64,000 bases of DNA from Gemmata massiliana (GTDB lineage Bacteria; Planctomycetota; Planctomycetia; Gemmatales; Gemmataceae), in assembly GCF_901538265.1 (NCBI RefSeq), contig NZ_LR593886.1, forward strand, positions 7,833,738 to 7,897,737, read 5' to 3'. The notes under the pieces were generated by a model. The model saw nothing but the letters and a program-made list of their open reading frames with translations, was not told the DNA's origin and did not search any database. Every line of letters starts with the position of its first letter. Position 1 is the stretch's first letter. The translations under genes and the position numbers were made by a program. Below are positions 1 through 64,000 of the stretch, piece by piece.

Positions 1-1
1 G

Positions 2-184
2 GCGTGGGACGCGATGCCGGAATCGGCCGCCGTGCAGTTCAACCGCGGCATGGCCCGGCTGTTCCTGGGGCAAATCGCCGATGCCCGCCCGCTGCTGCAA
101 AAAGCGGTGGACGCGATCCCCGAAACGAGCGGCTGGCACACGCTCGCCCGGCTGTACCTGGCCGTCGCCGAGATCCACGGTTAA
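2..184 (+). CDS. TPR-repeat protein, C-terminal fragment (5' end outside window)
   Basis: An open frame runs from the first bases of the window to a TAA at 182-184, giving 60 residues with no start inside the window. The sequence (FNRGMARLFLGQIADARPLLQKAVDAIPE, then WHTLARLYL) has the small/large residue spacing of a tetratricopeptide helix pair, so this is most likely the last TPR of a longer protein. TPRs mediate protein-protein contacts; the specific role cannot be told from the fragment. A GC-rich hairpin about 20 bases downstream fits a transcript end. Confidence 0.6.
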   Translation, partial: AWDAMPESAAVQFNRGMARLFLGQIADARPLLQKAVDAIPETSGWHTLARLYLAVAEIHG

Positions 185-204
185 GCGACCGATAACGACC
201 GAAA

Positions 205-252
205 CACGCACCCCGCGGCCGGAATTATCCGACCGCGGGGTGGTGCGTTTTG
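205..252 (+). terminator. Hairpin terminator after the TPR gene
   Basis: CCCCGCGG (211-218) pairs perfectly with CCGCGGGG (233-240). CGCA (207-210) can pair with TGCG (244-247) across a three-base bulge, and TTTT follows. It lies just after the TPR stop codon. Confidence 0.6.
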
Positions 253-353
253 TGCCGCGCACAGTGGGAACCGAACGACTATTTCACTCTATCCGATAAT
301 CCGATACCATTACGTGAAGCAACAGAACTAAGACCATAGTGTGGACGTCATCC

Positions 354-572
354 ATGCGTATGCCAGTTCAACTGCGGATTGCCCTTACATTAGCCCTGCT
401 TGTTGTGACCGTTATGTGTTGCCTGATTGCCGGAGGCTTAGCCTCAATTGGGTACAAGTTGCTCGCTGCTCTGCTGGTCATATCGTGGGTAGTATTTTTG
501 CGGATTATCGGAGCGCATTTCCCCACTCTGGAATGGGGCGGCAAGTCTCAGCGTCCTGTAACCGGGCAATAA
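354..572 (+). CDS. Small two-helix membrane protein, hypothetical
   Basis: A 72-residue frame that can start at ATG 354 (or 339). It has two clear hydrophobic segments, about residues 8-28 (IALTLALLVVTVMCCLIAGG) and 33-52 (YKLLAALLVISWVVFLRIIG), and a short polar tail, so it would be an inner-membrane protein. There is no good ribosome-binding site and no recognised family. Base composition is more AT-rich than in neighbouring genes, which suggests recently acquired or non-coding DNA. It could be spurious; the clean hydrophobic pattern is the main argument for it. Confidence 0.35.
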   Translation: MRMPVQLRIALTLALLVVTVMCCLIAGGLASIGYKLLAALLVISWVVFLRIIGAHFPTLEWGGKSQRPVTGQ

Positions 573-664
573 ACGACCATCTCACTTCTCACAAGTTCGT
601 GACCATTTCGCAACCGCGGCGAGGCGCGGTGCCATTGGTACAAAGTGATTCCAGTGGGCATCAA

Positions 665-1435
665 ATGACCGAAGCAGAATGGTCGACTGCGACAGTTCCA
701 GCAACGATGCTGGAGTTTCTTGAAAACAAGACAAGTGAGCGAAAATTACGGCTCTTTGCTTGTAGCTGCTGCCGAGGTGTGTGGCACCGGCTTCGTGCGG
801 AGTCTCTCCGAACGGCTGTCAAAGTGAGTGAAAAGTTCGCGGATGGCGACGCCGCGGCCAGCGAATTAGAGACGGCTTCAGGGTTCGCTTGGCGTACAAA
901 GTACCAAATTGAAGAAGCCGAAATCGATTTCACGAACGTAGCTGAGGCGGAGGCAGCAAATGCTTTCTTTCATGCCGCAGAAGCCGCCGCTCAAACAGCA
1001 GGTAGCCCCTTCGATGACGAAACCCCTTACATCTTTAGGACAATAGATGTAGCCCGAAGCACATCTTTTGTGTTCAGTAGCGACGTCGTTGAAGCGGCCT
1101 TATCATCGGGCAGCGGGTATGCATCTCGTGATGAAGAACGTGCCGCTTCAGAATCGGCGCGGAAAGCCGAAGAGATCAAGCAAGCCCACTTCCTTCGCGA
1201 TGTCGTGGGCAACCCCTTCAGACCCGTCACCTTTGACTCCTCTTGGCTTACCTCCACCGTGAGCGCCCTCGCGGCGGGCATCTACACTGAGAGCGCGTTC
1301 GACCGGCTCCCCATCCTGGCCGATGCTCTCCAGGACGCCGGGTGCGACAACGAAGACATCCTAACGCACTTCCGTAGCGACGGGCCACACGTCAAAGGCT
1401 GCTGGGCGCTCGATTTGGTGTTGGGCAAAGCGTAA
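665..1435 (+). CDS. TEAEW-family hypothetical protein (Gemmata-type)
   Basis: A 256-residue protein starting MTEAEW at ATG 665. The frame stays open further upstream but that part does not look coding. The family pattern is an N-terminal TEAEW, then a KLRLFACSCCR block near residue 35, a GNPFRPV block near residue 180, and a C-terminal GPHVKGCWALDLVLGK. The same landmarks occur in the gene at 50197-50832, so the two are paralogues. Function is unknown; I recall many such copies in Gemmata genomes. No signal peptide or membrane segment is visible, so it is probably cytoplasmic. Confidence 0.75.
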   Translation: MTEAEWSTATVPATMLEFLENKTSERKLRLFACSCCRGVWHRLRAESLRTAVKVSEKFADGDAAASELETASGFAWRTKYQIEEAEIDFTNVAEAEAANAFFHAAEAAAQTAGSPFDDETPYIFRTIDVARSTSFVFSSDVVEAALSSGSGYASRDEERAASESARKAEEIKQAHFLRDVVGNPFRPVTFDSSWLTSTVSALAAGIYTESAFDRLPILADALQDAGCDNEDILTHFRSDGPHVKGCWALDLVLGKA

Positions 1436-1542
1436 CACGGCGCGTCCGGGTGGCGCGCAAGCACGAACCCTTGCCGTTCGCACCCACGCGGGTAGCTTGA
1501 TGCCGCCTACCTTCCCGCACCACGTTCACGGAGACACGTTCG

Positions 1543-2250
1543 ATGTCCCGCCTCGCACTCGCCTCTCTCGCGCTCGTCGCGTTCGCGGCCCCCGGCGCTC
1601 GCTGCGAAGACAACAAGCCGCCCGCGGGCTTCACGGCCCTCTTCAACGGTAAGAACCTCGACGGGTGGCAGGGCAACGTCGACATGAATCAGCGCCGCAC
1701 GCTGCCGAAGGAGAAACAGGACGAGCTCCTGAAGCAGCGCACGAAGTCGGCACTGGAGCACTGGACCATCAAGGACGGTGTGATCGCGTGTACCGGAAAG
1801 GGGGGCATCAGCCTCCAGACCGCAGCGGACTACGGCGACTTCGAGCTGATGGTGGACTGGAAGATCGAAAAGCGCGGCGACAGCGGCATCTACCTGCGCG
1901 GGCAACCGCAGGTCCAAATCTGGGACTCGGACAACCTCGACGCGAGCCTGAAGGCGGACGCGGGTCTGGGATCGGGCGGGTTGTGGAACAACAGCCCGGT
2001 CGATTCCAAAGGGCAGAAGCCGCTGAAGAAGGCCGACAAGCCGGTCGGCGAGTGGAACACGTTCCACATCACGATGATCGGCGAAGAGGTGACGGTGAAA
2101 CTGAACGGCGAACTCGTGGTCGATAAGGTGAAGCTCCAGAACTTCTGGGAGAAGGGCAAGCCGCTCCCAGTAAGGGGGCCGATCGAGCTCCAGTTCCACG
2201 ACCACCCGCTCTGGTTCAAGAACATCTACATCAAGGAATTGGGAAAGTAA
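1543..2250 (+). CDS. Secreted DUF1080 (3-keto-disaccharide hydrolase-like) protein
   Basis: A 235-residue protein with an N-terminal signal peptide (MSRLALASLALVAFAAPGARC) and one DUF1080 domain filling the rest. Landmarks are GFTALFNGKNLDGWQG near residue 28, the GDSGIYLRGQPQVQIWD segment near residue 110, and a C-terminal PIELQFHDHPLWFKNIYI strand. The family has a concanavalin-like beta-sandwich fold, is greatly expanded in planctomycetes, and is linked to carbohydrate breakdown. The exact substrate cannot be read from the sequence. It acts outside the cytoplasm. It converges with the disrupted MATE gene, 14 bases away. Confidence 0.85.
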   Translation: MSRLALASLALVAFAAPGARCEDNKPPAGFTALFNGKNLDGWQGNVDMNQRRTLPKEKQDELLKQRTKSALEHWTIKDGVIACTGKGGISLQTAADYGDFELMVDWKIEKRGDSGIYLRGQPQVQIWDSDNLDASLKADAGLGSGGLWNNSPVDSKGQKPLKKADKPVGEWNTFHITMIGEEVTVKLNGELVVDKVKLQNFWEKGKPLPVRGPIELQFHDHPLWFKNIYIKELGK

Positions 2251-2590
2251 GCCCCTTCGACGCATCAACCGGCTATCTTTGTGGGCAATGGGTCGGAGAC
2301 GAGCCCCAGTTCTCGTCTCGCGACGATGACCATGACGAGCCCGTACAGCACGAGTCCGGCCGCCATCACCTGGAAGAGCGCGTCGAGTCCGAGATCGCAT
2401 TCCCGGACAACCAGGTGCCCCCCGACGGCCGCGACCGTGAGCCGAACGAAACCGGCGGCGATCGACTGGAGCACCCGTCCGCTCCCCTGGGCCGCAAAGA
2501 ACAGAGCAAGCCCAGCGCCGAAGCCGATGTACGCCGGACCGACGGTCCGCAGATACGACGCTCCGGTCGCAAGAATCCCGGGATCGGTGG

Positions 2591-3796
2591 CAGGGCCGGC
2601 GCACTTCATTTAGTCGTCAGAATCTTAAGCACTTTGAGCAGGTATTGATCGTCCCAGGCGGCCTTCATGCGTCGAGTACGAATGCTGCCCTTGGTGTCCG
2701 CCCGCTGGAGCAGGGACAGGGCAACCCGGCGAATCATGCCCAGGTTGGCCCCGGCGTGTCCGGCCCGAGCCCGGCTGTCGTCTTCCCGGAACGCGATGTC
2801 CAGACACCAATGGAGCCCGTTCTCAATGCCCCAATGGTTGCGGATGTACCCCGCCAGCTCGACCGCCCCGATCCGCAAGCTGGTGAGGTAGTAATGGGCG
2901 GTGCTCTCATTCGGCTTCCCGTTCACCACCCGCTCCCGGCACACCAGGGCCACGGCCCCAACATCGGCCCACCCGCTCGGTAGCCCTTCCGGATCTTCAA
3001 CCACCGTCACGTACCGCTCTTCCTCGCGCCCGTGCCCGTCCTCGACCGCGGACCCCATGTCACACCCGGCGAACGCGTCCTCCCCGGCCCGCGCGAACAC
3101 CTCCGCCACCGCGCCGCGCAACCCCTTCTGGTTCCCCTTCACGCACACCACGTAATGCCCGCCCTGGGTGCGGATCTGGGACACCAACTCCTTCTGGCAA
3201 AAGGCCGCGTCGACGGTCACCACCGCGCCCGTCAGATCCAGGGCGCCCAACAGATCTGGGGCCGTGGTGATCTCGTGTCCGCCCTCGGGCACGGACCGCT
3301 GGCCCAGGATCAACCGGTTCTCCACGGCCCACGCCTCGACCAGATGCAAGCACCCGGTGAACGTGTTCTTGGTGGACCGCCGGGCGCTCTTACCATCGAT
3401 CGCCACGTGCACCAGGCCGGTACTCTCGCATGCGGCTGCCATCCAGCGCCCGAACCGGTCCGCGAACGCGTCCGGGTCCAGCTTGGCGAACACGCGCTCG
3501 AACGTGTCCGGGCTCGGAACCCCGTGGGGCAACCGCAGGTACGGGGCGAACAACGTTTGCTTGGCCCGACCGAACGCGGCCACCTGGTCCCACCCGTCGG
3601 CCCCGGCGATCACCGCACACGTGGCCAACGTGAGGATATCCACCAGCTCATGCAACTTGTTCTTCGTTTCGCGGCGCGGGTCTGGCACATCCGCAAACAC
3701 CGCCAGCAGCGGAATACTCATCGGGGTTCCTCCATAACAACCCCGATATAGACGTAAATGCGGCTGCCGTCACGGGTTCATAGTGCGCCAACCCTG
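2591..3796 (-). mobile_element. ISAs1-family insertion sequence, complete
   Basis: A 1206-bp element. The left end reads CAGGGCCGGCGCACT and the right end, on the other strand, CAGGGTTGGCGCACT, giving terminal inverted repeats with two mismatches in 15. It is flanked by a perfect 10-bp direct repeat GGATCGGTGG (2581-2590 and 3797-3806), the target duplication size known for ISAs1. It encodes one transposase and sits inside a MATE gene in the same orientation. Intact ends, an intact transposase and an identical duplication all indicate recent insertion. Confidence 0.93.
2606..3721 (-). CDS. ISAs1-family DDE transposase
   Basis: A 371-residue transposase that fills the IS. The ISAs1 landmarks are present: N-terminal associated domain (FADVPDPRRETKNKLHELVDIL), catalytic D109 in AIDGKSARRS, D171 in TVDAAFCQKEL, VCVKGNQKGL near residue 193, and E300 in RNHWGIENGLHWCLDIAFRED. 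The DDE triad appears intact and there is no frameshift, so the element may be active. The ATG at 3721 is about 75 bases inside the right IS end. It catalyses cut-and-paste transposition of its own element. Confidence 0.93.
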   Translation of the reverse strand: MSIPLLAVFADVPDPRRETKNKLHELVDILTLATCAVIAGADGWDQVAAFGRAKQTLFAPYLRLPHGVPSPDTFERVFAKLDPDAFADRFGRWMAAACESTGLVHVAIDGKSARRSTKNTFTGCLHLVEAWAVENRLILGQRSVPEGGHEITTAPDLLGALDLTGAVVTVDAAFCQKELVSQIRTQGGHYVVCVKGNQKGLRGAVAEVFARAGEDAFAGCDMGSAVEDGHGREEERYVTVVEDPEGLPSGWADVGAVALVCRERVVNGKPNESTAHYYLTSLRIGAVELAGYIRNHWGIENGLHWCLDIAFREDDSRARAGHAGANLGMIRRVALSLLQRADTKGSIRTRRMKAAWDDQYLLKVLKILTTK

Positions 3797-4925
3797 GGAT
3801 CGGTGGTGAACAGGCCCATCCACACGATCGGAAGCGCGGCCGCGGTGAGCCCCACAAGCGCCCCGGCTCCCGCTCCGAGTACCAGGCCCGCCCGGGTCGC
3901 CTGACGCACCCGCGTGCGGTTCCCGGCACCGGCGTTCGCTCCGACCAGCGGTACCAGGGCCGACCCGACCCCGAAAACGATCGGGATGAGCAGGAACTCC
4001 AGGCGCCCGCCCATCCCGTACCCGGCGATGGCCGTCGTCCCGAACGGTGCCACGAGCGCGGTGAGCGCCAGGAACGTCAGGTTCGATTGGATGGTATTGA
4101 ACGCACTCGGAACCGCGACCCGCAGGATTGCCGCCGCACGTCGCCGGTCCGGGCGTAGGAACTCGAAAGCCGCTCGGAAGGGCGAACCCGGTGTCCGCAG
4201 TGCCCGGATCAGGAGCACCGCGGACACGACGTTGTACCCCACGACCGCCCACGCCGCCCCGATCAGGCCCATTCCCGCTAACGGCCCCACGCCGAAAATG
4301 AGCGCCGGCGAGACGGCGAGTGTGACGACTCCGCCGATTGCCCCCACGACCGCGGGGTAGCTGGTGTTGCCGCTCCCGCGCAGGCAACTCGCCGCGGCCT
4401 GGAACACCCAGAACGGAACGGCGCCCAGGAACATCACGTTGGAATACTCGACCGCCGCATCGAGAACCGGGCCGGTCGCTCCGAGGCCCGCGAAGATTTC
4501 CCGCCCGAACGTGAGTATCACCACTGAAAACGTGGCACCCAGTAGCGCGCCGATCGTGAGCGCGGTACCGGCCAGCCGCGCGGCTTCTTCGCGCCGCCCA
4601 CCCCCGATGGCACGCGCCACAGCCGCTGCCACCCCGCCACCGTAGGCACCCGCCGACAAGGTGGTCATGAGCATGACCAGCGGGAAGCTCAGTGAGATGG
4701 CGGCCAGAGCATCGGACCCGAGGAACCCGACGAAGTACGCTTCGGCCGCGTTTACTACCGCCTGGAACGTCATCAGGGCAATCGTGGGCGCGGAAAGACG
4801 CAGGAGCGTCGGCAGCACCGGCCCTTCCAACAGGAGTCGCGTGCGCTCCGAACGCACCGCGCGGGCCGGTGGTTCGGTGGGTGCTTCGAGTGTCATTGCG
4901 TCCATGTTCGGGTTCTCCACAATAT

Positions 4926-7900
4926 TCAATTTTCAACGGGCGCGGGAGGCGGGCCAACGGGCCGCTTCACCCGGAACAGCAGGACGTAAAGTGCGGGCAG
5001 GTTACCGAGTGTGAGGAACGTCGCCACACTCAGCCCCCCCATAATGGCCACCGCGAGCGGCCCCCAGAACACGCTCCGCGTGAGCGGGATCATGGCCAGG
5101 ATCGCGGTCGCCGCGGTCAGCACCACCGGCCGCGCCCGCCGCACCGCCGACTCGATCACCGCGTCCCAGGCGGACATCCCGTGCTCCATGTCGTGTTCGA
5201 TCTGGTCGATCAGGATGACCGAGTTCCGCATGTCCATACCGGCCAGCGCGATCACCCCGAGCAACGCAGTGAACCCGAACGGTGCGTGGAACAACAGGAG
5301 CGCGGACACCGCCCCGATCAGGCCCAGCGGCGAGATGACGAACACCAGGAACAGCTTCTTGAAGCCCTGCACCTGGGCCATGAGCAGCGTGAGCATGACC
5401 GCGATCATGACCGGGAACACGGCGAACAGCGCCTCGTTCGCCTTCTGGCTCTCCTCGACGGCGCCCCCAGTGTCGATCCGGTACCCGGGGGGCAGTTCGG
5501 CCTTCAGCGCCTTCAAGTCAACGAGGATTTGCGCTGTCACGTCCGGCGCCTGGACCCCGTCGGCCACGTCCGCGCGGACCGTCAGCACCGTCTCCCGGTC
5601 GCGCCGCCACTGGATCGGCTCTTCCTGCTCGTATGACGCGCTCGCCACCTGGGACAACGGCACAGCGCTCCCGGTCGGCGTGATGACGGTCAGGTCCGGC
5701 AGCGTGTCGAGTTTCAACCGCTCCTCCGGCACCGCGCGGGCCACCACGTCGATCAACTCGATCCCCTCGCGGTACTGCGATACCGGCACCCCGGTGAGGA
5801 GCGTCTGGAGCGTCGCGGAGACGTCCTGCGGGGTCAGCCCGAGCGCCCGGGCGCGGTCCTGATCGACCCGGAGCCGGACCAGTTTGGACGGCTCGTCCCA
5901 CTCGAGTTGTGCGTCGCGTGCGTTCGGGTTCCGCCGCACCACGTCGCGGACCCGGTGGGCGATCTCGCGCACCCGCGCCGGGTCCGGGCCGACCACCCGG
6001 AACTGGACCGGGAACCCGACCGGGGGGCCGAATTCGAGCCGCACCACGCGCATCCGCGGGAGGGCGAATTCGGTGTCCTGGGCGAAGCGCTCGAGCAGGC
6101 GCGTGCGGAGCCGCTCGCGGGCCTCGGGGCTCTTGGCCTGGATCACGAACTTGGCGAAACTCGGGTCCGGCAGGTCGGGGTTGAGTGACAGGTAGAACCG
6201 AGGCGGTCCGGCACCGGTGTACGCGGTGAGGTGGTCGATGTCCGGGTCATCCTTCAGGATAGCTTCGAGTTTGGTTACCTCAGCTTCGGTGGCGGTGAAC
6301 GACGACCCGCCAGGCAACCGGATCTCGACCATCAGTTCGGTGCGCGATGATTGTGGGAAAAACTGTTTCGGTACGAACTTCATGCCGTAAACCGCGCCCG
6401 CGAACAGCCCGGCGGTCAGCGCGACGACAACGAGCGGCCGGCGCACGCACGCGGTGATGACCCATCGTAAGAGCCGGTACATGCGCGTGTGGTACGGGTC
6501 GTGGTGGGCGCGATTCGTGTAATTGGGAAGAAGCTTCACGCCCAGGTACGGCGTAAACACGACCGCGACGAGCCACGAGGCGAGCAGGGCGATGCCGACC
6601 ACCCAAAAGATGCCACCGGCGTACTCCCCGGCCCCGGACTTGGCGAACCCGACGGGCAGGAACCCGGCCACCGTGACCAGCGTACCTGTAAGCATCGGGA
6701 ACGCGGTGCTGCTCCACGCGAACGTCGCTGCCGCGATCCGGTCGTGCCCCTCCTCCATCTTCACGACCATCATCTCCACCGCGATGATCGCGTCGTCCAC
6801 GAGCAACCCGAGTGCGAGGATGAGCGCGCCGAGGCTGATTCGGTCGAGGGCCATCCCCGCCGCGTTCATGACCACGAGCGTGGCGGCGAGCACGAGCGGC
6901 ACGCTCAGCGCGACGACCACCCCACTGCGCCACCCGAGGGAGAGGAAGCTGACGACCAAAACGATCACCAGTGCTTCGATGAACGAGTGGGTGAACTCCC
7001 CGACCGACTCTTCCACCACGTGCGGCTGGAAGGCCACCCGCTCTGCCGCGGCCCCGGCGGGGAGGTCGGCTTCGATGGCCCTAAACTCGGTTTCCAGGGC
7101 GCGTCCCAGTTCGAGGACGTTGCCGCCCGCGCGCATCGCAACGGCCACTTCCACCGCTGGCTTCCCGTTGTGACGCACGGTGAACGTGGGCGGGTCTTCG
7201 TAGCCCCGCCGGACGTCCGCGATGTCGCCGACGCGGAACACTTTGCCCCCGGCGTGAACCGGAACCGCCCGGACCTTCTCGGCCGCCGCGAACGGCCCGT
7301 CCACCCGAACGTACACCCGATCGGTCGGGGTTTCGACGCTCCCGGCGGGGTTCACCGCGTTCTGCCGGCGCAGGCTGTCGAACACCTGCTGCGGTCCGAC
7401 CCCAAGGGTCGCGAGCTTTTTGTGCGAGAACTCGACGAACACCTTCTCCGGGCGCTCGCCGACGAGCACCACCTTGCTCACGTCCTTCACCCGCAGGAGC
7501 CGCTGCCGCGCGTTCCGCGCAATTCTTTTGAGCTCAGCCGGCGTGAAGTCAGACCCCGTGAACGCATACACGGCCACGTACACGTCGCCGTACTCGTCGT
7601 CGAGGAACGGCCCCGTCACGTTCTCCGGCAGCGTGTGCCGGATGTCGCCGACCTTCTTCCGCACCTGGTACCAGATGTCCGGGACCGCCTTCGGCGGGGT
7701 GTCGTTACGGAGCTGGACCGTGACCACCGCTTTACCCGGGAGCGTGTAGGTCCGCAGGTAGTCGAGGTACGGCGTCTCCTGGAGCTTCTCCTCGATCTTG
7801 TCGGCCACCTGGCGCTGCATCTCGTCGCTCGTCGCGCCGGGCCAGTTGGCCGAAACGACCATCGTCTTGATGGTGAATGACGGGTCTTCGGCGCGGCCCA

Positions 7901-8003
7901 TTCCGAGGTAGGCGTACAGCCCGGCCGCGGCCGCCGCGAAGATCAGGTACAGAACCAGCGCCGGGTGCTTCACCGCCCAGGCGGACAGGTTGAGCGTGCT
8001 CAC
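4926..8003 (-). CDS. RND efflux transporter permease (AcrB-like)
   Basis: A 1025-residue inner-membrane proton-driven efflux pump of the AcrB superfamily, with 12 membrane segments and two large periplasmic loops. The start is taken as GTG 8003, which overlaps the fusion-protein stop (GTGA) and has GGAGGAG just upstream. The helix-4 acidic pair is present in GLLVDDAIIAVEMM. Where AcrB has the coupling lysine in helix 10 (GLSAKN), this protein has arginine (GMDMRN), so it is outside the classical HAE1 group. It pairs with the fusion protein encoded upstream. No TolC-type outer-membrane channel gene is nearby. Substrate is unknown. Confidence 0.92.
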   Translation of the reverse strand: MSTLNLSAWAVKHPALVLYLIFAAAAAGLYAYLGMGRAEDPSFTIKTMVVSANWPGATSDEMQRQVADKIEEKLQETPYLDYLRTYTLPGKAVVTVQLRNDTPPKAVPDIWYQVRKKVGDIRHTLPENVTGPFLDDEYGDVYVAVYAFTGSDFTPAELKRIARNARQRLLRVKDVSKVVLVGERPEKVFVEFSHKKLATLGVGPQQVFDSLRRQNAVNPAGSVETPTDRVYVRVDGPFAAAEKVRAVPVHAGGKVFRVGDIADVRRGYEDPPTFTVRHNGKPAVEVAVAMRAGGNVLELGRALETEFRAIEADLPAGAAAERVAFQPHVVEESVGEFTHSFIEALVIVLVVSFLSLGWRSGVVVALSVPLVLAATLVVMNAAGMALDRISLGALILALGLLVDDAIIAVEMMVVKMEEGHDRIAAATFAWSSTAFPMLTGTLVTVAGFLPVGFAKSGAGEYAGGIFWVVGIALLASWLVAVVFTPYLGVKLLPNYTNRAHHDPYHTRMYRLLRWVITACVRRPLVVVALTAGLFAGAVYGMKFVPKQFFPQSSRTELMVEIRLPGGSSFTATEAEVTKLEAILKDDPDIDHLTAYTGAGPPRFYLSLNPDLPDPSFAKFVIQAKSPEARERLRTRLLERFAQDTEFALPRMRVVRLEFGPPVGFPVQFRVVGPDPARVREIAHRVRDVVRRNPNARDAQLEWDEPSKLVRLRVDQDRARALGLTPQDVSATLQTLLTGVPVSQYREGIELIDVVARAVPEERLKLDTLPDLTVITPTGSAVPLSQVASASYEQEEPIQWRRDRETVLTVRADVADGVQAPDVTAQILVDLKALKAELPPGYRIDTGGAVEESQKANEALFAVFPVMIAVMLTLLMAQVQGFKKLFLVFVISPLGLIGAVSALLLFHAPFGFTALLGVIALAGMDMRNSVILIDQIEHDMEHGMSAWDAVIESAVRRARPVVLTAATAILAMIPLTRSVFWGPLAVAIMGGLSVATFLTLGNLPALYVLLFRVKRPVGPPPAPVEN

Positions 8004-9127
8004 GGCGTCTCCTCCCATGCCCGAACGGTCACGTCCGGGTCGAGCTTTTGCACCCCGGCCGTGACCACTAACTGGCCCGGCTTCACGCCCCCGGACAAAA
8101 CCACCGTCTCGTGCCGGTACTCCCGGACGTCGACTGGAACGAGGGTGAGCCGGCCCGTCGACCGCTCCACGACCCAGACGCCCGGGCGGTCGCCGGTGCG
8201 GTGCAGCGCGGAGAGCGGGAGGCTGTACCCGGCGGTGGTACCGACCGGGCTCAGGTGAACCGTCGCGGTCATCCCGAGAGTCACCTTGGCCCCCGGGTCG
8301 CGGATCGTGAACCGGGCCTGGTACGTGCGAGTGACCGGGTCGGCGGCCGGCGAGAGTTCACGGAGCGTGGCTTGGTACGACTCCCCCGGTGCGGACCAGA
8401 GCGCGACGGTGGCCCGGGCCGTCCGCGCCCCGATCGCTTGGTTTTCGGGAAGGCTCACAACCGCCTCGCGCTCACCGTCACGAGCGAGCCGGGCGACGAC
8501 CTGACCCTCGGCGACGACCTGCCCGGCTTCCGCCGGTAGAGCCGTGAGAACTCCATCCGCGTCGGCGGTCAGTTCGCAGTACGCGAGCCGGTTGCGGGCG
8601 ATGCTCAGGTTCTCCTTTGCCCGGTCCCGGCGCCCGGCGGCTACGTCTTTGGCGGCCCTGGCCCGATCGAGGTCGTTGGTGCTGCCGACTCCGCTCTGGT
8701 AGGTCTGAAGTTGCCGGTTGTGCTCCGCGACCGACTGCGCGACCTCGGCCTCGGCCGCGGTCAGATCGGCCTCAGCCGCTTTGACCGCGAGCCGGTAGTC
8801 GGTCGCATCGAGTCGGAAAAGTAAAGTTCCGGCCGCGACCCGCTGCCCGACCTCGACGTGCCGGGAAACGATTTTGGCCCCGACCCGGAACGCGAGATCC
8901 GTCTCGTACCGAGCGCGGACGATCCCGGTGTAGGTCTGTTCGCTGTCGCTCGTGTTGGGGGCGACGACCTGAACTCGCACCACCCGCGATGAACTCACGA
9001 TCGGAGGCGTGGGCGATGGCGAAGGGGTGGGCGGCGTGCTTCCGGCAGTCGTATAGGCGACCGCCCCACCTCCGGCCACGAGTCCCGCGGTCCCCAGCGT
9101 CAGGACGAATCGAATTCGCCGGTTCAT
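8000..9127 (-). CDS. RND efflux periplasmic adaptor (membrane fusion protein)
   Basis: A 375-residue HlyD/AcrA-type adaptor with an N-terminal membrane anchor or signal (residues 5-27), a Pro/Ser/Thr-rich linker, a biotinyl-lipoyl half-motif (VGQRVAAGTLLFRLDATDY), a coiled-coil hairpin of about 80 residues (LAVKAAEADLTAAEAEVAQS and onward), the second lipoyl half (ALPAEAGQVVAEGQVVARL), and beta-barrel domains. GGAGGAG lies immediately upstream of ATG 9127. It bridges the RND pump to an outer-membrane channel. Translationally coupled to the pump gene (4-base overlap) and apparently controlled by the adjacent MarR gene. Confidence 0.92.
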   Translation of the reverse strand: MNRRIRFVLTLGTAGLVAGGGAVAYTTAGSTPPTPSPSPTPPIVSSSRVVRVQVVAPNTSDSEQTYTGIVRARYETDLAFRVGAKIVSRHVEVGQRVAAGTLLFRLDATDYRLAVKAAEADLTAAEAEVAQSVAEHNRQLQTYQSGVGSTNDLDRARAAKDVAAGRRDRAKENLSIARNRLAYCELTADADGVLTALPAEAGQVVAEGQVVARLARDGEREAVVSLPENQAIGARTARATVALWSAPGESYQATLRELSPAADPVTRTYQARFTIRDPGAKVTLGMTATVHLSPVGTTAGYSLPLSALHRTGDRPGVWVVERSTGRLTLVPVDVREYRHETVVLSGGVKPGQLVVTAGVQKLDPDVTVRAWEETP

Positions 9128-9171
9128 TAGCTCCTCCGTGTTGGCTCAGACAGTCATCCCGTCTGTCGCGT

Positions 9172-9185
9172 GTTGCATATACAAC
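9172..9185. promoter_or_regulatory. Putative MarR operator 1 (in front of the efflux operon)
   Basis: GTTGCATATACAAC, a near-perfect palindrome, 45 bases upstream of the fusion-protein start. It matches the sequences at 9320-9333 and 9798-9811 read on either strand, so it is a likely site for the MarR protein encoded next door. Confidence 0.65.
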
Positions 9186-9319
9186 TATCGGTCGGGTATA
9201 CACCGCACGTTTCGGTTGTTTACACCAAATCCCAAAGTCGCGAGCCCGTGCTGATAGCCGTTGGTGCTCTTGTTGCGCTGTGGATTGGAGGTCGGCTGCC
9301 TCAATGGGACCAAACCAAA

Positions 9320-9333
9320 GGTGTATATGCAAC
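9320..9333. promoter_or_regulatory. Putative MarR operator 2
   Basis: GGTGTATATGCAAC, one mismatch from the reverse complement of operator 1. It lies in the same intergenic gap (9128-9347), 15 bases beyond the MarR stop codon. Confidence 0.55.
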
Positions 9334-9347
9334 TTACGAGACAAAAA

Positions 9348-9806
9348 TTACGACGCCCCGCCGTCCTCACGCAGCCGATCGAGCGCCTCGAAGAGACCTT
9401 CCGTGAGCGTCGTCCCCAACACTTCACGGGTCCGTTGTTGAGCGACTTCCCAAGCAGGCTTCACCTTCGCGATTAACTCGCGCCCGGCGTCGGTTATCTC
9501 TAAATGCTGTGTGCGCCCTTCGGCCCGAGCCACCGTCACCAGTTTGCGAGCCAATAAGCGGTCGAGGTCTCGGCTCAGGGTCGATTTGTCGAGGCACAGT
9601 CGCGTGCAAATTTGGGCCGCCCGGACCGGGCCGAGCACCGCGATCGCCACGAGCACGTTCATCTGGCTGATCCGAACTCCGTGCGGTCGCAGGGCATCGT
9701 CGTAAATGCCAGTGACAATGCGGTTAAGTATCCGGACGCGCCCGGCCAAACACTCGCTCGCAAAACGGCGTTCGGGAGATTCCTCTTGCATATCGATGTT
9801 GTACAT
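9348..9806 (-). CDS. MarR-family transcriptional regulator
   Basis: A 152-residue winged-helix regulator, or 147 residues if ATG 9791 is used. Landmarks are an N-terminal dimerisation helix, a recognition region (RAAQICTRLCLDKSTLSRDLDRLLARKLV, about residues 60-88), a wing with the family-typical arginine (ARAEGRTQHLEITDAGRELI), and a C-terminal dimerisation helix. MarR proteins bind palindromes as dimers and release them on ligand binding, often controlling drug efflux. A palindrome covers the first ATG (9798-9811) and two related ones lie ahead of the efflux genes. Autoregulation plus control of the pump operon is the natural reading. Confidence 0.9.
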   Translation of the reverse strand: MYNIDMQEESPERRFASECLAGRVRILNRIVTGIYDDALRPHGVRISQMNVLVAIAVLGPVRAAQICTRLCLDKSTLSRDLDRLLARKLVTVARAEGRTQHLEITDAGRELIAKVKPAWEVAQQRTREVLGTTLTEGLFEALDRLREDGGAS

Positions 9807-9811
9807 GCAAC
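9798..9811. promoter_or_regulatory. Putative MarR operator 3 (overlaps the MarR start)
   Basis: GTTGTACATGCAAC, a near-palindrome covering the ATG at 9804-9806. It differs by one base from the reverse complement of operator 1. Its position suggests autorepression, and possibly that the true translation start is the downstream ATG at 9791. Confidence 0.6.
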
Positions 9812-9913
9812 TCGCGAATAAAGCAAGTCGAAACGAATGCTAGCGGATCTCGCTTAGCGAAAGTTCGAGGGCCAGGATATCTGACGGGAGTGTGAGTTAG
9901 GGAAGGGAGTGAC

Positions 9914-10498
9914 TTACTTCACGGGGCGTGATCCCGCGATGAGGATGTCCACGAGCCGTTTTGCGCTCTGCTGCCAGTCCGGAATGGCCGGCACGTGGGC
10001 CACTCCCACGATCGCACCCAGAAGGTCGATTGGGTCTAGGTCCGTTCGGATGTCCCCGCTTTCCATCGCACGCTGCATCAAAAAACGCATCGCGTCGTGA
10101 ATCTGGGTGCGCGACGCCTCAACCACCTTGGGGTGGCACTGGACCAGGGTCGAGAGGGCCGGGGCGATGATCTTCTTGGCCGCGATATAGTCCACGAAGA
10201 GAAGGAGCCACGCCCGCAACGCTTCGGGTGGCGAGAGTTTGAGCGCCAACTCCTGCCCGGCCAGGGCGAGCTTCTCCACCTCCGTCCGGTACACGGCTTC
10301 GAGCAGCGCCTCCCGCGTCGGGAAGTGGCGGTAGAGCGTTCCCGGTCCGACCCCCGCTTCCCGCGCGATCTCGTCCAGACTCGCCTCGGCCCCCGACTTG
10401 GTGAAGGCTCCCTTCGCCACCTCGAGAATGCGTACCCGGTTCCGCTCGGCGTCGGCCCGCGGTTTTCGTTCGGCCGGTTTGGGCGGTTTCTCTGCCAT
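9914..10498 (-). CDS. TetR/AcrR-family transcriptional regulator
   Basis: A 194-residue regulator starting at ATG 10498, with AAGGGGA seven bases upstream. It has a basic N-terminal arm and the TetR helix-turn-helix at about residues 25-70 (ILEVAKGAFTKSGAEASLDEIAREAGVGPGTLYRHFPTREALLEAVY). The all-helical ligand domain follows. TetR proteins are dimeric repressors released by small molecules. Two CGGAG-N5-CTCCG palindromes lie directly upstream, so it probably represses itself. Regulated targets beyond itself are not apparent; the neighbouring efflux operon has a different palindrome. Confidence 0.9.
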   Translation of the reverse strand: MAEKPPKPAERKPRADAERNRVRILEVAKGAFTKSGAEASLDEIAREAGVGPGTLYRHFPTREALLEAVYRTEVEKLALAGQELALKLSPPEALRAWLLLFVDYIAAKKIIAPALSTLVQCHPKVVEASRTQIHDAMRFLMQRAMESGDIRTDLDPIDLLGAIVGVAHVPAIPDWQQSAKRLVDILIAGSRPVK

Positions 10499-10516
10499 TG
10501 AATGTCCCCTTGAAAG

Positions 10517-10561
10517 CGGAGACCCCCTCCGGTAAATTTGCAATACGGAGCCTGTCTCCGT
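10517..10561. promoter_or_regulatory. Two tandem TetR-type operators (CGGAG-N5-CTCCG)
   Basis: CGGAG-acccc-CTCCG at 10517-10531 and CGGAG-cctgt-CTCCG at 10546-10560 (extended by A and T to ACGGAG...CTCCGT, 10545-10561). They are centred 29 bases apart, 19-63 bases upstream of the TetR start, where autoregulatory operators are expected. Confidence 0.6.
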
Positions 10562-10809
10562 TTTAGCAGGCGACAGGTACCGCTGCAACCACGGGCACGG
10601 AAACTCGGCGCGGTCCCGGTGGAAGAAGATTACCGCGTGCTTAATGTGCCGGTCGCATCGCTAATTCCCAGGGAAGTCGGCAACCATTTCGGATCGCCCG
10701 TCGTGTTCGATGCGGAAACGGCCCCGATCAGATACCCGGGCCGAAGCTTAGAGCGGATCTGGAAGAGATACGATTCAGCCTCTGAATCTGGTCCACGGAG
10801 GACAGTTAC
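10562..10809. other. Intergenic region between TetR and ECF sigma genes
   Basis: Together with the operators just upstream this makes a 311-base divergent gap. Apart from the two palindromes and GGAGGA in front of the sigma gene I see no gene or repeat in it. Confidence 0.5.
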
Positions 10810-11520
10810 ATGATGAACACCTTTGGACCTCGCGGAACGTCCCGAATTCCTACCCAAAACGAGACGGCTCGGGATTTCGTGCGGCTCTTCGGCCCGGTCG
10901 TTTATGCGCTCGCCCGGAAGCGGGGGTTCGGGGACGCAGCGGCAGCCGATCTCACGCAGGAGGTTCTGACGCGCGCCGCCCAGAATGAAGGGCACAAGGC
11001 GGACGACTCGGGCCGCAACACGATCCATGCCCGGCTCATCACCGCCACCCAGAGCGCGATAGCAGCCATTGGCGCGGCCAAAGAGGACCGGTCGCACCGG
11101 GCTAGTGGCACGCCAGACCTCAATGCGGACTGGGAAAGCGAGTTCCAGCGACAGCTTGCAAAGAGCGCGATGGGCTTTGTGAAACGCGAGTTCCCGTCGC
11201 TCGACTGGCAGGCGTTTTGGGGAACCGCCGTAGACGGGCGGCCCGAAGCCGTGGTCGCGCGGGAACTCGGGATGACGTCCGGAACGGTCCACGTCGTGAA
11301 GTGCCGGGTGCTGGCGCGTCTCCACGAGGAAATGCACCGCCTCCGACTCGAAGCCGAGTCATGGGGCGGCCCCGCGAGGAGCGCGGATCAACAGAAGGGC
11401 GATGTCGCGCAAAATCCCGACCGACTCCTGTCGTCACAGGCACCGATCTACCTGTCGGCTCCTGCCCCGGGGAGCGCCGAGCGTACCTCTTTACACATCC
11501 CACGCTGCTGGAAGCAGTGA
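10810..11520 (+). CDS. ECF-type RNA polymerase sigma factor, planctomycete type
   Basis: A 236-residue protein with GGAGGA just before ATG 10810. Region 2 is residues ~22-60 (FVRLFGPVVYALARKRGFGDAAAADLTQEVLTRA) and region 4 is about 130-175 (DWQAFWGTAVDGRPEAVVARELGMTSGTVHVVKCRVLARLHEEM). The recognisable sigma fold ends near residue 185; the last ~50 residues are unstructured and could be read-through into decayed DNA. Such sigma factors recruit RNA polymerase to stress or envelope promoters and often sit beside a Ser/Thr kinase gene. Here the next gene is decayed, so the factor looks orphaned. Confidence 0.8.
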   Translation: MMNTFGPRGTSRIPTQNETARDFVRLFGPVVYALARKRGFGDAAAADLTQEVLTRAAQNEGHKADDSGRNTIHARLITATQSAIAAIGAAKEDRSHRASGTPDLNADWESEFQRQLAKSAMGFVKREFPSLDWQAFWGTAVDGRPEAVVARELGMTSGTVHVVKCRVLARLHEEMHRLRLEAESWGGPARSADQQKGDVAQNPDRLLSSQAPIYLSAPAPGSAERTSLHIPRCWKQ

Positions 11521-11970
11521 AGGCGTTAGGTCGGAACCGAAGTCGCTCACGAGGGCGACGTTCGGTTCCGGCCCGCCGGTCAACGCGATCGGGCGTACTT
11601 GGGGTTGTTGTTTCTTCGCATAAGCCGCGGCTCAACACTCGTCCGCTTGGTGCAGTGCCTTGTGCTTCGCCGTCGGCGCCTTGTAGTACCGGAACGCCCG
11701 CGGAGGTCGTCCAGATGCCAAAGGAACGGCGGCCGAGCGACCTTCTTTCGGCTTCCCTTTGGTCAGACTGCCCCGCCCGGTTCGCTAGTGGGTGCTCCCG
11801 GCCAAGTCCGGCGGTAGTGGCAGAGAAGACTCTGGCGTTCGACGGCGGTCAGACGGATACTGGTCACGGCCGGACCCACCGGGGAGGGCGTAGGTTACAG
11901 TATTCGGCGAGCGACCTTGACCGCGGCGGAGCCGGCGAGCCGATTCCTCAAACCGCGGAGGGCGACCTAG
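11521..11970. other. Gene-poor 450-base stretch, probably decayed
   Basis: No frame in this stretch has a convincing start, codon use or protein pattern. On the minus strand around 11630-11730 a short frame reads FRYYKAPTAKHKALHQADEC, which looks protein-like but is not extended on either side. I treat the stretch as eroded coding sequence next to the sulfatase relic. Confidence 0.4.
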
Positions 11971-12446
11971 ATGGAGTGGTCGGAGAGTCACCCACAGGGC
12001 GATTACTACACGCTCTTCGAGCTGCGGTACGACGGGGACGTGTCGCATAAAGCACTGGCCGAGTTCTGGCGGGGCATCCTGACCGACGGCCGGCGACTCG
12101 CCGTGGGGTGGGACTGGGGGTGGCTGGTCTTCCAGGTGACCAGCGACAAGATCTGGGCGTGGCTCTCGGAAAGTACGACACACAGCCGCCGCGTCCGGTT
12201 CTGTTTGCTTTCCTCTGCCCGGCCATCGAGCGGGAATACGACCGGCTCCCACAAGTAGACGGGGACGTAACGGACGAGGCATACGCCCAGTTCCAGGCGC
12301 GGTACGGCGAGCACCTCGTCCGCGCCGCCGGGATTAAGCCGGTGCCCGAGTTGCTGGCCGGCTGGCGTCTGGAGCGGCCCATTCCGGTCGAGTTGGAGCT
12401 ATACGACGGCTGGGCACCGCTTGAAGTCAGAGGAGCCGAGGCATAA
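11971..12446 (+). pseudogene. Frameshifted hypothetical gene
   Basis: A frame from ATG 11971 (GGAGG eight bases upstream) gives MEWSESHPQGDYYTLFELRYDGDV...WAWLSES. It then loses coding character near 12165-12175, while another frame continues GKYDTQPPRPVLFAFLCPAIERE...GWAPLEVRGAEA to a stop at 12446. Joined, they make about 158 residues of a normal-looking acidic protein with no family I recognise. One indel explains it. It is either a pseudogene or a sequencing error; programmed frameshifting is less likely because I see no slippery run. Confidence 0.55.
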
Positions 12447-12507
12447 CCGTTTCGCCTACCCCGCGACAACGGATCTGCTCTGGTATCACTTCTCGAAAAG
12501 GCGGGAG

Positions 12508-12711
12508 TTATTTAGGTCGCACAACGTTCACGTCTAACCGTGCCTGACGGCCAACTTTCGGTCGCCGACCCACCGCCCGGTTCCCTTCATACTCCCAGTA
12601 GATCGCCTCGCGGTCGAGTGCCTTGTCCGCGCACGTCGCCGCGATGTCGATCCGGTGACCGGGCTGCTTGCGAAATTCCCCCCCGGCGCTCGCGTGCCGC
12701 ACTTCCGAACC
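12508..12711 (-). pseudogene. Arylsulfatase relic (C-terminal remnant)
   Basis: The minus strand reads EVRHASAGGEFRKQPGH, then RIDIAATCAD, then KALDREAIYWEYEGNRAV. This matches the C-terminal third of planctomycete arylsulfatases (G.LR.QPGH.ID..ATC, then WEHEGNRAVR.G.WKLV). The ~25-30 residues normally between these blocks are missing, and the expected VGDxKL continues only in another frame (VGDRKLAVR). There is no catalytic CxPSR region anywhere near. It is a fragment with an internal deletion and a frameshift. Confidence 0.65.
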
Positions 12712-12876
12712 TCTGTACGCGGCCCGTGTCGCTACTGGGGCCGCGCTCCCGTGATTGACCGCTGACCTATCACCGGCTCTAATCGGTGAAAAGAAGCGAA
12801 GCCGCGGGTGTCACAGACCGACCCGTTGAACGTCGCGCGGCCGTGATCGGAGACGAAGCAACCGAGGGTTAACCGC

Positions 12877-15459
12877 TTGACCACGGAAGCCGACTTCGGG
12901 CAATCGCTCCGCCGCCGGGTGGACGCGGCGCTGGCCCTCCCCGACGAACTCAGCCACGCCGTGTGCGACACCTTGCAGTACGCGGTGGACACGGTTTGCG
13001 CGGGCACCTCGAGCCGTGAGTGGGCCGACCTCTTCGTGACAATGGTCGGGCGCACCGAGATCGGCGACGACCGGCCGCAGCGGGTGCTCGAACTCGCACG
13101 GGCGGTCCGCGCGCTCATCGATCGGGTGCGAAGCGAGCCGTGGCCCATCCTCGTGCGGGAGCTGTGCGCCGACGGCATCGCGACCCAACGCACCGGCCCG
13201 TCGATCGACGTCGTTCGGCGAGTCCACCGGTGGATCGACCTGCCGGAAGGTCGCCTCGCGCTGCGGGCGTACATCAGCTACGAGGATCAGTGCCGGCGCT
13301 CCCGCGTGCCCGCGGTCGAGGCTCGGCGGGCCTTCGCGAGTCTGGTGGCCGTGAGCGGAGACGCCGGCCGACCGGTCCGGGCCAGCGCCCTCGCTGCCGC
13401 GATACAGACGGCCGGCGAGTTCCGCGTACCGCCCATCGAACTCGGCCGGGAGATCGGGGAACTGGACGCGCTCCCGATCGACGCCGCGCCCGATCGGTAC
13501 GCGCTCGACAGTGGGCTCGTGCATCAGTTCCGCGAGCAAGGGTTCTCGATGACCCACTTGTTCGCGCTCAACCGCGAGCACGCCCTGGCGCCCGCGGGCG
13601 CCGCGCTCCTGCGCGCGTGGTTACCGGTCCTGCTGACCGGCGGGCTGACCGAGGGCAAGCTGCTCGCGCTACTGCTCCGCGGCGGCTACCAGCCGCCGGG
13701 GGCACCGACGGGTCCGATCGAATCCGCTCCGATCTCCCCAAAGGCCTGGGACAATCTGGTGCAAATCGTGCGGGTTCTCGAACCCCTCACAACCCGCGAC
13801 GGGGCGCTGGAAATCGTCTTCGGCCAATTCCGGAACAGCGCTGAGCTAGAGAAGCGGGGGCGCGTCGTGCGCGAGCAGGTGCTGGCGTGGGCCGCGCGCC
13901 CCCGACCCGGTCTGGAAGCACTCCGAACCGCGTTCCAAAATCTCAACGTGCGGCAGGACGGCCACGCGGCCACGCTCGCGGCGCTCGGGCTCCCGAGTCG
14001 GATGTCGTCCCAGGAAGCGTTCGCGTTCTTCAGTCGCTACCTGGCCGATCACTCGCCCCACGCCGAGGGGTCCGCGGAATCGCGACTGTACCGCGAGAAG
14101 ACGTATGACGTCATCCGCCGGCTCCACAACGTTTCGCACGGGTTCGGCGCACTGAAAATCGTGAACCAGCGGATGCCCGACGGTGGGCCGTCCGCGTTCG
14201 ACGAGTTCGGGGACGACCTGTTCGAGAAGTTGTTCGTGTTGAACGGTTCGAGCTACGACCAGTTCCCCGGGTACGGGGTCGTGTTCGTCGGCGCCCAGAT
14301 GGAGCGCATCTTCGCACACGACCTCGACCACCCGAGCGACCCGCTGCACCGGTACCGGGCCGCGTGGACCGACCCGCAGCGGCTGCGGAGCACCCACCTC
14401 GACCTCGACCGCTTCGCAGACGCCGAGTTCGCCTTCGTCCGCGGCTTCCTAGGTGTTTCGGTCCCCGACGGGGATTTCGCCCCGCAGTACGAAGTTGCGG
14501 GAACGCCCCTCACGCTGATGGTCTGGAACGACCACTTCCCGGGTGTGGAGGGCGAACTGGCGATGCTCGTGCCCACGAGCCTTTACCGCGAGCGGGTCCG
14601 GCCCTGCCTCATCCGGTGCAAGGAACTCGATAAGGAGCACCCCGAAGTTCTCGACGCTTGTCGGGCCGGGCTGGACCCGAACGCCCTTCGCGCGGAGTGT
14701 GCGGCGCTCGGGCTGCCGTTCGTCGATCTCGGGTCGCCCTCGGTCGCGGGCGGCGGGCTGGTCAACGGGTTCCCGGCGCGCCTGCCCCCGTACCACGCAT
14801 GGGAAGCGACCCTGCCCGCGCATGAGACACGCGACGGCGCCGGCCACGTCCACAAGTCGCACATCCTCGGGGGCTACCGCACGCGGCTCGGGAACGACCC
14901 GGAACTCGATCGCGCGCTCCAACCGCTCCGCGAGGGCAACGACCGCGTCTTCGACATCGCGTCGAGCTACCTCAACTTGCTCGACATCTTCTTCATCAGT
15001 TTCGCCACCTGGCACCGAGGTGACACGCTCGACGCGATCGACTTTGAGAACGTCTTCGACGAAGAGGACCAGCAACAGATCGCCGAGACCGACGACGACG
15101 AACCGTTTAACCCGCGGAACACCCGGGTTCTCACGACCGCATACGCGGTCCACGACCAACTGGTCGAGCGCCGCGCCCCGCGGTCCGAGTTCCGGGTGTA
15201 CTGCTCGGCCAACCCGCTGCACCTGTACCCACCGCCGGAGGCCACGATCACCCTCGACACGCTGGACATGCGACTCGTCGTTCGAGGCGCGAACGACCGG
15301 CGCGAGATCAGCTTGGCCCGCGACCGCGTCGGATCGGGCGAGCGAGCGGAGTTGTTGTGGGTGACCCACGTGCTCGCGTACTTGAGACGGACCGGATTCG
15401 ACATGCGCCCCTACGACCGCGCCGCCGTCGCGGGCCTGATCTCGGACACTGGCGGCTGA
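12877..15459 (+). CDS. Large protein of unknown family (860 residues)
   Basis: The frame starts at TTG 12877 with GAGGG eight bases upstream; no ATG gives a better start. No signal peptide or membrane helix is visible, so it is probably cytoplasmic. The first ~400 residues look helical and arginine-rich. The second half is richer in conserved-looking blocks: RRLHNVSHGFGALKIVNQ (~410), NGSSYDQFPGYGVVFVGAQMERIF (~450), FVRGFLGVSVPDGDFAPQYEV (~515), ETRDGAGHVHKSHILGGYRTRLGND (~650), and an acidic stretch FDEEDQQQIAETDDDE near 725. I recognise no domain. It faces the ARPP-2-like/vWA pair, with convergent ends 227 bases apart. Base composition matches the genome. Confidence 0.8.
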   Translation: MTTEADFGQSLRRRVDAALALPDELSHAVCDTLQYAVDTVCAGTSSREWADLFVTMVGRTEIGDDRPQRVLELARAVRALIDRVRSEPWPILVRELCADGIATQRTGPSIDVVRRVHRWIDLPEGRLALRAYISYEDQCRRSRVPAVEARRAFASLVAVSGDAGRPVRASALAAAIQTAGEFRVPPIELGREIGELDALPIDAAPDRYALDSGLVHQFREQGFSMTHLFALNREHALAPAGAALLRAWLPVLLTGGLTEGKLLALLLRGGYQPPGAPTGPIESAPISPKAWDNLVQIVRVLEPLTTRDGALEIVFGQFRNSAELEKRGRVVREQVLAWAARPRPGLEALRTAFQNLNVRQDGHAATLAALGLPSRMSSQEAFAFFSRYLADHSPHAEGSAESRLYREKTYDVIRRLHNVSHGFGALKIVNQRMPDGGPSAFDEFGDDLFEKLFVLNGSSYDQFPGYGVVFVGAQMERIFAHDLDHPSDPLHRYRAAWTDPQRLRSTHLDLDRFADAEFAFVRGFLGVSVPDGDFAPQYEVAGTPLTLMVWNDHFPGVEGELAMLVPTSLYRERVRPCLIRCKELDKEHPEVLDACRAGLDPNALRAECAALGLPFVDLGSPSVAGGGLVNGFPARLPPYHAWEATLPAHETRDGAGHVHKSHILGGYRTRLGNDPELDRALQPLREGNDRVFDIASSYLNLLDIFFISFATWHRGDTLDAIDFENVFDEEDQQQIAETDDDEPFNPRNTRVLTTAYAVHDQLVERRAPRSEFRVYCSANPLHLYPPPEATITLDTLDMRLVVRGANDRREISLARDRVGSGERAELLWVTHVLAYLRRTGFDMRPYDRAAVAGLISDTGG

Positions 15460-15489
15460 CATAACCCGGAGCCCTTTTCGGAGAACACT

Positions 15490-15672
15490 ATGACCGCGAC
15501 CCCGGTAGCCCCCACCAAGGCACCAGCGAAGCCGGCGACGCAACCGGCACCGAGTCCTAAACCCGCGGGTCCGGCCCCGGTGCGCGTGCCGGCCCCGCTC
15601 CCGCTCCCGTCACCGCTGCCGAGCACACAACCCGCGGCGCCGGTTCCGTCGGTGTGTCCGCTGACGGGGTGA
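15490..15672 (+). CDS. Small Pro/Ala-rich protein, hypothetical
   Basis: A 60-residue frame 30 bases after the large unknown gene, with GGAG eight bases before ATG 15490. It is almost entirely proline, alanine, valine and serine and ends VPSVCPLTG. It is likely unstructured and could be a linker-like accessory peptide of the upstream gene. Low complexity makes chance occurrence possible in GC-rich DNA; the good ribosome-binding site is the main support. Confidence 0.4.
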   Translation: MTATPVAPTKAPAKPATQPAPSPKPAGPAPVRVPAPLPLPSPLPSTQPAAPVPSVCPLTG

Positions 15673-15685
15673 CCGCACTGACCGA

Positions 15686-16801
15686 TCACGACTTCCGACG
15701 GGCATAGGCGCGGGCGGCGTCCACTACGTGTTGGTGGAACATCCAGCCGTAACCGTTGTTCTCGTACTGGAGCAGGACGTCGTTGGTGTTTAGCCCGTAT
15801 TTCTTCGCGATCGATTCCAAATTCCAGTCGTGGTCGGCCAGTTGCTTCAGCAGGTACGCACGCCGGGTTTGCGCGGCCGACAACCGGAACGTCTTCAGGT
15901 ACTGGAGCGAGCCGTCCGGGGCGATGATCCGCTCGCCGATGTGGTTCTCGTCGCCCGGATCCAGGCTGCCGATGAACCGCTCCAGTCGGAACGGCCCGGC
16001 CTCGTACACCTTCTCCACCTTCAGCGGCACGTCCGGTAGACCGGCCGCGGCCGTGCGGCCGAACGCGGCCCATTCCTGACGCATCACCGCCACCGCATCC
16101 CGCAAATCCGCGAGCGAGCGGACCAACTCTGGGGCGGCCGGGAACGCGCAGGGCGGCAGGCTCGGGTACATCACGGCGTATTGCCAGATCAGTTCGCCGA
16201 AGAAATCCTGCAACAACGAATCGTGGAGCGCGCGGTAGTCGTCCGGGTGCGGCGCCACGAACGCCGCGGCCAGCGCGTCCGCGACGAACACCAGAACGCC
16301 CACCTGCCCGTCGTGGATCTCGAACACGCGGAGGGCCTCGTCGAACCCTTCGAGTGCCCATCCAGCAACAGAGCTTTCGCTCTGGGGGCTCATCCCATTC
16401 GAGATCGCTCGGCGCGAGAAATAGCCCCACTGGACCGTCGGCCCGCCGAAGTGCAATGCGAGGAGCCCCTCCATCGCCAAGTGGAGCGGGAGGAACCGCA
16501 ACCGCCGGCCCTCCAACCGCTTGGCCATGCGGTGGAAAACGCCCGTGGGCACCGGGGAACTTGACCGCACGGTTTTGAGCTGCGTGCCGAGCGGCGCGAC
16601 TGGTGCGGAGCCATCTCCCCATTCCAGGATCAGTGCGTGGGGAATGTAGCTCGTGTAGACCGCTTTCGGCAGCGTGACGGCGAACCCCGATCCCTTCGAC
16701 AGCCCGAGGCGAAGGTCGGTGCGGTGCTCCTTCCGTAGCAGCGGCACGAGGCGGAACGCGCCGCACGCCTGTGACGGGGCGAGAATCAGATCACTCGACA
16801 T
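15686..16801 (-). CDS. Probable ARPP-2-type domain protein
   Basis: A 371-residue protein starting MSSDL at ATG 16801, overlapping the upstream vWA gene by 11 bases, so translation is probably coupled. The N-terminal pattern (PSQACGAFRLVPLLRKEHRTDLRL, then YTSYIPHALILEWGDG) is what I remember of the ARPP-2 domain, a family reported near RNA-repair and Ro-type genes; I could not verify this. Residues about 310-350 (TRRAYLLKQLADHDWNLESIAKKYGLNTNDVLLQYENNG) look like a Fis-type helix-turn-helix. No signal peptide. Role unknown; the partner gene suggests RNA-related or stress function. Confidence 0.6.
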   Translation of the reverse strand: MSSDLILAPSQACGAFRLVPLLRKEHRTDLRLGLSKGSGFAVTLPKAVYTSYIPHALILEWGDGSAPVAPLGTQLKTVRSSSPVPTGVFHRMAKRLEGRRLRFLPLHLAMEGLLALHFGGPTVQWGYFSRRAISNGMSPQSESSVAGWALEGFDEALRVFEIHDGQVGVLVFVADALAAAFVAPHPDDYRALHDSLLQDFFGELIWQYAVMYPSLPPCAFPAAPELVRSLADLRDAVAVMRQEWAAFGRTAAAGLPDVPLKVEKVYEAGPFRLERFIGSLDPGDENHIGERIIAPDGSLQYLKTFRLSAAQTRRAYLLKQLADHDWNLESIAKKYGLNTNDVLLQYENNGYGWMFHQHVVDAARAYARRKS

Positions 16802-18170
16802 GACCGGCCTCCGCTCCCGGGGCGAGGAACTCTTGCGCGCGACGGTCCAGGAACGCCTCCAGGTCGGCGCGAGTGGCGGAACCGGTCGCGAACCGGGCGA
16901 AGGCCAGCGCCGTCGGCAGGCTCTCCGCGTCGCGTAGCCCGACGGTAGGTACCCCTTCCGCCATCGCACGCGGCGCGTAGTCGCTCGCCGAGAACACCGG
17001 GTTGAAATGGACGATCGTCACACGACCCTTCGGGTCGAGCTGCGCCTGCCAGTATTTCAGCACGGCACTCGCGCCACCCGGCGGGTCGTTCTCCACCGCG
17101 TCGCTGACGATCACGAGCAGCTCTGGGGCCGTTTCTAGCGCGTCGAGGATCGGCGTCGAGAGATCCGTCGCGCCGCGCGCCTCGGGCTTCGCCCCGGCGA
17201 AGGGGTGAGTCCAGAACGCGCGGTACTCCCGGCTCGCCGCGGCCAGGACGCGATCGACCGCCCACGCGACCCCGAGCGGTCGGCGCCGCTTCTCCCGCGT
17301 GCCGGACGTCGAGTAGCTGTTGTCGAGCACGGCTGCAACTCTGCCCAGCGCCAGCGGCGTGCGACAAAGGAGCCGCGCGGTCGCCTGTTGAATCGCGGAC
17401 AACACGTCTTCGGGCGGCTCCGGCAGCGACAGCGCATAGAGCACCAGTTTCGTCAACGGCGAGCGCCCGAGGTCGATCTCGACGTCGCCCGCCTTCTGCA
17501 TCCGCAACCGCTCGGCTTGCGTCATGCGGGGCTGGATCTTCGCCAAAAACTGCGCGCGCGGGACGCCGTGCTTGGCGGCCAGTCCCTCCGCGACCGTGAA
17601 CGGCAGCTCGTACACCGCCTCGGTGCTGTGCCACGCCCGCCGGACCTGCTCGAACAGCGGCGTCTGGAACACGGCCGCGCGCTTCTCGAAGAGGAACCGC
17701 CCCGCCTCGCCCGGCAGCGAGAGGTGATTGTGGCACGCGACCGCCTTCACCTTGTTGCGGTACTTCACGCAGTCGAAGGTGGCGTCGCGCCCGCGCAGGT
17801 AGTCGCGTGCGACGGCCCGCGCCCGGCGGTTGTTGATCCCCAGTCGGCGGGCGTCGCGGAGCGTCTTCCAGGCCCGGTGCGGCGGCATCGTCGCCAGCGC
17901 GCGGGCGATCAGAGCCCCCTCGTTCGGCACCGCGTCCTTCCCGGATGCCAGGAGCCGAAGAATGACCTGCGCTTGGTTGAAGTGGTTGATCCCGACCGCC
18001 AGGGACCGGGCGTAAATGGCGCGATAATTCCCCAGTACGTACTGGTGGAGGAAGTCGATGGACACGCGCTGGCTGTCGGCGTTCTCGTAGAACTCGCGCT
18101 GCCCGGTGCAGGCGTAGCAAGCGTTGAGGAAGTGGACGATGTCCTCGCGTTGCGTCCGCTCGGCAAACAT
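16791..18170 (-). CDS. Ro60-like protein: helical repeat (TROVE-like) plus vWA domain
   Basis: A 459-residue protein from ATG 18170. The first ~250 residues are alpha-helical repeats (DFLHQYVLGNYRAIYARSLAV, RARAVARDYLRGRDATFDCVKYRNKVKAV) resembling the TROVE module of Ro60. The C-terminal ~175 residues form a vWA domain with a complete metal site: D283-x-S285-x-S287 in LDNSYSTSG, T335 in GATDL and D357 in IVSDAVEND. Ro60/Rsr proteins bind Y RNAs and misfolded RNA. This copy is shorter than typical Rsr (~530), so it may be a divergent relative. It overlaps the ARPP-2-like gene, and a structured stretch lies just upstream. Confidence 0.7.
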   Translation of the reverse strand: MFAERTQREDIVHFLNACYACTGQREFYENADSQRVSIDFLHQYVLGNYRAIYARSLAVGINHFNQAQVILRLLASGKDAVPNEGALIARALATMPPHRAWKTLRDARRLGINNRRARAVARDYLRGRDATFDCVKYRNKVKAVACHNHLSLPGEAGRFLFEKRAAVFQTPLFEQVRRAWHSTEAVYELPFTVAEGLAAKHGVPRAQFLAKIQPRMTQAERLRMQKAGDVEIDLGRSPLTKLVLYALSLPEPPEDVLSAIQQATARLLCRTPLALGRVAAVLDNSYSTSGTREKRRRPLGVAWAVDRVLAAASREYRAFWTHPFAGAKPEARGATDLSTPILDALETAPELLVIVSDAVENDPPGGASAVLKYWQAQLDPKGRVTIVHFNPVFSASDYAPRAMAEGVPTVGLRDAESLPTALAFARFATGSATRADLEAFLDRRAQEFLAPGAEAGHVE

Positions 18171-18190
18171 GAAGGGCCTTCGAGGTGCCG

Positions 18191-18276
18191 CCCGCCGCCG
18201 GGGAGTGACGATGCGACTTTGAGCTCTCACTTCAAAGGTAAGTTCGGAAGTCGCAGCAAAGTCCCGCGGCGGCGGG
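18191..18276. ncRNA. Candidate structured RNA or 5' leader next to the vWA gene
   Basis: Nested inverted repeats: a 10-bp perfect outer stem (18191-18200 with 18267-18276), a symmetric 12/12-base internal region, then a 7-bp stem (18213-18219 with 18248-18254) enclosing smaller hairpins. It begins 21 bases upstream of the Ro60-like gene start. It could be a leader structure of that gene or a Y-RNA-like transcript. The outer arms are GC-only, which lowers significance. Confidence 0.3.
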
Positions 18277-18383
18277 GCGACTCGGGTAGTCTACCACAGC
18301 CGCCGATCAGACGCGCCGCAGGCTGCTCGGGTTCGTTCCGTGAGTAACACTTTTTGAGACCCGTTCGCCGGCTCATGAAGGCG

Positions 18384-19184
18384 TTACTTTTCTTTCACGG
18401 TCTCAAACGCCTCGACCCGGTACGCCTTGCGGAACTTGGTGCCACCGACGTCGCCCTCGACAATCCGTTCCACTTCGCGCCCCGGCACTTCGTTGGATAG
18501 GAACGCGATCATCTTTCCCCGCCCCTTCATGGTGCCCTCAGAAAACTCGATCTCCCCTTCTTCGCGCACGCACACGACTTTCTGCTCGCCGACCTTGCGC
18601 TCTTCGCTGAAGTTGGTGACCCGAACCGACGTCTTCATTGACCGCTCCTTGTCCTGGTAGTCCACGTCCAGGCGCAACACGTCCGGTCGCACGGCCAGTG
18701 TCCGCGGCTCGCCCCCGAACTCGCGGTACGGTGCGCTCGCATCCTTGCTGTGCCAGAAGGTGGCGGTGGCCTTGTTCTCGCCGCGCGTCAAGTCGTATGT
18801 CCTCACCTCGCAGGCGTACTTCTTACCTCGAATTTCCAGGTCTTGCTTGCTCGTTTCCAACAGCTTGCACTTCGGGTCGAGTGCCGGGTCGTAACCGGGG
18901 ATGTGCCAACTCGTCGATTCCCCTCCGTCGAACGCGCCCGGCTTTTTGCCCTCCCGTCGGGCCTGCAATTGAATCGATCCGGGGTCTTTGGCCTCGACTC
19001 GGGTTACTCTTTCCCGCTGCGCCTCGGTCGTGTCACCGCGGGTGAACGATTCCGTCCGGATCACCCAACTGCCGATACCGAACCCGTTCCACGGATCGCG
19101 GTCGTTGTTGGGCTTATCGGCGCCCGCCACTGAACCCGATGCGGAGAGCAACAGCACGGCAAAGATCGAAACCACGGTTCTCAT
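18384..19184 (-). CDS. Secreted hypothetical protein
   Basis: A 266-residue protein starting at ATG 19184 with a signal peptide (MRTVVSIFAVLLLSASGSVAGA). The mature part is beta-rich and charged (WNGFGIGSWVIRTESFTRGDTTEAQRERVTRVEA near residue 35, EGEIEFSEGTMKGRGKMIAFLSNEVPG near the end). The pattern of measuring strands and a final KFRKAYRVEAFETVKEK resembles other planctomycete exported proteins of unknown role. No family recognised. It lies 213 bases upstream of the vWA gene on the same strand. Confidence 0.7.
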   Translation of the reverse strand: MRTVVSIFAVLLLSASGSVAGADKPNNDRDPWNGFGIGSWVIRTESFTRGDTTEAQRERVTRVEAKDPGSIQLQARREGKKPGAFDGGESTSWHIPGYDPALDPKCKLLETSKQDLEIRGKKYACEVRTYDLTRGENKATATFWHSKDASAPYREFGGEPRTLAVRPDVLRLDVDYQDKERSMKTSVRVTNFSEERKVGEQKVVCVREEGEIEFSEGTMKGRGKMIAFLSNEVPGREVERIVEGDVGGTKFRKAYRVEAFETVKEK

Positions 19185-19447
19185 GCGATTCCTGTCGAGG
19201 ACTTGTTGAGTCAGAAGAGGGCCAGTTCCAAGCAACCGGATGATAAGCGGTCGGGCACGCACCCGACAACGCCCTTTAATTGGTACCATCACCGCCACTC
19301 GCCCGGCATACATTGTGTGAGAGACTGCACACGCATCCGGACCGGGAACCGAACGTCGGTATTCGCGACAGATCCGGCTGTTACCGCCGATTCGCTGACC
19401 TGGACTCGGTTCGGTGTGATTGTGGCCGCATCAACGGAGAGGCTCGC

Positions 19448-20422
19448 GTGCGACACATCCCGGTTCGGCGACTCTCACTCCTCTTCGCTGCCGCACTCGT
19501 TTTCTCCGGCTGCCGGCCGGCTGCTGGGCCGGTGCCCACCGCGCCCGCCCTGGAGCAACCGGTTCCCAAACAGAGCGGGTTCCCGCAGGAACTCGTGTCC
19601 TTCGTCCAACAGGGGGACGGCCCGGTCTTCCAGGCCGCGGGCGCGGGGCACTGGGACGTGAAGATCCGGGAGCGCGGGTGGATCATCCGCGAGGATAGCG
19701 GTTACAAGCTCTGGTACACGGGCTACGACGGCACCGCGAACGGGCGGCGCATGCTCGGGCTCGTGACTTCCCCCGACGGAGTAACTTGGACCCGGCACCC
19801 CGGCAACCCGCTCGTTCGGGACCACTGGGTCGAAGACGTGATGGTGGTCAAAGACGGCGGCCGGTACCTCATGTTCGCCGAGGGGGAGAACGACCGCGCC
19901 CAACTCCTCACTTCGCCCGACGGAATGACATGGGAAAAGCTCGGCCGGATCGACGTCCGGCTCGCGTCCGGTGCCCCCGTACCGGACGGACCGTATGGGA
20001 CACCGGCCGCGTTCAAGGACGGCGACCGGTGGCTCCTCTTCTACGAGCGGTCCGACAAAGGGGTGTGGCTCGCCGCCTCGAACGACCTGAAGGTCTGGAC
20101 GAACGTCCGGGACGAACCGGTCCTGGTCCCCGGCCCGGGGGCATACGACCGCGACATGATCGCCCTCAATCAGGTGATTAAGCACGGCGGCCGGTACTAC
20201 GCCTACTACCACGGGTGCGCGACGTCGGGGCCAGACGCCCGGAAGTGGTCGACGGCCATCGCCGCGTCGGACGACCTGGTCAACTGGGAGAAGTTCCCTG
20301 GGAACCCGCTCCTCCCCGTGGCCGAGAACAAATCGAGCGGCATCCTGGTGGACACCGGCGCGGGGTTCCGGCTCTACACGATGCACCCCGCGGTCTACCT
20401 CCACGTTCCGGGGCCGCGCTGA
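19448..20422 (+). CDS. Lipoprotein with five-bladed GH43/GH32-like propeller
   Basis: A 324-residue protein starting at GTG 19448 (GGAGAGG seven bases upstream). The signal peptide ends in a lipobox, LVFSGC, so it is a lipoprotein. Repeated blade motifs follow: YKLWYTGYDGT...SPDGVTWTRHPGNPLV, RYLMFAEGENDRAQLLTSPDGMTWEK, RWLLFYERSDKGVWLAASNDLKVW, and RYYAYYHGCA...SDDLVNWEKFPGNPLL. This is the pattern of glycosidase-like propellers (GH43/GH32/GH130 related), so a role in binding or cleaving sugars at the cell surface is likely. The substrate is not evident. Confidence 0.75.
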   Translation: MRHIPVRRLSLLFAAALVFSGCRPAAGPVPTAPALEQPVPKQSGFPQELVSFVQQGDGPVFQAAGAGHWDVKIRERGWIIREDSGYKLWYTGYDGTANGRRMLGLVTSPDGVTWTRHPGNPLVRDHWVEDVMVVKDGGRYLMFAEGENDRAQLLTSPDGMTWEKLGRIDVRLASGAPVPDGPYGTPAAFKDGDRWLLFYERSDKGVWLAASNDLKVWTNVRDEPVLVPGPGAYDRDMIALNQVIKHGGRYYAYYHGCATSGPDARKWSTAIAASDDLVNWEKFPGNPLLPVAENKSSGILVDTGAGFRLYTMHPAVYLHVPGPR

Positions 20423-20565
20423 TGGGCCGTTCGCCGCGATCGGGGGCGAGCGGACTGGTTACAAACGCATCGTAAGAAACGCCCATAAATTCCGGGCCAT
20501 TCGCAGTATAGCGGTACACTTACACCAAGAAACTAAAGTAAGCTGCGTGCCCTCGCTGGATTCAC

Positions 20566-21435
20566 ATGGCACTGGCCACGTCCCCCACAACCGTCGCGCT
20601 CGGCTCGCTGGTCACCCTCGCCGGGCTGATCGCGGGGTTGTGGTGGCGCGAGCAGCAAACGCGCACCGGGCCGATCGATCGTCCGCTCATCGTGTTCGTA
20701 GCGCCCACCAGTCGCTTGCCGATCGAAGCGATCGCGGCCGATTACGAGCGCGAAACCGGCCAGCGGGTCGAATTGCGGTTCGGCCCGTCGGAAGACATCC
20801 TCACAAAGGTCCGGTTCCCCGCACCCGGCGAACCGGCGGATCTGTTCCTCCCCGCCGACGACAGCTACGTCCGCCAGGCACGCGACCTCGGATTGGTCGC
20901 GGAGTCCGTGCCCATCGCGACCGTCCGTGCGGTCGTGCTCCTCGCGAAGAACAACCCCAAACAGTTCCGAGCGTGGCCGGATCTCCTGCGAGGCGGTGTA
21001 AAAGTGGCCGTCCCCAACCCCGGCGCTGCGGTCGGCAAGCTCGCGCGCGAGCACCTCGTCTCCACTCGCAAGTGGCTCGCGCTGGAACCGCGTGTCGTTG
21101 ATACCGGGACCGTCACCGAAGCCGCGAACGCCTCCAAAGTCGGCAGCACGGACGCGGCCATCGTGTGGGACGTGGTCGCAACTGCACCCGCGTACCGGGG
21201 ACAGGCGGTTCTCATGCTCCCGGAACTGAAGGGCGTGACGGGAAAGGTCGAATTAGCGCTGCTGAACCAGTCGAGCGACCCGCCCGCGGCACGGAAGTTC
21301 GCCCGCTACATCACCGACCCGAATCACGGACTAGTGCGGTTCCGCGAGGCCGGGTTCAACGTGGACGACAAGGCGGGCGGCATCGTGTCCGCACTGCAAG
21401 AAGCTGTCGCGCCTCGCGGGGGAACCGAGCCGTGA
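20566..21435 (+). CDS. modA: Molybdate-type ABC transporter substrate-binding protein
   Basis: A 289-residue periplasmic-binding protein with an N-terminal membrane anchor or signal (VALGSLVTLAGLIAGLWW). ModA-type features are LIVFVAPTSRLPIEAIAADYERETGQRVELRFGPSEDI, PADLFLPADDSYVRQARDLGLV, and the hinge region VGSTDAAIVWDVVA. It should capture molybdate or tungstate, or a related oxyanion. It overlaps the permease gene by four bases (GTGA). No ribosome-binding site is obvious. Confidence 0.85.
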   Translation: MALATSPTTVALGSLVTLAGLIAGLWWREQQTRTGPIDRPLIVFVAPTSRLPIEAIAADYERETGQRVELRFGPSEDILTKVRFPAPGEPADLFLPADDSYVRQARDLGLVAESVPIATVRAVVLLAKNNPKQFRAWPDLLRGGVKVAVPNPGAAVGKLAREHLVSTRKWLALEPRVVDTGTVTEAANASKVGSTDAAIVWDVVATAPAYRGQAVLMLPELKGVTGKVELALLNQSSDPPAARKFARYITDPNHGLVRFREAGFNVDDKAGGIVSALQEAVAPRGGTEP

Positions 21436-22250
21436 GCACACAGGCACTGCCACGAAGTCCCCGGTCCGATCTCCCGTTCTACGTGGCGTTCGGGTTGCTC
21501 GGTGCGTTGTACGTGGGACTCATCGTCGCCATGCTCGCCGCCGACTTCGCGTACACATCGGTCGGCGCGGTCGGTCGGGCGCTCGAATCGCCGCAAATCC
21601 GCGCCGCGGTGTGGCTCAGTTTGCTCAGCAGTTCGGCCGCCGCAATCCTGTCCGTGTGGGTCGCGGTGCCGCTCGGGTACCTGCTCTCGCGCACGCGGTT
21701 CGTGGGGCGCGGGGTGGTCGACCTGTTGCTCGACGTGCCGATTCTGCTCCCGCCGCTCGTGGTGGGACTGAGCCTGCTCATCCTGTTCCAAACGCCCCCC
21801 GGCGCCTGGTTCCAGCGCACTGTCATACCGGTGACTTACGCCGTCGCGGGGGTCGTGCTGGCGCAGTTCGCGGTGTCCGGCGCGTTCGCGGTGCGGACCA
21901 TGCGTGTGACGTTCGACCAGATCGATCCGCGTGCCGAAGACATCGCGCTGACGCTGGGGTGCAGTCGCGCGCAGGCGTTCTGTCGCGTGACGCTCCCCGC
22001 AGCCCGGCGCGGCGTACTAACGGCGTTCACGCTCGCATGGGCGCGGGCGCTCGGCGAGTTCGGACCGATTCTCATCTTCTGCGGCGCGACGCGGATGCGA
22101 ACAGAAGTGCTTTCGACGAGTGTGTTTCTGGAACTGAGTGTCGGGAACCTGGAAGCCGCGCTCGCGGTCTCGCTGCTAATGATTGTGGTCGCCGTGCTGG
22201 TACTCGTGACGACCCGCGCGTTCGGGCTTCGCGGGACCGGACTGATTTGA
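21432..22250 (+). CDS. modB: Molybdate-type ABC transporter permease
   Basis: A 272-residue membrane protein starting at GTG 21432, overlapping the binding-protein stop. It has about six membrane helices and the permease loop that contacts the ATPase (EDIALTLGCSRAQAFCRVTLPAARRGVLTAFTLAWARALGEFGPILIF). EFGPILIFCGATRMRTEVLSTSVFLEL is the molybdate/tungstate permease C-terminal region. No ModC ATPase gene follows: the next gene is on the opposite strand, so the ATPase must be encoded elsewhere. Confidence 0.87.
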   Translation: MSTQALPRSPRSDLPFYVAFGLLGALYVGLIVAMLAADFAYTSVGAVGRALESPQIRAAVWLSLLSSSAAAILSVWVAVPLGYLLSRTRFVGRGVVDLLLDVPILLPPLVVGLSLLILFQTPPGAWFQRTVIPVTYAVAGVVLAQFAVSGAFAVRTMRVTFDQIDPRAEDIALTLGCSRAQAFCRVTLPAARRGVLTAFTLAWARALGEFGPILIFCGATRMRTEVLSTSVFLELSVGNLEAALAVSLLMIVVAVLVLVTTRAFGLRGTGLI

Positions 22251-22400
22251 AGTGAGTGGAACTGCCCACCGACCACTACAGCGAATTTGAACGAGAGGCG
22301 CCAAATGTGTTGGCGCAAGCACTAGGAATTGGAAGGCACCGCTCCCTCGCGGTCGCGGCTCATAAAATCATCAACTTACCATCTATCAGAATTACAACGC

Positions 22401-22430
22401 TTTTGTTTGATCCGCGTGATCCGCGGCTCT
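22401..22430 (-). repeat. Dispersed CGCGGAT repeat, copy C (short, inverted)
   Basis: On the minus strand it reads AGCCGCGGATCACGCGGATC then AAACAAAA. This matches the core of the repeats at 48098-48180 and 50088-50168. It lies between the convergent ends of modB and the PP2C gene. Confidence 0.5.
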
Positions 22431-22458
22431 TTTTTCTACTTCTAATACACCGGCGCTG

Positions 22459-23214
22459 TTAGCCTTCGACGACTTCGATCACGACGCAAGACACGTTGTC
22501 GCGCGAGTTCTGGTCGAGCGCGAGTTGGCCGAGCCCTTCCGCGCACTGCTGCATGTCAGTGGCGGAGGAAACAAATTCCGCGAGGTCGTCATCGGTAACG
22601 ACCCCGGTGAGGCCGTCGGTGCAGAGCAGGAACCGGTCGTTGGCCTGGAGCTGCACGACGGCCACTTCCGGCCCCTCGCCCACTTCTTTGCTGCCGAGGT
22701 ACTTCCAGAGCACGTTGCGGAACCGGTGGTCCTTCGCTTCGGCCGGGCTGATCGTCTTGGCTTCCACGAGGGCTTGCGCGAGGGAGTGGTCGACCGTGAG
22801 TTGCGAGATGCGCTTATTGCGGATCAAGTAGCACCGGCTGTCCCCGACCCCCGCGACGAACATCTCCCCGCCCTTCCGCCACACCGCCATCACCACCGTC
22901 GTGCCCATGTTCTTCATGTCTTTGTCGAGGGCACCCATCGCCATGATTTCTTCGTTGGCCTGGACGATGGCCCGGCGGATCGTGGTCTTCACCCCTTCCA
23001 CGTTCAGGTGCGGGGTGAGGTTCTTGCGCAGCTCGCGCGGGATGATGTCCACCGCCTTGCGGCTCGCGATCTCGCCCGCGGCCTGCCCGCCCATACCGTC
23101 GGCCACGATGTTGACCGTCAGATCCGGGAAAATCTTGACGTCGATGGAGTCTTCGTTGTTCTCGCGGTAATTGCCCAGCAAGCTGCACTTACCGATGTTC
23201 AGTGTGAAAGCCAT
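22459..23214 (-). CDS. PP2C-type serine/threonine phosphatase
   Basis: A 251-residue protein starting at ATG 23214 with GGGAGG seven bases upstream. PP2C motifs are in order: NYRENNEDSIDVKIFPD (motif 1), VNIVADGMGGQAAGEIAS (motif 2, with DGMGG metal ligands), GTTVVMAVWRKGGEMFVAGVGDSRCYLI, RFLLCTDGLTGVVTDDDLAEF, and a C-terminal QNSRDNVSCVVIEV. The metal-binding aspartates are all present, so it should be an active Mn/Mg-dependent phosphatase that reverses Hanks-type kinase signalling, which is abundant in planctomycetes. Cytoplasmic. Confidence 0.93.
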   Translation of the reverse strand: MAFTLNIGKCSLLGNYRENNEDSIDVKIFPDLTVNIVADGMGGQAAGEIASRKAVDIIPRELRKNLTPHLNVEGVKTTIRRAIVQANEEIMAMGALDKDMKNMGTTVVMAVWRKGGEMFVAGVGDSRCYLIRNKRISQLTVDHSLAQALVEAKTISPAEAKDHRFRNVLWKYLGSKEVGEGPEVAVVQLQANDRFLLCTDGLTGVVTDDDLAEFVSSATDMQQCAEGLGQLALDQNSRDNVSCVVIEVVEG

Positions 23215-23556
23215 CAGACGCCTCCCAGACAAGTGCCGGTCGGACCCTTCCGCCGCCCCGCACGCGCCCGTCGGGACCGGAAAACCGCCCCAAATCCCGC
23301 AACGGACTGCCTTCAACTTACAACGCTACCACACACCATGCAACGCGGGAGAGGCGATTCGGCGTTTTCCGCCAAAACGCACAACCCGCGCCCGCATCAC
23401 CGGTTCCGTCCAGCAGAATGTGCCCACAATGCGGTTTCGGCCCCACGAACCGGGCGCGCCAGCCCGCCTTTCGCCGGTCCGCACCTCACGCTACACTCTA
23501 CCGCCCTTGAATCTTTCAAACGGCCGCCCGGTTGGGCCAGGACATCGAGGCCGCGC
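23215..23556. other. Divergent intergenic region, 342 bases
   Basis: Separates the PP2C gene and the glycosyltransferase gene, so it should hold both promoters. I see no coding frame, repeat or strong hairpin in it. Confidence 0.5.
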
Positions 23557-24714
23557 ATGGACGCCCCGCAACGCGAACGAGTGGTTTTGGTACACGATTG
23601 GCTCACCGGCACGCGCGGCGGCGAAAAGTGCCTCGAACCACTGTGCCGCCGGTGGCCCGACGCGAAACTGCTTACCCTGCTCCACAAGCGCGGGAGCGTG
23701 CCGCCCGCGATCGAGGGCACCCGCGTTCACCCCAGCTTCCTCAACGCGCTGCCGCGTGTCGAGAAATACTACCGCTACCTCCTACCGGTAATGCCGTTCG
23801 CCGCGGGGTGGACCGTGACCGACGCGGACCTCGTCGTCAGCCTGAGTCACGCGGTGGCGAAATCGGCCCGGCCGCCGAAGGGCGTCCCGCACGTCTGCTA
23901 CTGCTTCACCCCGATGCGGTACGCCTGGCACATGCAGGAGGCGTATTTCCGAGAAACCGGCTTTGTGGGCAAACTGAAGGCGCGGGCCATCGATACACTC
24001 CTCGGGCGCATCCGCGAATGGGACCGCCGCACCGCGAGCCGGGTGACGCATTTCGTTGCGATCAGCAACACGGTACGCGACCGCATCCGCGACTGTTACG
24101 ACCGCGACGCGGCGGTGATTTACCCGCCCGTGGACACGGACTTCTACACGCCGTCGGGCGAACCGCGCGAGGACTTTTACCTCGTGGTGTCCGCGCTCGC
24201 GCCCTACAAGCGGTTCGATCTCGCGATCGACGCCTGCGCGCGCCTCGGCAAGAAGCTCGTCGTGATCGGCAGTGGGCAACACGCGACCAAATTGAAGGCG
24301 AGCGCGGGGCCGAACGTGAGTTTCCTGGGCTGGCAGCCCGACGAGGTGATCCGCGATCACCTGCGCCGCGCGAAGGCGCTGCTGTTCCCCGGCGAAGAGG
24401 ATTTCGGCATCGTTCCGCTCGAATCGCAGGCGTGCGGGTGCCCGGTCATCGGGTTCGGCAGGGGTGGATTGGCGGAAACGGTGCGGCCACTGGGCGAAGC
24501 GAGCGAGCCGACGGGCGCGTTTTTTGCGGAGCAAACAGTCGACGCGGTGTGCGAAGCAATCGAGCGCTTTGAACGCGCCCTGGATCGCTTCGACCCGCGT
24601 GCGGCCCGGCGCCAGGCGGTTCTGTTTCGCAAAGACCGGTTCGAGCAAGAATTGTTTTCGTTCCTGGAAGCAATTCTGCAAGGTTCGCCCACAGAAGTGC
24701 GCAAGGCGGCATAA
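23557..24714 (+). CDS. Glycosyltransferase family 4
   Basis: A 385-residue GT-B fold glycosyltransferase starting at ATG 23557. The N-terminal acceptor domain has VLVHDWLTGTRGGEKCLEPL and YCFTPMRYAWHMQEAYF, typical of WbaZ/MtfB-like mannosyltransferases. The C-terminal nucleotide-sugar domain has YLVVSALAPYKRFDLAIDAC, VIGSGQHATKLKA, FLGWQPDEVIRDHLRRAKALLFPGEEDFGIVPLESQACGCPVIGFGRGG. The E-x7-E motif of family 4 is FGIVPLE. It probably adds a sugar to a cell-surface polysaccharide or lipid. Cytoplasmic or membrane-associated. Confidence 0.88.
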   Translation: MDAPQRERVVLVHDWLTGTRGGEKCLEPLCRRWPDAKLLTLLHKRGSVPPAIEGTRVHPSFLNALPRVEKYYRYLLPVMPFAAGWTVTDADLVVSLSHAVAKSARPPKGVPHVCYCFTPMRYAWHMQEAYFRETGFVGKLKARAIDTLLGRIREWDRRTASRVTHFVAISNTVRDRIRDCYDRDAAVIYPPVDTDFYTPSGEPREDFYLVVSALAPYKRFDLAIDACARLGKKLVVIGSGQHATKLKASAGPNVSFLGWQPDEVIRDHLRRAKALLFPGEEDFGIVPLESQACGCPVIGFGRGGLAETVRPLGEASEPTGAFFAEQTVDAVCEAIERFERALDRFDPRAARRQAVLFRKDRFEQELFSFLEAILQGSPTEVRKAA

Positions 24715-24763
24715 TCAACACTAGACCGCGGCCCGGCGCGACGGAATAATGGGGGTTATCACC

Positions 24764-25138
24764 ATGAGGGTCACCATGAGTAGCGCGCCCACCTCCTCCG
24801 TAGCCCCCGCCCCGTCCAGCGAACGCCGCGTCGCCCCGCGCCGCCAGCCCGCGATGGGGACCGTGTGCCGCCTCGATTCCCCCGACGGCGGACCATCAGC
24901 CCTGGCGCTCATCTGGAACATCTCGCAATCGGGCATCAGCATGTTGCTGAACGCCCCGCCGGTGGCCGGAACGATCCTCGCCGGGTACCTGGAGTCGATG
25001 GTCAGCGACGCGATGCTGCGGGTCTCGATGAAAGTGGTTCACGTCAAGCCGCTCGACACGGGCGATTTCTTCATCGGCGCGCACTTCGAGCGCCCGCTCA
25101 CCCCCAACGACATGAAGCCGTTCGTAGCCGAAGAGTAA
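24764..25138 (+). CDS. PilZ-domain protein
   Basis: A 124-residue protein; ATG 24764 is preferred because GGGGG lies eight bases upstream (ATG 24749 would add five residues). It has the two c-di-GMP motifs of PilZ domains: an arginine-rich RRVAPRRQ near residue 25 and WNISQSGISML (an N/DxSxxG equivalent) near residue 50. It ends in a beta-barrel segment, VKPLDTGDFFIGAHFERPL. It is likely a cyclic-di-GMP receptor acting on motility, adhesion or polysaccharide export. It lies 49 bases downstream of a glycosyltransferase gene, consistent with control of exopolysaccharide. Confidence 0.8.
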   Translation: MRVTMSSAPTSSVAPAPSSERRVAPRRQPAMGTVCRLDSPDGGPSALALIWNISQSGISMLLNAPPVAGTILAGYLESMVSDAMLRVSMKVVHVKPLDTGDFFIGAHFERPLTPNDMKPFVAEE

Positions 25139-25342
25139 ACACCAACAGTCGCAACGAGCACCACCGAACTCCGGCTTCAACAGCCGGAGCGCCTTGCACA
25201 TCCCAATAAGCCGTTCCCTACGCGCACCATTTCCGACACCCGGTTCCGTGCCGACCAATGCGCCCGGACCGTGGGCTTTCGCGCGCATCACCTTACAATA
25301 CCCGCACTTCCCTCCCCTCTCCACCGCAGGAACGGCTTACCG

Positions 25343-26878
25343 ATGCCCGAATACCGCACAGAAACCGACAGCATGGGTCCGATCCGCGTACCCGCGGACC
25401 GGTACTACGGCGCCCAGACCGCCCGGTCGCTCACGCACTTCGCGATCGGCGCGGACACGATGCCCCGCGCCGTCATCCGCGCGTTCGGCACGCTCAAGAA
25501 GGCCGCGGCGCTCACCAACAAGGCGCTCGGGCTGATGCCCGCGGCCACGTGCGACCTCGTGTGCAAGGCCGCGGACGAGGTGATCGCCGGGAACTTGGAC
25601 GATCACTTCCCGCTCCGCGTGTGGCAGACCGGGAGCGGCACGCAGACCAACATGAACGTGAACGAGGTCATCTCGAACCGCGCGATCCAGATCGCCGGCG
25701 GCACGATGGGCTCGAAGAAGCCGGTTCACCCGAACGACGACGTGAACATGTCGCAGTCGTCCAACGACACGTTCCCGACCGCGATGCACATCGCCGCCGC
25801 GGAGGAGATCGTTCACCAACTGGTTCCCAGCGTCGCCGCGCTGCGCGACACGTTCGCCGCGAAAGCCAAAGAGTTCGCGGACATCGTGAAGATCGGGCGC
25901 ACGCACCTGATGGACGCGGTGCCGCTCACGCTCGGCCAGGAGTTCGGCGGCTACGTCGCGCAGCTCGATTACGGCATCACCGCGCTCAAAGCGACGCTAC
26001 CGATGCTGTACGAACTCGCGCTCGGCGGCACGGCCGTGGGCACGGGCCTGAACGCCCACCCAGAGTTCGCGGTCAAAGTGGCGAAGCAGATCGCGGACCT
26101 CACGGGCCAGCCGTTCGTCACCGCGCCGAACAAGTTCCAGGCGCTCGCGGGTCACGAGCCACTGGCCTTCGCGAGCGGGGCACTGAAAGCTCTCGCCACG
26201 GGCCTCATGAAGATCGCCAACGACGTGCGCTGGCTCGCGAGCGGCCCCCGGTGCGGGCTGGGCGAACTTACGATCCCCGAGAACGAGCCCGGCTCGTCGA
26301 TCATGCCCGGCAAGGTGAACCCGACGCAGTCCGAAGCGATGACGATGGTGTGCGTGCAGGTGATCGCGAACGACGTCGCGGTGGGCCTCGCGGCGTCGCA
26401 GGGCAACTTCGAGCTGAACGTGTTCAAGCCGGTGCTGATCCACAACTTCCTGCACTCCGTCCGGCTCCTCACCGATGCGTGCCGCAGCTTCCGCGAGCAC
26501 TGCGCGGCCGACATGCCCGAAACCGACTACGAGGCACTCGAGTACGGCGTCGGCAAGGACAGCGGCATGGTGGAAGTGGACCAGTCGAAGCTCAAGTCGA
26601 AGAGCGGCGGGAAGACGCGCAAGGGCATCGACGCGAACCGCAAACAGATCGCGGCGTACCTCAACAACTCACTGATGCTGGTCACCGCGCTGAACCGGCA
26701 CATCGGGTACGATGCCGCCGCGAAGATCGCGAAGACCGCGCACCACAACGGCACCACGCTCCGCGAAGAGGCGATCAACCTCGCCCCGCCCCTCAAGGAC
26801 GGGAGCGGCACCCTCACCGCGGAGAAGTTCGACCAGATCGTGCGCCCCGAGAAGATGACCGGCCCGGGTGCGGATTAG
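25343..26878 (+). CDS. fumC: Class II fumarate hydratase
   Basis: A 511-residue enzyme of the fumarase/aspartase superfamily starting at ATG 25343. It interconverts fumarate and malate in the citric acid cycle. Landmarks are [31 protein letters not shown] (residues ~98-110), [15 protein letters not shown], and the signature [17 protein letters not shown] near residue 320, which carries the catalytic loop serine. It is about 50 residues longer than usual; a lysine-rich insert ([19 protein letters not shown]) precedes the C-terminal domain. Aspartase has the same fold; the fumarase call rests on the overall pattern. Cytoplasmic. Confidence 0.85.
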
Positions 26879-27373
26879 GCAAACGGCCGGTATTTTGGTC
26901 GCTCCAAGAACAGTGAGCCACATCAAGTAGTCGCAATTGTGCCCCGCGCCCACAAGAGCGCGGGGCACATCGCGTTCGCCCCTATCTTCGATCACCACCT
27001 CGGTCCCGCACTCACCCAACAGCCCTCGACACCCGGTGACTTCCTAGAAACGCTCCCACCGACCTATAACCGACTGATATTCGCTAACACTTTGCCGCTT
27101 AATTGTACCTGTCACTCGAAACACTTGTCGCCAGCCAGCGGTTCGGTCGTTATGCGGTTGATCTGACGAAGTAGGTAAACGTCGGCCTCAACTTCCACCT
27201 CTCGGTCTTGTCCGAAGATCGATTATTGTCGATAACAGCCATCGACATAGTAGTGTTTACTCCCACCTTCCGGCTGCTCCACGACTGGGCTAGCAGCCGT
27301 CGTTTACGCAGAGTCGTTTGAGCTACTACGTCGACCTCTCCAATTTCTTGTTTCTGCCCAAGTAGAGGGTCGT
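26879..27373. other. 495-base intergenic region
   Basis: Holds the fumC terminator hairpin at 26938-26969. The remainder is less GC-rich than the neighbours and has no convincing gene; it presumably contains the promoter of the DUF1559 gene. Confidence 0.5.
26938..26969 (+). terminator. 12-bp perfect hairpin after fumC
   Basis: TGTGCCCCGCGC (26938-26949) pairs perfectly with GCGCGGGGCACA (26958-26969) across an 8-base loop. No U-run follows, so it may be a processing or factor-assisted stop. Confidence 0.6.
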
Positions 27374-28420
27374 ATGTACCGCCACAGAAATGGTTTGCGG
27401 AGAGCATTTACACTCATCGAGTTGCTCGTCGTTATTGCGATCATTGCGATCTTGATTGGGCTACTGTTACCGGCCGTGCAAAAGGTCCGTGAAGCCGCCG
27501 CCCGGATGACCTGCGCCAACAATCTCAAGCAAATCGGGCTCGCGGCTCACAATTATCATGCGTCTTACGAGCGGCTGCCTCCCGGGTACTACGGTGGTAA
27601 CCCGGGCAACCTCAACGTCAACGACACCGGGTACTCGAGCGCGATGCTCACCGGGACCGGCACCCTGCCCGTCCTGCTGCCCTACATCGAACAGGACAAC
27701 ATCTACAAGCAGATCAACCCGGTGATGTTCACCGATTCCAGTTTCCCGACGACTCTGCCGGGGTACTGGGAGACGGACGCCAACACCTGGAACATGGCCC
27801 AAGTTAAGATCAAAACGTACCTCTGCCCCTCTGACTCCGACGTGCGGGCCAAGTACACGATGGCGTACTGGTACTACACGAGCCTGACCGCGAACCTCGG
27901 CGCCGACTCGGTGGGGTTCTCCTACTGGCCCAGCGACCAGAACCTGGCCAAGTCGAACTACGCCCCGGTCGGGGGCGGTTACGGTCAGAACGGCAGCACC
28001 AATTCTCGGTTCGGCCCCGGGGCCAACCTTCGCAAGTACGCCGCCACCTACGGCAACCGCTCCAAGACCACGCTCCAGGGCATCACGGACGGCACGAGTA
28101 ACACGCTCGCGTTCGGCGAAGGGACCGCCACCGGTAACGGCAACTTCATGTGGCACTGGTACAACGTGACCGCCATCCCCACCACGGCGGGCCTCAGCAA
28201 CGATCCGAACGCCGCGAGCGCCCAGTTCCGCTTCGCTAGCCGGCACACGGGAATCGTTCAGTTCGCCCTGGGCGACGGGTCGGTCCGCGGTCTGCGCCCC
28301 GGAGCGACGACCACGAACGGGACGACCGCCGGTACCCCGGCCTCGAGCGACTGGTGGGTTCTCATGCGTTTGGCTGGAACAGCAGACGGAGAGGTTCTCG
28401 ACAACACCCTCGGGAACTGA
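27374..28420 (+). CDS. DUF1559 prepilin-type exported protein
   Basis: A 348-residue protein with a type IV pilin-like leader: [37 protein letters not shown], where cleavage would follow a positively charged leader and leave Phe at the mature N-terminus. The rest is the DUF1559 domain found in large numbers in planctomycetes: [57 protein letters not shown], and the C-terminal [17 protein letters not shown]. Probably a pseudopilin-like surface or periplasmic protein. A small lipoprotein gene follows by 40 bases, the usual arrangement. Confidence 0.92.
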
Positions 28421-28460
28421 CCCACAACGATCCCATCCACAACAAGACCAAGAGGTTCCA

Positions 28461-28673
28461 GTGACATACGCGCGAAGGATGAAATTACGCCCGGCCAATT
28501 GGCTCGCCATCGGTTTCCTGGTCGCGATTGCGGCTACCGGATGTGGTAGCGGGAACAAATCGGAAACGCCCGCGCAGTTTTCCCCACAACCGACCACTCC
28601 GCCGAACGGTGGCCTCCCGAAGAAGGCGGGCGACAAGCCGCGGGGACCGGAAGACAAGAGCAGCGATCAGTGA
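28461..28673 (+). CDS. Small lipoprotein downstream of the DUF1559 gene
   Basis: A 70-residue protein from GTG 28461 (or ATG 28479). The hydrophobic signal ends in a lipobox, IAATGCGSG, so the cysteine should be lipidated. The remainder is short and Pro/Gly/Lys-rich (PAQFSPQPTTPPNGGLPKKAGDKPRGPEDKSS). It probably shares a transcript with the upstream DUF1559 gene. Molecular role unknown. Confidence 0.75.
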   Translation: MTYARRMKLRPANWLAIGFLVAIAATGCGSGNKSETPAQFSPQPTTPPNGGLPKKAGDKPRGPEDKSSDQ

Positions 28674-29024
28674 TCGGACCGATCGAAGTGAAACGATTCG
28701 GGGTCGCCCGCCGGCCCTGGCTTCTGACGCGAGTAGGCGCCCGAGCTGTGTTCGTGAATCGCCCAAAAATACCGCCCGGAGGTGCGGGGACACCACCGGG
28801 CGGCCGGGAGATCGGACCCACGCGGAGTTCGACCTTAGTATTAACGTAAACCTGTCATTCCTCCGCCGCAATGGGCGGAGGCGCATTTTTCGACCGTGTA
28901 ACTCGATCCACGTCTAACGCGGTAAGAAATTTCGCACGCGACACAACTATTTGTTAAGACGCCTCGTCTTGACTAAACCGGACCACTCGCGTCGCCTTTC
29001 ACCATTTCCTTGGAGCGATCTCGC
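28674..29024. other. 351-base intergenic region with a terminator
   Basis: Contains the terminator at 28860-28890 and a second imperfect hairpin (28953-28961 with 28965-28973, one mismatch) about 50 bases before the next gene. No credible gene is present. Confidence 0.5.
28860..28890 (+). terminator. Rho-independent terminator
   Basis: CCTCCGCC (28860-28867) pairs with GGCGGAGG (28874-28881) across a six-base loop and is followed by cgcATTTTT. Confidence 0.75.
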
Positions 29025-29948
29025 ATGCGTCGGTACCTGATGACGGCGGTCATCGCCGCTCTCGTATTCGCGGTTTCAACCAGTTCGGCCTTCGCCCTTC
29101 GGATCGCAGCCCCGCCGCCGCCCGCACAAATGGCGATCACGGCCCCCGTCGTCGTGACCGGCAAAATCACGGCCATCGAGAAGGACACCGTCGACGCCGC
29201 GTCGCCCTTCGCGGGCGCGAACGACAAGGTCGCGTACAAGGTCGCGGTGGTGAAGATCGACAGCGCGCTCGTGGGCGCGAACAACATCACACACGTCAAG
29301 ATCGGCTTCATTCCGCCCGCCAAGGCCGAACCGAACGCCCCGCAACCCGGGCGCCTCCGCCCTGCGGTAGTGCGCCCCGGGTTCCAGGCGCCGGAACTGA
29401 AGGAAGGCCAGCAAATGGTGTTCTTCCTCACGAAGCACCCGACCGCCGAGTTCTACGTCATGCCCGGCCTGTACCACCCGGTGGACATCACCACCGACGC
29501 CGGCAAGAAGTCGCTCGAAGAAGTGAAGAAGGCCACCGCCGTACTCGCCGACCCGATGAAGGGGCTCAAGAGCGACAAGGCCGACGTGCGGACCGAAACG
29601 GCCATGATTATGGTGACCAAATACCGCGCCTACCCGCTCACCGGCGGCGAGGTCAACGAGGTCGCGATCCCGGCCGACGAGAGCAAGCTCATCCTCAAGG
29701 GGCTCGCCGAGGGCAAGTGGACGAGCATGCCGCGCCCCGGCGCCGTGTTCACCCCGAACGCGCTCAACGCCTTCTACCAGCTCGGGCTCACCGACAAGGA
29801 CGGCTGGAAGGAGCCGATGTTCCCCCAACCGCAACCGGGGCAACCGCCGGTCGATTTCGGCACCATCACGAAGGAAGCGTTCGTTAAGTGGCTCGACGGC
29901 CCCGGCAAGGGCTACCAGATCAAGAAGGTCGTGCCGAAGGAAAAGTAA
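29025..29948 (+). CDS. Secreted protein, tandem paralogue 1 of 3
   Basis: A 307-residue exported protein from ATG 29025 (GGAG upstream), signal peptide MRRYLMTAVIAALVFAVSTSSAFA. It shares with the next two genes PVVVTGKITAIEKDTVDA near the mature N-terminus, YKVAVVKIDSALVGANNITHVKIGF, LKEGQQMVFFLTKH, a central region ending KYRAYP, and the C-terminal EAFVKWLDGPGKGYQIKKVVPK. It has a Pro-rich insert around residue 105 that paralogue 2 lacks. Function unknown; the opening VTGKITAIEK block resembles an exported beta-domain. Periplasmic or surface location is inferred. Confidence 0.8.
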   Translation: MRRYLMTAVIAALVFAVSTSSAFALRIAAPPPPAQMAITAPVVVTGKITAIEKDTVDAASPFAGANDKVAYKVAVVKIDSALVGANNITHVKIGFIPPAKAEPNAPQPGRLRPAVVRPGFQAPELKEGQQMVFFLTKHPTAEFYVMPGLYHPVDITTDAGKKSLEEVKKATAVLADPMKGLKSDKADVRTETAMIMVTKYRAYPLTGGEVNEVAIPADESKLILKGLAEGKWTSMPRPGAVFTPNALNAFYQLGLTDKDGWKEPMFPQPQPGQPPVDFGTITKEAFVKWLDGPGKGYQIKKVVPKEK

Positions 29949-30059
29949 CGATCGAATGAAAGTAACCAGGGGTCGAGAAGCGGGCACCTACCGATCCCGC
30001 TTCCCGGCCCCGTTCCTTGAACCCGATTCTCCACCGCCACTCACTACCACGGTGCTACC

Positions 30060-30899
30060 ATGCCCCGCGCCGCGCTCGTCGCGTTCGCAGTGTTCGCACT
30101 CGTTGCCCCCGCTCGTGCCGATCGGGTCGCGCCGATCGCGTCCCCGGTCCAGCGCGCGCTCCGCTCGCCGGTCGTGGTCGTCGGCAAGGTGACGTCGATC
30201 GAAAAAGAAACGGTCGACGCGCCGCTGTATCCGGGAAGCACGAACAAGGTCGCGCACAAGATCGCGGTCGTGAAGGTCGAAACCGGTCTCGCGGGCGCGG
30301 AGAACCTCACGCACATCAAGATCGGGTTCGTTACCCCCGCGGCCGGGTTGCGGCGCGGGCCGGACAACCCGGAACTCAAAGAGGGCCAGGAGTGGCTGTT
30401 CTTCGTCACCAAGCACTCGGACAACGGGTTCTACTCGATCCCGTACCTGACGCCGCCGATCGAAGCAAAGGCCGCCGACTACAAGGCCCAGGTCGAGAGC
30501 GTGAAGAAGGCGCTCGCGGCCATCGCGGACCCGGCCAAGGCGATGAAGGCGGAAAAGGCCGAGGACCGCTACAACGCGGCCGTCGCGATCGTCTACAATC
30601 TCCGGTCCGTGCCCGAAGGGACGCGCGGCGAGATCGAACAAGTCCCGCTCACGGCCGAAGAGAGCCGCCCGCTGCTCAAGGCGCTGACCGAGGGGAAATG
30701 GAAGTCCGAGATCGCGTCGCAAGCGTTCAACGGGTTCAGCGTGTTTTCGATGCTCGGACTGGAAGAAGCCGACGGCTGGAAGCAACCCGAGCCACAAGCC
30801 GGTCAGGAGTTCGTCGAGCAAACCCGCGAGGCGTTCGCCAAGTGGCTCGACGGCCCGGGCAAAGACTACCGGATCAAGAAGATCGTACCCAAAAAGTGA
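30060..30899 (+). CDS. Secreted protein, tandem paralogue 2 of 3
   Basis: A 279-residue paralogue of the preceding gene, with a short signal (MPRAALVAFAVFALVAPARA). It keeps VVVVGKVTSIEKETVDAP, KIAVVKVETGLAGAENLTHIKIGF, LKEGQEWLFFVTKH, DYKAQVESVKKALAAI and the C-terminal EAFAKWLDGPGKDYRIKKIVPKK. It is the shortest of the three. The intergenic gap to paralogue 1 is about 110 bases, enough for its own promoter. Function unknown. Confidence 0.8.
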   Translation: MPRAALVAFAVFALVAPARADRVAPIASPVQRALRSPVVVVGKVTSIEKETVDAPLYPGSTNKVAHKIAVVKVETGLAGAENLTHIKIGFVTPAAGLRRGPDNPELKEGQEWLFFVTKHSDNGFYSIPYLTPPIEAKAADYKAQVESVKKALAAIADPAKAMKAEKAEDRYNAAVAIVYNLRSVPEGTRGEIEQVPLTAEESRPLLKALTEGKWKSEIASQAFNGFSVFSMLGLEEADGWKQPEPQAGQEFVEQTREAFAKWLDGPGKDYRIKKIVPKK

Positions 30900-30957
30900 T
30901 TTGTGTGAGCCGGGTCGAAGGCTCCGTGCCGGTCAACGTTTTACTCGAAAGGTTCCC

Positions 30958-31839
30958 ATGACTCGCAAGTTGCTCGTTGCGGCGGTGGCCGCGCTCGTGT
31001 TGGTCGCGCCGGTCGAGGCCAAGCGCATCCTCCGGAACTTCACGGCGACCGAGAAACTCGTCCGCGCCGACGCGGTCGTGATCGGTAAGGTGTCCGCGAT
31101 CGAGAAAGAACTCGTCAGCGCGACGCCGGTGCCGGGCGCGCCCGACAAGTTGTCGTACAAGATCGGCGTCATCAAGATCGAAACCGGACTCGCCGGGACC
31201 GCGAACGTGACGCACATCAAGGTCGGGTTCCTGCCGCCGGCCCCGGTCGCGCCGGCCCCGGCCGGTGCCCCGCCGGGCCGCCCCATTCGCGGCGGGCTGC
31301 CGCCGATCAACCTCACCGAGGGGCAAGAGGGGCTGTTCTACCTCACCAAGCACCACTCGGGCGACTTCTACACGATCAGCCCGATGATGCCCCCCACCGA
31401 CGCCAAGGCCGAGGACTACAAGGCGCAAATCGAGCAGGTCAAGAAGGGGCTCGCGGTCCTCGCCGACCCGGTGAAGGCGCTCAAGAGCGAGAAGGCCGAC
31501 GACCGGGCCTTCGCCGCGCACGTGCTCGTCAACAAGTACCGCGCGTACCCGGAGGGCGGAGGTGAGGTCGAAGACGCGAAGGTTCCCGCGGAGGAGAGCC
31601 AACTCGTTCTGAAGGCCATCGCCGCGGGCAACTGGAAGCCCGACCCGAACGCGAAGGACGCGATCAACTTCTACCAGGCGTTCGGCATGCTCGGGCTGAA
31701 CGACGACCAGGACGGCTGGAAGTACCCGATGGCGAAGCCCGGTGAGGACTTCACCGACAAGACCAAGGAAGCGTTCGTCAAGTGGCTCGACGGCCCCGGC
31801 AAGAGCTACCAAATTAACAAATTCGTGAAGAAGAAGTAG
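30958..31839 (+). CDS. Secreted protein, tandem paralogue 3 of 3
   Basis: A 293-residue paralogue from ATG 30958 (GAAAGG upstream), signal MTRKLLVAAVAALVLVAPVEA. It keeps AVVIGKVSAIEKELVSA, YKIGVIKIETGLAGTANVTHIKVGF, a proline/alanine-rich insert (PAPVAPAPAGAPPGRP), LTEGQEGLFYLTKHHSGDFY, VNKYRAYPEGGGEVEDAKVPAEESQLVLKAI and the terminal EAFVKWLDGPGKSYQINKFVKKK. The gap to paralogue 2 is 58 bases, so these two are probably cotranscribed. A rho-independent terminator follows. Function unknown. Confidence 0.8.
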   Translation: MTRKLLVAAVAALVLVAPVEAKRILRNFTATEKLVRADAVVIGKVSAIEKELVSATPVPGAPDKLSYKIGVIKIETGLAGTANVTHIKVGFLPPAPVAPAPAGAPPGRPIRGGLPPINLTEGQEGLFYLTKHHSGDFYTISPMMPPTDAKAEDYKAQIEQVKKGLAVLADPVKALKSEKADDRAFAAHVLVNKYRAYPEGGGEVEDAKVPAEESQLVLKAIAAGNWKPDPNAKDAINFYQAFGMLGLNDDQDGWKYPMAKPGEDFTDKTKEAFVKWLDGPGKSYQINKFVKKK

Positions 31840-32140
31840 CGCACCGGCGCCAAGTTTGAGGGCCGCTTAATGTGTGGAGGGGCCGGTACGAGGCACGCAA
31901 CCGCGCGACCTACACGGCCCGGCGACAAGTTTGAGGTCGAAATCGGAACCCGTTGCGATCGGTCGCAGCGGGTTCCGTGCTTTTTACCCCCGCACACGCT
32001 ACTTGCGGCACACGAGGTACTTGCGAACGACACGCACACCGGCCAGAATTCATCCGGGGGAACTAAACCGGCCGCGCGCCCGTCCGAACCGGTAGCCCTC
32101 GTGGGTCTTGGTACTCGCATCTGGTGAACGGGGAACCGTC
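31840..32140. other. 301-base intergenic region
   Basis: Holds the terminator of the three-paralogue cluster (31945-31985) and presumably the promoter of the TPR-like gene. No gene is apparent. Confidence 0.5.
31945..31985 (+). terminator. Rho-independent terminator after the paralogue cluster
   Basis: A 14-bp stem with one G-T pair: GGAACCCGTTGCGA (31945-31958) with TCGCAGCGGGTTCC (31963-31976), then gtgcTTTTT. Confidence 0.8.
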
Positions 32141-35100
32141 ATGTTGTTTCGCGGACGATCCTTTAACCCGTGGCTCTGGGCCGTTGCGCTCGCGGGGCTG
32201 TGCGCGGCGCCGGGCGCGGCCCAACCGCCCTCCCCGCTCGAACTGGTGCGCGGGCTGCGTGAGAACGGGCAAAACGATCTCGCGATGGAGTACCTCAAGG
32301 AACTCGAAGGGAAACCGCTCTCCGATACCGACAAGGCCGCGCTCCTGTTGGAGCGCGCCAAGTGCCTGCTCGAAATATCCGAGTACGAGCCGGACGAGGG
32401 CACGCGCCTGGGCATGATCGCGGAGGCAAAGGAGGGGCTGAACACCTTCGTGCAAAACCACCCGAACCACCCGCGTGCGGTGGAGGGACTGCTGTCCGTC
32501 GCCAAGCTCACGTCACTCGACGCGAAAGAGATCCTGAGCCGGGCGCGGAGAATGGACATCCCCCCGCCCAGCAACGACGCGGAGGAGCGCCAGGCCCGTG
32601 AACAGGCCCAACACAAGCAGGCGAAAGAGGCCGAGAAAGCGCGCCCGCTGTTCCAACTCGCGTCCACCCGGTTCGCGAGCGCGTCCACCAAGTTACGGGC
32701 GCGCCTGGACGACCCGGCGCTCGACCCCAACACCCGAAAAACGCTAGAAAACGAAGCGTTCGAGGCAGAACTCGCCAGCGGAATCAACCAGTTCAGCATC
32801 GCTGAAACGTTCATGCCCGAGGAGATCCTGGACGGCCCCCAGAAGGAGCAGCGGAACAAGTTCCTCGAACAGGCGAAGAGCGGCTTCGGCAAACTGGACA
32901 AGGGCCAGCCGACGACCCGAACCATCTGGGTCGCCCGCGCCTGGATCGCGGAAGTCACCTACGAACAGGGCGATCTCGCGACCGCCACCAGTAAGGTCGC
33001 GGACATCCTCCGCGCGACCGGTCCCGAGGCCGAGGACGGCCAGCGGCTCGCCCGGTTCTTCCAGCTCCGCCGCAACGCGCGGAGCGCGCTCGCGGAGCGC
33101 GTGCAGGCGAAGATCACCGCGAGTGAAAACGAAATGCGCCGGTGGCTGACCCAGTATGGCACCGCGCGCAAGCCGACGCCCGAGGTGTTCGCGGTCCGCT
33201 ACTACCTGGCCCGCTCGCTCCACTTCCAGGCCGACGTCGCGACCCCGGCGCCCAAACCGCCTGCGGTCCTCACGATCGGCGCCGCGGCCCGCAAACAGTT
33301 GGAAGAGGCCGAGAAGCTCTACCGCGCACTGGCCCAAACCGACAACGAGTACACCGCCCGCGCCGCGCGCTACCGCACCGCCGTCGTGCGCAAGCTGCTC
33401 GGCACCGCGGAGCAGAACCCGCTCAGCTACGAGTCGTTCGAGAAGGCGCAGATGGCTTCGCTCATCCAGATGAGCAACCTAGTTTCGGCGGAAGCGAAGG
33501 AGACGAAACTCGGCGCCGACGCCCAGGCGGACCCGAAGAAGGTCGAAGAAGCGAAGGCCGAAACGAAGGTCGCGCGCCAGCGAGTCATCGCGCTGCTCGA
33601 ACGCGCCCGTGAACTGGTCACCCCGCAGGACAGCCCCGCCGACGTCGCCGACGTGTACCTGCGATTGATCTACTTCTACCAGCAGAACGAGCAGTTCTAT
33701 CAAGCTGCGGTGCTCGGCGATTTCGTGGCCCGCACGGTCAAGACCACCGGCGGAAAAGCGGCCATCGCGGGGCTCCTCGGGCTCAACGGGTACGTCTCCG
33801 CGAGCCGGACCATCAAGACCGAAGAGCGCGACGCACTCACCGCGGCGCGCCAGTCCGACCGCGATCGTGCCGTCGCGCTGGCCCGGTTCCTCGACGAAAA
33901 GTTCCCCAACGACGCCGCGACCGATTCCGCGCGCCACCAGCTCGCCGGCCTCCTGACCGACGAGAAGAAGCACATGGAAGCGTTCGACGTCCTGGTGAAG
34001 GTGCGCCCGAGCTACTCGCAGCTCACCAGCGCGCGGCTGCTCGAGGGGTTCGTCGTCTCGCAGCTCGTCGTGCCGCTCGATTCGCCGCTCTCCAAAGAGG
34101 ACAAGACGCGCCTGTACCGCCGGGCCACCGGCGACCTCGCGAAGGTTCCCCAACCCGCGTCCGTCGCGGCGGTCGACGAGGTGCGCAGCTACCTGTCGGC
34201 CCGGTGCCGGCTCGCGTCGATGATGCTCGCCCAGGAGCGCGCGGACCCGGAAACGGAGCGCGCCCGCCCCGGGTTCAACCAGGCGCTCGACCTCGCGGGG
34301 AAGATCCTCGCCGAGGTGCCCACGTTCGATTGCATGGTCACCAACGAGAAGAAGCTCAACACCGACGGCCAGGAGATGAATCTGCTGGCGCTCGACACCT
34401 ACACGCGCGCCCTGTACCTCCGCGCCCGGGCGCTTACCGCCGACAACAAGTTTGATGACGCGCTGGCACTGATTCAGCCCGTGCTCAGCCAGGTACAGGC
34501 CGCGGGGCCGCTGTTCACCGAGGAGATGAAGTCGTGGGTCGCGGGCGCCAGCAGCCCGGAACCGGAATCGAAGTCGAAAGCCCGGATCGCCCAACTCGCG
34601 GCGACCATCGACAAGAACCGCGTGGACGTGATCCTGGCCGCGTTCCGCGTGCAGGTGCGTCAGGGGAAGGCGCCCGAAGCCTCCAAGTTGCTCGACCTCA
34701 TGGTGCGGGCCGGCGGCTCGGTGGATGAGAGCCTCCCGCTCCTCGAACCGGTCGGGCGCGAACTCGCGGCCCTCATGGTCACGCGGCAAAAGGAGGCGAA
34801 GACCGAGGAGGCCAAGAACCTCGCCGCGGGCCTCGGCGTACTGCTCGACAAAATCCGCACCGTGAAAACGCTCCCCGTGCAGTCGCTGCTGTTCATCGGG
34901 CAGACGCTCCAGACCATCGGCAAGAACGCCGAGGCGCTCGAGACCCTCAAAAAGGTGCCCGCCCCGACGTATGCCGACTGGGACAAGAAGAAGCCCGAAG
35001 AGTTCCCGGACGCGGACCGCGGAAAGGTGCTCAACCAGGTCCGCGACCACGCGCTCGCGCAGCACTCCATTGCGAAAGCGCAAATCGAGCTGAAACAGTT

Positions 35101-35629
35101 CGCGGAGGCCGAGGCGCTGCTCAAGGGCGTGATCGGCACGCCCGATAAGCCCGGGTGGGGCGCGGGCCGGCTCTACTTCCGCAAGGCGCTGGCCGAACTG
35201 CACGAGGCGAAGGGCGCGGCCGAAACGGACCCGAAGAAGGCGAACGCCGAATGGGGGCTGGCCGTGCGCGAGTGGGCGACCCAGGCCGGGATGCAGCGCA
35301 ACCGGCTCGCCAACCCGCCCAAGGACGCGACGCCCGAGCAAATGGTGCAATTCCGCAACGCCTTCGCGGACTCGTTCTTCGAGGTCCAGCGCAGCACGGT
35401 GACCGCGAACCAACAGATCCTCAAAGATCTACCGGCCAAGCTCCAGAAGACCTACGACGACGTGGGCAAGCGGTTCGCGGACATGGAGAAGCAGTTCCCC
35501 GTGACCGAGTGGCAGCCGGAGGTCCAGAACCGGTACTTCGAGTTCCTCAAAGCCAACCCGCCGCTCCTGACCACGTACAAAGCGGCGGGCGGGAAACTGT
35601 TCCTGGAAAAATTGCCCCCGCGCCAGTAA
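32141..35629 (+). CDS. Large exported TPR-like protein
   Basis: A 1162-residue protein from ATG 32141 (GGGGAA upstream) with a signal peptide (WLWAVALAGLCAAPGAAQ). Almost all of it is alpha-helical in TPR-like arcs: LELVRGLRENGQNDLAMEYLKELEG, AALLLERAKCLLEISEYEP, LEEAEKLYRALAQTDNEYTARAARYRTAVV, LIYFYQQNEQFYQAAVLGDFVAR, SIAKAQIELKQFAEAEALLKGVI. No catalytic motif is visible. Large periplasmic TPR scaffolds of this kind are common in planctomycetes. It is likely a protein-interaction scaffold outside the cytoplasm. Two small STN-like exported proteins follow on the same strand. Confidence 0.8.
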   Translation: MLFRGRSFNPWLWAVALAGLCAAPGAAQPPSPLELVRGLRENGQNDLAMEYLKELEGKPLSDTDKAALLLERAKCLLEISEYEPDEGTRLGMIAEAKEGLNTFVQNHPNHPRAVEGLLSVAKLTSLDAKEILSRARRMDIPPPSNDAEERQAREQAQHKQAKEAEKARPLFQLASTRFASASTKLRARLDDPALDPNTRKTLENEAFEAELASGINQFSIAETFMPEEILDGPQKEQRNKFLEQAKSGFGKLDKGQPTTRTIWVARAWIAEVTYEQGDLATATSKVADILRATGPEAEDGQRLARFFQLRRNARSALAERVQAKITASENEMRRWLTQYGTARKPTPEVFAVRYYLARSLHFQADVATPAPKPPAVLTIGAAARKQLEEAEKLYRALAQTDNEYTARAARYRTAVVRKLLGTAEQNPLSYESFEKAQMASLIQMSNLVSAEAKETKLGADAQADPKKVEEAKAETKVARQRVIALLERARELVTPQDSPADVADVYLRLIYFYQQNEQFYQAAVLGDFVARTVKTTGGKAAIAGLLGLNGYVSASRTIKTEERDALTAARQSDRDRAVALARFLDEKFPNDAATDSARHQLAGLLTDEKKHMEAFDVLVKVRPSYSQLTSARLLEGFVVSQLVVPLDSPLSKEDKTRLYRRATGDLAKVPQPASVAAVDEVRSYLSARCRLASMMLAQERADPETERARPGFNQALDLAGKILAEVPTFDCMVTNEKKLNTDGQEMNLLALDTYTRALYLRARALTADNKFDDALALIQPVLSQVQAAGPLFTEEMKSWVAGASSPEPESKSKARIAQLAATIDKNRVDVILAAFRVQVRQGKAPEASKLLDLMVRAGGSVDESLPLLEPVGRELAALMVTRQKEAKTEEAKNLAAGLGVLLDKIRTVKTLPVQSLLFIGQTLQTIGKNAEALETLKKVPAPTYADWDKKKPEEFPDADRGKVLNQVRDHALAQHSIAKAQIELKQFAEAEALLKGVIGTPDKPGWGAGRLYFRKALAELHEAKGAAETDPKKANAEWGLAVREWATQAGMQRNRLANPPKDATPEQMVQFRNAFADSFFEVQRSTVTANQQILKDLPAKLQKTYDDVGKRFADMEKQFPVTEWQPEVQNRYFEFLKANPPLLTTYKAAGGKLFLEKLPPRQ

Positions 35630-35648
35630 CTCGCGGACGACACGCATG

Positions 35649-35700
35649 CGGGCGCCGTTGGCGATTCCGGGTTTTCGGCCCGAACCGCCAACGGCGCCCG
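35649..35700 (+). terminator. Long hairpin after the TPR-like gene
   Basis: A perfect 15-bp stem (35649-35663 with 35686-35700) with a secondary small hairpin and a TTTT in its loop. It sits 20 bases past the TPR stop. Confidence 0.65.
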
Positions 35701-35780
35701 TGTTCATTCCGTTGGGGTTGCACCGGGGCATCGCCCGCCCCTCACGAAGTGGCTCCGCGTCCCCAATTCCGAGGCTCTCC

Positions 35781-36479
35781 ATGTCCCGAATCGCATGGCT
35801 CGTGGCCGTCTGCGGGTTAGCACTGGCGCCCGCGTCCCTGATCGCCGCGGACAACAAGCCCGTGGACCAAGTCGAGAAGTCCCTGGGCATCCTCCTGGAC
35901 CAGGAAGTCGACCTGGGCGACAAGAACCTCGGCGAAATCCCGATCTTCGAGCTGCTCTCGTTCCTCTCGAAGCAGCACGATTTGAGCTTCGTCGTTAGCG
36001 AAGAGCGGTTCAATGAGCTTAACCGCCCGAACTTCAAAGAACAGAAACCGAAGCTCGCGGCGACACGGTTCAAAGGGGTATCGCTCTACCAGTTCCTCAC
36101 GGTCGTGCTCGACAGCATCGACGCGACGTTCCTGGTGAAGCAGAGCGGGATCGAAATTGTGCCCATCGCGTTCGCGGCCGAGGTCACCAAGTCTGCTACT
36201 ACAAAAATCACCGAGGGCCGCGTGCGCCTGAGCGAACCGCTCGTGTCGGTAATCACAAAGGACAAATCTCTGAACGAGGTCGTCACCAAGCTCGCCAAGG
36301 ATTTCGACCTGAACATTATCGTCCTGACCCAAGCAATCAACGCGGATGCGAAACCGGCCCCGATCCGCTTGCTAAACGTGCCCGCGGACAAGGCGATCGA
36401 AGCAATCGCACTCCAATACGGTCTTCAAGTCACGCGAAAAGGAACCACGTTCCTGCTCACCAGCGAACCCGGTGCCTAA
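35781..36479 (+). CDS. Exported protein with secretin/STN-like repeats (1)
   Basis: A 232-residue protein from ATG 35781 with a signal peptide (MSRIAWLVAVCGLALAPASLIAA). Two alpha-beta repeats resemble secretin/TonB short N-terminal (STN-like) folds. The first is LGEIPIFELLSFLSKQHDLSFVVSEERFNEL...LYQFLTVVLDSIDATFLVKQSGIEIVPI; the second is LNEVVTKLAKDFDLNIIVLTQAI...KAIEAIALQYGLQVTRKGTTFLLTSEP. Such modules bind partners in the periplasm. No secretin barrel is present. The paired gene downstream has the same organisation. Confidence 0.7.
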   Translation: MSRIAWLVAVCGLALAPASLIAADNKPVDQVEKSLGILLDQEVDLGDKNLGEIPIFELLSFLSKQHDLSFVVSEERFNELNRPNFKEQKPKLAATRFKGVSLYQFLTVVLDSIDATFLVKQSGIEIVPIAFAAEVTKSATTKITEGRVRLSEPLVSVITKDKSLNEVVTKLAKDFDLNIIVLTQAINADAKPAPIRLLNVPADKAIEAIALQYGLQVTRKGTTFLLTSEPGA

Positions 36480-36698
36480 CCGATCTGTCGAAACGCGACT
36501 CGGATCAGCATACGGCCACCGGAGCTAATGCTCCCAAAGTAAGTAACCACCTCGAGATACGCCCCTCACCAGAACCGGACCGACTTTTTATTAAAGCGGT
36601 CCAATCTTGTTCGAGGGGTGCCCCGTCTGGTAGGGTGCGTGAGTTCGTTCCGGCCCCGGCACGCGCCGGCGGCCGTCACATCTGTGGAGCCATATTTC

Positions 36699-37583
36699 AT
36701 GCGCTCGACCCTGTGTCGGATGTTCGCGGTCGCCGTGTTCGCGGTCCCGGTGGTGACTCCGTCGCTCGCGCGCGGGGCCGCCCCGACGCCCGCGGCCCCC
36801 GCCAAAACAACTTCCCCGATGGACGCGGCGCGCAAGGCGCTCGACGAAGTCGGGGACATGAACTACCAGGGTAAGTCCCTCAACGAGGTGATCGGAGATC
36901 TCAAGGACAGGGCCAAGATCAGCGTGACCATCGACCCGGCCGTGTACCAGTTCGGGCTCGACCCGAACCAGCCGACCGTCACGGTGGCCCTGAAGGAAGT
37001 GAAACTGAAGGACGGGCTCCAACAGGCCCTGGCCCCCTTCAACCTGAAGTGCGGGCTGACGCGGGACGGGCTGTACATCTCCACCGAAGAAGGGCTGATT
37101 ACCAAGCAGTTCCGCCAGCGCGTGAACGTGAACTGCGACGGCATCGCGTTCGGTACGGCCGTGAAGCAGCTCTCGGCCGATTGCGGCGCGAACATCGTGA
37201 TCGACCCGCGCCTGAAGGACAAGGCGAACGCGGCCGTCACGCTGAAGCTCGACGATGTGCCACTGGAAACGGCCATCCGGCTCATGGCCGAGGTCGCGGA
37301 CCTGGGCACGGTGCGGATGAGCAACGTGCTGTTCGTCACCACGACGGAGCGCGCGGACAAACTGCGCCCGAACGCCGACGGGCCGACGCAGCCCGCGCCG
37401 GGCAACCCGGTGTTCCCCTTCCCCGCGGGCGGCCCCGGGGGCGGCCCGGTTCCGCTACCCGCCGTCGGCGGAGCAGCCGCCCCCGGCGTGCTGCTCCCGG
37501 CTAACCCCGTGGTGGCTCCAGATCTTCCCGTAGCCCCGCCGCCCGAAAAGCCGGCGAAGCCGCCCGCGCCCGAGAAGCCCTGA
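36699..37583 (+). CDS. Exported protein with secretin/STN-like repeats (2)
   Basis: A 294-residue protein from ATG 36699, signal MRSTLCRMFAVAVFAVPVVTPSLARG. It has two STN-like repeats: LNEVIGDLKDRAKISVTIDPAV...VKLKDGLQQALAPFNLKCGLTRDGLYISTEEG, and AVKQLSADCGANIVIDPRLKDK...PLETAIRLMAEVADLGTVRMSNVLFVTTTER. A long Pro/Ala/Gly-rich tail follows (~80 residues, ending PAKPPAPEKP), suggesting an extended, wall- or envelope-spanning segment. Similar in plan to the upstream gene, so probably a functional pair in the periplasm. Confidence 0.7.
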   Translation: MRSTLCRMFAVAVFAVPVVTPSLARGAAPTPAAPAKTTSPMDAARKALDEVGDMNYQGKSLNEVIGDLKDRAKISVTIDPAVYQFGLDPNQPTVTVALKEVKLKDGLQQALAPFNLKCGLTRDGLYISTEEGLITKQFRQRVNVNCDGIAFGTAVKQLSADCGANIVIDPRLKDKANAAVTLKLDDVPLETAIRLMAEVADLGTVRMSNVLFVTTTERADKLRPNADGPTQPAPGNPVFPFPAGGPGGGPVPLPAVGGAAAPGVLLPANPVVAPDLPVAPPPEKPAKPPAPEKP

Positions 37584-37649
37584 GCGACCTTAACGAGCCT
37601 ACGCCCTTGCGGTCGCGGCTCGTCGAGTCACTCTCCCACAAAAACACCA

Positions 37650-37674
37650 CGGCCCGCCGAAGTTCGGCGGGCCG
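37650..37674. terminator. Bidirectional terminator between convergent genes
   Basis: CGGCCCGCCGAA (37650-37661) pairs perfectly with TTCGGCGGGCCG (37663-37674), between the stops of the STN-like gene and the oxidoreductase. An A-run precedes it on the plus strand, which reads as a U-run for the minus-strand gene. Confidence 0.7.
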
Positions 37675-37703
37675 CAGCGTTTCTGAATACCTGTCACATC
37701 ACA

Positions 37704-39104
37704 TTAGGCGTTGTAGCCGATCAGGTCCCAGCCCTTGCGGTACGTGCGGCGGATGAGCGGGGCCGCTTCCTTGATGTCGGCCTGGCACTTCTCGCCGTCG
37801 AAGTTGAACGACTTGCCGGTGCGGATCGCCACGTTGCCCAGCAGGAACGCCGCGGTCAGCAGCCCGGCGTGGCCGAAGTTCGAGAGCGCCAGTTCCGGCT
37901 TGCCGGCCTTGATCGCCTCGACCCACTCGTTCTTCTGGCCCTGGTCGCCCTTGTTGTTCTCGGGCATCGTCTCGGGCTTGGTCTTGTCACCGGTCCGCGC
38001 CCCGGTGCTGAAGAACACGTTCGCGCCGTAGTCGTCCGGCGAGTACGCGAACCCCTTCGAGCCGACGAGGATGGAGCCGCTGTCGACCAGCTTGCCCTTC
38101 GACAGTTCGGTGGCCTTCTGGACCAGGGCCTCCGGCGGGAGCACCTTCTTGCCGTCCTTCTTGCCCTCGTACCAGTGCAGGGTGACGGGCGGCAGGTCGC
38201 CGCGCTTCGGGAACTCGATCGTGACGCGCGCGCTGCTGGGGCACGAGAGCGGGTTCACGTCGACGGCCTCGGCCGACACCTTCACCGGGTGCGCGAGCTT
38301 CAGCCCCAGGAACGCCATGTTCGCGGTGTGGCACGCCATGTCGCCGATGGCCCCGGTGCCGTAGTCCCAGTACCCGCGCCACGCGAACGGGTGGATGCCG
38401 CCGGCGTACTCGCAGTCCGGCGCGACGCCGAGGAACTCGTCCCAGTGAACGTTCTTGGGCACGGCGCCCTTCTTCGGCGGCTTCTCCGGGGTCACGTCCG
38501 GGGCCTGCTTCCAGTACCCGGCCGGGCGGTTCGTCCACACGTGGACCTCGGCCACGTCGCCGAGTTCGCCCTTCTGGAGCAGCTCGGCGGCCCGGCGCAG
38601 CCCGTTCGCGGCCGTGCCCTGGTTCCCCATCTGCGTGCAGACCTTGTGCTTCTTGGCTTCGGCCCGCATCAGGTGGGCCTCGGCGACGTCGTGCGTGAGC
38701 GGCTTCTGGCAGTACACGTGCTTGCCGGCCCGCATCGCGAGGATGCTGATGACCGCGTGGTTGTGGTCCGGCGTGGACACGGTGACCGCGTCGATGTTCT
38801 TGAGCAGCGCGGTGTCGTCGAACAGCTTGCGGAAGTCCGTGAACGTTTTGGCCGCCGCCCACTTTTTGGCCTTCGGCGCGAGGTGCCCCTCGTCGACGTC
38901 GCACAGGGCGACCACGTCCATCAGGTTCCCGGCCTGATCGATGTCGCTGGAGCCCTTCCCGCCGACGCCGATCCCGGCGACGCGGAGCTTCTCGTTGGCG
39001 CGGAACACGCGTGCGGCGGACACCGCCGGCGCGAAATGGAAGTAGCCGAGCGCAGCAGCGGACGCGGCGAGCGCCTCGCGCCGGTTGATCCGACGGGTCG
39101 TCAT
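37704..39104 (-). CDS. Gfo/Idh/MocA-family oxidoreductase, Tat-exported
   Basis: A 466-residue protein from ATG 39104. The N-terminus is a twin-arginine signal (RRINRREALAASAAALGYFHFAPAVSA). The NAD(P)-binding fold opens with LRVAGIGVGGKGSSDIDQAG and includes VVALCDVDEG and AVTVSTPDHNHAVISILAMRAGKHVYCQKPLTHDVAEAHLM, with the EKP-type motif here as QKP. The family oxidises or reduces sugars and their derivatives. Planctomycetes export many of these. The lysine of QKP corresponds to the usual catalytic lysine. Substrate unknown. Confidence 0.9.
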   Translation of the reverse strand: MTTRRINRREALAASAAALGYFHFAPAVSAARVFRANEKLRVAGIGVGGKGSSDIDQAGNLMDVVALCDVDEGHLAPKAKKWAAAKTFTDFRKLFDDTALLKNIDAVTVSTPDHNHAVISILAMRAGKHVYCQKPLTHDVAEAHLMRAEAKKHKVCTQMGNQGTAANGLRRAAELLQKGELGDVAEVHVWTNRPAGYWKQAPDVTPEKPPKKGAVPKNVHWDEFLGVAPDCEYAGGIHPFAWRGYWDYGTGAIGDMACHTANMAFLGLKLAHPVKVSAEAVDVNPLSCPSSARVTIEFPKRGDLPPVTLHWYEGKKDGKKVLPPEALVQKATELSKGKLVDSGSILVGSKGFAYSPDDYGANVFFSTGARTGDKTKPETMPENNKGDQGQKNEWVEAIKAGKPELALSNFGHAGLLTAAFLLGNVAIRTGKSFNFDGEKCQADIKEAAPLIRRTYRKGWDLIGYNA

Positions 39105-39392
39105 GTGATGATCTCCAACCAACCGTTTTGGGAAGCGAGCGTGGGAGAAGCTTTGGAGCAAACGCTCCGTGGGTGGCTTCGGAGGATGAGTCTAAGCCGG
39201 GCCGCACCAGCGGGCAACGAGAAAGGCGTTAGAACAAAATCGCCCTCTGCACCGGTCGTGCCGGCCGGGGCGCACGCGCACGAATCACCGACGGTAACGA
39301 GAACTTGCGTCGAGATTCCGGGTTCTCCGGGGCGCCGCTATCCGGGTTATGGGTTAAGTTTGCGGCGTGCGGCGGTTGGGTGGGAGCTTGCC

Positions 39393-39420
39393 TTGACGGG
39401 TCCACGCGACCGGCTATAAT
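39393..39420 (+). promoter_or_regulatory. Strong sigma-70 promoter upstream of dnaG-rpoD
   Basis: TTGACG (39393-39398), a 16-base spacer, and a perfect TATAAT (39415-39420). Transcription would begin near 39427, about 370 bases before the dnaG start. Confidence 0.65.
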
Positions 39421-39427
39421 TCGCCAA

Positions 39428-39472
39428 GCATCAACGGATTGATGCACCGACCTTTATGGCTCAGAGGAGCCA
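39428..39472 (+). promoter_or_regulatory. Two perfect hairpins at the head of the dnaG leader
   Basis: GCATCAA-CGGA-TTGATGC (39428-39445) at the predicted transcript 5' end, then TGGCTC-agag-GAGCCA (39457-39472). The first could stabilise the transcript or act as an operator. Confidence 0.45.
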
Positions 39473-39794
39473 CGGCACCACTCGAGATCCCCACCCCAAC
39501 CCACGGCGATCGACTCAGGCACACTCGCTCTCACTCGTTCCGCTACGCCTCGTGTACACTCGATGGGGTGCTTAAAGTACCCGAAATCGAAACCGGGCGA
39601 AAGACGAGAACTGTGAGACACAACGCCGGTTCGCCACGCTCCACCAGCACGGGGTTCCAGGGTTAACTCGACGTCCGCCAAGGCCGACCGACCGCTTTCA
39701 GTGAAAAAGTCAAAATGACAAGTGGCGAATGGACGACTGATCGTTCTCCATTTTGAGCTTCTCATTTTCAGCTTTGCACGTTGAAAGGTGTCCC

Positions 39795-41717
39795 GTGCCG
39801 TCCGACCAGGTGGAGCTTACCAAACAGGTCAAAGCCGCCAGCGACATCGTCGCCGTGGTCGGTTCGTACATCAACATCATCCCGGCCGGCAAGATCTTCA
39901 AAGCCGTTTGCCCGTTCCACACCGACACCCGCCCGTCACTCGACATCGACCCCCAGCGCCAGCGGTACAAGTGCTGGGCGTGCGAGGCCCACGGAGACGT
40001 GTTTTCCTTCACGATGTTCCAGGAAAAGGTCGGGTTCAAAGAGGCCCGAGCTATACTCGCAGCGAAGGCCGGAATCAAGCTCGACGAGCAACAATCGCCG
40101 CAAGATTACCACCGCACCAAGCTGCTCGAAGTGATGCGCTGGGCGCAGGCCAAGTACGCCTACCACTACCTCGAAGCCGACGAGGGCGCCGACGCCCGCA
40201 AGTACATGGGCGAGCGCAAACTCGCCGGCAAAACCGTCCGCGACTTCGGGATCGGGTTCGCGCCCATCATCGGCGACTGGCTCGTGAAGCTCGCCCAGGC
40301 CGAGCGCGTTCCCGTGGACGTGCTCGTCGAGACGGGCCTGCTCGCGACCCGCGAGGGGAACCGCGGGTACTACGACCGGTTCCGCGACCGGGTGATGTTC
40401 CCGATCAAGGACGTGCGCGGGCAGGTGGTCGGGTTCGGCGGCCGGATCATGCCGAACAACCCGTTAGCCGCACGCGGACCAAAATACTACAACTCGGCAG
40501 AAACTCCGCTCTTCCACAAGAGCGAACTGCTCTACGGGCTGGACCTCGCGCGCCACGCCAACGCGGGCTACATCGCGGTGGTCGAGGGCTACACGGACGT
40601 CATGATGGCCCACCAGTGCGGCGTCCCGCAGGTGGTCGCCACGATGGGCACCGCGCTGAACCCCAAACACGTCGCGCAGCTCCGCCGCTATGTTCCCAAA
40701 GTCGTCCTCCTGTATGATGCAGATGCGGGCGGGTACACCGGGGTCGATCGCGCGCTCGCCATGTTCGTCTCGCAGGACGTGGAACTCGCGGTCGCGACGC
40801 TCCCCGAGGGCCTCGACCCGTGCGACCTGTTGGTGCGCCCCAACGGGATCGACACGTTCAAAGAGGTACTGACATCGGCGGTGGACGCGTTAGATTTTAA
40901 ACTGAACAAACTCCTGGAGCGGGACTCGTCCCCCTCTATTGAAACGAAACGGCGCATTACAGACGACATCCTCGGCATCATGGCGTCCGCCCCGCCGATC
41001 CCCGGGGCGGCGGCCCAGGTGAAGCGGGAACTGATTATCACGCGGCTCTCACAAAGACTCGGTTCAAAGCAAGAGACGCTCTGGGCGCGGTTCGGCGAAC
41101 TGCGCAAGGAGTACGAACAGAAGGAACGCGAGACCGAACAGAAGGAGCGCGAGCAGCGGGGCCGCGACGGGCGCCCGACGACCACGGTGCGACCGGACGC
41201 GGTTCTCCCGACGAACGAGCGCCCCCGCGGGGGCGCCAAAGCCGGCCCCGCGGTCGCCGCCGAGCGGCAACTGGTCGAACTGCTGCTCAGTGACCCGACA
41301 CTGGTCGCGGTCGCCGCCCCCAACGTGACCCCGGAGGAGATCACGCACAGCGGGCTGCGCCGCATCCTCACCGAACTGCTCACGGCGCAATCGGCCGGGA
41401 TGGTGCCCGACCTGGAAGCGCTCCGCGAGCGGCTCAACGACCGCCCCGATCTGTTCGAGGCGGCCCAAACGCTCCAGTTCGTCGGCCAGCAGATGCAGGA
41501 CCGCGAACAGTGGTTAAGCCGACTGTTGAAGCGATTCAGCGAAATGAAGGCGGAGGCCGAAGCGAAGAAGGCTAAGGAGCTGCTGACCGGGGCGAGCGAC
41601 GCGGAGACGATCGAACTGCTCCGGCGCATCCAACAAACCCGGCAACCGAAGCGGCCCAAGACCGAAGAGGCCAAGGACGACGACGACCCGGAACACATGG
41701 CCACGCCCGCGGCGTAA
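39795..41717 (+). CDS. dnaG: DNA primase
   Basis: A 640-residue primase from GTG 39795 with AAAGGTG eight bases upstream. The N-terminal CHC2 zinc finger is complete: C39PFH42 and C60WAC63. Toprim catalytic motifs follow in VVEGYTDVMMAHQ and VLLYDADAGG near residues 250-310. The C-terminal domain that contacts DnaB helicase is present (VELLLSDPTLVAVAAPNVTPEEITHSGL and beyond), separated by an Arg/Glu-rich linker. It synthesises RNA primers at the replication fork. It is followed by rpoD 122 bases on, as in many bacteria. Confidence 0.96.
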   Translation: MPSDQVELTKQVKAASDIVAVVGSYINIIPAGKIFKAVCPFHTDTRPSLDIDPQRQRYKCWACEAHGDVFSFTMFQEKVGFKEARAILAAKAGIKLDEQQSPQDYHRTKLLEVMRWAQAKYAYHYLEADEGADARKYMGERKLAGKTVRDFGIGFAPIIGDWLVKLAQAERVPVDVLVETGLLATREGNRGYYDRFRDRVMFPIKDVRGQVVGFGGRIMPNNPLAARGPKYYNSAETPLFHKSELLYGLDLARHANAGYIAVVEGYTDVMMAHQCGVPQVVATMGTALNPKHVAQLRRYVPKVVLLYDADAGGYTGVDRALAMFVSQDVELAVATLPEGLDPCDLLVRPNGIDTFKEVLTSAVDALDFKLNKLLERDSSPSIETKRRITDDILGIMASAPPIPGAAAQVKRELIITRLSQRLGSKQETLWARFGELRKEYEQKERETEQKEREQRGRDGRPTTTVRPDAVLPTNERPRGGAKAGPAVAAERQLVELLLSDPTLVAVAAPNVTPEEITHSGLRRILTELLTAQSAGMVPDLEALRERLNDRPDLFEAAQTLQFVGQQMQDREQWLSRLLKRFSEMKAEAEAKKAKELLTGASDAETIELLRRIQQTRQPKRPKTEEAKDDDDPEHMATPAA

Positions 41718-41839
41718 CCGGGTAACCGGACGGGCCGCCGACACGATTCACCTGAGTTTCGCACCACGAGTTTTCAGAACCACCCGCCGCAGCAGCCATT
41801 GACGGCTCAACGCGGACGACCAGTGTGGGAGGGGTTCGG

Positions 41840-43492
41840 ATGGACTGGAAGAACGACGAGGTCCTCAAGGCCCTGATCGAGAAGGGTAAACAGAGCGGTA
41901 CCCTCACCTACGACGAGGTGAACACCGCGCTCTCGGCCGACGCCGAGCCCGAGCGCCTGACCGAGATCACCGAACTGCTCGACCAGCACGGCATCAGCCT
42001 GATCGACGCGGACGAGGACGCCGAGGACGCGCCGTCCGCGGTGGTCGAGGCCCTGATCTCCGACCCGGAATCGTCCGCGTTCGAGGACTCGGACGGCGAC
42101 GGCCGGCACATCGACGACCCCGTGCGGATGTACCTCACGCAGATGGGCCAGATCGACCTGCTCGACCGCCGGCAGGAGGTCTCGCTCGCGATGAAGATCG
42201 AGCTCACGCGCCGCCGGTTCCGGCGCAAGGTGCTCGAGTGCGACTACGCGATGCGCCAGGTCGTCGAGACCCTCAAGCGGGTCCACAGCGGCGACCTGCC
42301 GTTCGACCGCACCATCAAGGTCTCCCAGACCGAGAACCTCGAAAAGGACAAGATCCTCGCGCGGATGCCGCACAACCTGCGGACCCTCGAGCCGCTGATG
42401 GAAGGAAACGTCGAGGACTTCCAGCGCCTCGGCGATGACCGCACCCCGAACACGGAAAAGGAAGAGATCCGCGAGCGGCTCCGGTTGCGGCGCCGCAAGA
42501 CGGTGACGCTCGTCGAGGAGCTGTCGATCCGCACCCAAAAGGTGCAGCCGCTGATGAAGAAGCTGGAGCAAATCAGCCAGCGGATGGACGAACTCGAAGC
42601 GGAAATCGAAACGCTCAAGGGCAACCGCACGGCCAAGGAAGAGCGCGCGAACCTGGAGAAAGAGCTCCAGGATTTGATGCTCATCACGCTCGAAGAACCG
42701 GCCAGCCTGCGCAAGCGGGTCGGCATCATGAAGCAGCGGTTCACGGAGTACGAACAGGCCAAGCGCGACCTGTCCGGCGGGAACCTGCGGCTCGTGGTGA
42801 GCATCGCCAAGAAGTACCGCAACCGCGGGCTGTCCTTCCTCGACCTCATTCAAGAGGGCAACACCGGCCTCATGCGGGCGGTGGACAAGTACGAGCACCG
42901 GCGCGGGTTCAAGTTCAGCACCTACGCGACGTGGTGGATCCGGCAGGCCATCACGCGGGCGATCGCGGACCAGGCGCGGACGATCCGCATCCCGGTCCAC
43001 ATGATCGAGACCATGTCGAAGCTCCGCAACGTCTCGAAGCAACTGCTCCAGGCGCTCGGGCGCGAGCCCACGATCGAAGAGACCGCGAAGGCCGCGAACA
43101 TCTCCTACGAGGAGTGCAAGCGGGTACTCAAAATCAGCCGCCAGCCGATCAGCCTCGACCGGCCCGTGGGCGAGAGCGAGGACTCGTACTTCGGCGACTT
43201 CATCGAGGACAACTCGGTCGACAGCCCGGTGAACGCCGCGACCAACGAGATGTTGAAGGACAAGATCGAGGGCGTGCTGAAGACGCTCACCTACCGCGAG
43301 CGCGAGATCATCAAGCTGCGCTACGGTCTGGGCGACGGGTACACGTACACGCTCGAAGAGGTCGGCCGCATCTTCAAGGTGACGCGCGAGCGCGTGCGCC
43401 AGATCGAGGCGAAGGCCGTCCGCAAGTTGCAGCACCCGGTCCGCAGCCGGCAACTCGAGGGCTTCCTCGACGGGCTGAAGAACAAGACGTGA
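41840..43492 (+). CDS. rpoD: Primary sigma factor, sigma-70 type
   Basis: A 550-residue protein from ATG 41840 (GGAGGGG seven bases upstream). Region 1.1 is acidic (residues ~1-90); region 1.2 is [31 protein letters not shown] long non-conserved helical region follows, then 2.1-2.4 ([62 protein letters not shown]), region 3, and 4.2 ([32 protein letters not shown]). It directs RNA polymerase to housekeeping promoters. It ends before a long palindrome (43541-43612) that may act as terminator. Confidence 0.95.
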
Positions 43493-43540
43493 GATCGTGC
43501 CCGTCCGGGCGAACGGCCACAGGACCGCTGTTGTGTGATC

Positions 43541-43612
43541 CCACCCGCTCGTTAACACTCGCGGTTCGCCTGGAGTTTTCTGGGCGAACCGCGAGTGTTA
43601 ACGAGCGGGTGG
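43541..43612. repeat. Long perfect palindrome, copy 1 (REP-like; possible terminator)
   Basis: 30-base arms 43541-43570 and 43583-43612, perfectly complementary, with a 12-base loop containing TTTT. The arms begin CCACCCGCTCGTTAACAC. Copy 2 (48305-48372) has the same arms except at two positions, where the change is compensated on both arms. Confidence 0.85.
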
Positions 43613-43704
43613 TGCTTTCGCCACGCTCAACAGCCCCGTGCTCGTCAACCGGCCCGTTCCCGTTGGGCGTGCGCCTTTGATACAATGCCCGCAAAGGAGC
43701 CGCC

Positions 43705-44406
43705 ATGTCGTCTGTTACTTCTGCGCTTCGCGAGTGCCACCGACTCCGGGTTCACCTCCGCAATCTGCAAGCCGAGATCGACCGCGGGCCGCGCGTGCTC
43801 CGGGCACACCAGGACGATCTGGAGGCCGCGCGCCAAACCCACAAGGACCATCACGACTCCATCACGAAGCTCAAGCTCAAGCAGCGCGAAGACGAGGGCA
43901 CGCTGAAGCAGACCGAGAACCGCCTCGCGAAACTGGAAGACCAACTCAGCGGCATGGGCGTGCAGAAGGAGTACGACGCGAAGCAGTCCGAAATCACGCA
44001 AGCTAAGACGAAGAAGGGCGAACTGGAAGACGCCATTCTCAGCACCATCATGGAACTCGAAGAGAAGACGGGTGCGGTCCCGGTCGTCGAGCAGGCGTGG
44101 GCACAAGCGCAAGCCGATTTCAAGCAGTTCCAGGTGGACGCGGCCGAGCGCCTGGAAGGGATGAAAGCCGACCAGGAAGTGTGTACGGCGGACCTCGCCC
44201 GCACCGAAGCGACGCTCCCGCCGGACGTGAAGAAGACCTACGACAACATCGTGAAGACCAAGGGACCGGACTCGTTCGCCGCGGCCAAGGCCCGCGTGTG
44301 CCAGGGGTGCCGGACGACCATGACCGAGGCCCAGTTCACCGCGCTGCGGGGCGGGGAGTTCCGCACCTGCAACAGTTGCGGGCGGATGCAGTACCCGGTG
44401 GAATGA
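43705..44406 (+). CDS. Coiled-coil protein with C-terminal zinc ribbon
   Basis: A 233-residue protein. Residues ~5-175 are a long heptad-rich coiled coil (LRVHLRNLQAEIDRGPRVLRAHQDDLEAARQ through EEKTGAVPVVEQAWAQAQADFKQFQ). The tail is a four-cysteine ribbon, CQGCRTTMTEAQ...CNSCGRMQYPVE, as in zf-RING_7/CT398-type proteins. Members are linked to flagellar or RNA-polymerase-associated functions in other bacteria, but the role here is unproven. Cytoplasmic. Gene context (rpoD upstream) does not decide function. Confidence 0.8.
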   Translation: MSSVTSALRECHRLRVHLRNLQAEIDRGPRVLRAHQDDLEAARQTHKDHHDSITKLKLKQREDEGTLKQTENRLAKLEDQLSGMGVQKEYDAKQSEITQAKTKKGELEDAILSTIMELEEKTGAVPVVEQAWAQAQADFKQFQVDAAERLEGMKADQEVCTADLARTEATLPPDVKKTYDNIVKTKGPDSFAAAKARVCQGCRTTMTEAQFTALRGGEFRTCNSCGRMQYPVE

Positions 44407-44465
44407 CGGTTCTTCGGTAACCCGACGCCCGGTCGCCTTCACACGAGCCACGCGGAGCACCAACC

Positions 44466-44663
44466 GTGACCAAGTGGGAGTACACCACGGCCCAGTTCAT
44501 CACCCACGGATTGGGGAACGAGTCCGGCGCCGCCGGTCTCGAATTGGCCCTGAACCAGCTCGGCGCCGAGGGGTGGGAACTCGTCTCGTCCACGCTGTAC
44601 CACAACGTCGAAGCCGAGCAGGACGTCGTGCTGCTCTACTTCAAGCGCCCCCTCCCCGCGTAA
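44466..44663 (+). CDS. Small DUF4177-like protein
   Basis: A 65-residue protein from GTG 44466. The pattern WEYTTAQFI...LELALNQLGAEGWELVSSTL...VVLLYFKRPL is that of the DUF4177 family (small alpha-beta proteins with a conserved GWELV). Function unknown. It is followed by two TIGR02996 genes on the same strand. Confidence 0.75.
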   Translation: MTKWEYTTAQFITHGLGNESGAAGLELALNQLGAEGWELVSSTLYHNVEAEQDVVLLYFKRPLPA

Positions 44664-44742
44664 CCTCAGCCCTTCGCCCAAAAGAAGCGCGCGAACCTGT
44701 TCCCGTGGCCGGGGTCTTTTCCCGGGCCAACGGGGGGCGGTC

Positions 44743-45507
44743 ATGTCCGAGCGCGACGCACTACTGGCCGCCGTTCTCGCGGCCCCCGACGACGACCTCG
44801 CGCGACTCGTGTTCGCGGACTGGCTGGAAGACACCGCCCGGCCCGCAGCGGTCGCGCGTGCACGATTCATCCGGCTCCAGATCGAACTCGCGAACACCAG
44901 CCCCGGCACCGCCACGTATCCCCAACACAACTTCGACCTCGCGGACGAAATCGATTCGCTCGCGGTGCGGTGGATGCGCTCCTGGCTGACCGAGTTCCCG
45001 CCCCAAGTGGCGCGAGCCGTGTGGAGTCAGCGGCTCGGTACAGGCGCGTTCCGCCGCGGGTTCCTGGACGGCGTGCGCCTCTCGCCCAAAATGTTTCTCG
45101 CGACCGCCCCCGCCCTGTTCGCTGCGGCCCCGATCACCTCGCTGCACTTACACGGCGAGTACAGCGACGGGAAAATGACCGCCCTCTTCACCAGCCCGCA
45201 CCTCCACAAACTGCACTCGGTCCGACTATCGGGCGGCTGGTGCGGCGACCGCATCGCCCGGCGGCTCGCGAAATGCCCGGACCTCGGCGCGGTCCGCGAA
45301 CTCGATCTCTCCGGGTGCTGGCTATCGGACCACGGGGCACTCGATCTGGCACGGTCCCCGGCCCTCGCCCGGCTCTCGGTCCTGCGGGTCTGCCGGAACC
45401 GACTGACCGGGTTCGGCGTCTACATGCTCGCGAGCGCCTCAACGCTGTCGCCGCTCGCGCGGTTCGATGCCGCCGAAAATCCCGGTGTGCGTGTGCCCCG
45501 TTGGTAG
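44743..45507 (+). CDS. TIGR02996 domain plus leucine-rich repeat protein (1)
   Basis: A 254-residue protein. Residues ~4-50 match the TIGR02996 repeat-companion domain, typical of Gemmata: LLAAVLAAPDDDLARLVFADWLEDT..VARARFIRLQIELA. The C-terminal half has degenerate leucine-rich repeats: LHKLHSVRLSGGWCGDRIARRL, VRELDLSGCWLSDHGALDLA, LSVLRVCRNRLTGFGVYMLA. It is a likely protein-interaction module; function unknown. Adjacent to a second copy (45540). Confidence 0.88.
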   Translation: MSERDALLAAVLAAPDDDLARLVFADWLEDTARPAAVARARFIRLQIELANTSPGTATYPQHNFDLADEIDSLAVRWMRSWLTEFPPQVARAVWSQRLGTGAFRRGFLDGVRLSPKMFLATAPALFAAAPITSLHLHGEYSDGKMTALFTSPHLHKLHSVRLSGGWCGDRIARRLAKCPDLGAVRELDLSGCWLSDHGALDLARSPALARLSVLRVCRNRLTGFGVYMLASASTLSPLARFDAAENPGVRVPRW

Positions 45508-45539
45508 TCGCGGCACCGGATCGGGTATGATTCACATTC

Positions 45540-46331
45540 ATGAACGACAGCGAGGCCCTCTTACGCACCATTGCGGCCGTCCCGGACGAGGACACCCCGC
45601 GACTCGTGTTCGCGGACTATCTCGATGAACTCGGGGGCGAAGCGAATTCCGCCCGCGCGCGGTTCATCCGGGTGCAAATCGACCTGGCCCGCAATCCCGG
45701 TCGGAGTTGGTTCGCGAACGCGGATCGGATCGAAGAAACAGCCCGCCTCGCGGCCCGGTTCGCAGACTCGTGGTTGAACGAACTCCCAGAGTGGGCCGCG
45801 AGTGCGGCCCGAACCCGGCCCCTGGGGAGTGACGACTTCCCACGCGGCTTTATGAACACGTTTCACATCGATCCCGCGACGTTCACGCTCAAAGGAAACG
45901 AACTGCTCGACGTCGCCCCGATTACGCGAATCGTCGCAATCGCGCCTCTCAGCCGTGCCGATCTCACGGCACTGTTTGTGTCGCCGTTTCTGCTGCGGGT
46001 CCGCGAATTACAACTGGCGCCGACCGACGGCGATCTGGCCGCGACGTTCATCAAGACTTCTCGGGTTCTACACACCTGCGAGGAACTCGACCTGTCCGTG
46101 TGCGGCCTGACGGACGCCGGCGCAACCTCCCTAACCGAATCTCTCACACTCACCAAACTCCGCGCACTGATCGCACGCGGGAACCGACTCACCGAAAGCG
46201 GGATCGCGAGCCTGTTGTCCGCGCCCAATTTACCGAATTTGCAGACTTTAGACGTTTACGGGGCACCCGGTAGCCACCGGTGGGGGCGCCGACTGCGTGC
46301 GCGGTTCCCACAGAAAACTGTACTTGTGTGA
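45540..46331 (+). CDS. TIGR02996 domain plus leucine-rich repeat protein (2)
   Basis: A 263-residue paralogue of the preceding gene, 32 bases downstream. The TIGR02996 segment is LLRTIAAVPDEDTPRLVFADYLDELGG..SARARFIRVQIDLA. Leucine-rich units follow: FLLRVRELQLAPTDGDLAATFI, CEELDLSVCGLTDAGATSL, LTKLRALIARGNRLTESGIASL, LPNLQTLDVYGAP. The two probably arose by tandem duplication and may be cotranscribed. Function unknown. Confidence 0.88.
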   Translation: MNDSEALLRTIAAVPDEDTPRLVFADYLDELGGEANSARARFIRVQIDLARNPGRSWFANADRIEETARLAARFADSWLNELPEWAASAARTRPLGSDDFPRGFMNTFHIDPATFTLKGNELLDVAPITRIVAIAPLSRADLTALFVSPFLLRVRELQLAPTDGDLAATFIKTSRVLHTCEELDLSVCGLTDAGATSLTESLTLTKLRALIARGNRLTESGIASLLSAPNLPNLQTLDVYGAPGSHRWGRRLRARFPQKTVLV

Positions 46332-46372
46332 CTCACCTTCACCCGACCGCGGGGCGAGCGTACTATTGCGGT

Positions 46373-48082
46373 ATGCTCCGCGAATTGTCTGTCCAAAATC
46401 TCGCTCTGATCGAAGACGTGCGGGTTGAACTGCACTCGGGGTTCTGCGCCTGGACCGGTGAAACCGGCGCCGGGAAATCGCTGCTCCTCGGCGCCCTCGG
46501 TTTGCTATTGGGTGAGCGCGGCAGCGCGGAACTCATTCGCGCCGGCGCGGACGAGCTTCGCGTGACCGGCCGGTTCGAGCTGTCACGCGCCGAACAGCGC
46601 GAGGCCGCCGCGGAACTGCTGCAAACGGAGTTCGAGGAAGACGACCTCATCCTGACGCGCCGGCTGTCCCGGTCCGGCCGCAGTTCGGCCCTCGTGAACG
46701 ACGTGCCCGTTGCGGTGTCCACGCTCCGGCGCATCGGCGAAATGCTTGTCGACGTTCACGGGCAGCGCGAGAGCTACTCACTCCTCCAGCCCGCGTACCA
46801 GCTCGAGCTGCTCGATGCGTTCGGCAAACTCGTTGACGTCCGCAAAAAGTACGTCGAAAAAGCCGATCGCGTGCGCGAACTGCGCGGGCAGCTCAAGGAT
46901 CTCTCGGACGCCAAACAAGCCCGACAGCGGGAACTCGCCCTCGTCCGTTTCGAGCGCGAGGATCTCGACAATGCGAAACTCACCCCGAACGAACTGCCGT
47001 CCCTCGTTAAAGAGCGCGAGCGACTCATTCACGCCCAGAGCCTCGCGAAGTTCACCAGTGGCGTCGCCGCGCGCCTCTCAGACGACGACGGAGCGGTAGC
47101 CGAAGTCCTCGGCCGGCTCCTTAAAGAGTCACTCAAGTGGTCGTCGTTCGACCCGAAGCTCGCGGAAGTGAGTCAGCGCCTCGACGCCCTGCGCCCCGAA
47201 GTAGAAGACCTCGCGGACACCTGCCGCGACCTCGCCGAGCGCTTCGAGTCCGACCCGGACCGGCTCGAAGAGGTCGAAAAGCGCATCGCACTCCTGAAGA
47301 AGCTCCAGGCCCGGTACGGCAAAACGCCGGACGAACTGATCGTCTACCGCGACACGCTCGACGCGAAAGAAACCGAACTCCAGAAGCAGGAAGACGACCT
47401 CTCGGGTATCGATGCGCGCCTGCGTGCCGCCTATTTGGAGATGAAAGAAGTCGCGAACGTGCTGAGTCGAGGCCGCGCGAAAGTGGCGAAAAAGCTCGCC
47501 GCCGATTCCCAAAAGCACCTCGCCGATCTCGGGATGCCGAAGGCGAAACTCGATGCATCGATTGAACTGATCGCGCTCCCAGACGATCCGATGGCGGGCG
47601 ACGTGCCCATTTCGGGCATCGACCAACTCGAACTGATCCTCACCGCAAACCCCGGCGAACCCGCGCGCCCGCTGCGCAAAGTCGCTAGCGGCGGCGAGTT
47701 GTCGCGCACCATGCTCGCGCTGAAGACCGTCCTCGCCGCACACGACCCGGTTCGCACGCTCGTCGTGTTCGACGAAATCGACGCGAACGTCGGCGGGCGC
47801 CTCGGCGACGTGCTCGGCCAGAAGCTCTCGACGCTCGGCCAGTCGCACCAGGTGCTCTGCGTGACACACTTACCACAGGTCGCCAGTTACGCCACGTACC
47901 AGTGGACGATCCGCAAAGAATCCACCACCAAACGCACCGCCACGACCATCACACAACTGACCTCGGACGAGTCCCGCGTCGAGGAACTCGCAATGATGCT
48001 GCGCGGCGAGTCGCGTTCTGAAACCACACGCAAGGAAGCCGCCGAAATGCTAAAAGTGGCCCAAATGCAGCGTGCGGGGTGA
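46373..48082 (+). CDS. recN: DNA repair protein RecN
   Basis: A 569-residue SMC-like ATPase from ATG 46373. The Walker A is GETGAGKS (residues 29-36), a two-part coiled coil occupies the middle, and the C-terminal ATPase half has the ABC signature KVASGGELSRTMLALKTVL, Walker B LVVFDEIDANVGGRLGDVLGQKL, and the His-containing VLCVTHLPQVASYA. RecN assists RecA in double-strand-break repair. Its last 25 codons are duplicated as a relic near 49985, and the same downstream repeat follows both copies. Confidence 0.95.
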   Translation: MLRELSVQNLALIEDVRVELHSGFCAWTGETGAGKSLLLGALGLLLGERGSAELIRAGADELRVTGRFELSRAEQREAAAELLQTEFEEDDLILTRRLSRSGRSSALVNDVPVAVSTLRRIGEMLVDVHGQRESYSLLQPAYQLELLDAFGKLVDVRKKYVEKADRVRELRGQLKDLSDAKQARQRELALVRFEREDLDNAKLTPNELPSLVKERERLIHAQSLAKFTSGVAARLSDDDGAVAEVLGRLLKESLKWSSFDPKLAEVSQRLDALRPEVEDLADTCRDLAERFESDPDRLEEVEKRIALLKKLQARYGKTPDELIVYRDTLDAKETELQKQEDDLSGIDARLRAAYLEMKEVANVLSRGRAKVAKKLAADSQKHLADLGMPKAKLDASIELIALPDDPMAGDVPISGIDQLELILTANPGEPARPLRKVASGGELSRTMLALKTVLAAHDPVRTLVVFDEIDANVGGRLGDVLGQKLSTLGQSHQVLCVTHLPQVASYATYQWTIRKESTTKRTATTITQLTSDESRVEELAMMLRGESRSETTRKEAAEMLKVAQMQRAG

Positions 48083-48097
48083 AGGAAGGTAAAAATG

Positions 48098-48180
48098 AAC
48101 CGCGGATAAACGCAGATCACGCGGATCAAAACCAAAGCAAGTTGGCCACAAAAAGGTACAAAGAGCACAAAAGAAAACGG
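48098..48180. repeat. Dispersed CGCGGATCAAA repeat, copy A
   Basis: Begins AACCGCGGATAAACGCAGA and contains ACGCGGATCAAAAC, then an A-rich stretch ending AGAAAACGG. Copy B (50088-50168) follows the recN relic and copy C (22401-22430) is a shorter inverted version. Confidence 0.6.
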
Positions 48181-48304
48181 AATACGGTAACCGGATGACG
48201 TCACTCCAAGAGGTGAAGAGTCAGTCGCCGTCGACGACAGTTAAAAGTGCTGTGAAGACCGCGCCAGAGCCATTTACTGTGTGGAAGTGACTGATACTGG
48301 CGCG

Positions 48305-48372
48305 CACCCGCTCGTTGGCACTCGCGGTTCGCCTGAGCCTTTTGGCGAACCGCGAGTGCCAACGAGCGGGTG
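48305..48372. repeat. Long perfect palindrome, copy 2 (REP-like)
   Basis: 29-base arms 48305-48333 and 48344-48372, perfectly complementary, with a 10-base loop containing TTTT. Compared with copy 1, TTAAC becomes TTGGC on the left arm and the right arm changes to match (GTTAA to GCCAA). Confidence 0.85.
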
Positions 48373-48445
48373 GAAATACGCAACTGCGAGAATTCAACAG
48401 CCGTGAAGGTCGCGCCCAGTTTGTTGCGACACCCCGCCAGAGCGA

Positions 48446-49855
48446 TCACTTTGCCGAGATGCAATACAGTGCATCGACGCTGCGAATAAACAGCGCTCCG
48501 CTCGCGGCCGCGGGGCTGGCCCAGTAGGTGTCTCGACCGAGCTTGTTCACCCGCACCAAATCGAACTCGCTGCCCGCCTTCAGCACGTGGGTCGCACCAG
48601 TTTCATCCAAGCAGAAGATGTGGCCGTCGGCCGCCCACGGGGACGCCCAGAACGCCCCAGCGGACGGGATGCGTTCTTTCGTGTACGCCGCCTTTCCGGT
48701 CTTCGCGTCGAAGCAACTGATGGTGCCGCCGTTGCGATCGAGTGTATACACGAACCCGTCGTACACGAGTGGGGACGAAGCGGCCGGCCATGCGCGCGAC
48801 GCGGCCCAAGCGACGCCCTCGCTCGACGTTTCACCGGCCTTCGGGGTGATGTCACCCTTCGCACCGGCTTTCACCGCAAACAGCGTCCCGGCGGCGCGGC
48901 CACCGCCGCCTCCACCCTTCGGGCCACCCGGACCGCCGCCACCACCCTGTCCCACGCCAACGTACAGGCGCTCCGCGTCACCCGTGGGGGACGCCGAACT
49001 TTGCCCGCCGCCCACGTCGAGCGTCCACACCACCTTGCCGTCGACCGGGCTGTACCCGCGAATCGCCTGCGCGCCCGCGACGACGATGTCGGTGCGGTCC
49101 TTGGTCTTCCAAACAAACGGGGTCGCCCACCCGGATTTCTCGCGCCGCTCCACCTTCCACACTTCGTTCCCGGTCTTCGTGTCGAACGCGGCCAGGAAGG
49201 ATTTCTCTTCGTTGTCGCACTGGATGATGAGCTTGTCGGCCGCCAGCACCGGGGAACTCGCGGTGCCCCACCCGGCTTGCATCGCGTGGGTGCCGAGATC
49301 CTTCTTCCACAGCTCTTTGCCGCTGAGATCGTAGCAGAACAGGCCCGTCATGCCGAAGTACGCGAACACGCGCTCGCCGTCACTGACCGGCGTTTCGGTC
49401 GCATAAGTGTTGCTCCCGTGCGTGGGGATCGTCGGCCGCGCCTCTTTGACGACCTTCTCCCACACGGTCTTCCCGGTGGCGCGTTCGAGGCACACGAGCT
49501 TGAACTGGTACGTGGCCTTTGGTGCCCCAGCGCCGCCTCCACCTCCTCCGCCACCACCGCCGCCTTTTCCGCCACCGAACCCGCCCCCGGACTTCGGCTT
49601 CGGCTGCCCCTCCGAGAACGCGGTGGTGACGAACACCTTGTCGCCGATCACGATCGGGCACGACCACGCAACGCCCGCTACTGCGACCTTCCAACGCACG
49701 TTCTTATCCGCCGACCACTCCGCTGGCGGTTTGGCGTCGGTTATGACCCCGGTTCCCGTCGGCCCGCGGAATTGCGGCCAGTCTTCGGCCTGACTACTGG
49801 TGGTGGCGAGCGGAACCAAGACGAGTAGTGCGAGTAGAGGTCGGAATCGGCGCAT
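48446..49855 (-). CDS. Exported PQQ-like beta-propeller protein
   Basis: A 469-residue exported protein from ATG 49855, signal peptide LLALLVLVPLATTSSQA. Multiple propeller repeats follow: DWPQFRGPTGTGVI (the planctomycete entry motif), CLERATGKTVWEKVV, CYDLSGKELWKKDL, AFDTKTGNEVWKVERREK, GYSPVDGKVVWTLDVGG and CFDAKTGKAAYTKE. Blades of this PQQ/YncE type bind partners or cofactors; no dehydrogenase catalytic residues are evident. Two glycine-rich loops interrupt the blades (~residues 98-115 with a run of 11 glycines, and ~310). Function unknown. Confidence 0.85.
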   Translation of the reverse strand: MRRFRPLLALLVLVPLATTSSQAEDWPQFRGPTGTGVITDAKPPAEWSADKNVRWKVAVAGVAWSCPIVIGDKVFVTTAFSEGQPKPKSGGGFGGGKGGGGGGGGGGGAGAPKATYQFKLVCLERATGKTVWEKVVKEARPTIPTHGSNTYATETPVSDGERVFAYFGMTGLFCYDLSGKELWKKDLGTHAMQAGWGTASSPVLAADKLIIQCDNEEKSFLAAFDTKTGNEVWKVERREKSGWATPFVWKTKDRTDIVVAGAQAIRGYSPVDGKVVWTLDVGGGQSSASPTGDAERLYVGVGQGGGGGPGGPKGGGGGGRAAGTLFAVKAGAKGDITPKAGETSSEGVAWAASRAWPAASSPLVYDGFVYTLDRNGGTISCFDAKTGKAAYTKERIPSAGAFWASPWAADGHIFCLDETGATHVLKAGSEFDLVRVNKLGRDTYWASPAAASGALFIRSVDALYCISAK

Positions 49856-49984
49856 CGAACCCTCGTGTTCTGAGCAAAACGGCACTCATTAAACCCGCAA
49901 ATGGTTTAGCCGGGGACATGAAATTGCGATGAGCGGAGCCACGTTGCCGTCGAGATGTCACGGAGCGGTCACTCCGTTGCGCCA

Positions 49985-50061
49985 GGGGTGAGTCGCGTGC
50001 CGAAACCACGCGCAAGGAAGCCGCCGAAGCGCTAAAAGTTTCTCAAATGCAGCGTGTGGGG
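49985..50061 (+). pseudogene. Duplicated recN 3' end (relic)
   Basis: In frame it reads SRAETTRKEAAEALKVSQMQRVG then stop, matching recN's own tail SRSETTRKEAAEMLKVAQMQRAG. Most mismatches are single bases, including third positions. It lacks everything upstream and cannot encode a RecN protein. Confidence 0.85.
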
Positions 50062-50087
50062 TGAAAACGGGGCGAAATTGAAACACG

Positions 50088-50168
50088 AACCGCGGATAAA
50101 TGGAGAGAACGCGGATCAAAACAGAGCAAATTGCTGACGAAAGATGACAAAGGCTACAGAAGAAAACG
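50088..50168. repeat. Dispersed CGCGGATCAAA repeat, copy B
   Basis: Begins GAACCGCGGATAAATGGAGA and contains AACGCGGATCAAAAC, ending AGAAAACGG like copy A. It sits the same distance after the recN relic as copy A does after recN. Confidence 0.65.
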
Positions 50169-50196
50169 GGGTACAGCGCCCCCACGCCTCGCCCGG

Positions 50197-50832
50197 TTAC
50201 TTCTTCCCCAAGAGCGAATCCAGGCCCCAGCACCCGCGCACGTGCGGCCCCGGGCCTCGCAGGTGGTCCAGTAAACTCACGTCCGAGCAGCCCGCCTCTT
50301 CAACCGCGTCGGCCAAAACTGCGAGGCGCACCGAATCCAGTTCGCCACTGGGCAAGGCGCGTTCTTCGTAAGCCGATCGAGCCAGCGCGACCACGTCCGC
50401 GGTCAGCCACCGGCGATCAAGAGGGACGGCGCGGAACGGGTTGCCGAAGACCTCGCGAAAAATGGCCGTCACACCGGCCTTCCGTAAACCGGTCATCCCG
50501 GCTTGGGTAGCGCAGGCCACCGCTGCGTGCCGGGCATTGGGATCGGCACTGTTTGCAGCCGCCCACGGCGCGCGAATGGCCTCCCGCCTCCGAACGGACT
50601 TGAACGCCGCGTCGCACGCCGGCTGCAATTTATTGGCCGGGGCGCGTTCGTCGGCGACAAGTTCGGCGAGTTCGACGGCGCGGCGGATGGCCTCCTGGTC
50701 GAACCGGTTCCACAGCCGCCGGCTCACGGCGCAAGCGAACAGACGCAGTTTCCTGGGAGTGAATGCCCCTCTCGGAGCACCCAACATCATCAGGTAGGGG
50801 TCTTTGCTGGCCAGCCATTCCGCTTCAGTCAC
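50197..50832 (-). CDS. TEAEW-family hypothetical protein (second copy)
   Basis: A 211-residue member of the same family as the gene at 665-1435. It is taken to start at GTG 50832 (VTEAEW, with AAGGGGG six bases upstream); ATG 50859 would add nine residues. It shares TEAEW, RKLRLFACAVSRRLW, GNPFRAVPLDRRWL and the C-terminal GPHVRGCWGLDSLLGKK. A stretch of the 665 copy between the two outer blocks is shorter here. Function unknown; cytoplasmic by prediction. Confidence 0.75.
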   Translation of the reverse strand: MTEAEWLASKDPYLMMLGAPRGAFTPRKLRLFACAVSRRLWNRFDQEAIRRAVELAELVADERAPANKLQPACDAAFKSVRRREAIRAPWAAANSADPNARHAAVACATQAGMTGLRKAGVTAIFREVFGNPFRAVPLDRRWLTADVVALARSAYEERALPSGELDSVRLAVLADAVEEAGCSDVSLLDHLRGPGPHVRGCWGLDSLLGKK

Positions 50833-51277
50833 CGGCGCCCCCTTGTTACACACAGCCATCACAGGGTAAGCCGAACTCGCCCGCCGAGACAACGGTGGCG
50901 GTCTACTAGATGACAGAAAGAGAAAAACAAAGTGTGGTCCGCTTTTCCAGGAAATCTTTCCCAATTTCTCATGCAGGCACAAATGGCATTGCGTATACTA
51001 AAGCACCAGTGTTCTGAAGCGTCTGTAGGGAATTGGGATTCTCGATCCGATGCCAACCCAAAACGGGAGAAGTGCGCAACAAATTCAATTTACCCAATCG
51101 AGTACACAATCACAACTTACAGCAATTATACAGCATTCAGCAGCCCCAAAATGTTAGCAAATGTTAGCCTCGGAGCCGAAGCCGCCGCCTACGAAAGGGT
51201 AGACGTTTCTTCGCCCCGGAGGGGCCGTCTGGCGTAGCACAGGGCGGGAGCCCTGTGCCAAAACCCGAAGCCGATCG
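50833..51277. other. 445-base AT-richer gap
   Basis: Distinctly more AT-rich (51080-51170) than the rest of the window, suggesting a foreign or relaxed stretch. It has a short direct repeat AATGTTAGC near 51149-51168 and the GC-rich hairpin repeat at 51213-51258. No credible gene. Confidence 0.5.
51213..51258. repeat. GC-rich double-hairpin repeat, probably dispersed
   Basis: GCCCC-gga-GGGGC (51213-51225) followed by GCACAGGGC-ggga-GCCCTGTGC (51237-51258). I recall similar strings scattered in planctomycete intergenic DNA; no second copy was seen in this window. Confidence 0.45.
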
Positions 51278-51688
51278 TTACTCCGGCACAGCCAAGACCT
51301 TGATCTTCGGTTCACCTTCACACATCGGAATCACGGTTCCGAGCAGCGTTCCGGTGTGTTTCTCCTTCATGTGGGCTTCGAGCGCCGCGATGCCCTTGAA
51401 GTGCTCGTACATGACGTAAGTGGTCGGTTCGTCCGGGTCGCGGTTGAGGTAGTACGCGACGCACCCCGGTTCTTTCCGCGTGGCGGCCAGCGCCGGGGCG
51501 AACGCCTCCTCGAACTTCTTCTCGTTACCGGCCTTCACTTTAAACGTGACCAGGAGCGCGAACGGCTTCTTCTCGTCCTTGACCTTCGACTTGATGAGCG
51601 CGACAACCGGGTTCTCGTCGGCCGCGGGGGTTGGGGTAGCGACCACAAGCAGCGCAAGTGGAGCGGTCAGTAGTAGCGCACGAAACAT
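51278..51688 (-). CDS. Exported ABM-domain (antibiotic-biosynthesis-monooxygenase-like) protein
   Basis: A 136-residue protein with a signal peptide (MFRALLLTAPLALLVVATPTPAA). The remainder is one ABM domain: FALLVTFKVKAGNEKKFEEAFAPALAATRKEPGCVAYYLNRDPDEPTTYVMYEHFKGIAALEAHM. ABM domains are ferredoxin-like dimers found in small oxygenases and quinol-related enzymes. Exported versions are seen in planctomycetes; substrate unknown. Confidence 0.8.
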   Translation of the reverse strand: MFRALLLTAPLALLVVATPTPAADENPVVALIKSKVKDEKKPFALLVTFKVKAGNEKKFEEAFAPALAATRKEPGCVAYYLNRDPDEPTTYVMYEHFKGIAALEAHMKEKHTGTLLGTVIPMCEGEPKIKVLAVPE

Positions 51689-51824
51689 GGGTCCGTCTCC
51701 TTGGTAATTTGGGCCGAGCTATCGAACCACACCGCGTGCGCGATTGCACGCGGAAAACTGCGGTTGCTCACATCCAAAACTTTAGGGAGAATCTCCCGCC
51801 CTCAATGCCGGGAAGGGAATCCCC

Positions 51825-53081
51825 ATGCGCGAACTGAACATTGCGGTTCTGGACGAGGAATTGCCGTTCCCACTAACGTCGGGAAAGCGGATTCGCACCT
51901 TCAACTTGCTCCAGCGCCTCGCGACGCGGCACAAAGTGACGGTCCTCTGCCACCGGAACCCGGACCGCAACGAATCCCTGGACGCCGAAGACGCCTTCCG
52001 CGCGGCTGGCATCGCGACGGTCGTCGTGGACCGAGCGGTGCCGTCGAAATCCGGGGCCGGCTTCTACGCGCGACTGGCGGGGAACCTGCTCTCCCCCCTC
52101 CCCTACTCGGTCAGCACGCACGCCAGCCCCGAACTGTCCGAGGCGGTTCGCGCGTTCGCGAACGAGAACGCCGTCGACGTGTGGCACTGCGAGTGGACGC
52201 CTTACGCCCAGGTGCTGCGCGACGCACTGGGTCCGCGCCTCGATTCCGTTCCGTGGACCGTCATGGCCCACAACGTCGAATCGCTCATCTGGCAGCGCTA
52301 CGTGGAAACGGCCGATAACCCGGCGAAGCGGTGGTACATCCGCAAGCAGTTGAAGAAGTTCGAGCGGTTCGAGCGCTGGGCCTATTCCAACGCGACCGCG
52401 TCGATTGCCGTGAGCCGCGAGGACGCGACGCTCATGCGCACGGAGTTCGGCGCAACTCGCACGCGGGTCGTTGATAACGGCGTGGACGTCAATTACTTCC
52501 GCCCGCAACGCGACATCGAACGCGATCCGGCCCAAATGCTCTTCATGGGCAGCCTCGACTGGCGCCCGAACCAGGACGCCGCGGAACAGCTTCTCAACGA
52601 AGTCCTGCCCCGCGTGCGTGCCCGTGTTCCGCACGCGACGGCCGTGCTGGTAGGTCGCCGACCGCCCGAGTGGTTGCGTGTACTGGCCGCGGCAACTCCC
52701 GGAGCAGAGCTTCACGCCGACGTGCCCGACGTGCGCCCATTCCTCGCACGCTGCGGGTTCCTCACGGTGCCGCTGCGGATCGGCGGCGGGTCACGACTGA
52801 AAATCCTCGAAGCACTCTCGGCCGAAACACCCGTCGTCAGCACGCGGGTCGGGGCCGAAGGACTGGAACTGACGCCGAACCGCGACCTGTTCGTCGCGAA
52901 TTCGACCGACGAACTGGTGAACCTGACGCTCGACGCGATCCAGCGCCCGGACGAACTGCAAGACACCGCCGAGCGCGGCCGGCGCCAGGTTCTGGCCCGC
53001 TACTCGTGGGAACTGCTCGCCGAGCGGCTCGACAGCGTGTGGACCGCGGTCGCCCGCAATCCGGCTCTGGCCGAAGCCTAA
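51825..53081 (+). CDS. Glycosyltransferase family 4-like protein
   Basis: A 418-residue GT-B glycosyltransferase. The N-terminal domain has NIAVLDEELPFPLTSGKRIRTFNLLQRLA (the SGG-type entry loop), CEWTPYAQVLRDAL and MAHNVESLIWQRY. The donor domain has VDNGVDVNYFRP, LFMGSLDWRPNQDAAEQLL, VLVGRRPPEWLRVLA, DVRPFLARCGFLTVPLRIGGGSRLKILEALSAETPVVSTRVGAEGL. This resembles exosortase-associated or WcaI-like sugar transferases. It likely builds a cell-surface glycan. No operon partner on this strand. Confidence 0.88.
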   Translation: MRELNIAVLDEELPFPLTSGKRIRTFNLLQRLATRHKVTVLCHRNPDRNESLDAEDAFRAAGIATVVVDRAVPSKSGAGFYARLAGNLLSPLPYSVSTHASPELSEAVRAFANENAVDVWHCEWTPYAQVLRDALGPRLDSVPWTVMAHNVESLIWQRYVETADNPAKRWYIRKQLKKFERFERWAYSNATASIAVSREDATLMRTEFGATRTRVVDNGVDVNYFRPQRDIERDPAQMLFMGSLDWRPNQDAAEQLLNEVLPRVRARVPHATAVLVGRRPPEWLRVLAAATPGAELHADVPDVRPFLARCGFLTVPLRIGGGSRLKILEALSAETPVVSTRVGAEGLELTPNRDLFVANSTDELVNLTLDAIQRPDELQDTAERGRRQVLARYSWELLAERLDSVWTAVARNPALAEA

Positions 53082-53245
53082 CCGGTTGCGATTTTTTGCA
53101 TTGGGCGCGTTTCCGGGTGTCACGCGAATGTAACATTTCGCATTTGCCAAGCGCGAAGCCGGGGTCGCTCGTCGAGTAAGGTGACTCTCCCCGTTCCTCT
53201 CTCCGAGGAACGGCCAGTTTCCTCAATTCGATGAGGTTTCTCGCC

Positions 53246-55453
53246 ATGTTTAGCGCGAAGTGGCTACTGTTGGGCGTTCCGGTCGCGGGCGCGGTCGGAC
53301 TGGGTGTGGGCGTCGATCAGTGGCTCAGCGCGGCCGGCGAAGCGAAGCAAGACCTCAAACCCTCCACCGTTCTCCCGATTACTCGCGTGATCCTGTTCAA
53401 CAGTGGCGTGGGATACTTCTCGCGCTCGGGCGAAGTGGAGGGTGACGCGCGCGTCGATCTCACGTTCCCCGAGAGCGACGTGAACGACCTGCTCAAGAGC
53501 ATGGTCCTTGAGGACTTCGGGAACGGGCGCGTTTCCGCCGTGAGCTACGACTCCCGCGAACCCATCGCGCGCACGCTCAGCTCGTTCGCAATCAACCTGA
53601 ACGGGAATCCCACATTCGCCGGGATTATTGCCCAACTGCGTGGCGAACGCATCGAAGTCGCGATCAGCGCGACGGCAGCCAATCAGCCGGGCAAGCTCAC
53701 CGGAACCATCGTCGGAATCGAGAAACAAAAAATCCCCGCGGGCACACAGATTACCGATGCGGAAGTGCTGAACATGTGGTGCGCGGAGGGGATGCGCGCC
53801 GTCAAGATGAGCGACATCCAGTCCCTCCGATTCAGCAATCCCCTGATCGAGAGCGAGTTCCGGCGCGCCCTAGAAGTGCTGGCCCTGAGCCACGACAGCC
53901 AGAAGAAGGCGGTTCAGTTGCACTTCGCGGGCGAGGGCAAGCGCAAGGTCCAGGTCGGGTACGTGATCGACGCGCCCATCTGGAAGACCAGCTACCGCCT
54001 CCTCCTGAAGGACCAAGAGAAGCCCTATTTGCAGGGCTGGGCGATGGTCGAGAACCCGACCGACGAGGACTGGTCCACGGTCAAGATGGCGCTCGTGAGC
54101 GGGCGCCCGATCTCGTTCAAGATGGACCTGTACAACCCGCTCTACATCAACCGACCCACCGTCGAACCCGAACTCTTCGCCTCGCTCCGGCCCGTTACCT
54201 ACCGCGGTAATTTCAAGAGCAGCGCAGACGGGATCGCTTTCGACAGGCCACTCGGGGAGGCACGAGAAGCAAAACCCGACGCCAAACCGGGCGCCAAGGG
54301 TGGGTTCGGCCGCGGGGGTGCGGCACCGGCCGGAGCGTCGCCCGCGCTGGGCTACGCCGACGACAACATGGACGCGCTCAAGAAAGCGACCGTCGCGAAC
54401 AATCCGGAAGCCCGGTACGGGAAGGACACTGCAGCAGAACTGGCTCGTCGCATGAGCACGGGAAGCGTCGGTAATGCAGCGACGGCGGGCGCGCTGGGCG
54501 ACTTCTTCCAGTACACGATCGACCACCCGGTCACGCTGGTCCGGCAGAAGAGCGCGCTGCTCCCGATCGTGGGCAAGGACATCGAAGGGACGCGCGTCTC
54601 GATCTACAACGCGGGCGTGCAAGCGAAGCACCCGCTGCTCGGGCTGCGCCTCAAGAACACGAGTGGTGCGCACCTGAATCAAGGCCCGATCACGGTGTTC
54701 GAGGGGAGCACCTACGCTGGGGACACGCGCGTCCTCGACGTTCAACCCAACGAAGAGCGGCTCTTGAGCTACGCGATCGACCTGGGCACAGAAGTCGATC
54801 CGAAGGCCGGCGCGGGCAAACAGAAAATCACCAGTATTAAAGCCGTGAAGGGCATCGTGACAACCACGACCAAGGTTACGGAAGAGACGACGTACAAGGC
54901 GGTGAATCGCTCCCAGACGGACCGCACGCTGCTCATCGAGCACCCGAACCGGACGAGCCAACAGTTCAAACTGGTGGACACAGACAAGCCGGCCGAAGAC
55001 ACCCCCGAGGTGCTCCGGTTCCAGATCGCACTCAAGGCGGGTGATACGAAGTCATTCACCGTTAAGGAAGAGCGCGACGACGTGAGCACGATCGCGCTGA
55101 CCAACGGCGCGGAGGACCAGATCCGGTACTTCGTGTCGCTCAACGAAATCAGCGCGGGGCTCAAGAACAAGCTCAACGAGGCGCTCAAGCTCAAGGGCGC
55201 CTGGGACAACACCGCGCGCGAACTGAACCACGTGAACGGCGACCTGCAGCGATTCACGGTGGACCAGGACCGGATTCGCAAGAACCTGCGCGAGACGCCG
55301 AAAGAGTCCGAGGTGTACGCCACGTACCTAAAGAAGCTCTCGGACCAGGAGAAGGAGATCGACGCCCTCACCGCCAAGCAGAAGGGCCTCACGGCCGACG
55401 AGTTCAACGCCCGTAAGAAGTACGAGGACTTCCTCGCCAACATCTCCGACTGA
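53246..55453 (+). CDS. DUF4139 domain protein, exported or membrane-anchored
   Basis: A 735-residue protein. ATG 53246 is preferred over 53231 because GAGG lies upstream of it. The N-terminus has a signal or anchor segment (WLLLGVPVAGAVGLGVGV), followed by VILFNSGVGYFSRSGEVEGDARVDL, typical of DUF4139/MuiA-like proteins. DUF4139 proper covers the second half: VGYVIDAPIWKTSYRLLL...YLQGWAMVENPTDEDWSTVKMALVSGRPISFKMDL, then LLIEHPNRTSQQFKL, and a C-terminal coiled coil (LNEALKLKGAWDNTARELNHVNGDLQRF). Function of the family is unknown. Periplasmic location is inferred. Confidence 0.83.
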   Translation: MFSAKWLLLGVPVAGAVGLGVGVDQWLSAAGEAKQDLKPSTVLPITRVILFNSGVGYFSRSGEVEGDARVDLTFPESDVNDLLKSMVLEDFGNGRVSAVSYDSREPIARTLSSFAINLNGNPTFAGIIAQLRGERIEVAISATAANQPGKLTGTIVGIEKQKIPAGTQITDAEVLNMWCAEGMRAVKMSDIQSLRFSNPLIESEFRRALEVLALSHDSQKKAVQLHFAGEGKRKVQVGYVIDAPIWKTSYRLLLKDQEKPYLQGWAMVENPTDEDWSTVKMALVSGRPISFKMDLYNPLYINRPTVEPELFASLRPVTYRGNFKSSADGIAFDRPLGEAREAKPDAKPGAKGGFGRGGAAPAGASPALGYADDNMDALKKATVANNPEARYGKDTAAELARRMSTGSVGNAATAGALGDFFQYTIDHPVTLVRQKSALLPIVGKDIEGTRVSIYNAGVQAKHPLLGLRLKNTSGAHLNQGPITVFEGSTYAGDTRVLDVQPNEERLLSYAIDLGTEVDPKAGAGKQKITSIKAVKGIVTTTTKVTEETTYKAVNRSQTDRTLLIEHPNRTSQQFKLVDTDKPAEDTPEVLRFQIALKAGDTKSFTVKEERDDVSTIALTNGAEDQIRYFVSLNEISAGLKNKLNEALKLKGAWDNTARELNHVNGDLQRFTVDQDRIRKNLRETPKESEVYATYLKKLSDQEKEIDALTAKQKGLTADEFNARKKYEDFLANISD

Positions 55454-55464
55454 GGTGAGAGACC

Positions 55465-55504
55465 AACGAACGGCCCGCGAGTAAGTGCTCGCGGGCCGTT
55501 CGTT
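55465..55504. terminator. 17-bp perfect bidirectional terminator
   Basis: Arms 55465-55481 and 55488-55504 pair perfectly (core CGGCCCGCGAG / CTCGCGGGCCG) with a six-base loop, between the convergent DUF4139 and nagA genes. Confidence 0.8.
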
Positions 55505-55521
55505 GCGCAACCTCTACCGAG

Positions 55522-56706
55522 CTACGCCGCACCGCTCACGCGCTCACCGCCAACGAACACCTGTTGCACGTTCAGCGCGCGATCGAGCACGACCAGATCC
55601 GCGCGCTTACCGACCTCCAGGCTGCCGATTTCGCTCTCAACACCGAGGATGCGAGCGGGCGTGAGGGACGCCATTCGTACCGCTTCCGGGAGCGGTACGC
55701 CGGCCGAAAAGTGCATCGTTCGCAAACAGTGATCCATCCCCATCACGCACGACGCCAGCGCGGTCCCGTCGAGTGTGACGCCCACGCCGTCCTTCTTCAG
55801 CACGCGCTCCCCGCTGCCAATCGCGCCGAACCAGTACTCGCCGTCGGGTTGGTCCACTGCGCGCATCGAATCGGTCACCAGCGCGAGCCGGTCCGGTCCC
55901 TTCACCTTGTACGCGAGCCGCAACAGGTCCGGCGACAGGTGCTTGCCGTCGGCGATGACTTCTGTCGAGAGTTCGTCGAAGAACAGCGTTGCTTCGAGCA
56001 TCCCGCCGCGCATCGGGAACGCCTGCGAGAGCCGCAAGCGGGCGCGGTCGGACATCGCACAAAACAGGTGGTCGATGTGTCGCACGCCCCACGACACCGC
56101 GGCCTCCACCTGCGAGAACGTGCCGTGGCTGTGCCCCGCATTGAACCGCACCCCGCGCGGCGCGTAAGTGCGCACCAGCCACTCGGCGTTCTCGATTTCG
56201 GGTGCCACCGTCACCACGAGGGGCATCCGCTCGGCGAGCTTCGTGAAACGGTCCGCGTTCTCGGGTTTGGGAACCAGAAACTCCTGATCCGGGTGACACC
56301 CGCGTGCCGGGCGCGCGAAGTACGGGCCGTAAAAGTGACTCCCGATGATTCGCGCACCGCTAGGGACGTCACCGTACAGTTCCCCGCAGAGTGCGAGGAA
56401 CTGATCGTACTGCGGACCGGTCGCGACCGTACTCGTGGGCGTGAGGCTCGTGGTCCCGTGGCGCGCGTGACACCGGCACACGGCGCGGAACGCCTCCGCG
56501 GTGCCGTCCATGAAGTCAGCCCCGTCGCCGCCGTGAACGTGTAGGTCCACGAACCCCGGCGCGAGGTACATCCCACCGAGATCGATCGCGCCTTTGGCCG
56601 GCCCACCGACTTCGACAATGCGCCCGCGATCGATCGCCACACTCGCGTTCGGTACGAGTCGGTCCGGGAGCACGAGCGTCGCGTTCGCGAAAACCGTTAC
56701 AGCCAT
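55522..56706 (-). CDS. nagA: N-acetylglucosamine-6-phosphate deacetylase
   Basis: A 394-residue amidohydrolase from ATG 56706 (GGGGGAA upstream). It has the metal-binding HVHGGDGADFMDG, the substrate-binding GSHFYGPYFARPARGCHP, RFNAGHSHGTF, the catalytic HIDHLFCAM and LALVTDSMRAVDQPDGEYWFG, where D of TDS is the general base. NagA removes acetate from GlcNAc-6-phosphate in amino-sugar use and wall recycling. Cytoplasmic. It stands alone, without nagB, on this strand. Confidence 0.9.
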   Translation of the reverse strand: MAVTVFANATLVLPDRLVPNASVAIDRGRIVEVGGPAKGAIDLGGMYLAPGFVDLHVHGGDGADFMDGTAEAFRAVCRCHARHGTTSLTPTSTVATGPQYDQFLALCGELYGDVPSGARIIGSHFYGPYFARPARGCHPDQEFLVPKPENADRFTKLAERMPLVVTVAPEIENAEWLVRTYAPRGVRFNAGHSHGTFSQVEAAVSWGVRHIDHLFCAMSDRARLRLSQAFPMRGGMLEATLFFDELSTEVIADGKHLSPDLLRLAYKVKGPDRLALVTDSMRAVDQPDGEYWFGAIGSGERVLKKDGVGVTLDGTALASCVMGMDHCLRTMHFSAGVPLPEAVRMASLTPARILGVESEIGSLEVGKRADLVVLDRALNVQQVFVGGERVSGAA

Positions 56707-56806
56707 TTCATTTCCCCCAAATTTACCCAACTCATGTTAGCCCGCGGGGTCACACGCGACCGGCGTGTTGTTGTAGAACAACGGTAACGATCACCGGAGG
56801 CGAGTC

Positions 56807-57658
56807 ATGGCGCGGCGAAATCTGAACGGGTTACGGGTGCTGGTCACGGGTGCGTCACAGGGCATCGGTCGGGCGCTCGTACTGGAAGCCGCGAAGCGCG
56901 GGTGCAAGGTGCTGGCCGCAGCGCGCTCGCAGCCGCTATTAGATGAACTCGCGGCCGAAGCGCGCAAAGCCAACGGCGTCGTTCAGACGGTGGTCGCGGA
57001 CGTGACCAAGCCCGAGGACCGGGCCGCGATGGTGGCGGCAGCGACACAGCATTTCGGCGGAATGGACGTGCTCATCAACAACGCCGGCATCGGTGCCACC
57101 GGGCACTTCATGGACTCCGAACCGGAAGTGCTACGCCAGATCTTCGAGACGAACTTCTTCGGGCTAACGGAAACGACGCGCGCCCTCCTCCCGCTGCTCA
57201 AACAAGGAACGACGCCCGCGATCGTGAACATCTCGTCGGTAGTGGGCAAACGGGCGCTCCCGGCGCGGTCGCTGTACTCGGCCAGCAAATTCGCCGTCAT
57301 GGGGTTCAGCGAGGCCATCCGCGCCGAACTCGCGAAGGACAAGATCGACGTGATCGTCGTCTCGCCCGGCCTCACGCAAACGAACTTCTCGAAGAACATG
57401 CTGGAACAGAAAGCGAAGATGCAGCTCGACCACCTGCGCGGCATGACGAGCGAAGAGGTCGCGGTCGCGACGCTGAAAGCCGTCGAGCGCGGGAGTCTGG
57501 ACGTGACGCTCACCCTCAAGGGCAAAATGCTGGTGCTGGTGAACCGGTTCGCGCCGTGGATCGTGGACTTCTTCTCGAAAAAGAAGGTGCGCGAACTGTT
57601 CGCCGACGAGATCGCCGAGCGCAAGAAGAAGCAATTGGAAGCGGCTGCCGCCAAATAG
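56807..57658 (+). CDS. Short-chain dehydrogenase/reductase
   Basis: A 283-residue SDR with the cofactor loop TGASQGIG (residues 14-21), the NNAG motif near residue 90, and the catalytic Ser...Tyr-x-x-x-Lys in ISSVVGKRALPARSLYSASK. The C-terminus is charged and includes a hydrophobic segment, MLVLVNRFAPWIVDFFSKKK, often seen in SDRs acting on lipids. It is likely an NAD(P)-dependent oxidoreductase; substrate unknown. Confidence 0.9.
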   Translation: MARRNLNGLRVLVTGASQGIGRALVLEAAKRGCKVLAAARSQPLLDELAAEARKANGVVQTVVADVTKPEDRAAMVAAATQHFGGMDVLINNAGIGATGHFMDSEPEVLRQIFETNFFGLTETTRALLPLLKQGTTPAIVNISSVVGKRALPARSLYSASKFAVMGFSEAIRAELAKDKIDVIVVSPGLTQTNFSKNMLEQKAKMQLDHLRGMTSEEVAVATLKAVERGSLDVTLTLKGKMLVLVNRFAPWIVDFFSKKKVRELFADEIAERKKKQLEAAAAK

Positions 57659-57707
57659 CGGCCTTGATTGCGAGCGACCGACTCACACCGGCCGCTCGCC
57701 TTGGTTC

Positions 57708-59069
57708 TCAATACCGCAGGATGAAATCCAGCGTGAACCGGTAGCGGAAGAGATCCTTCGGCCCCGCGAGCGGCACTTCAAAGCCCGCACCGAACTGTGC
57801 GCTCTCGGTGATCTTCACGCGCCCGCCGAGCGTACCCGTCAGCAGCCCGTTCTTGGCCTGCCCGCCGAAGTTAATCAGGTCGCGCCCCTCGCTCCCGATC
57901 GTCATCGCCTTGCCGCTCGACGTGTACAGGAACCAGTTCAGTTCCGCGAGCGGATAGAACCGGTGCAGGTTCCCCGCGTCGAAGTCCAAGTGGGCCGACA
58001 GCCAGTAGTAATCGCTCCGCTGGTTGTCCGTGCTGAACGAGTACCCCGACGCGATGATGCTGTTGAAACTCCCGAGCCGGAAGTCGCGTAAGAAGTTCTG
58101 ACCGTAAGTCACATACGGCACGAGCGAGAGCGTTCCCGTGTCCTGGAACGTCGCCTTCGACCCGACCGGCAACTGGAACTGCAACCCGGCCGCGACGAGC
58201 GCCCCATTGTCTTCACCGCGGTAGAACGTGTACTTCGGCCCGAGCCACAGTTCCGCGAACCCGGTGTCGTCGGAGAACGGCGACCCGCTGCCCGTGTTCA
58301 CCGAAACGCCACCGATCTTGTTGAACACGATCGACCAGCGGTCCGTGATCGCCACGCGCGCCTGCGCCCCGAAGAACGAGACGTTCCCACCGCGGAAGTC
58401 GCGCTGGTCGTTCGGCACCTTCTGGTAAATGAAGATCGGGCGCACTTCGGTGAGCGACCGCGGGTCTTCGGCCAGGAACGGGTTACTCAAAGGAGAGATA
58501 AACCCGTCGAACATGTGGTCGCTGCGGAACCACTCGCCGTTGCGGGCACCAAAAATCTTCTCGAACCCGTCGCCGAATTTACGCGACGCAGATTCGGCTT
58601 TCGGGGTCTTCGGTCCGGTCGGCTCTTTCTCGTCACGGAGTTCCGATCGCTTGGTCAGGAACTCGTTCACCGTGTCCGCGCCGGGCGGAGTGTACGCGGT
58701 GCGCGCGAGGGCCGAATCCACAACGGTTGTGGGCACCGGAGTAGCGGTGCTGTTTGGAGTCGGCGTGCCGAACGACGCGGCCGCAGTGGGGGCGCCAAAC
58801 GATGCACCGCGCTGCGGCTTGCGCTCGGCGGGCGCGTCCACGAACCCAATAGGCGCGACACTCGGCTGTGGAGCGCGATCCGAAACCATGACCGGCGCAC
58901 CGAGGATCGGCGGCGGGCGGGACGTATCACGGTTGGGAGTAACAGGGGTCGATTCCAACGACACGGGCGGACCGCCGGTCGGTTCGAGCGGGCCGGGCTG
59001 TTGCGCAACGGCCGGGCGCGCGACCCCGGTCGCCAACAACGTCAGCACTACCCACGACCCACGAGGCAT
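57708..59069 (-). CDS. Outer-membrane beta-barrel protein
   Basis: A 453-residue exported protein from ATG 59069 (signal SWVVLTLLATGVARPAVAQ). About 150 Pro/Ser/Thr-rich residues (PLEPTGGPPVSLESTPVTPNRDTSRPPP) precede a barrel-like domain of alternating aromatic strands: FGAQARVAITDRWSIVFNKIGG, FAELWLGPKYTFYRGEDNGALVAAGLQFQLP, YDWL-type strands, and a C-terminal FRYRFTLDFILRY ending in Tyr, the usual signal for outer-membrane insertion. It probably forms a surface barrel with a periplasmic stalk. Function unknown. Confidence 0.8.
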   Translation of the reverse strand: MPRGSWVVLTLLATGVARPAVAQQPGPLEPTGGPPVSLESTPVTPNRDTSRPPPILGAPVMVSDRAPQPSVAPIGFVDAPAERKPQRGASFGAPTAAASFGTPTPNSTATPVPTTVVDSALARTAYTPPGADTVNEFLTKRSELRDEKEPTGPKTPKAESASRKFGDGFEKIFGARNGEWFRSDHMFDGFISPLSNPFLAEDPRSLTEVRPIFIYQKVPNDQRDFRGGNVSFFGAQARVAITDRWSIVFNKIGGVSVNTGSGSPFSDDTGFAELWLGPKYTFYRGEDNGALVAAGLQFQLPVGSKATFQDTGTLSLVPYVTYGQNFLRDFRLGSFNSIIASGYSFSTDNQRSDYYWLSAHLDFDAGNLHRFYPLAELNWFLYTSSGKAMTIGSEGRDLINFGGQAKNGLLTGTLGGRVKITESAQFGAGFEVPLAGPKDLFRYRFTLDFILRY

Positions 59070-59296
59070 GTCCGGCCTCCCTGCCGGGTCACGCGAAGGG
59101 CACAAGCTCTCGAGCGCGAGAGCGTTCACACCTTCGCACGACCTACGTTCCGCCCGACATCCTGCCGGGTATCCTTCACAATCGGCCGGCGCGCGTAGCC
59201 CGGTTGAGCACCTTCACCGAGAAATCACGTCCGGTCTGGTAAGTTCGGGAATATAACCGGCTCTGGAGAACCTCCTCGGCAACCTGGGTAACCATC

Positions 59297-60163
59297 ATGA
59301 ACCGGCGCACGGCAGTTCTGTTGTCCGCGGCAATCGTTGTGGCGGGGGTATTAGGCAGCTTCGCCCACGCCTGGTGGTCCGGCGGGCACGAAACGGTCGC
59401 GGAAGCCGCGGCTTCGCGCCTCCCGGACGACGTGCCCGCGTTCTACCGCAACGGCGGCAAGCACCTCGCGCACTTCGCCGTGGACCCGGACCGCTGGAAG
59501 AACCGCGAAATGGGGTTCCTGCGGCGCGAAGAAGAAGGCAACCACTTCCTGGACGTGGAGGATCTCGACGACAAGAAGCTCCCCGGCACGCACCGCTACG
59601 ACGGGCTAAAGATGATCTACACCGAGCTGAAGAAGGAGCCGAACAAGGTCGGGATGCTGCCCTATGCGATCATGGAGTATTACGAGAAGTTGGTGGTCGG
59701 GTTCTACGACTATCGCAAAGCCCCGACGAACACCTCGATCCCCATGAAGTGCCTCGTTCACGGCGGCACGCTCGCGCACTACACCGGCGACGCCGCGATG
59801 CCGCTGCACACCACCCGCGACTACGACGGCTTGAAGCAGGCCGACGGCACCACGAAGCAAAAGGGCATTCACGCGAAGATCGACGGGTTCCCGGAGAAGA
59901 ACAAGATCACGCCGGACGAAGTGTGCCGCGGGTTAGAAGCGAAGAAGATCGACGACGTGTGGGCACACGTGAACAAGTTCATCGAGGAGTCGCACACGCA
60001 CATTCCGAAGTGCTACGCCTTCGACGCCGCCGGCGAATTCGACAAGCCGACCGCCGAGAGCCGCGCGTTCATCCTGGCCCGCGTCCGCGCTGGTGCGCAA
60101 CTGACGCTCGACCTGTGGTACACCGCGTGGCTGCGGAGCGAAAAACTGCCGAACCACTGGTGA
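59297..60163 (+). CDS. S1/P1 nuclease/phospholipase C-like zinc hydrolase, exported
   Basis: A 288-residue exported enzyme (signal MNRRTAVLLSAAIVVAGVLGSFAHA). The mature N-terminus is WWSGGHETVAEAAA, where the Trp and His bind zinc in this fold, and the second hallmark is HYTGDAAMPLHTTRDYDG near residue 160. These are S1/P1 nuclease and zinc-dependent phospholipase C signatures. It should hydrolyse phosphodiesters outside the cytoplasm; nuclease and phospholipase activities cannot be separated from sequence. A solitary HicB gene follows 14 bases on. Confidence 0.8.
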   Translation: MNRRTAVLLSAAIVVAGVLGSFAHAWWSGGHETVAEAAASRLPDDVPAFYRNGGKHLAHFAVDPDRWKNREMGFLRREEEGNHFLDVEDLDDKKLPGTHRYDGLKMIYTELKKEPNKVGMLPYAIMEYYEKLVVGFYDYRKAPTNTSIPMKCLVHGGTLAHYTGDAAMPLHTTRDYDGLKQADGTTKQKGIHAKIDGFPEKNKITPDEVCRGLEAKKIDDVWAHVNKFIEESHTHIPKCYAFDAAGEFDKPTAESRAFILARVRAGAQLTLDLWYTAWLRSEKLPNHW

Positions 60164-60177
60164 GACGAGGACGAGTC

Positions 60178-60393
60178 ATGAAGCGCTACGCGGTCGTGCT
60201 GGAGAACGCCGGGACTAATTGGGGCGCGTATGTACCGGACCTTCCCGGCTGCGTGGCAACCGGCGACACGAAAGAAGAAACCGAGCAGCTAATTCGCGAA
60301 GCCATTCAGCTCCACTTGGAGGGAATGATCGAAGACCAACTACCAGTTCCTGAACCGTCCTGCCAAGTTGAATACGTCGAGGTCGAAGGGTAG
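60178..60393 (+). CDS. HicB-like protein (solitary antitoxin domain)
   Basis: A 71-residue protein from ATG 60178. It has the HicB partial-RNase H fold pattern: YAVVLENAGTNWGAYVPDLPGCVATGDTKEETEQLIREAIQLHLEGM. Normally it neutralises a HicA mRNA-cleaving toxin. No HicA gene is adjacent on either strand, so it is probably an orphan or has another function. It is close enough to the upstream hydrolase gene to share its transcript. Confidence 0.8.
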   Translation: MKRYAVVLENAGTNWGAYVPDLPGCVATGDTKEETEQLIREAIQLHLEGMIEDQLPVPEPSCQVEYVEVEG

Positions 60394-60398
60394 CTCCC

Positions 60399-60743
60399 TC
60401 AGTCCGTCTTCTCGTCTTTTGCTTCCGGTAACGGTTCCGCACCTGGTGGAGGCGTGCCGTTACCGGCCTTCACGTATTCTGCACGCAGAGCCGCGTACTC
60501 TTCGGGTGTGAGTACATCGAGTGTGTCGTCGGGCGTCGCCACACACGATACACAGCCCGCGCCCGGCCCGGTCCCCTGTTTGAAGATCTGCTTCAAAAAC
60601 GGAATACACCACCCACAGCCCGTCCCCGCCCCACCGCACATCGAAAGCTGGCTCGGCACCTTCGGCGCGTTGTGCCGCACCCAGTTCACGAGCTTCCGAC
60701 GCGACACGTGGAAGCAATAACAGACTTTATCATCTAAGTTCAT
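60399..60743 (-). CDS. Bfd-like (2Fe-2S)-binding protein
   Basis: A 114-residue protein. The N-terminal Bfd-type domain has the four cysteines in pattern C-x-C (CYCF) and C-x-x-x-x-GCGWC (MCGGAGTGCGWCIPFLK), which hold a 2Fe-2S cluster. Bacterioferritin-associated ferredoxins mobilise stored iron. The C-terminal ~45 residues (LDVLTPEEYAALRAEYVKAGNGTPPP) are an unusual acidic tail. It converges with the HicB gene five bases away. Confidence 0.85.
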   Translation of the reverse strand: MNLDDKVCYCFHVSRRKLVNWVRHNAPKVPSQLSMCGGAGTGCGWCIPFLKQIFKQGTGPGAGCVSCVATPDDTLDVLTPEEYAALRAEYVKAGNGTPPPGAEPLPEAKDEKTD

Positions 60744-60837
60744 TGCGCGGCGTCCGAATAGCTTTGTGTCGAGGCGCTCGTTCGCTCTATTTTATCGCTA
60801 GAGAAGGCACCAACCGCACCGAGAAGTGAGTTCTCGT

Positions 60838-62754
60838 ATGGAACGTCCGGTTCTGCTGTGCGGGTTGGGGCGCGTCGGTTGGCGCGTGCTCGATTCACTC
60901 CGGGCCGCCGGTCTATCGGTCGTCGTGATCGACATCAAGGTCGACCCCAGTGACCCGCGCTTGGCCGGCGTGACAGCTCTCAAAGGTGACTGTCGGCGTC
61001 ACGAACTGCTCGAACAGGCCGGTATCAAAGACGCTCGCGGGATCGTCATCGTCACATCGGACGATCTGGTCAACATCTCCACCGCGCTCCTCGCGCGCAA
61101 GCTAAACTCGACCACCCGCATCGTGGTCCGCATGTTCAACCAGAACCTGATCGCACGGTTCGGCGGCGCGGTGAAGAACACGGTCGCGCTCAGCGTGTCG
61201 GCACTCGTCGCGCCGGTCCTGGCGCTCACCGCAGTAACGGGCGATGCGCTCGGCGCGTTCAAACTCGACGACGGCCCGCGCCAGATTTCCGAACTCGTTG
61301 CGACCGAAGATTCCGAACTAATCGGCCAGCGCATTGCGGACCTCGCAGCCACACACGGCTTCACCCCCCTCGCGTTCGTGCCCGCGCACGGCGACCCGCA
61401 ATTCCTGCTGAACGTCAACGGCAGCGCGACTCTGACCCCGGGCGACCGGCTCATTGTGTGCGGCCCGCCGGCGGCGCTGCAGAAGCTGTTGCAGCGGCTC
61501 CGCGGGGACTTGCTCGCCGGAGTAAAGTGGGCGGGCACGGTGCGCCGGTGGGTGCGCACAGCCCGGCGCACGCTCCTCGAAGTCGATCTCTCGGTGAAGA
61601 TCATCACGCCGGTTCTGTTCATCACGCTGCTAATCAGCACGCTGACGTTCCGGTACGGTATCGGCACCGCGTGGGGCGACGGGCTGTACCAGACAGTCAG
61701 CATCATCGCAACCGGTGGTGAATTACACGGCGAGAACAAGCCGGAATGGGCGAAGGTGTTCATCAGCATCTTGAAACTGGCCGGTGCCGCCCTCGTCGCG
61801 GGGTTCACCGCGATCCTCACGAACTATCTCATCCGCGCGCGGTTGGGCGGTGCGCTCGAAATGCGCCGGGTGCCAGACGGCGGGCACGTCGTCGTATGCG
61901 GGTTGGGGAACGTCGGGTACCGACTCGTGCAAGAACTGATCGCGATGGGCGAGCGCGTCGTAGCCATCGATAAGGAAAACGACGGACCGTTCTTCGAGAC
62001 CGTTCGGCGCATGGGGGTGCCTGTATTCGTCGGCGACGCGACCGTGCCCGAAATCCTGCGGCAGGCCCGGTCCGATTCCGCGAAGGCCGTGATCGCGGCT
62101 ACATCGAGCGAACTCGGAAACATCGAGATCGCCCTGCTGGTGCGCGAGATGGGACCGAAGCAACGGGTCGTGGTGCGGCTCAGTGAACCGGAGTTCGCGG
62201 AGGCCGTGCGAGAAGCCGCCGAGATCCGGCACGCGATGGCCGTGCCCGCGCTGGCGGCCCCTGCATTCGCGTCCGCACTCTACGGCGACAGTGTGCAAAC
62301 GCTAGTGTCCGCCGCGGGGCGCACGCTGGTCATCATCGATTTGGTCGTCAACGACGCCGACGACCACCTGAACGGCAAGTCGCTCCGCGCGATCGTTCTC
62401 GACTACGCACTGTTACCGGTTGCTCTTTCGGGTCGAGATCTGAACGACGTGCGCGGGTACCGGCTGAAAGTGGGCGACAAGCTCACCATCGTGGCCGAAC
62501 TGCCCGACTACGAGCGCCTGCTCCGGCTCCAGCGCCCCGCCGCGGTGAGTCGCGTGATAGTGGACACGTTCCCGGCAACGGCAACGGGAGTGCTCGCGAC
62601 ACACGTGCGGCTCCAGCGCGGTTGCGCGGTCGAAGAGGCGAGCGCGATCATGTCGCAACTGCCGTTCGTGCTCAACGAGGGATTAACGCGCGGCGAGGCC
62701 CAGGAGTTGACCGAACAACTGGAGCGCGAAAAGGTGGTTACGCGGATCGAGTAA
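60838..62754 (+). CDS. RCK domain - ion-channel pore - RCK domain protein
   Basis: A 638-residue protein (ATG 60838; GTG 60826 is possible). The first RCK/TrkA-N domain starts LLCGLGRVGWRVLDSLRAAG with TrkA-C following. Two membrane helices near residues 255-275 and 310-330 flank a pore loop whose filter reads TVSIIATGGELHGE instead of the K+ channel TVGYGD. A second RCK domain begins VVVCGLGNVGYRLVQELIAMG, followed by TrkA-C and an extra C-terminal domain. Ion selectivity is therefore uncertain. It is membrane-bound with cytoplasmic ligand-binding rings. Confidence 0.83.
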   Translation: MERPVLLCGLGRVGWRVLDSLRAAGLSVVVIDIKVDPSDPRLAGVTALKGDCRRHELLEQAGIKDARGIVIVTSDDLVNISTALLARKLNSTTRIVVRMFNQNLIARFGGAVKNTVALSVSALVAPVLALTAVTGDALGAFKLDDGPRQISELVATEDSELIGQRIADLAATHGFTPLAFVPAHGDPQFLLNVNGSATLTPGDRLIVCGPPAALQKLLQRLRGDLLAGVKWAGTVRRWVRTARRTLLEVDLSVKIITPVLFITLLISTLTFRYGIGTAWGDGLYQTVSIIATGGELHGENKPEWAKVFISILKLAGAALVAGFTAILTNYLIRARLGGALEMRRVPDGGHVVVCGLGNVGYRLVQELIAMGERVVAIDKENDGPFFETVRRMGVPVFVGDATVPEILRQARSDSAKAVIAATSSELGNIEIALLVREMGPKQRVVVRLSEPEFAEAVREAAEIRHAMAVPALAAPAFASALYGDSVQTLVSAAGRTLVIIDLVVNDADDHLNGKSLRAIVLDYALLPVALSGRDLNDVRGYRLKVGDKLTIVAELPDYERLLRLQRPAAVSRVIVDTFPATATGVLATHVRLQRGCAVEEASAIMSQLPFVLNEGLTRGEAQELTEQLEREKVVTRIE

Positions 62755-62769
62755 GGCATCCGACGCGCT

Positions 62770-63705
62770 CTACAAAAACTTCTTCGCTACCGCACCGAGT
62801 AGCAGTTTCATCTTCGCGAGTTTCGTCACTTCGGGGCGCTGGGTCCACACGTCGTAGCCGCAGCGTTCGATGGCGCCGAGAACCGCTTCGCCGCCGCGAA
62901 TGAACAGTTCCACGTCCACGCGAGCCTCGCGCGGCAAGAGCGGGAGCAGCGCGGCCCCGCGGGCGAAATACTCGCGCGCACGATCGACTTCAAACCGCAC
63001 GAGCGCGCGGAACTCGGGCGTACACCGGCGAGCTTCCAGGTCTTCGTCGGTGTAGCCGTACTTTTGCCGATCTTCGGCGGGAAGGTAGACGCGCCCGATG
63101 TCGAGATCGCGCGACACGTCCTGCCAGAAGTTCGCGATCTGCAACCCGATACACACTTCGTCCGACAGCGCCGCGCGTTCCTCGTCGAAGCACTCGAACA
63201 GGTACAGCACCAGCCGCCCGACCGGGTTGGCCGAGTTCCGGCAGTACCCGAGGAGTTGATCGAAGGTGTCGTACCGTTTCACCCGCTGGTCCTGCTCGAA
63301 CGCGACGAGCAGGTCGAGAAACGGTTCCGGCGGAATGTTGAATCGCCGAATCGTCTCCCGCAGCGCGACCATAACGGGGTGCCGCGGCGCGGGTGCCTCC
63401 CCGTTCGATGAGTAGCACTCGCGAAGTTGCTCGCGCCACCACCCGATGAGGTCGAGCGCGTGCTGTCCGCCGCCGGTTTCGTCGGCGAGGTCATCCGACC
63501 AGCGGCAGTAAGCATAGACCGCATGGAAGTGCCGGATCAGCCGGCGCGGGAGGAGCAGCGAAACGACCGTGAAGTTCTCGTAGTGCGCCTTCGCGACATA
63601 CGCACAATACGCACGGGCATCACTCAACGAAACGGGTGGCGCCAGCCCCCCGCTCGTCCGAGACAGTCCCCACTTCTCCAACTCGCGTGCGAAATCCCAA
63701 CTCAT
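62770..63705 (-). CDS. hpnC: Squalene/phytoene synthase family, HpnC-like
   Basis: A 311-residue trans-isoprenyl diphosphate synthase. Two aspartate-rich motifs bind the Mg2+-diphosphate: DDLAD at residues 71-75 and DVSRDLDIGRVYLPAED near residue 200. The N-terminus (FARELEKWGLSR...LSDARAYCAYVAKAHYENFTVVSLLLPRRL) is of HpnC type, which together with HpnD and HpnE makes squalene from farnesyl diphosphate for hopanoids or sterols. It is three bases from the upstream partial gene. Planctomycetes including Gemmata make sterols, which is consistent. HpnD is possible but less likely. Confidence 0.85.
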   Translation of the reverse strand: MSWDFARELEKWGLSRTSGGLAPPVSLSDARAYCAYVAKAHYENFTVVSLLLPRRLIRHFHAVYAYCRWSDDLADETGGGQHALDLIGWWREQLRECYSSNGEAPAPRHPVMVALRETIRRFNIPPEPFLDLLVAFEQDQRVKRYDTFDQLLGYCRNSANPVGRLVLYLFECFDEERAALSDEVCIGLQIANFWQDVSRDLDIGRVYLPAEDRQKYGYTDEDLEARRCTPEFRALVRFEVDRAREYFARGAALLPLLPREARVDVELFIRGGEAVLGAIERCGYDVWTQRPEVTKLAKMKLLLGAVAKKFL

Positions 63706-63708
63706 GCG

Positions 63709-64000
63709 TTACTGCTTCGGTTCCAGGATGCGGAGCTGGGAGGACAAGTTGAATTTCCGGCCGTCGACGTCGAACTCCGTCTCCACCAGCACTGCCTTCA
63801 GGTTCTTGTCCGGGCGCCGGAATTTCAAATCGAGCGACACCGGCCCACTCACTACGACTGCGACGTTGCCCTTGGTCTCGCTCAGCGTTTCGCTGCTCCA
63901 TTGCGACTTGCGGAAGTCCCGCGTGCCGCAATCCGCGCTCCACACGCGCTGGCCCTTCAACGTGCCGTTCACCTCGATCGAGAACGGTACGTCCGCGCCC
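63709..64000 (-). CDS. Hypothetical protein, truncated by the window edge
   Basis: Open from base 64000 to the stop at 63709, giving 96 residues with no start codon required inside the window. The sequence (PFSIEVNGTLKGQRVWSADCGTRDFRKSQW, KGNVAVVVSGPVSLDLKFRRPDKNLKAVLVETEFDV, LRILEPKQ) is beta-rich. No family recognised. Its stop is three bases from the HpnC-like start, so the two are probably cotranscribed. Confidence 0.6.
   Translation of the reverse strand, partial: GADVPFSIEVNGTLKGQRVWSADCGTRDFRKSQWSSETLSETKGNVAVVVSGPVSLDLKFRRPDKNLKAVLVETEFDVDGRKFNLSSQLRILEPKQ

Follow-up and report, generated by a model that had tools for sequence, protein, structure and literature searches.

The locus examined here, in Gemmata massiliana, raises the question of whether three neighbouring genes, namely one for a vWA protein reminiscent of the well-known human autoantigen Ro60, an ARPP-2 gene that overlaps it, and a large gene that converges on both, form a single molecular system, and of what kind such a system would be. 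The window, i.e., the whole stretch of DNA that was analysed, is 64,000 nucleotides long, and the following features are relevant to the question:

12877–15459, plus strand: unnamed large protein gene, 860 aa; open reading frame with a TTG start
15686–16801, minus strand: ARPP-2 gene, 371 aa from ATG; open reading frame and Pfam PF22549
16791–18170, minus strand: Ro60-like vWA gene, 459 aa from ATG; open reading frame, predicted fold, and metal site D283/S285/S287/T335/D357
18188–18279, minus strand: structured, Y-RNA-like RNA of 92 nt; conservation, fold z, and covariation
18288–18293, minus strand: -10-like hexamer TAGACT just upstream of the 92-nt RNA; consensus match alone

The 92-nt RNA sits outside the coordinates covered by the initial annotation of this DNA (12877–18170) and is absent from it.

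Gene layout and the large convergent gene

The layout originally described, including the 11 bases shared by the end of the vWA gene and the start of the ARPP-2 gene (16791–16801), was reproduced at the claimed coordinates, and the 860-aa, ARPP-2, and vWA open reading frames were all chosen by a codon-usage gene caller. A small proline-rich gene claimed 3′ of the 860-residue gene was upheld in part: a 60-aa open reading frame exists at 15490–15672, but it is skipped by the gene caller and gave no match in Pfam, PADLOC, NCBIfam, or PHROGs. Of the zone of gene decay claimed nearby, the one trace found was the 10.5–12.9 kb stretch, in which the same gene caller gives two low-scoring open reading frames; scans of the locus with PADLOC, NCBIfam, and PHROGs yielded nothing useful. 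At other loci of the vWA family, the ten neighbour proteins of nine loci belonged to unrelated families or to none, and no third partner gene emerged; where flanking genes were shared, the loci were mostly myxobacterial or came from related genomes within a single genus.

The initial annotation had placed the 860-residue gene in a three-part conflict system with the gene pair, a proposal that is now regarded as extremely improbable. Adjacency and convergence with the pair, as seen in this one genome, speak for it, while the searches made gave no credible relative of the protein. Among 58 related genomes, no other genome gave a match at E ≤ 0.001, and in a phylum-wide sample that overlaps these relatives, 20 of 391 other genomes matched at E ≤ 1. 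The strongest of these matches, in G129 (E = 1.5e-5), falls within a reading frame that we interpret as a PriA helicase; the other matches had E = 0.005–0.7. Furthermore, no copy was found in pattern scans of genome contigs and viral contigs, by tblastn of plasmids, or by tblastn of vWA/ARPP-2 loci, including the pairs of genome G016 and of Limnoglobus, whose proteins are 80–86% identical to those of the window. The 860-residue gene, with no credible relative in the genomes, plasmids, viral contigs, and homologous loci searched, was rejected as a member of the system.

The Ro60-like protein and its ARPP-2 partner gene

The vWA metal site had been described as complete, and this was borne out by the homologues: D283, S285, S287, T335, and D357 are invariant in nine of them, and in the protein alignments of the Ro60-like family, which cover 21 loci, D283, S285, S287, and D357 remain invariant and T335 is nearly so. 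The AF2 model of the protein has a mean pLDDT of 82.1. Its ten best Foldseek rows in the PDB are all Ro60/Rsr/TROVE chains, with E = 1.1e-7 to 1.6e-5 and a loose superposition (TM 0.40–0.54 of the query, rmsd 7.4–10.9). In VIA-align, the eight best rows are likewise Ro60/Rsr/TROVE (Z = 15.1–16.6; 376–402 residues aligned), and these eight rows begin at model residue 6–9 and finish at 431–449 with an rmsd of 4.9–6.3. The Ro60-type chains 9nen (Z = 11.8) and 2nvo, the Rsr of Deinococcus radiodurans (Z = 11.6), rank no higher than vWA-only chains, the best of which reaches Z = 12.2.

Sequence comparison reaches less far. Neither Pfam TROVE (PF05731) nor vWA_Ro60 matched the window protein or seven relatives scanned at E ≤ 1, and a TROVE protein of the same genome matched PF05731 at 1.1e-16. 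When aligned with TROVE proteins by hhalign (ten loci fetched, of which two were omitted as the chosen open reading frame looked like the wrong frame), only the vWA part aligned, with a probability of 96.5, and a sequence profile of the protein against the PDB gave nothing below E = 0.089. Because the Pfam TROVE model does not match, the protein is labelled "Ro60-like" and is not filed as TROVE; because Pfam is silent and the profile alignment is limited to the vWA part, the N-terminal relation to Ro60 rests on the predicted fold. The TROVE/Ro60 architecture in the initial annotation thus stands as a predicted fold, a HEAT-type ring plus vWA domain matching Ro60 over nearly the full length, but not as a Pfam assignment. 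In viral contigs, the vWA profile gave 123 pattern stretches, none of which was confirmed, and a fold search of viral models listed Ro-like proteins, the first row being that of a Gordonia phage.

The overlapping gene was correctly named ARPP-2, as it matches Pfam PF22549 at E = 1.3e-97 with 326.7 bits against a cut-off of 27. The gene pair is real and conserved in distant bacteria: of 26 named loci, whose titles include Myxococcota, Cyanobacteria, Planctomycetes, and others, 22 have ARPP-2 after the vWA gene, and it adjoins the vWA gene in all eight ARPP-2-bearing genomes among 294 genomes of the phylum. One locus (L042) carries the RNA and the vWA gene with no ARPP in the stretch examined. 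An apparent vWA–ARPP-2 fusion in G172 (L028, a 783-aa open reading frame) was rejected as an out-of-frame reading, since tblastn resolves it into two normal adjacent genes. The ARPP-2 model is of low confidence (pLDDT 65.9), and a fold search with this low-confidence query gave no solved structure at E ≤ 0.001; the ARPP-2 sequence profile against the PDB gave nothing below E = 0.28. In the literature searched, no paper was found on ARPP-2 with rhodanese-phosphatase or on TROVE with vWA and ARPP, and among the matches listed for ARPP with ADP-ribosylglycohydrolase or vWA, only PMC9503650 looked relevant.

A structured RNA upstream of the vWA gene

In the 92-nt RNA, the 5′ and 3′ ends pair with each other and leave a single pyrimidine bulged out; the other elements are GGGA/UCCC, an internal loop, an inner stem, and an apical hairpin. 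It is 97.8% identical to its counterpart in G016 and 90.2% to that of Limnoglobus, where the third codon positions of the vWA gene are 67% and 64% identical, respectively, and the segment 18180–18290 has a fold z of −5.30. The structure is conserved across the subfamily to which the window belongs (subfamily A): in 34 distinct RNA sequences from 35 loci, standard pairs occupy 96.5% of the pair cells versus 83.1% in shuffles, the covariation score is 0.448 versus 0.191 in shuffles (reached in 0 of 500) and 0.07–0.18 with slid partners, and both sides have changed in 12 of 20 pairs. The terminal helix comprises 13 pairs, with 96.6% of its cells paired, and a predicted unpaired pyrimidine occupies one place in all 35 loci (C in 20, U in 15). 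The possibility that the conservation reflects coding sequence, with the vWA gene starting farther upstream (GTG at 18230), was rejected, as the conserved segment reaches beyond such an extension and its covariation is that of a structure. A model built from 24 of the 35 RNAs, from which the window and its two nearest relatives, L012 and L031, had been left out deliberately and eight near-identical rows dropped, recovered the window RNA at E = 3.8e-12. Rfam gave no match at E ≤ 10 for 18100–18400, and neither the window nor four loci that were scanned reached the gathering score of any family.

The RNA is linked to the protein family. It precedes the vWA gene in 35 of 35 subfamily-A loci, which are the model's own rows, and in 4 of 4 held-out loci of the same genus as three model rows; the distance to the gene is about 16–154 nt in 34 of the 35 loci and 327 nt in L056. 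Genome searches were limited to scoring the top 73 or 150 candidates, with filters that were stricter for the 59 related genomes, such that weak copies could escape. In those 59 genomes, the only strong places (E below 1e-14) were the three at the gene, and three weaker ones had E = 0.018–0.049; 14 chosen genomes gave 13 strong places, of which one adjoins a gene remnant and the rest the gene itself, with one more at E = 0.03. Among these 14, the subfamily-A RNA was not found in G007 and G054, which carry a sister subfamily, and one exact RNA pattern had no match in viral contigs. In 20 of the 35 loci, a TAnnnT motif begins between −8 and −6 relative to the RNA segment, as compared with a mean of 1.08 and a maximum of 6 for other 3-nt windows; in the window itself, TAGACT stands at −14, the stem there being longer. 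Only 5 of the 35 loci have a T-run of at least five after the stem.

The sister subfamily (B) pairs with ARPP-1 and carries 11 Y-like units in four loci, arranged in tandem with two to five units per locus. By alignment and inspection, a permuted tRNA-like module lies inside the end-paired stem in three of the 11 units (in L015, L030, and L100), and the remaining eight are of other order or unclassified; L101 and L119 are one contig and were counted once. A pattern search of L014 and L029, two subfamily-B loci with intact pairs, gave no convincing Y-like unit: L029 had none, and two matches in L014, each with the maximum of four substitutions that the pattern allowed, were set aside as probably fortuitous. 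In the literature searched, no paper on Y RNA with Ro60 and planctomycetes was found.

Interpretation and comparison with known systems

Y RNAs, the usual partners of Ro60, are about 100 ± 20 nt long with paired 5′ and 3′ ends, and the known bacterial Ro particles contain Rsr with Y RNA/YrlA and PNPase or RtcB partners, an rsr-yrlBA-rtcBA operon being known as well; proteins of the Ro60/Rsr family bind misfolded RNA in addition to Y RNA. The locus is best read as an unrecognised branch of Ro60–Y RNA particles paired with ARPP proteins, and it probably encodes a particle of this kind, composed of the small RNA, the Ro60-like ring protein, and ARPP-2. Several results weigh against this reading: the looseness of the fold match and the silence of Pfam TROVE, the two Ro60-type chains that score like vWA-only ones, the lack of an Rfam match, the leader-like position of the RNA, the rarity of T-runs after its stem, the absence of ARPP from the stretch examined in L042, the two subfamily-B loci with no convincing Y-like unit, and the poor ARPP-2 model. 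Most likely, the RNA would have a promoter of its own at the stem base. The Ro60-like protein would bind the terminal stem close to the unpaired pyrimidine, in the way that Ro60 binds Y RNA, and the RNA, thereby stabilised, would gate or tether the particle. ARPP-2, which would share an mRNA with the Ro60-like protein, is tentatively assigned as the effector; its substrate might be captured RNA, the ends of such RNA, or sugars of the ADP-ribose type, and it would stand in for the PNPase or RtcB partners. The purpose might be to check or repair RNA, perhaps in response to phage. It is conceivable, though rather unlikely, that a Ro-particle branch extends across several phyla and some plasmids in which Y-like RNA and ring hand captured RNA that is damaged or modified to a dedicated ARPP enzyme; its target would be, for example, ribose or ADP-ribose at the ends of RNA, and the branch might serve to counter ADP-ribosylation of RNA or the damage that phages inflict on it.

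Alternatively, the RNA could be a cis-regulatory leader of the vWA–ARPP-2 operon. In that case, expression would be controlled when the operon's own Ro60-like product, or a small ligand, attaches to this part of the message, and there would be no separate partner RNA. Its short distance from the gene suits a leader, and one copy per gene with no strong copy elsewhere in the genomes searched suits autoregulation equally well as a partner RNA; however, the helix closing both RNA ends and the -10-like box just before its base suit a discrete RNA, T-runs of at least five do follow the stem in 5 of 35 loci, and the tandem units of subfamily B, some of them tRNA-like, would be superfluous for a leader, so that this account is judged unlikely. 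The protein, in turn, could be just a vWA chaperone that binds peptides generically, as in the ARG/ARPP systems, its Ro60-like fold being a chance likeness of helical repeats plus vWA. Such chaperones have been proposed in ARG-centred neighbourhoods that can include ARPP, as described in PMC9503650, and the silence of Pfam TROVE and the two Ro60-type chains that score like vWA-only ones are in keeping with this. Nevertheless, it is improbable in view of the eight Ro60-type rows above the best vWA-only one, the Gordonia phage protein at the top of the viral models, and the Y-RNA-like RNA that adjoins the gene; moreover, neither ADP-ribosylglycohydrolase nor rhodanese-phosphatase was found at E ≤ 0.001 among the ten neighbour proteins of nine loci and seven window neighbours.

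If the locus does encode a Ro60–Y RNA-like particle, a Ro60-type machine of a new kind becomes open to test in several bacterial groups, in a branch that Pfam TROVE, a sequence model used for bacterial Ro60 relatives, misses. The module has three parts, an RNA that is compact and has a clear consensus, a defined protein, and a single partner gene, and it occurs in the cultivable genera Myxococcus, Sorangium, and Nostoc; therefore, the coevolution of Ro60-type protein and Y RNA, as well as ARPP function, becomes testable.

As in the ARG-centred systems outlined in PMC9503650, an ARPP-type protein occurs together with a vWA protein; unlike them, the present system is a two-gene operon with an RNA, and the scanned neighbours include no ARG/rhodanese-phosphatase gene. 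The RNA resembles vertebrate Y RNA in its length of about 90–100 nt and its predicted terminal stem with one bulged pyrimidine. According to excerpts of PMC4726728 and PMC4030889, the vertebrate Ro60 site includes a single bulged cytidine in the lower stem, whereas the bulge here is C or U; neither sequence homology nor a correspondence of the GGGA/UCCC element and internal loop with the vertebrate three-nucleotide bulge is claimed. Some subfamily-B loci resemble YrlA in their permuted tRNA-like module, such a permuted order being known for a bacterial Y RNA (excerpts of PMC11472068). Like Rsr with Y RNA/YrlA, the system combines a predicted ring and vWA fold with an end-paired small RNA encoded beside the gene; unlike them, the protein lacks a Pfam TROVE match, the RNA is absent from Rfam, the subfamily-A RNA has no tRNA-like module, and rtcB is not among the neighbours scanned, the constant partner gene here being ARPP-2 (or ARPP-1).

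Gene pair and large neighbour

The locus is composed of three genes, all chosen in the window by a codon-usage gene caller, and one RNA element:

12877-15459, plus strand: orphan gene of 860 residues, placed on the basis of codon usage
15686-16801, minus strand: ARPP-2 gene, 371 residues
16791-18170, minus strand: vWA gene, 459 residues
18188-18279, minus strand: structured RNA element of 92 nt, upstream of the vWA gene

The open reading frames, with vWA and ARPP-2 overlapping by 11 bases, lie where the initial annotation had placed them, and its ARPP-2 assignment is confirmed by Pfam PF22549 (E 1.3e-97). The vWA and 860-residue proteins gave no match in Pfam, PADLOC or NCBIfam, and none by sequence in the PDB, at E <= 1. 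The likeness to Ro60 that had been proposed for the vWA protein was upheld by predicted fold but not by a TROVE match. Using an AlphaFold2 model built with nine homologues (pLDDT 82.1), the ten best Foldseek rows were Ro60, Rsr and TROVE chains, albeit with modest TM-scores of 0.40-0.54. Similarly, VIA-align returned 9kop (Z 16.6), the Thermus phage Ro60 9l5y (15.9) and 2i91 (15.8), followed by five more Ro60 rows down to Z 15.1; vWA-only chains reached up to Z 12.2, and human Ro60 (9nen, 11.8) and D. radiodurans Rsr (2nvo, 11.6) scored no better than these. A fold search of viral models placed a Gordonia phage Ro-like protein in its top row. By sequence, Pfam TROVE matched neither the window protein nor seven relatives, and hhalign against eight TROVE proteins aligned the vWA part alone (probability 96.5); the protein is therefore Ro60-like by its modelled fold, with sequence alignment limited to the vWA part. 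The same genome carries TROVE matches elsewhere, at 4.10 and 4.98 Mb (G000:C1 4088000-4106000 and 4970000-4988000), and thus may possess three Ro60-type proteins in all. A MoxR-type AAA gene (bpMoxR match) lies within the 18-kb region of the latter, not adjoining the TROVE match.

The proposed three-part system with the converging 860-residue gene was not sustained, as homologue searches gave no copy at a partner locus. Among 59 relatives' genomes, the gene was found at E <= 0.001 in its own genome only; across 392 phylum genomes, the next best place scored E 1.5e-5, in a frame that appears to encode PriA, with others weaker. None was recovered by pattern scans of genome_contigs and viral_contigs, by tblastn against plasmids, or by tblastn of the collected loci, some of which are short. 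The gene is taken here to be an orphan neighbour without a credible relative in the searches made. The initial idea was accordingly half borne out, and the more interesting part of the locus, its RNA, had been absent from it.

Structured RNA of subfamily A

In an alignment of three related genomes, approximately 100 bases upstream of the vWA gene are nearly invariant; in three comparisons, RNA identity amounts to 97.8%, 90.2% and 89.1%, versus 67%, 64% and 60% at vWA third codon positions. An anchored pattern of the core GGGACU...ACUUCCG...UUCCCC matches upstream of all 35 loci of subfamily A, the vWA relatives accompanied by ARPP-2 (6 in phylum genomes, 26 named and 3 on plasmids), and of none of four loci of the sister subfamily B. 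Based on RNAalifold and pair counts, the element consists of a 13-pair terminal helix with one unpaired pyrimidine (C in 20 of 35 loci, U in 15), an inner helix of 5 pairs and, at the apex, a short helix. Both sides have changed in at least one sequence at 12 of 20 pairs, and the pair score collapses when partners are slid; pairing holds in 96.5% of cells versus 83.1% in shuffles, figures that overstate significance because related sequences count as many cells. When folded singly, six of six sequences yielded comparable structures (z -3.35 to -5.30).

A covariance model recovers 35/35 loci at E <= 7.2e-13, all being its own rows, and four of four held-out subfamily-A loci at E <= 1.7e-17, these sharing their genus with three of the model rows. 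When the window and its two close relatives were withheld, the resulting model still detected the RNA of the window at E 3.8e-12. In the whole genomes searched, strong matches occur at the gene only, and Rfam scans of the window and of four loci assigned the RNA to no known family. A TAnnnT box begins 8 to 6 bases before the RNA segment in 20 of 35 loci (mean 1.08, maximum 6 in other 3-base windows), many of the 20 coming from a single myxobacterial clade; the window, with its longer stem, has the box farther away, at -14. The stem is followed by at least five consecutive T in 5/35 loci; together with the boxes, this favours, short of proof, a separate RNA transcript.

Spread of the pair and subfamily B

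Scanning genome_contigs with a five-sequence profile yielded 26 loci, in 22 of which a same-strand ARPP-2 gene follows the vWA gene. It was not seen there in L042; at L054 the contig ends inside the vWA gene, and the first two entries below are a deletion and a remnant second copy:

L052:645-2055, Myxococcus xanthus AM003: pair without its middle, vWA residues to 355 then the ARPP-2 tail only; RNA kept
L055:9863-10405, Sorangium cellulosum So ceGT47: second copy with well-scoring RNA and a Ro60-like gene fragment only
L068:9457-10196 and L069:9478-10217: Ro60-like gene separated from ARPP-2 by an XisH-XisI gene pair, on two of three Nostoc plasmids carrying the subfamily-A pair
L030:5382-6043, minus strand: tandem Y-like units of subfamily B, forming one end of a large tRNA array that reaches 11413 and has 25 ARAGORN calls

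The hosts, as labelled, are Myxococcus, Pyxidicoccus, Sorangium, other Myxococcota, Cyanobacteria, Planctomycetes, a Deltaproteobacteria, a Chromatiales bacterium and one 'Comamonas'. The last label (L041, 'Comamonas sp. KCTC 72670') may be wrong, because the gene clusters round its pair are common to Myxococcus loci. ARPP-2 matched in 8 of 294 phylum-sample genomes, adjoined by a vWA relative in all eight, and the pair is also present in G016, G007, G350, G401, G439 and G564. In subfamily B, the partners scanned (L014 and L029) score better as ARPP-1; a more distant pair, in G461, has a partner resembling ARPP-1.

Four B loci contain 11 Y-like units (five in L030; two each in L015, L100 and L119) with a GGGACU-type opening, upstream of a vWA gene or gene piece. 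Closure by a helix was calculated for nine units (duplex energies from -10.3 to -16.0) and identified by eye for two. Of eight inner-stem pairs, six are standard in 11/11, with double changes clear at two of the six, and the remaining two in 8/11 and 9/11; a ninth position, paired in 1/11, falls outside the stem. The gene pair is intact in L015 and L030, and divided between two contigs in G466 (L100, L110); in G565:C130 (L101, L119), the vWA and ARPP genes lie in pieces on both strands, through decay, rearrangement or misassembly. Pattern search of the intact pairs L014 and L029 revealed no convincing unit. Two L030 units enclose stretches called tRNA by Rfam or ARAGORN; since the 'tRNA-Thr' call at L030:5672-5746 falls inside a Y-like unit, comparable tRNA annotations may in some cases represent modules within Y-like RNAs. 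Weak subfamily-A model matches in B loci fall on the units (a single G565 place with E 0.05, and L015 with E 0.35), a hint, not significant, of common origin.

Proposed particle and known Ro systems

The locus is judged to be a novel version of the Ro60-Y RNA type, its RNA belonging to no listed family and its partners being ARPP proteins, and its products likely form a Ro60-like protein-RNA particle. ARPP has been proposed to act on sugar moieties, for example those of ADP-ribose (PMC9503650); because of this and of the usual companionship of ARPP-2, the ring protein and its RNA could capture damaged or structured RNA upon which ARPP-2 would then act, the ARPP step being inferred from gene linkage. 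Among 21 ARPP-1/ARPP-2 type proteins, the invariant residues include W125, E142, E161 and Q166, and do not include the cysteine reported for ARPP.

Y RNAs, as summarized in reviews, are 100 +/- 20 nt long with paired ends, and the subfamily-A RNA, as predicted, agrees with them in both respects, while it carries C or U at its bulge and matches no known sequence family. Three B units are ordered T arm, acceptor strand, loop, acceptor strand, D arm, with acceptor strands that differ yet stay complementary; this circular permutation is also described for the bacterial Y RNA 6CU1 (in the relevant account of PMC11472068), and the YrlA plan of an end-paired stem plus a tRNA-like domain, as outlined in PMC8394870, fits the three units. 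According to the account in PMC7790460, Rsr of D. radiodurans is tethered to PNPase by Y RNA and the Salmonella rsr and yrl genes occur together with rtcBA, whereas the usual companion here is ARPP-2.
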